Source of the DNA: a virus
Length of the DNA: 20,227 nucleotides
Direction: 5' to 3' (one strand)
IMG/VR virus record: IMGVR_UViG_3300006749_000196
Span: 1-20,227 of that record
Shown: in pieces, positions 1 to 20,227 of the stretch
Numbering within the stretch: the stretch's first letter is position 1
Layout: every line of letters begins with the position of its first letter
Notes under the pieces: model-generated
The model's database searches: none
Seen by the model: only the letters and a program-made list of their open reading frames with translations
What the model was told of the DNA's origin: nothing
Program-made: the position numbers and the translations under genes

Positions 1-9036: not shown

Positions 9037-9045
9037 TCCTCCTTT
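9037..9045 (-). promoter_or_regulatory. Near-perfect Shine-Dalgarno of the zinc-ribbon gene
   Basis: The minus strand reads AAAGGAGGA, almost the full anti-16S complement, about seven bases before the ATG at 9031. It overlaps the endolysin TAA stop (9044-9046). It is the strongest ribosome binding site I can see in the window. Confidence 0.7.
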
Positions 9046-9652
9046 AGGATAACCATTTATAAATTTTTTTAGTTTCTTCTCTACGGTGTTTTAAACCATT
9101 ATACCCACCATTAACTCTTTTAGTGATTGTTTTGATGGTATCGTCACTAACACCCTCATCACATATACCCCAGAGTTTGTTTCTGTGAAAGAACCAGATA
9201 GCCGATTCCATAGGATACTTAGTGGCAACTAAATCAGGGTCTTCCATTACTTCGGGCAAATCCATGTCCGCCGCGAATTGAGAATAGTTATTTTTTCCAG
9301 TGCACTGTAAAAATCCGCGTCCCCGCCACAGGTAGCCCTGTCCAGAATTACCCATCCTGTCACCGTACACACGATCTGCTAGAGCTTGTGGGTTTCGAGC
9401 ACAGCTTTCGGCATCGCTTTCTGTCTTAAAGTATTTACCAAACACTGCCAGTATAGATTCTTTGCTGTAGTTTAGGTTTTCTTGTGTATAACGAAACGTA
9501 CCACTCTCGTGCACAAGCTGCCCAAGGAAATGTGCTCCACGCTCTGGATTCAAAGCATAATGGTGACAAATCTTTGTTGCAGTGTTAGGGCCAAACGCAC
9601 CATCAGGTGTGGCTCCAATCTTTTCCTGTAATGTTTTTAATGCTTCACTCAT
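9044..9652 (-). CDS. Endolysin, GH19 (chitinase-like) glycosidase
   Basis: This 202-residue protein is a phage GH19-type muramidase that cuts peptidoglycan glycan strands at lysis. Key motifs are H-F-L-G-Q-L-V-H-E-S-G (catalytic Glu49), Q-E-N-L-N-Y-S (probable second Glu58), Y-G-D-R-M-G-N and the family block W-R-G-R-G-F-L-Q-C-T-G-K-N-N-Y at about 109-123. The first ~35 residues (L-Q-E-K-I-G-A-T-P-D-G-A-F-G-P-N-T) look like a short peptidoglycan-binding repeat. There is no signal peptide, so export depends on the holin(s) encoded just upstream. Length is typical. GAGG precedes the ATG at 9652. Confidence 0.93.
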   Translation of the reverse strand: MSEALKTLQEKIGATPDGAFGPNTATKICHHYALNPERGAHFLGQLVHESGTFRYTQENLNYSKESILAVFGKYFKTESDAESCARNPQALADRVYGDRMGNSGQGYLWRGRGFLQCTGKNNYSQFAADMDLPEVMEDPDLVATKYPMESAIWFFHRNKLWGICDEGVSDDTIKTITKRVNGGYNGLKHRREETKKIYKWLS

Positions 9653-9914
9653 TTACAACCTCTTTTGATCCACAAACACGCTCATACACCATATCGTCTA
9701 TGTAAGCCTCTGCCCATTTGTTTTCGGTAAAGGTACAGAATGCCCAGAGGTCATTTACATCCGCATTCAACAAATCAATAATATCTTGTTGCGCAGACAC
9801 TTGGCCTTGTAGATGTTCTATATCGTGAACGATGTTGCTGATGTACCACACCAAACCAACTAATTGCACCGCCATGGCAAAAACTAAAGCAACTGGTATC
9901 TTTAAATCACTCAT
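9645..9914 (-). CDS. Small membrane protein, possible inner spanin
   Basis: This 89-residue protein has one N-terminal membrane segment (about 7-27, V-A-L-V-F-A-M-A-V-Q-L-V-G-L-V-W-Y-I) followed by a helical, coiled-coil-like part (I-E-H-L-Q-G-Q-V-S-A-Q-Q-D-I-I-D-L-L-N). Two Cys sit near the C-terminus. An N-terminal anchor with a periplasmic helix just before an endolysin fits an i-spanin or holin accessory, but no outer lipoprotein partner is visible. It overlaps the endolysin start by eight bases and has AGAGGT before its ATG. Confidence 0.7.
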   Translation of the reverse strand: MSDLKIPVALVFAMAVQLVGLVWYISNIVHDIEHLQGQVSAQQDIIDLLNADVNDLWAFCTFTENKWAEAYIDDMVYERVCGSKEVVNE

Positions 9915-9916
9915 GT

Positions 9917-10297
9917 TTACCTCTTAAAAAACTTTTGTATTCCACGCACACCAAATGACGCTGATATGGCGATACCTAAACTGTAAAAATACCAGTCTGG
10001 TGCTTTGGAGAGTTGTTCAAAACCGCGGTCAACCCAACCCTCTGCACCCGGAATCCAACATAAAATCAACGGAATACTTAAAATAATTACAAAATATTCG
10101 TCTTTCCAACTCGATTGAGAACCCTGTGCCATGATGCGCTCCCAGTCTGCAACTGAGGTCTCTTTGCTCATCATTATTTTGGCTTTCGCTTCCGCCTCTG
10201 TTAGCTTTAGCTTTGCACTTGCAGCTTGTGCCTGTGACTTCGCATCGAACCAACTTCCTGCTAGATTAGCTATTGGCCCTATCAATGACTGTAGCAT
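9917..10297 (-). CDS. GTA-type holin family protein
   Basis: This 126-residue protein has an Ala/Lys-rich amphipathic N-terminal half (A-K-S-Q-A-Q-A-A-S-A-K-L-K-L). The motif S-S-W-K-D-E-Y-F-V-I-I-L-S-I-P-L-I-L then leads into a membrane segment (about 67-83) with I-P-G. A second segment starts at P-D-W-Y-F-Y-S-L-G-I-A-I-S-A-S-F-G-V-R-G (about 100-118). The K-D-E-Y...P and P-x-W-Y...S-F-G-x-R pattern matches the GTA_holin_3TM family (PF11351), holins of gene transfer agents and phages. It would form the inner membrane holes that release endolysin. Two genes downstream lies the endolysin, as expected. The start is fixed by the TAATG overlap. Confidence 0.75.
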   Translation of the reverse strand: MLQSLIGPIANLAGSWFDAKSQAQAASAKLKLTEAEAKAKIMMSKETSVADWERIMAQGSQSSWKDEYFVIILSIPLILCWIPGAEGWVDRGFEQLSKAPDWYFYSLGIAISASFGVRGIQKFFKR

Positions 10298-10644
10298 TAT
10301 TCTTCCTCCATCTTAATGCTAGTCTTCTTACTTTCGGCCTTTGCGCTATACGCATTGAAACCCATAAAAGCTGCGACCACACCGGAAGCTGCAATTACAT
10401 ACACACTAGCAATATCTGTAATTAAACTTGCTGCTTTATCAAACCCAAGCACCGAAGCAAGCAATATTATAAATGGATAAATCAACATACCCATCAAAGC
10501 AAAACCTGTAAAACGTCGTTCTGCGTTACGTTTGAGGTCACGGTCAATCATCTCAAGTCGTCTATCCTCCAGAGCAATTTTATTCCACTCTGCTTTCTCT
10601 ATAACGCCATTGTTATTGGTATCTGCTTTTTCAAACTCTGTCAT
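10297..10644 (-). CDS. EF-hand membrane protein, holin candidate
   Basis: I choose the ATG at 10644 (115 residues): GAGGT lies eight bases upstream, while the frame's earlier TTG at 10665 has no support. Residues 8-19, D-T-N-N-N-G-V-I-E-K-A-E, form a perfect EF-hand loop with D1, N3, N5, G6, I8 and E12. A charged helix follows (E-D-R-R-L-E-M-I-D-R-D-L-K-R), then two membrane segments at about 46-68 and 75-96 and a charged C-terminus (K-K-T-S-I-K-M-E-E-E). Two-helix small proteins next to an endolysin are holin-like; the calcium site is unusual. Calcium binding and hole formation are both inferred. Its stop overlaps the next ATG (TAATG). Confidence 0.75.
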   Translation of the reverse strand: MTEFEKADTNNNGVIEKAEWNKIALEDRRLEMIDRDLKRNAERRFTGFALMGMLIYPFIILLASVLGFDKAASLITDIASVYVIAASGVVAAFMGFNAYSAKAESKKTSIKMEEE

Positions 10645-10753
10645 TTTTTGACCTCGTATACGCAATCGCTACTTTCTTATCACGAGTGATTATAACAACT
10701 TTTCCTCGTTTGTCATATATTATGTATTTCCCACGCCATTCCTTGAGTATCAC
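10631..10753 (-). CDS. Tiny GTG-start basic protein (40 aa)
   Basis: A 40-codon ORF begins with GTG at 10753; that codon overlaps the TGA of the 53-residue gene as GTGA, a classic coupling junction. The product reads V-I-L-K-E-W-R-G-K-Y-I-I-Y-D-K-R-G-K-V-V, then I-I-T-R-D-K-K-V-A-I. It is very basic with alternating hydrophobic residues that suggest a beta hairpin. Its end overlaps the start of the EF-hand gene by 14 bases. Without it this stretch would be about 105 bases of empty space in an otherwise packed operon. No function is recognised; the call rests on junctions and composition. Confidence 0.5.
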   Translation of the reverse strand: MILKEWRGKYIIYDKRGKVVIITRDKKVAIAYTRSKNDRV

Positions 10754-10911
10754 CGTTCTATTTTAATACACACCACTTTAGAATTATTGTTTGTTACTAA
10801 CACTTTAGCTTTTGAAAGTGCGGTTTTACATGCTTCTTCACTTGAATGACTGCCAACATGATAATGGTCAAATGTGCCACTAACTAACTGTAACCAAAGC
10901 AAAACCCACAT
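10750..10911 (-). CDS. Small two-cysteine protein with hydrophobic N-terminus (53 aa)
   Basis: A 53-codon ORF starts with ATG at 10911, directly after the TGA of the preceding gene (TGAATG), with AGGTGG upstream. It begins M-W-V-L-L-W-L-Q-L-V-S-G-T-F, a short hydrophobic stretch with no positive charge before it. It contains H-Y-H-V-G-S-H-S-S-E-E-A-C-K-T and ends V-V-C-I-K-I-E-R. The two Cys (residues 28 and 48) could form a disulfide if the protein is exported. It resembles tiny Cys-pair proteins found near lysis genes in marine phages. Export and any spanin-like role are inference. The tight fit between neighbours is the best evidence that it is real. Confidence 0.68.
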   Translation of the reverse strand: MWVLLWLQLVSGTFDHYHVGSHSSEEACKTALSKAKVLVTNNNSKVVCIKIER

Positions 10912-11388
10912 TCACCACCTACCTTGCCATTTCCCCAGAAAATAAAACGCAATAAACAATATTCCACCACTTATCACAAAGATAAAAGCACCAATGGCAA
11001 AATTAATAGCGGCATCAATTTGTTCTTGTTTGCGATAAAGTTCATCTTTTCTCTGCTTGCGCATTCTTGCTTCTATTGCCAAGACTTCTTTCCAAGCACT
11101 CGGTCCATAATTCCAAGAGATATGATCTTTAATCTCTGCCCTCATCTGTTCCATTTTCTTTTTGTTTGCAAAGATTTCTAAAGCAGTTTCTTCATCCGAT
11201 CCCTTAAATGTTTTCTTCCAAAACGGAGGGTTCTTTTCTCGCTCTTCAATGTTCGTAAAATCAGAGAAAGCCTTGCCCCACTGGGACAAAGTTCCCGTCA
11301 TGTCTTGTAAATCCTTGCCCGTGCTTATAGCGGCTTTGAGCGTTTTGTACGCCCCTGTCGCTAAAGCTACGCAACTAACGGGGTCCAT
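10912..11388 (-). CDS. Conserved phage protein with C-terminal membrane anchor
   Basis: This 158-residue protein opens M-D-P-V-S-C-V-A-L-A-T-G-A-Y-K and has K-D-L-Q-D-M-T-G-T-L-S-Q-W-G-K-A-F at about residues 25-41. Next comes a charged region with N-P-P-F-W-K-K-T-F-K-G-S-D-E-E-T, a helical R-M-R-K-Q-R-K-D-E-L-Y-R-K-Q-E-Q-I, and a single membrane segment (about 130-152) close to the C-terminus. I recognise this arrangement from marine phages, where it lies near holin-like genes, but the function is not known to me. The N-terminal part would face the cytoplasm or periplasm depending on topology. It is followed directly by a small gene (TGAATG). Confidence 0.75.
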   Translation of the reverse strand: MDPVSCVALATGAYKTLKAAISTGKDLQDMTGTLSQWGKAFSDFTNIEEREKNPPFWKKTFKGSDEETALEIFANKKKMEQMRAEIKDHISWNYGPSAWKEVLAIEARMRKQRKDELYRKQEQIDAAINFAIGAFIFVISGGILFIAFYFLGKWQGRW

Positions 11389-11639
11389 TACTGTCTTTTA
11401 GCCTCAACCAGTCTATCTATTTTTTCTTCAATTCTATCAAACCGTGCCACAATTTGATTTAACACCGCAGTGCTATCAATTTTTGTAATGTATTCTTTAG
11501 CCATTTCTTCTCGAGTGCGGTTAAGTAGCACTTGTAATCTTTGTAGCTCTGCATGTATGACCTTTATAATCCACCCACAGGCGGCTATGGCTATAGTCAA
11601 AACTGCACTCCAAAGTAAATCTGGGCTTATATCAATCAT
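11388..11639 (-). CDS. Small membrane-anchored coiled-coil protein
   Basis: This 83-residue protein has one N-terminal membrane segment (about residues 8-28, L-L-W-S-A-V-L-T-I-A-I-A-A-C-G-W-I-I) and then a charged helix with coiled-coil character (H-A-E-L-Q-R-L-Q-V-L-L-N-R and F-D-R-I-E-E-K-I-D-R-L-V). This plan fits a small holin-associated or inner spanin-like protein, but no family is recognised. It is the first gene of the lysis block. Its stop overlaps the next start by one base (TAATG at 11388), showing translational coupling. The ATG at 11639 has only a weak purine-rich site upstream. Confidence 0.7.
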   Translation of the reverse strand: MIDISPDLLWSAVLTIAIAACGWIIKVIHAELQRLQVLLNRTREEMAKEYITKIDSTAVLNQIVARFDRIEEKIDRLVEAKRQ

Positions 11640-11696
11640 GGCGTTTCCATTTTTTACATACTAGCTACATAACACGTTATATAACATAACAGTACA
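11640..11696 (-). promoter_or_regulatory. Spacer before the lysis block with 10-bp palindrome
   Basis: This 57-base gap is one of only two intergenic gaps over 40 bases in the window. It is very AT-rich and holds a perfect 10-base palindrome, gttatataac (11676-11685), flanked by two more ataac repeats. It separates the sulfotransferase from the first lysis-block gene. A promoter or operator for the lysis genes is plausible; I see no clear -35/-10 pair and no GC-rich terminator stem. Confidence 0.25.
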
Positions 11697-12233
11697 CTAC
11701 TCGTATAGCTCTAAATCTTCGGAATAATGTTTACATATATCTACTATGGTACTTTCTAATAAAGCTTCTTTAGTATAATAAGGTATGCTTTTATTGTCAT
11801 GGCGTGCAGGTAAACCTAAATAGCTAAATACATTTTGTATGTGCTCGAACCGAAATAGTTTAATTGGTAAAGAACCTTTTAGATAATGTACTTGCGGTAG
11901 AAACGGGAACATCTCATCTTCTTCTACAGAATCATCCATTAATAAATAACTTAACTCGTTTACGTCTTCTATTGCAGCGTACTTATGATTAGAAAAATCG
12001 TTCGTTTTAAAGTAGTTCAAACAACTTATAATTCTATCTATAGGATTTCTAATTACTGCTACAGCGCTCTTTGGTTGAGGTATAGAGAACGATTTTGCTA
12101 ATTGTTCAACTTCGTGAAGGGGTTTGTGCCCTTGAAATAGTGCGTCATCTTTTTCAAGAAAAGGCATCACCACGCTTTTTGAACCAGTTTTTGGTATTTC
12201 TAAAAAAATTATTTGCTTTTCCACGAAGTACAT
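11697..12233 (-). CDS. Short sulfotransferase-family protein
   Basis: This 178-residue protein has both PAPS-binding signatures of the sulfotransferase superfamily. The 5'-phosphosulfate loop is I-F-L-E-I-P-K-T-G-S-K-S (residues 9-20). The 3'-phosphate loop is A-V-I-R-N-P-I-D-R-I-I-S-C (59-71), with Arg62, Arg67 and Ser70. A G-H-K-P segment (35-38) may supply the catalytic His. It ends Y-S-E-D-L-E-L-Y-E, as in Sulfotransfer_2 proteins. It would move sulfate from PAPS to a sugar or other hydroxyl, acceptor unknown. It is short for the family, so the acceptor-binding part is reduced. The ATG at 12233 must be near the true start because the P-loop begins eight codons later, which makes the 80-base overlap with the preceding gene real. 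Confidence 0.82.
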   Translation of the reverse strand: MYFVEKQIIFLEIPKTGSKSVVMPFLEKDDALFQGHKPLHEVEQLAKSFSIPQPKSAVAVIRNPIDRIISCLNYFKTNDFSNHKYAAIEDVNELSYLLMDDSVEEDEMFPFLPQVHYLKGSLPIKLFRFEHIQNVFSYLGLPARHDNKSIPYYTKEALLESTIVDICKHYSEDLELYE

Positions 12234-13011
12234 TAGTGGTTCTCGTTTCAGCTTCTATCCATTTTTTCTTTGCTTTAGTTACCATTTGTTGTCTACGTGG
12301 TTTCGCTAGTCCACGCGAAGTAATATACAAAAGCGAACTAGCCATTTGATGGTCATTTTCTACTGCGTCTCTTATTTCTATTTCTATTTTTTTATCTGTA
12401 AAAGGAATTACGTGCATTAAGGGGGTTCCTGCTCTTAACACATAATTTTTAAAATTACCTCTAATGTATCCTTGCACGTTAAGAAAATTTATATCTTTAC
12501 TAAGATCTAGCATACCCCCAGAAGCAGTAAATATATCTTGATCTGGAGTCATTACAGGCAGAATCAATAGCTTTAAGTTGGGATTTGTAGACCCTACTAT
12601 CCAAGAAGTGTTTATTTTAAGAACTCCATTTGCTATTATTGTATGACTTTCGGATACACTATGACGACTATGCCATTCGATAGGGATTATATCTGCAACA
12701 GTTCCACCAGTGCCTTTTGCATCTGCGTCTACTACATTGATTGACCCCGGAGTATGCCAATTTAAGTTATTATCTTCGTCAACACTTAAATGAATATCAT
12801 ATGGTAAGATTACAGCTACGCCCATAGAATTTAAAAGCGGGAAAGAAGGACATTTACCATAATGAGTTGTTGTTGTACTGCCTCCTTCACTTATTTCCTT
12901 CATTTCTTGCTTTGCTCTTGTTTGCCAATTAAACTTGCAAGAACTCATTTTCTGAACGGGGAAATAGTCAACATCCCCTTTAATGGTGCTAAAAAATACT
13001 ACTTTGTCCAT
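12154..13011 (-). CDS. DUF6065-like protein of unknown function
   Basis: I do not firmly recognise this 285-residue protein. Its layout resembles DUF6065: a G-K-C-P-S-F...N-S-M-G-V-A-V-I-L-P-Y-D segment at about residues 52-72, a middle G-V-L-K-I-N-T-S-W, and a late L-R-A-G-T-P-L-M-H-V-I-P-F (about 192-204). The final ~45 residues are basic and helical (K-A-K-K-K-W-I-E-A-E, F-F-R-N-T-K-N-W-F-K-K-R) and look like an added tail. The gene lies three bases after the 2OG oxygenase, so the two probably act together. Its last 80 bases overlap the sulfotransferase gene in another frame. An AAAGGT site precedes the ATG at 13011. Confidence 0.7.
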   Translation of the reverse strand: MDKVVFFSTIKGDVDYFPVQKMSSCKFNWQTRAKQEMKEISEGGSTTTTHYGKCPSFPLLNSMGVAVILPYDIHLSVDEDNNLNWHTPGSINVVDADAKGTGGTVADIIPIEWHSRHSVSESHTIIANGVLKINTSWIVGSTNPNLKLLILPVMTPDQDIFTASGGMLDLSKDINFLNVQGYIRGNFKNYVLRAGTPLMHVIPFTDKKIEIEIRDAVENDHQMASSLLYITSRGLAKPRRQQMVTKAKKKWIEAETRTTNVLRGKANNFFRNTKNWFKKRGDAFS

Positions 13012-13014
13012 AGT

Positions 13015-13617
13015 TTATACCTTTAATCTGTTTAGATTCTCTAAACAACCAAGCTCACCCCTATAGAAAGTATTGAAAGACAAACTTATTCTAGTAGAAT
13101 TTCTCTGTTGCAGCATAGGCACTGCATGTTCGATAAAAGAAGGAAACAAATATAACATACCAGTCTTAACAGGAACACTCTCTCCTCCACTATTAAAGGG
13201 AGTGTCTTCAGTTGTTATAACTTTTATCATGGGTTCTATAGGATTGAAAAAATGAATACAGTCCAGCTCTTCTGTTGCTTGTGGGTAGTAAACCCCTGAT
13301 AATATAGAGTTTGGGTGTTTATGCTTGTGGTGCCACTCGTTAGGTTCAGAATAATTACACCAACTTTGGGTAATGTTTAAAGTAACGCTATCCTGTGCTT
13401 TTTGTATCTCTCTTAAATAAAATAATACTTGCGCCTCAATCTTACGCGCTATGTTTGAAAGCTGTGGTCTGTTTAAGATATAATTATCTTTAGAAGTTTT
13501 ATTTCCTTGGTTGGGTACTTTCTCAAGCTTTTTTATATAGGTTAATTCGTCTTCATCAGGTGGACCTAAATCAACCTGCTGAATAGCCGTAGGAAAAAGA
13601 GGTATTAAGTTGTTCAT
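13015..13617 (-). CDS. 2-oxoglutarate/Fe(II)-dependent oxygenase
   Basis: This 200-residue protein matches the small phage and marine-bacterial 2OG-Fe(II) oxygenase family (TIGR02466 type). It opens N-N-L-I-P-L-F-P-T-A-I, as these proteins do. The core is W-C-N-Y-S-E-P-N-E-W-H-H-K-H-K-H-P-N-S-I-L-S-G-V-Y, split here around His99/His101, the probable first metal ligands. A later F-P-S-F-I-E-H-A-V-P carries the second His (about 164), and R-I-S-L-S-F-N carries the Arg (about 176) that would hold 2-oxoglutarate. Length is typical. Such enzymes hydroxylate proteins, nucleobases or small molecules; the substrate cannot be told. It starts right after the adhesin stop (TAGATG) without a clear ribosome binding site, so coupled re-initiation is likely. 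Confidence 0.85.
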   Translation of the reverse strand: MNNLIPLFPTAIQQVDLGPPDEDELTYIKKLEKVPNQGNKTSKDNYILNRPQLSNIARKIEAQVLFYLREIQKAQDSVTLNITQSWCNYSEPNEWHHKHKHPNSILSGVYYPQATEELDCIHFFNPIEPMIKVITTEDTPFNSGGESVPVKTGMLYLFPSFIEHAVPMLQQRNSTRISLSFNTFYRGELGCLENLNRLKV

Positions 13618-14589
13618 CTATGTTGAAATGCCGGGATAAGGCCATCTGTATATGTCTCCGGGCCACATAATAAAACAACAGCCACCACCACCAAGCCCAG
13701 CGCCAGTACCTCCATTCTCATTGCCGCCTCCACCCCAGCCTAGAACGTATGTATTTCTAAAAGTATATTTTGGCCCTGTAGTGGGATCTGCCGCATTGCC
13801 ATTAGTGTTTATTCGTTGGTACGTACCCGCAGGGACAGAGGCACCAGTAAATATATCATAACCACTACCTTGCATATTTGTTCGCGCACCTTGATTTGTA
13901 TTCCAATTTGTTCCAGCAACCCCAGACCCATTTGACCGACCTGCTCCACCACCTTGACCGCCTCTTGCGTTGTTTAATGAGCTTCCAGTTGAGCCTTTGC
14001 CGCCAGCACCACCAGCATAGCCAGTACCACCAGACCCACCTCCACCAGAAGCGTTTCCACCACCTACTAGTCCACCAGTCCCACCGTTAGCTTGCAATAC
14101 AACAGAACCGCCTGTGTTTTTGAAAAAAGAGTCTCCCCCATCTTGCCCTGCTTGAGTGCCATAATAACTAGGATCAGATTGAATACCGCCACCACCGCCA
14201 GCTTGTACGGCATGTTGCTCTCCGGGGGTAACAGCGTAATTATTAAGCCATCTGACGCCTCCGCCTCCGCCTCCGCCTCCGCATTGAGTGTACCCGCTAC
14301 CAACTCTATATATACCGCCTGATCCACCAGCTCCAACGCAGAGTATAGATACACTCGTAACTCCAGTGGGAACTGTCCATGTGGATGTCGTATTGCTGCC
14401 CGCACCCGGGGTACTACTATAATATAAATTATACCCCCTACCTGCTTTACCAGCAGTGGGCCAAACACCTGATCCGTTGGACTGTACTTGATTTTTCATA
14501 TCAAATAAACCATTCAACGAAGTGTTGTAAGCAAAATTAGCTGGAACTACCCCTGTAGTGTTCATTACACCACCTAAAAATCTTGGCAT
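13618..14589 (-). CDS. Glycine-rich adhesin/tail fibre protein 2
   Basis: This 323-residue protein starts M-P-R-F-L-G-G-V-M-N-T-T-G-V, then D-M-K-N-Q-V near residue 31. The domain-opening motif S-T-W-T-V-P-T-G-V-T-S-V-S-I lies at about residues 69-82. Glycine-rich runs follow, including one of nine consecutive Gly, and the end is C-C-F-I-M-W-P-G-D-I-Y-R-W-P-Y-P-G-I. The overall plan matches glycine-rich protein 1: short N-terminus, S-T-W-T-x-P-x-G-V-T, polyglycine region, and a C-terminal Trp-Arg-Tyr-Pro element. It is a likely paralogue or alternative adhesin. GGGAG lies upstream of the ATG at 14589. It could be a receptor-binding tip or a fibre subunit. Confidence 0.8.
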   Translation of the reverse strand: MPRFLGGVMNTTGVVPANFAYNTSLNGLFDMKNQVQSNGSGVWPTAGKAGRGYNLYYSSTPGAGSNTTSTWTVPTGVTSVSILCVGAGGSGGIYRVGSGYTQCGGGGGGGGVRWLNNYAVTPGEQHAVQAGGGGGIQSDPSYYGTQAGQDGGDSFFKNTGGSVVLQANGGTGGLVGGGNASGGGGSGGTGYAGGAGGKGSTGSSLNNARGGQGGGAGRSNGSGVAGTNWNTNQGARTNMQGSGYDIFTGASVPAGTYQRINTNGNAADPTTGPKYTFRNTYVLGWGGGGNENGGTGAGLGGGGCCFIMWPGDIYRWPYPGIST

Positions 14590-14591
14590 TA

Positions 14592-15083
14592 TTAGTCTCC
14601 CGGTTTTACAACTCTTGGGTCGTATATCTCGTTTCCATCATCATCTGTTATCTTGGATGATTCTTCCCAAGCGGTTGCATCTTCATTCCACCACCACTTT
14701 CCTGTATCTAAATCTTCTGGATAAGGCACTGGTGGGTGAAACGCGCACAATGTTTCATTAAAAGTCCAACTATCAGGAGTACCCTCAATTTTAGCAGCTT
14801 TAGCCTCTGCTATTTTAGCTGCTTTTTCTTCGGCTGTCATATCTCTTATATTGCGTCTATTTCTAACTACCCCATCGCTCTCTTTTACAAAAAACTCATC
14901 TGGGCTGACTAGCACTTGGTATACCCCAATAGGTTCTGCAGATAACTGTTCAAAAGGAGCTAAGTTAGAAGGTAAATTATTGAAGTCTAGATTTGGCATT
15001 ACTTGAGATAAATTTTCTTTTAATAAAGGAAAATTAATAGGATTGCCGTTTTGATCTAAGTAAATATAGTAATTATAGTGCAT
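14592..15083 (-). CDS. Tryptophan-rich protein, possible fibre assembly protein
   Basis: I place the start at the ATG at 15083, giving 163 residues. It is preceded by AGGAG eight bases upstream and overlaps the preceding stop as TAATG; the longer open frame to 15158 lies inside the upstream gene and lacks support. The protein begins H-Y-N-Y-Y-I-Y-L-D-Q-N-G-N-P-I-N. It has an E-K-A-A-K-I-A-E-A-K-A-A-K helix at about residues 85-99 and a Trp-rich C-terminus (G-K-W-W-W-N-E-D-A-T-A-W-E-E, 128-141). Small proteins ending in such W-x-W-N-E...W segments often lie beside phage fibre genes and resemble fibre assembly chaperones. Its place between two glycine-rich adhesin genes fits that role, but the function is not proven. 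Confidence 0.72.
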   Translation of the reverse strand: MHYNYYIYLDQNGNPINFPLLKENLSQVMPNLDFNNLPSNLAPFEQLSAEPIGVYQVLVSPDEFFVKESDGVVRNRRNIRDMTAEEKAAKIAEAKAAKIEGTPDSWTFNETLCAFHPPVPYPEDLDTGKWWWNEDATAWEESSKITDDDGNEIYDPRVVKPGD

Positions 15084-16279
15084 TACACATCTCCTGTATT
15101 CGTAGCAGGGTACGCTCTCGTTGTGCCACTCGACCCTGACCATATTATTCTTGCGCAACCCGCTATTCCAGTAACACCTCCATAACTTCGCCAGTTAAAT
15201 GTAGCTAATCCTTGGCCTCTACCACCAGAACCCGCGCCGCCACCCCCAGATAACCCGTCGCTATCAGCAGATCCTCCAGTACCATTAGCTCCTGCACCGC
15301 TCGGCATTGTTGGGGTAGTTCCTCTTCCACCAGTTTTAGTGCTGCCTCCATAACCACCTTGACTAGCGCTTGAATAACTTGAGCTGTTACCATTTCCACC
15401 AGTAGAACCACCACTATTAGGCATAGGAACTTGAGAAGCTCCACTACCAAGATCTTGAAGGCTCGTGCCGGGTGCGGGTGAGGATATACTACCACCAACA
15501 CCGCCGCCGCCAATGGCTTCTGAGTAAACTGTTGTAACACTTCCATAAGCACCGTCTACATAACCGCCAGCACCGCCGCCGCCAGCATTAACAGTATTGT
15601 ATCCTGATCTAACAGCAGGTGCTCCATCTCCACCACCATCACCTATTCGTAAAGGAAGCGTTGTTCTATGCTTATATTTAGCAGCATTTGTCCAATTATA
15701 ATTTTCGTTATTGGGGTCATTGTACACAGTAAAATTACCACCGCCGCCATAACCTCTATATTGTTTGTTAACATCATAGCTTGTTATTGCGATTTGGTGT
15801 AGAGATCCGCCTTCATTAGTTCCAGTGCTACCTCCACCTCCACAGGCAAGGGCTACTGTCCCTTGCGCCCACGCTGTATGACCACCCTCTGGTGATGGAT
15901 AGGCGGAGTTAACATAGTTACTCGTGTTAGAAAGTGGCTGCTGTCCATACCCAGCCGCTCCTGTCGATATAAAATAGGTTCTGTGCGGCGTTACAGATAT
16001 GGTATTTTTATAAGTTAGGTAACCACCACCTCCAGCGTTGATAGTTCCGGGCCAGTTAGCATAAACTATACTACTCCCGCCCCCACCGCCAATACCGCAA
16101 AAGCTTATTTCTGTTACACCTTTGGGACATGTCCACGTTGAAACTCCCGCCCCTGATAAATCAGTTTGACCTGCAGGCACTCCAGCATTCACACTTTGGT
16201 ACACTTCATCTGTCGTAAAAACCCCAGAAGTTGAAGTTGCTTCAGTTGTTTTAATTATACCACCCGGATATCTACCCAT
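15083..16279 (-). CDS. Glycine-rich adhesin/tail fibre protein 1
   Basis: This 398-residue protein has an N-terminal stretch (M-G-R-Y-P-G-G-I-I-K) and then S-T-W-T-C-P-K-G-V-T-E-I-S-F at about residues 47-60. The rest is a long glycine-rich region with many runs of three to five Gly that alternate with short Asn/Ser/Tyr segments. This is the phage glycine-rich domain type, which in known phage adhesins can fold as stacked polyglycine II helices. It ends with A-R-I-I-W-S-G and R-A-Y-P-A-T-N-T-G-D-V. It is probably a distal receptor-binding protein. It resembles the shorter glycine-rich protein at 13618-14589. Its TAA shares one base with the next ATG (TAATG). Confidence 0.8.
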   Translation of the reverse strand: MGRYPGGIIKTTEATSTSGVFTTDEVYQSVNAGVPAGQTDLSGAGVSTWTCPKGVTEISFCGIGGGGGSSIVYANWPGTINAGGGGYLTYKNTISVTPHRTYFISTGAAGYGQQPLSNTSNYVNSAYPSPEGGHTAWAQGTVALACGGGGSTGTNEGGSLHQIAITSYDVNKQYRGYGGGGNFTVYNDPNNENYNWTNAAKYKHRTTLPLRIGDGGGDGAPAVRSGYNTVNAGGGGAGGYVDGAYGSVTTVYSEAIGGGGVGGSISSPAPGTSLQDLGSGASQVPMPNSGGSTGGNGNSSSYSSASQGGYGGSTKTGGRGTTPTMPSGAGANGTGGSADSDGLSGGGGAGSGGRGQGLATFNWRSYGGVTGIAGCARIIWSGSSGTTRAYPATNTGDV

Positions 16280-16287
16280 GTTACCAC

Positions 16288-16662
16288 CTATGAGATTTCT
16301 TCGTAACTTACTACAACTTCTAAATCGTCAGCGGCACTTGCTGTAGCCACTATAGATTTGTCTTCTTCAAGGTACATTGCGGAGTTTTTATCCAATGCAA
16401 GAAACGAACTGTCAGCAGGTACACTAATCGTAGATGCTAACGCATATGCTGTACCTCCACCGTCGTCTTCAGAATTAACGGTTAATGTAATGTTAGCTGC
16501 GTTTGAGCCATCAACATTTGCTATTTGTATAAAATTTACTTTAAATACTTTGCTGCTTGAAGCAGCGTTACTCAAGATAGTAGTGGCACTTGTAGAGGAA
16601 AGTTTTACGTAAGCCGTTTTCCCCGTGATGGTTGCCACATTGACGATATTAGGTGCTGACAT
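16288..16662 (-). CDS. Small virion structural protein
   Basis: This 124-residue acidic protein is rich in Ser, Ala, Thr and Val. It opens M-S-A-P-N-I-V-N-V-A-T-I and contains K-V-N-F-I-Q-I-A-N-V-D-G-S followed by alternating hydrophobic residues that suggest a beta-sandwich. It ends L-E-V-V-V-S-Y-E-E-I-S. The ATG at 16662 has GGAG about nine bases upstream. It has no catalytic motif. Its position between a fibre-like gene and a glycine-rich adhesin suggests a tail or fibre accessory protein. I recognise the general type from marine phages but know no specific function. Confidence 0.72.
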   Translation of the reverse strand: MSAPNIVNVATITGKTAYVKLSSTSATTILSNAASSSKVFKVNFIQIANVDGSNAANITLTVNSEDDGGGTAYALASTISVPADSSFLALDKNSAMYLEEDKSIVATASAADDLEVVVSYEEIS

Positions 16663-16674
16663 TGTTTATCTCCT

Positions 16675-17364
16675 TTAGCCAAACACAATTGAAGCGGCAA
16701 TAGCCTTGCCCATAGAGATACCAGCACTACCGAAAGAGATAGTACCACTACCATTTGTAACCAACGCCTGCCCATTTGACCCATCGGATGTAGGTAGGGT
16801 AAGAGCCGTTACAAAAGCCTGTAGGTTTGCGTCATAAGCCAACACGTTTGTGCCTATTGCAAGCCCTAAGTTCGATCTAGATGTTCCTGCATTCGCAACA
16901 TCTGATAAATTGTTTGCAGCTAGTAAGCCGCCTGTGACAGGTACAGAAGCGAATGTAGAGGTAAGATCTACCACCGCTGCGCCAGCTCCTGCGCCATCAG
17001 CGTATACAATCGCAGACTTTCCGTTTGCTATTGTCACATTCGCGCCAGAGCCTTGTGAAATTATGGCAGATTGCCCAGAGTTGTTCTTTATAAGATACAA
17101 TCTTTTTGAGTCATTAGGAGCTATCGTAATAGTATTTGTACCAGAAGGTGAGCCGCCTAACACAAGAACATGGTACTGACCGTCCGATGCAGTACCATCA
17201 GATGTAGTCAGTGTATGCGTTGTTCCTGAAAGTGTAATATCTCCAACGCCTACCGCTAGGCGGTCAATAATATCAAAGTTTGTATTTGTTGACGTACCCC
17301 ATGTTCCGGATTCATCCCCTGTGGTAATTTTCTTAATACCACCGTTTGTTGTATAGGTTGCCAT
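16675..17364 (-). CDS. Tail fibre-like protein
   Basis: This 229-residue protein has an N-terminal G-T-W-G-T-S-T-N-T-N-F-D-I-I-D segment of the kind found at the start of marine phage fibre proteins. A beta-rich middle follows. Around residues 149-170 comes the tail fibre motif N-N-L-S-D-V-A-N-A-G-T-S-R-S-N-L-G-L, which in phage fibres usually precedes the distal shaft. The C-terminal region has D-G-S-N-G-Q-A-L-V-T-N-G-S-G-T, another recurrent fibre motif. Host recognition or a fibre base is the inferred role. The chain is short for a complete fibre, so it may pair with the glycine-rich proteins downstream. The ATG at 17364 has a weak AAGGGT upstream. Confidence 0.75.
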   Translation of the reverse strand: MATYTTNGGIKKITTGDESGTWGTSTNTNFDIIDRLAVGVGDITLSGTTHTLTTSDGTASDGQYHVLVLGGSPSGTNTITIAPNDSKRLYLIKNNSGQSAIISQGSGANVTIANGKSAIVYADGAGAGAAVVDLTSTFASVPVTGGLLAANNLSDVANAGTSRSNLGLAIGTNVLAYDANLQAFVTALTLPTSDGSNGQALVTNGSGTISFGSAGISMGKAIAASIVFG

Positions 17365-17376
17365 TTGTTTTTACCC

Positions 17377-18147
17377 TTACGCTGCTATAATTTCTGTCCA
17401 AACAGTGCCATCATCTGGAATAATTTCACCCCAAACTAACACACCTTTTACTAAAACGCTAGCCTCTAGTCCAGTTACGGATACTACTGCGTTACCTGTG
17501 ACAGTAGTGCCGCTAGAGACTGCTGTTTGTGCGGCATTCGGCCCATTAACAGGCACCGCCTGACCAGTCCGCTGAGTCACTGTACCAACAGCCGTAGTTG
17601 CAACAAAGCCAGTAACAGAGGCGTCTGCACTACCTGTAGCTACTACTGATCCAACACTAGCGGTTGTGCCGAACCCAACAAGGTTTACAGTGACTCCTGT
17701 ACCCGCAGTAGCCGTAACAGTTCCAACAGAGGAGGTAATCTCAAACCCAGTTGTAAATATGGCGGTACTACCGTCAACAGATACTGTACCAACACTAGCT
17801 GTTAGGGCAGGAAGAGTAACATTTTGCCCCCAAGAACTTTCGCCCCACGAGCCTCTACCCCACCCAGTAAACGATACTAACGCATCAAACCGAATATGGT
17901 TTACTTCACCTGTGGCCTGCACACCTGTGACATGCACAAGAGATACCCCTTGCGCAGCAACTTGTGCAACCTGGCCTGTAGCTGACAACCCTGTAACGGG
18001 AACAGTTGCAGCGCCAGAAGTAGTTACAGAACCAACACTAGCTGTTATTGCTGACGGAAGTGCTGGAATATCATCTTGACCAAAAGCGGTTACGCCCCAG
18101 CCATCAGACCCCCAGCCTCCAGAAAGAAGAACAACAACGTCAGCCAC
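17377..18147 (-). CDS. Repeat-rich beta structural protein (tail/fibre-like)
   Basis: This 256-residue protein begins with GTG at 18147; AGGAG six to seven bases upstream supports that start. It contains about seven imperfect repeats of roughly 22-25 residues with the pattern S-V-G-T-V...G-x-A-x-V-x-V-T-G, suggesting a repeating beta structure. Two copies of a Trp/Gly motif occur, G-W-G-S-D-G-W-G-V-T-A-F-G-Q near the N-terminus and G-W-G-R-G-S-W-G-E-S-S-W-G-Q near residues 93-107. The C-terminus has V-W-G-E-I and V-W-T-E-I. No enzymatic motif is visible. A surface tail or fibre component is the likeliest role. It has almost no charge and is rich in Ala, Thr, Val and Gly. Confidence 0.75.
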   Translation of the reverse strand: MADVVVLLSGGWGSDGWGVTAFGQDDIPALPSAITASVGSVTTSGAATVPVTGLSATGQVAQVAAQGVSLVHVTGVQATGEVNHIRFDALVSFTGWGRGSWGESSWGQNVTLPALTASVGTVSVDGSTAIFTTGFEITSSVGTVTATAGTGVTVNLVGFGTTASVGSVVATGSADASVTGFVATTAVGTVTQRTGQAVPVNGPNAAQTAVSSGTTVTGNAVVSVTGLEASVLVKGVLVWGEIIPDDGTVWTEIIAA

Positions 18148-18156
18148 TTATAGCTC

Positions 18157-18606
18157 CTACGCGATACGGATAATTGCGTTAGATGCGTCGGCTGTTGGGA
18201 ATACGATTTGGAAATCACCTGCTGTAGAAGCTTTATTAGATCCAAAATCTAATACAACAACGGTATCTGTAGTACCTGATCCACCGCCTGTAGTTGTGTT
18301 ATAGATTAACGCACCTCGAGCAGTAATTGTTGCAGATGTAAATGTAAGATCCGCAAAGTCAGTCAAAGCTGTAGTGCCTGAAGTTGTTGGTGTTACGTTT
18401 GTAAGAGCACCACCACCCGCAGCGTACGTTCCAGAGTTTGATACCTCGTTAGATGATGTGTATGCTGTAGTTGCTGCATTAAATGAAGCACTGTTGTCGT
18501 ATAGAGCTAGTTTAAAAGTGTCTCCTGACGAGTTTGTAAAGTTATGACTTCCCGTAAGCAGCTCTTGCTTAAAAGAAGTACACATATAGTTTCCAGAAAA
18601 GGCCAT
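18157..18606 (-). CDS. Virion structural protein
   Basis: This 149-residue protein begins M-A-F-S-G-N-Y-M-C-T-S-F-K-Q-E-L-L-T-G and is rich in Thr, Ser, Gly and Ala. It carries F-K-L-A-L-Y-D-N-S-A-S-F and a late D-F-Q-I-V-F-P segment, a beta-rich composition typical of small phage head or tail proteins. The opening resembles a family seen in many uncultured marine phage genomes. The start is well supported by AAGGAG eight bases before the ATG at 18606. It sits directly behind the adaptor group. The exact place in the virion cannot be read from sequence. Confidence 0.78.
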   Translation of the reverse strand: MAFSGNYMCTSFKQELLTGSHNFTNSSGDTFKLALYDNSASFNAATTAYTSSNEVSNSGTYAAGGGALTNVTPTTSGTTALTDFADLTFTSATITARGALIYNTTTGGGSGTTDTVVVLDFGSNKASTAGDFQIVFPTADASNAIIRIA

Positions 18607-18607
18607 G

Positions 18608-18904
18608 TTAAAGTCTCCTTATAAGTTCAGCCAGTTGGGGATGACCCGCATCAATAAGCGCGTTACACACTGTTGTACGGTCACTGCGAATAGCCTGCCT
18701 CATATAATATGCAACAAGCTTCTCAACGTGCTTTGAGAAAGCACGAGCTTGGTCTCTTATCCCGGGATGGGCACTGTCAGAGACCGAAATTACTTTTTCT
18801 ACACATTGCTGCGCTAATTCTTCAGGCGTAAAACCACGGTTATTAGTAGTCTTTACACCTACAATCGGTTCATGTTGTGGTACACTTACGTCTATTTTAA
18901 ACAT
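18608..18904 (-). CDS. Small conserved helical phage protein
   Basis: This 98-residue protein has a short N-terminal beta-like segment and then F-T-P-E-E-L-A-Q-Q-C at about residues 25-34. A helical body follows with H-P-G-I-R-D-Q-A-R-A-F, Y-Y-M-R-Q-A-I-R-S-D-R and a C-terminal L-A-E-L-I-R-R-L. There is no signal peptide and no membrane segment. I recognise the pattern from marine phages, where it follows the adaptor gene, but no function is known to me. Its place between the adaptor and small structural genes suggests an assembly or connector role. The ATG at 18904 has only a weak AGGA upstream. Confidence 0.75.
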   Translation of the reverse strand: MFKIDVSVPQHEPIVGVKTTNNRGFTPEELAQQCVEKVISVSDSAHPGIRDQARAFSKHVEKLVAYYMRQAIRSDRTTVCNALIDAGHPQLAELIRRL

Positions 18905-18916
18905 TGTTTTTTATTC

Positions 18917-19546
18917 CTAACTAACTATAGTTCTTGGTTGCCCAGAGCGATAGGTATCCCCACGTAGCTTACCATCACCAAGATTTTTAAGTAGTCCAAT
19001 AGATAGAACATACATTTTATTGTACATATCTACCATATCTTGCTCACCTTTCATAAAACGTATGGCCTCAACTAACGCACCGTTAAGCAACGCTGAATCA
19101 AATTCTTCTCCAAGCCAAGTAGTATTTGCGTCCACGATAGACTGTGGATAGTAGCCATAATGCAATTCTGCTGCGTATGTTGCGTTTGGAGTTGGCCCTA
19201 AAATAAAAGCAGTATCATCAAAATTTGCATAATGCACTGGCACACCTGCGGTAGTTTGGTTTGGGTACGCTTCTCGAATAAAATTAACGTCTTTGTCTAA
19301 TAGGTATATATAATTATCAGAACTATCAACAATTGCCAGACTATACGTATATAAATAATCTGCAGGTAGTGCTAAATACTTGTTATTAGCTGTTAACGCC
19401 GCAGTTACATTCTTACGTAACGCTGGTATTTGTACAGAATTGTATATTTTCTGTTCTGCTTGCTGAGTAAACATAGCGAGTTGAGCATCTGTAAATGTGT
19501 TTTCACAGATGTCTTCTATGTTTGTTTTTAACTCAGTATAATTCAT
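18917..19546 (-). CDS. Putative head-tail adaptor (connector) protein
   Basis: This 209-residue protein opens N-Y-T-E-L-K-T-N-I-E-D-I and continues with a helical stretch (A-M-F-T-Q-Q-A-E-Q-K-I-Y), a beta-rich centre with L-P-A-D-Y-L-Y and L-H-Y-G-Y-Y-P, and a C-terminal helical region (A-L-L-N-G-A-L-V-E-A-I-R-F-M-K-G). This order matches the phage adaptor family of podoviruses (SU10 adaptor-like), which forms a ring below the portal and joins head to tail. The length is typical. The ATG at 19546 follows the preceding stop after three bases, so the two genes are probably translated together. Portal and capsid genes are expected upstream, beyond the right edge. The family assignment is from recognition of sequence pattern only. 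Confidence 0.72.
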   Translation of the reverse strand: MNYTELKTNIEDICENTFTDAQLAMFTQQAEQKIYNSVQIPALRKNVTAALTANNKYLALPADYLYTYSLAIVDSSDNYIYLLDKDVNFIREAYPNQTTAGVPVHYANFDDTAFILGPTPNATYAAELHYGYYPQSIVDANTTWLGEEFDSALLNGALVEAIRFMKGEQDMVDMYNKMYVLSIGLLKNLGDGKLRGDTYRSGQPRTIVS

Positions 19547-19549
19547 GCG

Positions 19550-19693
19550 CTATGCCATTGGCCCTCTTGCAAATAAACCCTTTGTAGCGGCACCTGTGCC
19601 TCGGACTTTTACCCCATTAGTTTTTTTAGGGGTTTTTGCAGTTTTAACAGGTGTGTTTACCTTACCGCCTTTTTTGTAGCCTTTTTTCTTCAT
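19550..19693 (-). CDS. Small lysine/glycine-rich basic protein (47 aa)
   Basis: A 47-codon ORF starts with ATG at 19693 behind a good ribosome binding site (GTAGGAG, about 6 bases upstream). It ends with TAG at 19550-19552, three bases before the next gene's ATG. The product opens M-K-K-K-G-Y-K-K-G-G-K, continues with repeated K-T/K-K segments and ends G-T-G-A-A-T-K-G-L-F-A-R-G-P-M-A. It is very basic, with no hydrophobic segment and no cysteine. I recognise K-K-K-G-Y...R-G-T-G-A-A-T-x-G-L peptides as common tiny genes in marine phage structural operons. The role is unknown; DNA binding inside the head or binding to another virion protein are both possible. Confidence 0.8.
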   Translation of the reverse strand: MKKKGYKKGGKVNTPVKTAKTPKKTNGVKVRGTGAATKGLFARGPMA

Positions 19694-19753
19694 AGTAATC
19701 TCCTACATCATTGTTACAATAACTCAACTGACAAATCCAGTGAAACTCGTGAT

Positions 19754-19759
19754 ATTATA
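19754..19759 (-). promoter_or_regulatory. Candidate -10 element upstream of the small basic protein
   Basis: The 71-base gap between the cupredoxin gene and the small K-K-G protein carries a perfect TATAAT on the minus strand. It lies about 60 bases before the start codon at 19693. No good TTGACA-like -35 is visible 15-18 bases upstream, so this is weak. The same gap holds a short inverted repeat (attgttacaat) but no strong terminator hairpin. Confidence 0.22.
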
Positions 19760-19764
19760 CATTG

Positions 19765-20227
19765 TTACACTATTGTTATATTTCCCACCATACTACTGTG
19801 ACTTGTGCATTGATACACTAAAGATGTATCGGAGGGTTCGTGAGGCACAATAAATTGTGTCAATCCTGTTGTTGAGTTATAATTATCTGTTACACCCGTT
19901 GTAAAAGCAGACCCACCGTTAGATGTTCTTATCTGCAAAGGATGACTTCCTACGTTAGCTGTGTTGTCAATTAAATAGGTATGACCTTTGTAGAAAGTAA
20001 AATTTGGATTGTCTCCGGATGTAGCACCGGGGCCAGTAAAAGTATAAGCAGAAGACCCATTTGTACCTGTTGTGTACTTAGTAACGGGGCCAGTTGTCTC
20101 ATCGTTGACTCGAATCCATACTCCTCCGTGCGCGAAATATAGTCCCCCAGTCGCATGAACGTGGGCTACAGCGCCGTGGTATGTCGATGCACTTGGCAAG
20201 TCACTTAAAGCACCGTAGTAGAAAACA
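19765..20227 (-). CDS. Virion/tail protein with cupredoxin-like domain, 5' partial
   Basis: The frame is open to the right edge of the window, so the true start lies outside; an in-frame TTG at 20199 is not a convincing start because the coding frame continues upstream (V-F-Y-Y-G-A-L-S-D). The first ~40 visible residues contain the module L-P-S-A-S-T-Y-H-G-A-V-A-H-V-H followed by Y-F-A-H and a Trp, which I recognise from marine phage virion proteins. The C-terminal ~95 residues look like a cupredoxin beta-sandwich: N-F-T-F-Y-K-G-H-T-Y, then S-H-P-L-Q-I (codons near 19929-19943), then Y-Q-C-T-S-H-S-S-M near the end (19789-19812). The His, Cys, His and Met stand where type 1 copper ligands stand in blue copper proteins. 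Copper binding is inference; many phage cupredoxin folds are purely structural. It precedes the adaptor gene, so a head or tail decoration role is likely. Confidence 0.8.
   Translation of the reverse strand, partial: VFYYGALSDLPSASTYHGAVAHVHATGGLYFAHGGVWIRVNDETTGPVTKYTTGTNGSSAYTFTGPGATSGDNPNFTFYKGHTYLIDNTANVGSHPLQIRTSNGGSAFTTGVTDNYNSTTGLTQFIVPHEPSDTSLVYQCTSHSSMVGNITIV

Follow-up and report, generated by a model that had tools for sequence, protein, structure and literature searches.

A candidate late cassette of 2OG-Fe(II) oxygenase, DUF6065-like and sulfotransferase genes behind the glycine-rich adhesins of a marine tailed phage

The window, a 20,227-base piece of a marine tailed phage, carries its genes on the minus strand. 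In transcription order, structural genes are followed by two glycine-rich adhesins, a 2OG-Fe(II) oxygenase (2OG), a DUF6065-like protein (DUF), a sulfotransferase, membrane-type genes, an endolysin and a stabilisation-type protein. The features that matter here are the following:

15083..16279, minus strand: glycine-rich adhesin 1 (398 aa, 24% Gly; PF21722 Gly_rich_2, E 9e-7), probable context
14592..15158, minus strand: 188 aa protein between the two adhesins (phrog_7759), with a C-terminal Trp-rich motif, conserved in the related locus L003
13618..14589, minus strand: glycine-rich adhesin 2 (323 aa, 28% Gly; PF21722, E 2e-9), the proposed substrate
13015..13617, minus strand: 2OG-Fe(II) oxygenase (200 aa; PF13759 / TIGR02466 / phrog_81)
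12154..13011, minus strand: DUF6065-like protein (285 aa; phrog_7084), dUTPase-like predicted fold plus a C-terminal helix
11697..12233, minus strand: short PAPS-type sulfotransferase (178 aa; phrog_3347), PSB and PB motifs
12154..12233, minus strand: DUF/sulfotransferase overlap of 80 nt read in two frames; same overlap in L003
9044-9652, minus strand: GH19-type endolysin (phrog_181)
6932-8812, minus strand: stabilisation-type virion protein (phrog_3287)

The three genes that the original prediction had grouped at 11697-13617 are complete, intact and adjacent minus-strand ORFs. They follow the second adhesin without a gap, as had been claimed: its stop codon abuts the 2OG start (13618/13617), with zero bases between. 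The lysis genes expected on the far side are the GH19-type endolysin and the small membrane-type genes between it and the sulfotransferase. A second metagenomic contig (L002) matches the window over 9,482 bases with one mismatch, so the gene arrangement is no assembly artefact. A role in fibre assembly for the 188 aa protein between the adhesins is a guess.

The cassette genes had been described as more AT-rich than the fibre genes, and they are (33-36% GC vs 48-49% in the glycine-rich genes), but the difference is mostly one of Gly codons, because third-position GC (0.25-0.31) lies within the spread of the other window genes. Foreign origin on grounds of base composition is ruled out by this ordinary third-position GC. 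A defence system was likewise ruled out, PADLOC giving no match, and the window holds no Rfam-matching RNA element and no tRNA. Two further ORFs deserve mention. A 122 aa protein of the lysis module (10297-10665) contains one EF-hand-like calcium motif (PF13202, E 8e-5, slightly below cut-off), and its homologue is present in L324, a relative by structural genes. A 1734 aa protein (ORF 600-5804) without a PHROG match contains a run of NTNTGV repeats at 871-1173, near its C-terminal part.

The name 2OG-Fe(II) oxygenase is borne out by three profiles: PF13759 (E 1.7e-18, 67.3 bits against a cut-off of 27), phrog_81 (E 6.9e-42) and TIGR02466 (69.5 bits, above the cut-off of 62.5). H99, H101, H164 and R176 are invariant in 53/53 nonredundant homologues of a divergent set, and the HxH...H...R pattern is common to the PDB relatives 2rg4 and 3bvc. 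The canonical HxD/E...H facial triad is absent; every one of the 53 homologues has His in place of the carboxylate, which by this alignment is a trait of the oxygenase family and no loss in this phage. The putative iron site is read here, from the residue pattern, as intact but unusual. Marine phage 2OGs are reported to resemble the human prolyl hydroxylase EGLN3 (PMC12774648).

The company that this gene keeps was examined in 80 loci for which the 2OG profile was the sole query, the best 80 of 545 relatives; the sample therefore favours the window's subfamily. To count as glycine-rich, a gene had to encode 120 aa or more with >20% Gly and to lie on the same strand no more than 3 kb upstream. 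Such a gene precedes 2OG in 69/69 of these best-of-545 loci that have at least 1.5 kb upstream, often touching it or separated from it by one gene of 81-86 aa; a first pass at a 15% Gly threshold had given 68/72 in the same best 80 of 545. Counted by lineage at 70% identity, 11/12 have the upstream glycine-rich gene, window included and again among the best 80 of 545, with two of the 12 lineages supplying most loci. By the same criterion, a glycine-rich gene occurs in 2/31 sulfotransferase loci and in 6/31 related-phage loci fetched with the stabilisation protein, independently of 2OG. Fisher's test of 11/12 lineages vs 6/31 loci gives P 2e-5, with both control sets picked after the pattern had been seen. 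A 2OG gene is found in none of the 31 stabilisation-protein loci, so that six related phages carry glycine-rich adhesins without it: the adhesins occur without 2OG, but members of the window's 2OG subfamily are almost always accompanied by a glycine-rich adhesin.

The intervening protein of 81-86 aa is conserved (LLRPGAKWEISN..WDDPRPCP) and sits between the glycine-rich adhesin and the 2OG gene in many phages (L119:7756-8001, L126:1886-2140, L141:1833-2087 and similar); the L126 copy, when tested, had no Pfam match.

The second gene product belongs to a family whose collected members all (34/34) match phrog_7084, a PHROG without known function. The name DUF6065-like holds, though Pfam PF19541 (DUF6065) itself gives no match in the window even at E 10 and its gathering score is missed: hhalign of the 34-sequence profile against true DUF6065 proteins returns a probability of 96% (E 4e-9), colinear over 185 columns. 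By this profile comparison the window protein is a remote DUF6065 homologue, with the phage proteins lying below Pfam detection. Foldseek matches of its AlphaFold (AF2) model (pLDDT 86.5, pTM 0.82) are nearly all dUTPases and dCTP deaminases in the PDB (best E 5e-4, TM to query 0.2-0.35), and uncharacterised phage proteins followed by dUTPases in a viral library. A PDB sequence search with this protein and with the sulfotransferase found no significant relative.

These fold matches, with a weak profile match to the Wsv112 dUTPase (E 0.02), raise the idea of nucleotide or DNA modification, in which a dUTPase-fold protein and the 2OG oxygenase would act together to oxidise a base or nucleotide. 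This is highly improbable. Comparison of the family with dUTPase profiles is not significant (hhalign probability 0.8%), motif II (RSS/RSG) and the C-terminal motif V are unrecognisable, with no RSS/RSG among the conserved columns, and the genes lie in tail modules, not with replication genes. Motifs and profile comparison rule out identity as a dUTPase enzyme (PF00692); the protein is read, tentatively, as dUTPase-like in predicted fold and not as a dUTPase.

In phages, DUF genes sit near several kinds of tailoring enzyme. In 14/18 DUF lineages (60% identity), DUF and a 2OG gene share a strand and are no more than 3 kb apart, compared with 0/41 sulfotransferase loci that have 2OG at this distance. 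The window's order of fibre genes, 2OG and DUF recurs in L012, L013 and L030, and T4-like cyanophages have fibre genes, then a halogenase, DUF and oxygenases. The gene that overlaps DUF in cyanophage Syn10 encodes a product matching PDB 6QGM at every residue except the first; this is VirX1, a cyanophage iodinating halogenase described with a large, open active site and a broad substrate range (PMC8407142). Beside fibre genes, the Syn10 locus has a member of the same DUF family directly after a tailoring enzyme, with 2OG genes behind DUF; it differs from the window in belonging to a T4-like phage, in having many more oxygenases, and in carrying a flavin halogenase where the window cassette has a sulfotransferase. 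The Trp halogenase domain PF04820 occurs in 10/21 sampled DUF records, while no PF04820 flavin-dependent halogenase ORF lies beside DUF in the window. Other neighbours include an Asp/Asn beta-hydroxylase (L067) and a methyltransferase-domain protein (L012). A scan of genome contigs with DUF gave a single match, in a Prochlorococcus single-cell contig with the order halogenase-DUF-2OG.

The methyltransferase-domain protein is a 538 aa product with a C-terminal Methyltransf_24 domain, encoded after the fibre genes and before 2OG and DUF (L012:5790-7406, L013:5790-7403); it is possibly another exchangeable tailoring enzyme. Two DUF-carrying phages (L075, L077) appear by eye to have IMP dehydrogenase and adenylosuccinate synthetase-like genes, and also acyl carrier and phosphopantetheinyl transferase-like genes.

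A metabolic role for the oxygenase, whereby turnover of 2-oxoglutarate would alter nitrogen signalling in the host or provide succinate, was put forward for cyanophages by Sullivan et al. 2010 (PMC3037559). For the present locus this is very improbable, since it leaves the adhesin linkage, DUF, the halogenase and the sulfotransferase unexplained.

The third gene had been called a short PAPS-dependent sulfotransferase, a name that phrog_3347 (E 7e-7) upholds while Sulfotransfer_2 in Pfam scores 18.9 bits, under the cut-off of 22. The 5'-PSB motif IPKTGSKSV and the 3'-PB motif VIRNPIDRIIS are both intact, and E130 is invariant in 31 relatives. The AlphaFold model (pLDDT 88) has a predicted SULT-like fold and its top Foldseek matches are sulfotransferases, a model-based result that supports membership despite the sub-cut-off Pfam score. 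The cofactor-site residues, on which the original prediction depended, are kept in both enzymes. Because the sulfotransferase start codon lies within the DUF gene, the 80 nt of overlap code for the DUF C-terminal helix and for the PAPS loop. The C-terminal extension of DUF (12154-12233) looks like overprinting after arrival of the sulfotransferase gene.

Sulfotransferase orthologues stand beside DUF only in this phage population and in L003. Relatives in Pelagibacter phage Mosig adjoin glycosyltransferases and methyltransferases, and the gene upstream of the Mosig sulfotransferase is not DUF-like. This setting, the name galactose-3-O-sulfotransferase given to phrog_3347, and the fact that the sulfotransferase is the least adhesin-linked of the three genes would fit enzymes that act on the host late in infection, hydroxylating and sulfating its surface glycans, proteins of the outer membrane or a secreted peptide; superinfection might be blocked in this way, for instance, or virions kept from sticking to debris. 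Such a host-directed function is unlikely: it does not explain why 2OG genes lie behind glycine-rich adhesins in nearly all lineages, and the cassette is without transport or glycan genes.

Comparison with related phages limits how far the three genes can be treated as one unit. The full trio was found only in this phage population, and co-occurrence beside glycine-rich fibre genes, as originally proposed, is strong for pairs of genes and does not extend to all three. L003 has the adhesin, DUF and sulfotransferase and is without 2OG; among the other 2OG loci fetched (best 80 of 545), DUF is absent, and the sulfotransferase is absent in nearly all. In L324, a DUF homologue lies between holin-like and endolysin genes, with a different, non-orthologous Sulfotransfer_3 enzyme 0.7 kb upstream, a second such association. 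HTVC023P, HTVC027P, 023Pt_psg01 and DSL-LC04 have 2OG genes in a slot between fibre and stabilisation genes where DUF and the sulfotransferase are absent. DNA identity to L003 is 76% in the sulfotransferase region, whereas the adhesin and most of the neighbouring DUF are far more diverged.

The genes might accordingly be unrelated cargo, gathered at a recombination-prone junction between fibre and lysis genes and sharing no joint pathway. The trio is not conserved, 2OG is missing from L003, DUF sits elsewhere in the lysis module of L324, and the uneven divergence from L003 points the same way; the region from fibre to lysis genes is a general cargo site, so that linkage need not mean action on the adhesin. 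The pairings of 2OG with DUF and of 2OG with the adhesin, however, are far above controls, and the sulfotransferase, the other cargo gene tested, is away from glycine-rich genes in most loci, which makes chance assembly of this kind unlikely.

Bacterial DUF6065 genes offer a mixed picture. On alphaproteobacterial plasmids, DUF6065 can follow an autotransporter at a distance of 9 nt, come behind a collagen-repeat protein or stand ahead of an RTX repeat protein; elsewhere its neighbours are a sigma factor, an S8 peptidase or an amidohydrolase. The proposal that bacterial DUF6065 always stands beside adhesins was dropped given these contexts. The sampled plasmid members are without the 2OG and halogenase partners of the phage proteins. 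On an Ochrobactrum plasmid (L210:4211-5806), a gene for a collagen-repeat (GXY) surface-type protein directly precedes DUF6065. On a Sinorhizobium plasmid (L217:2649-5405), DUF6065 stands behind genes for an amidohydrolase and a SAM-methyltransferase, and an S8 peptidase is encoded close by, an arrangement that resembles a small modification cluster.

The reading favoured here, at a rough probability of 45%, is a modular late cassette that modifies the tail adhesins and comprises a 2OG hydroxylase, a DUF6065-like partner and an exchangeable tailoring enzyme. It is supported by the cofactor residues, the 2OG-adhesin and DUF-2OG pairings, the position of DUF beside other tailoring enzymes, the recurring 2OG slot, the bacterial DUF6065 genes beside surface proteins and the EGLN3 likeness. 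Against it stand L003 without 2OG, the six adhesin-bearing relatives without 2OG, the general cargo character of the fibre-lysis region, the mixed DUF6065 contexts and the concentration of most 2OG loci in two lineages. Gene integrity, cofactor-site residues, predicted folds and co-occurrence are read directly from the sequence. Conserved cofactor residues and strong pairwise co-occurrence make the fibre modification first proposed reasonable, although the three-gene combination is not conserved. Since 2OG hydroxylases lie behind glycine-rich adhesins in nearly every lineage checked, they probably decorate the adhesin, a substrate suggested by gene order only.

From these observations we infer enzymatic activity, substrate, order of steps and an effect on host range. 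The target of the 2OG oxygenase would be the glycine-rich tail adhesin when newly made, or a neighbouring fibre protein, whose side chains would be hydroxylated; the DUF6065-like protein would be the partner of the oxygenase, most likely for substrate binding or delivery. The sulfotransferase would then transfer sulfate from PAPS to a hydroxyl (of the hydroxylated residue, Ser/Thr or Tyr), and sulfation would give the adhesin a different charge and receptor specificity. In cyanophages, a VirX1-type flavin halogenase would take the place of the sulfotransferase, with halogenation instead. It is possible, if doubtful, that marine phages have in common a modular system for decorating tail adhesins after translation, in which DUF is a dUTPase-fold carrier which recruits an interchangeable 2OG hydroxylase, VirX1-type halogenase, sulfotransferase or methyltransferase to glycine-rich receptor-binding proteins.

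Parts of this arrangement have precedents, and the claim of an undescribed pathway stands only in part. Fe(II)-dependent oxygenases were counted in 2014 among the genes for host recognition that lie in hypervariable islands of marine phages (PMC3909814); they are of the same broad type and in the same position beside fibre genes, to which the present analysis adds a quantitative link to glycine-rich adhesins and, behind it, DUF6065-like and sulfotransferase genes. VirX1 is also known already. A link between DUF6065-like proteins and VirX1 was not found in the literature searched, nor was one between hydroxylases and phage fibres or glycine-rich adhesins in the same search, which covered few subscription journals. 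No mention of DUF6065 was found there either, which is weak evidence because most subscription journals were outside the reach of the search. The polyglycine adhesin gp38 at the tail tip of phage S16 (PDB 6F45; PMC6851490) also has glycine-rich motifs, a likeness at the level of motifs, and in what was consulted of that account no comparable cassette was found.

2OG oxygenases and flavin halogenases occur commonly among marine phages, where the usual label for them is auxiliary metabolic gene. The tight link of the former to adhesins, and a partner gene that overlaps VirX1, suggest the phage's own receptor-binding proteins as a candidate substrate. If DUF is indeed a carrier, the native substrate of VirX1 would be a tail protein. 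If the cassette acts as proposed, enzymatic modification would join sequence variation as a means by which phages tune host recognition, a role to which hardly any thought has been given.
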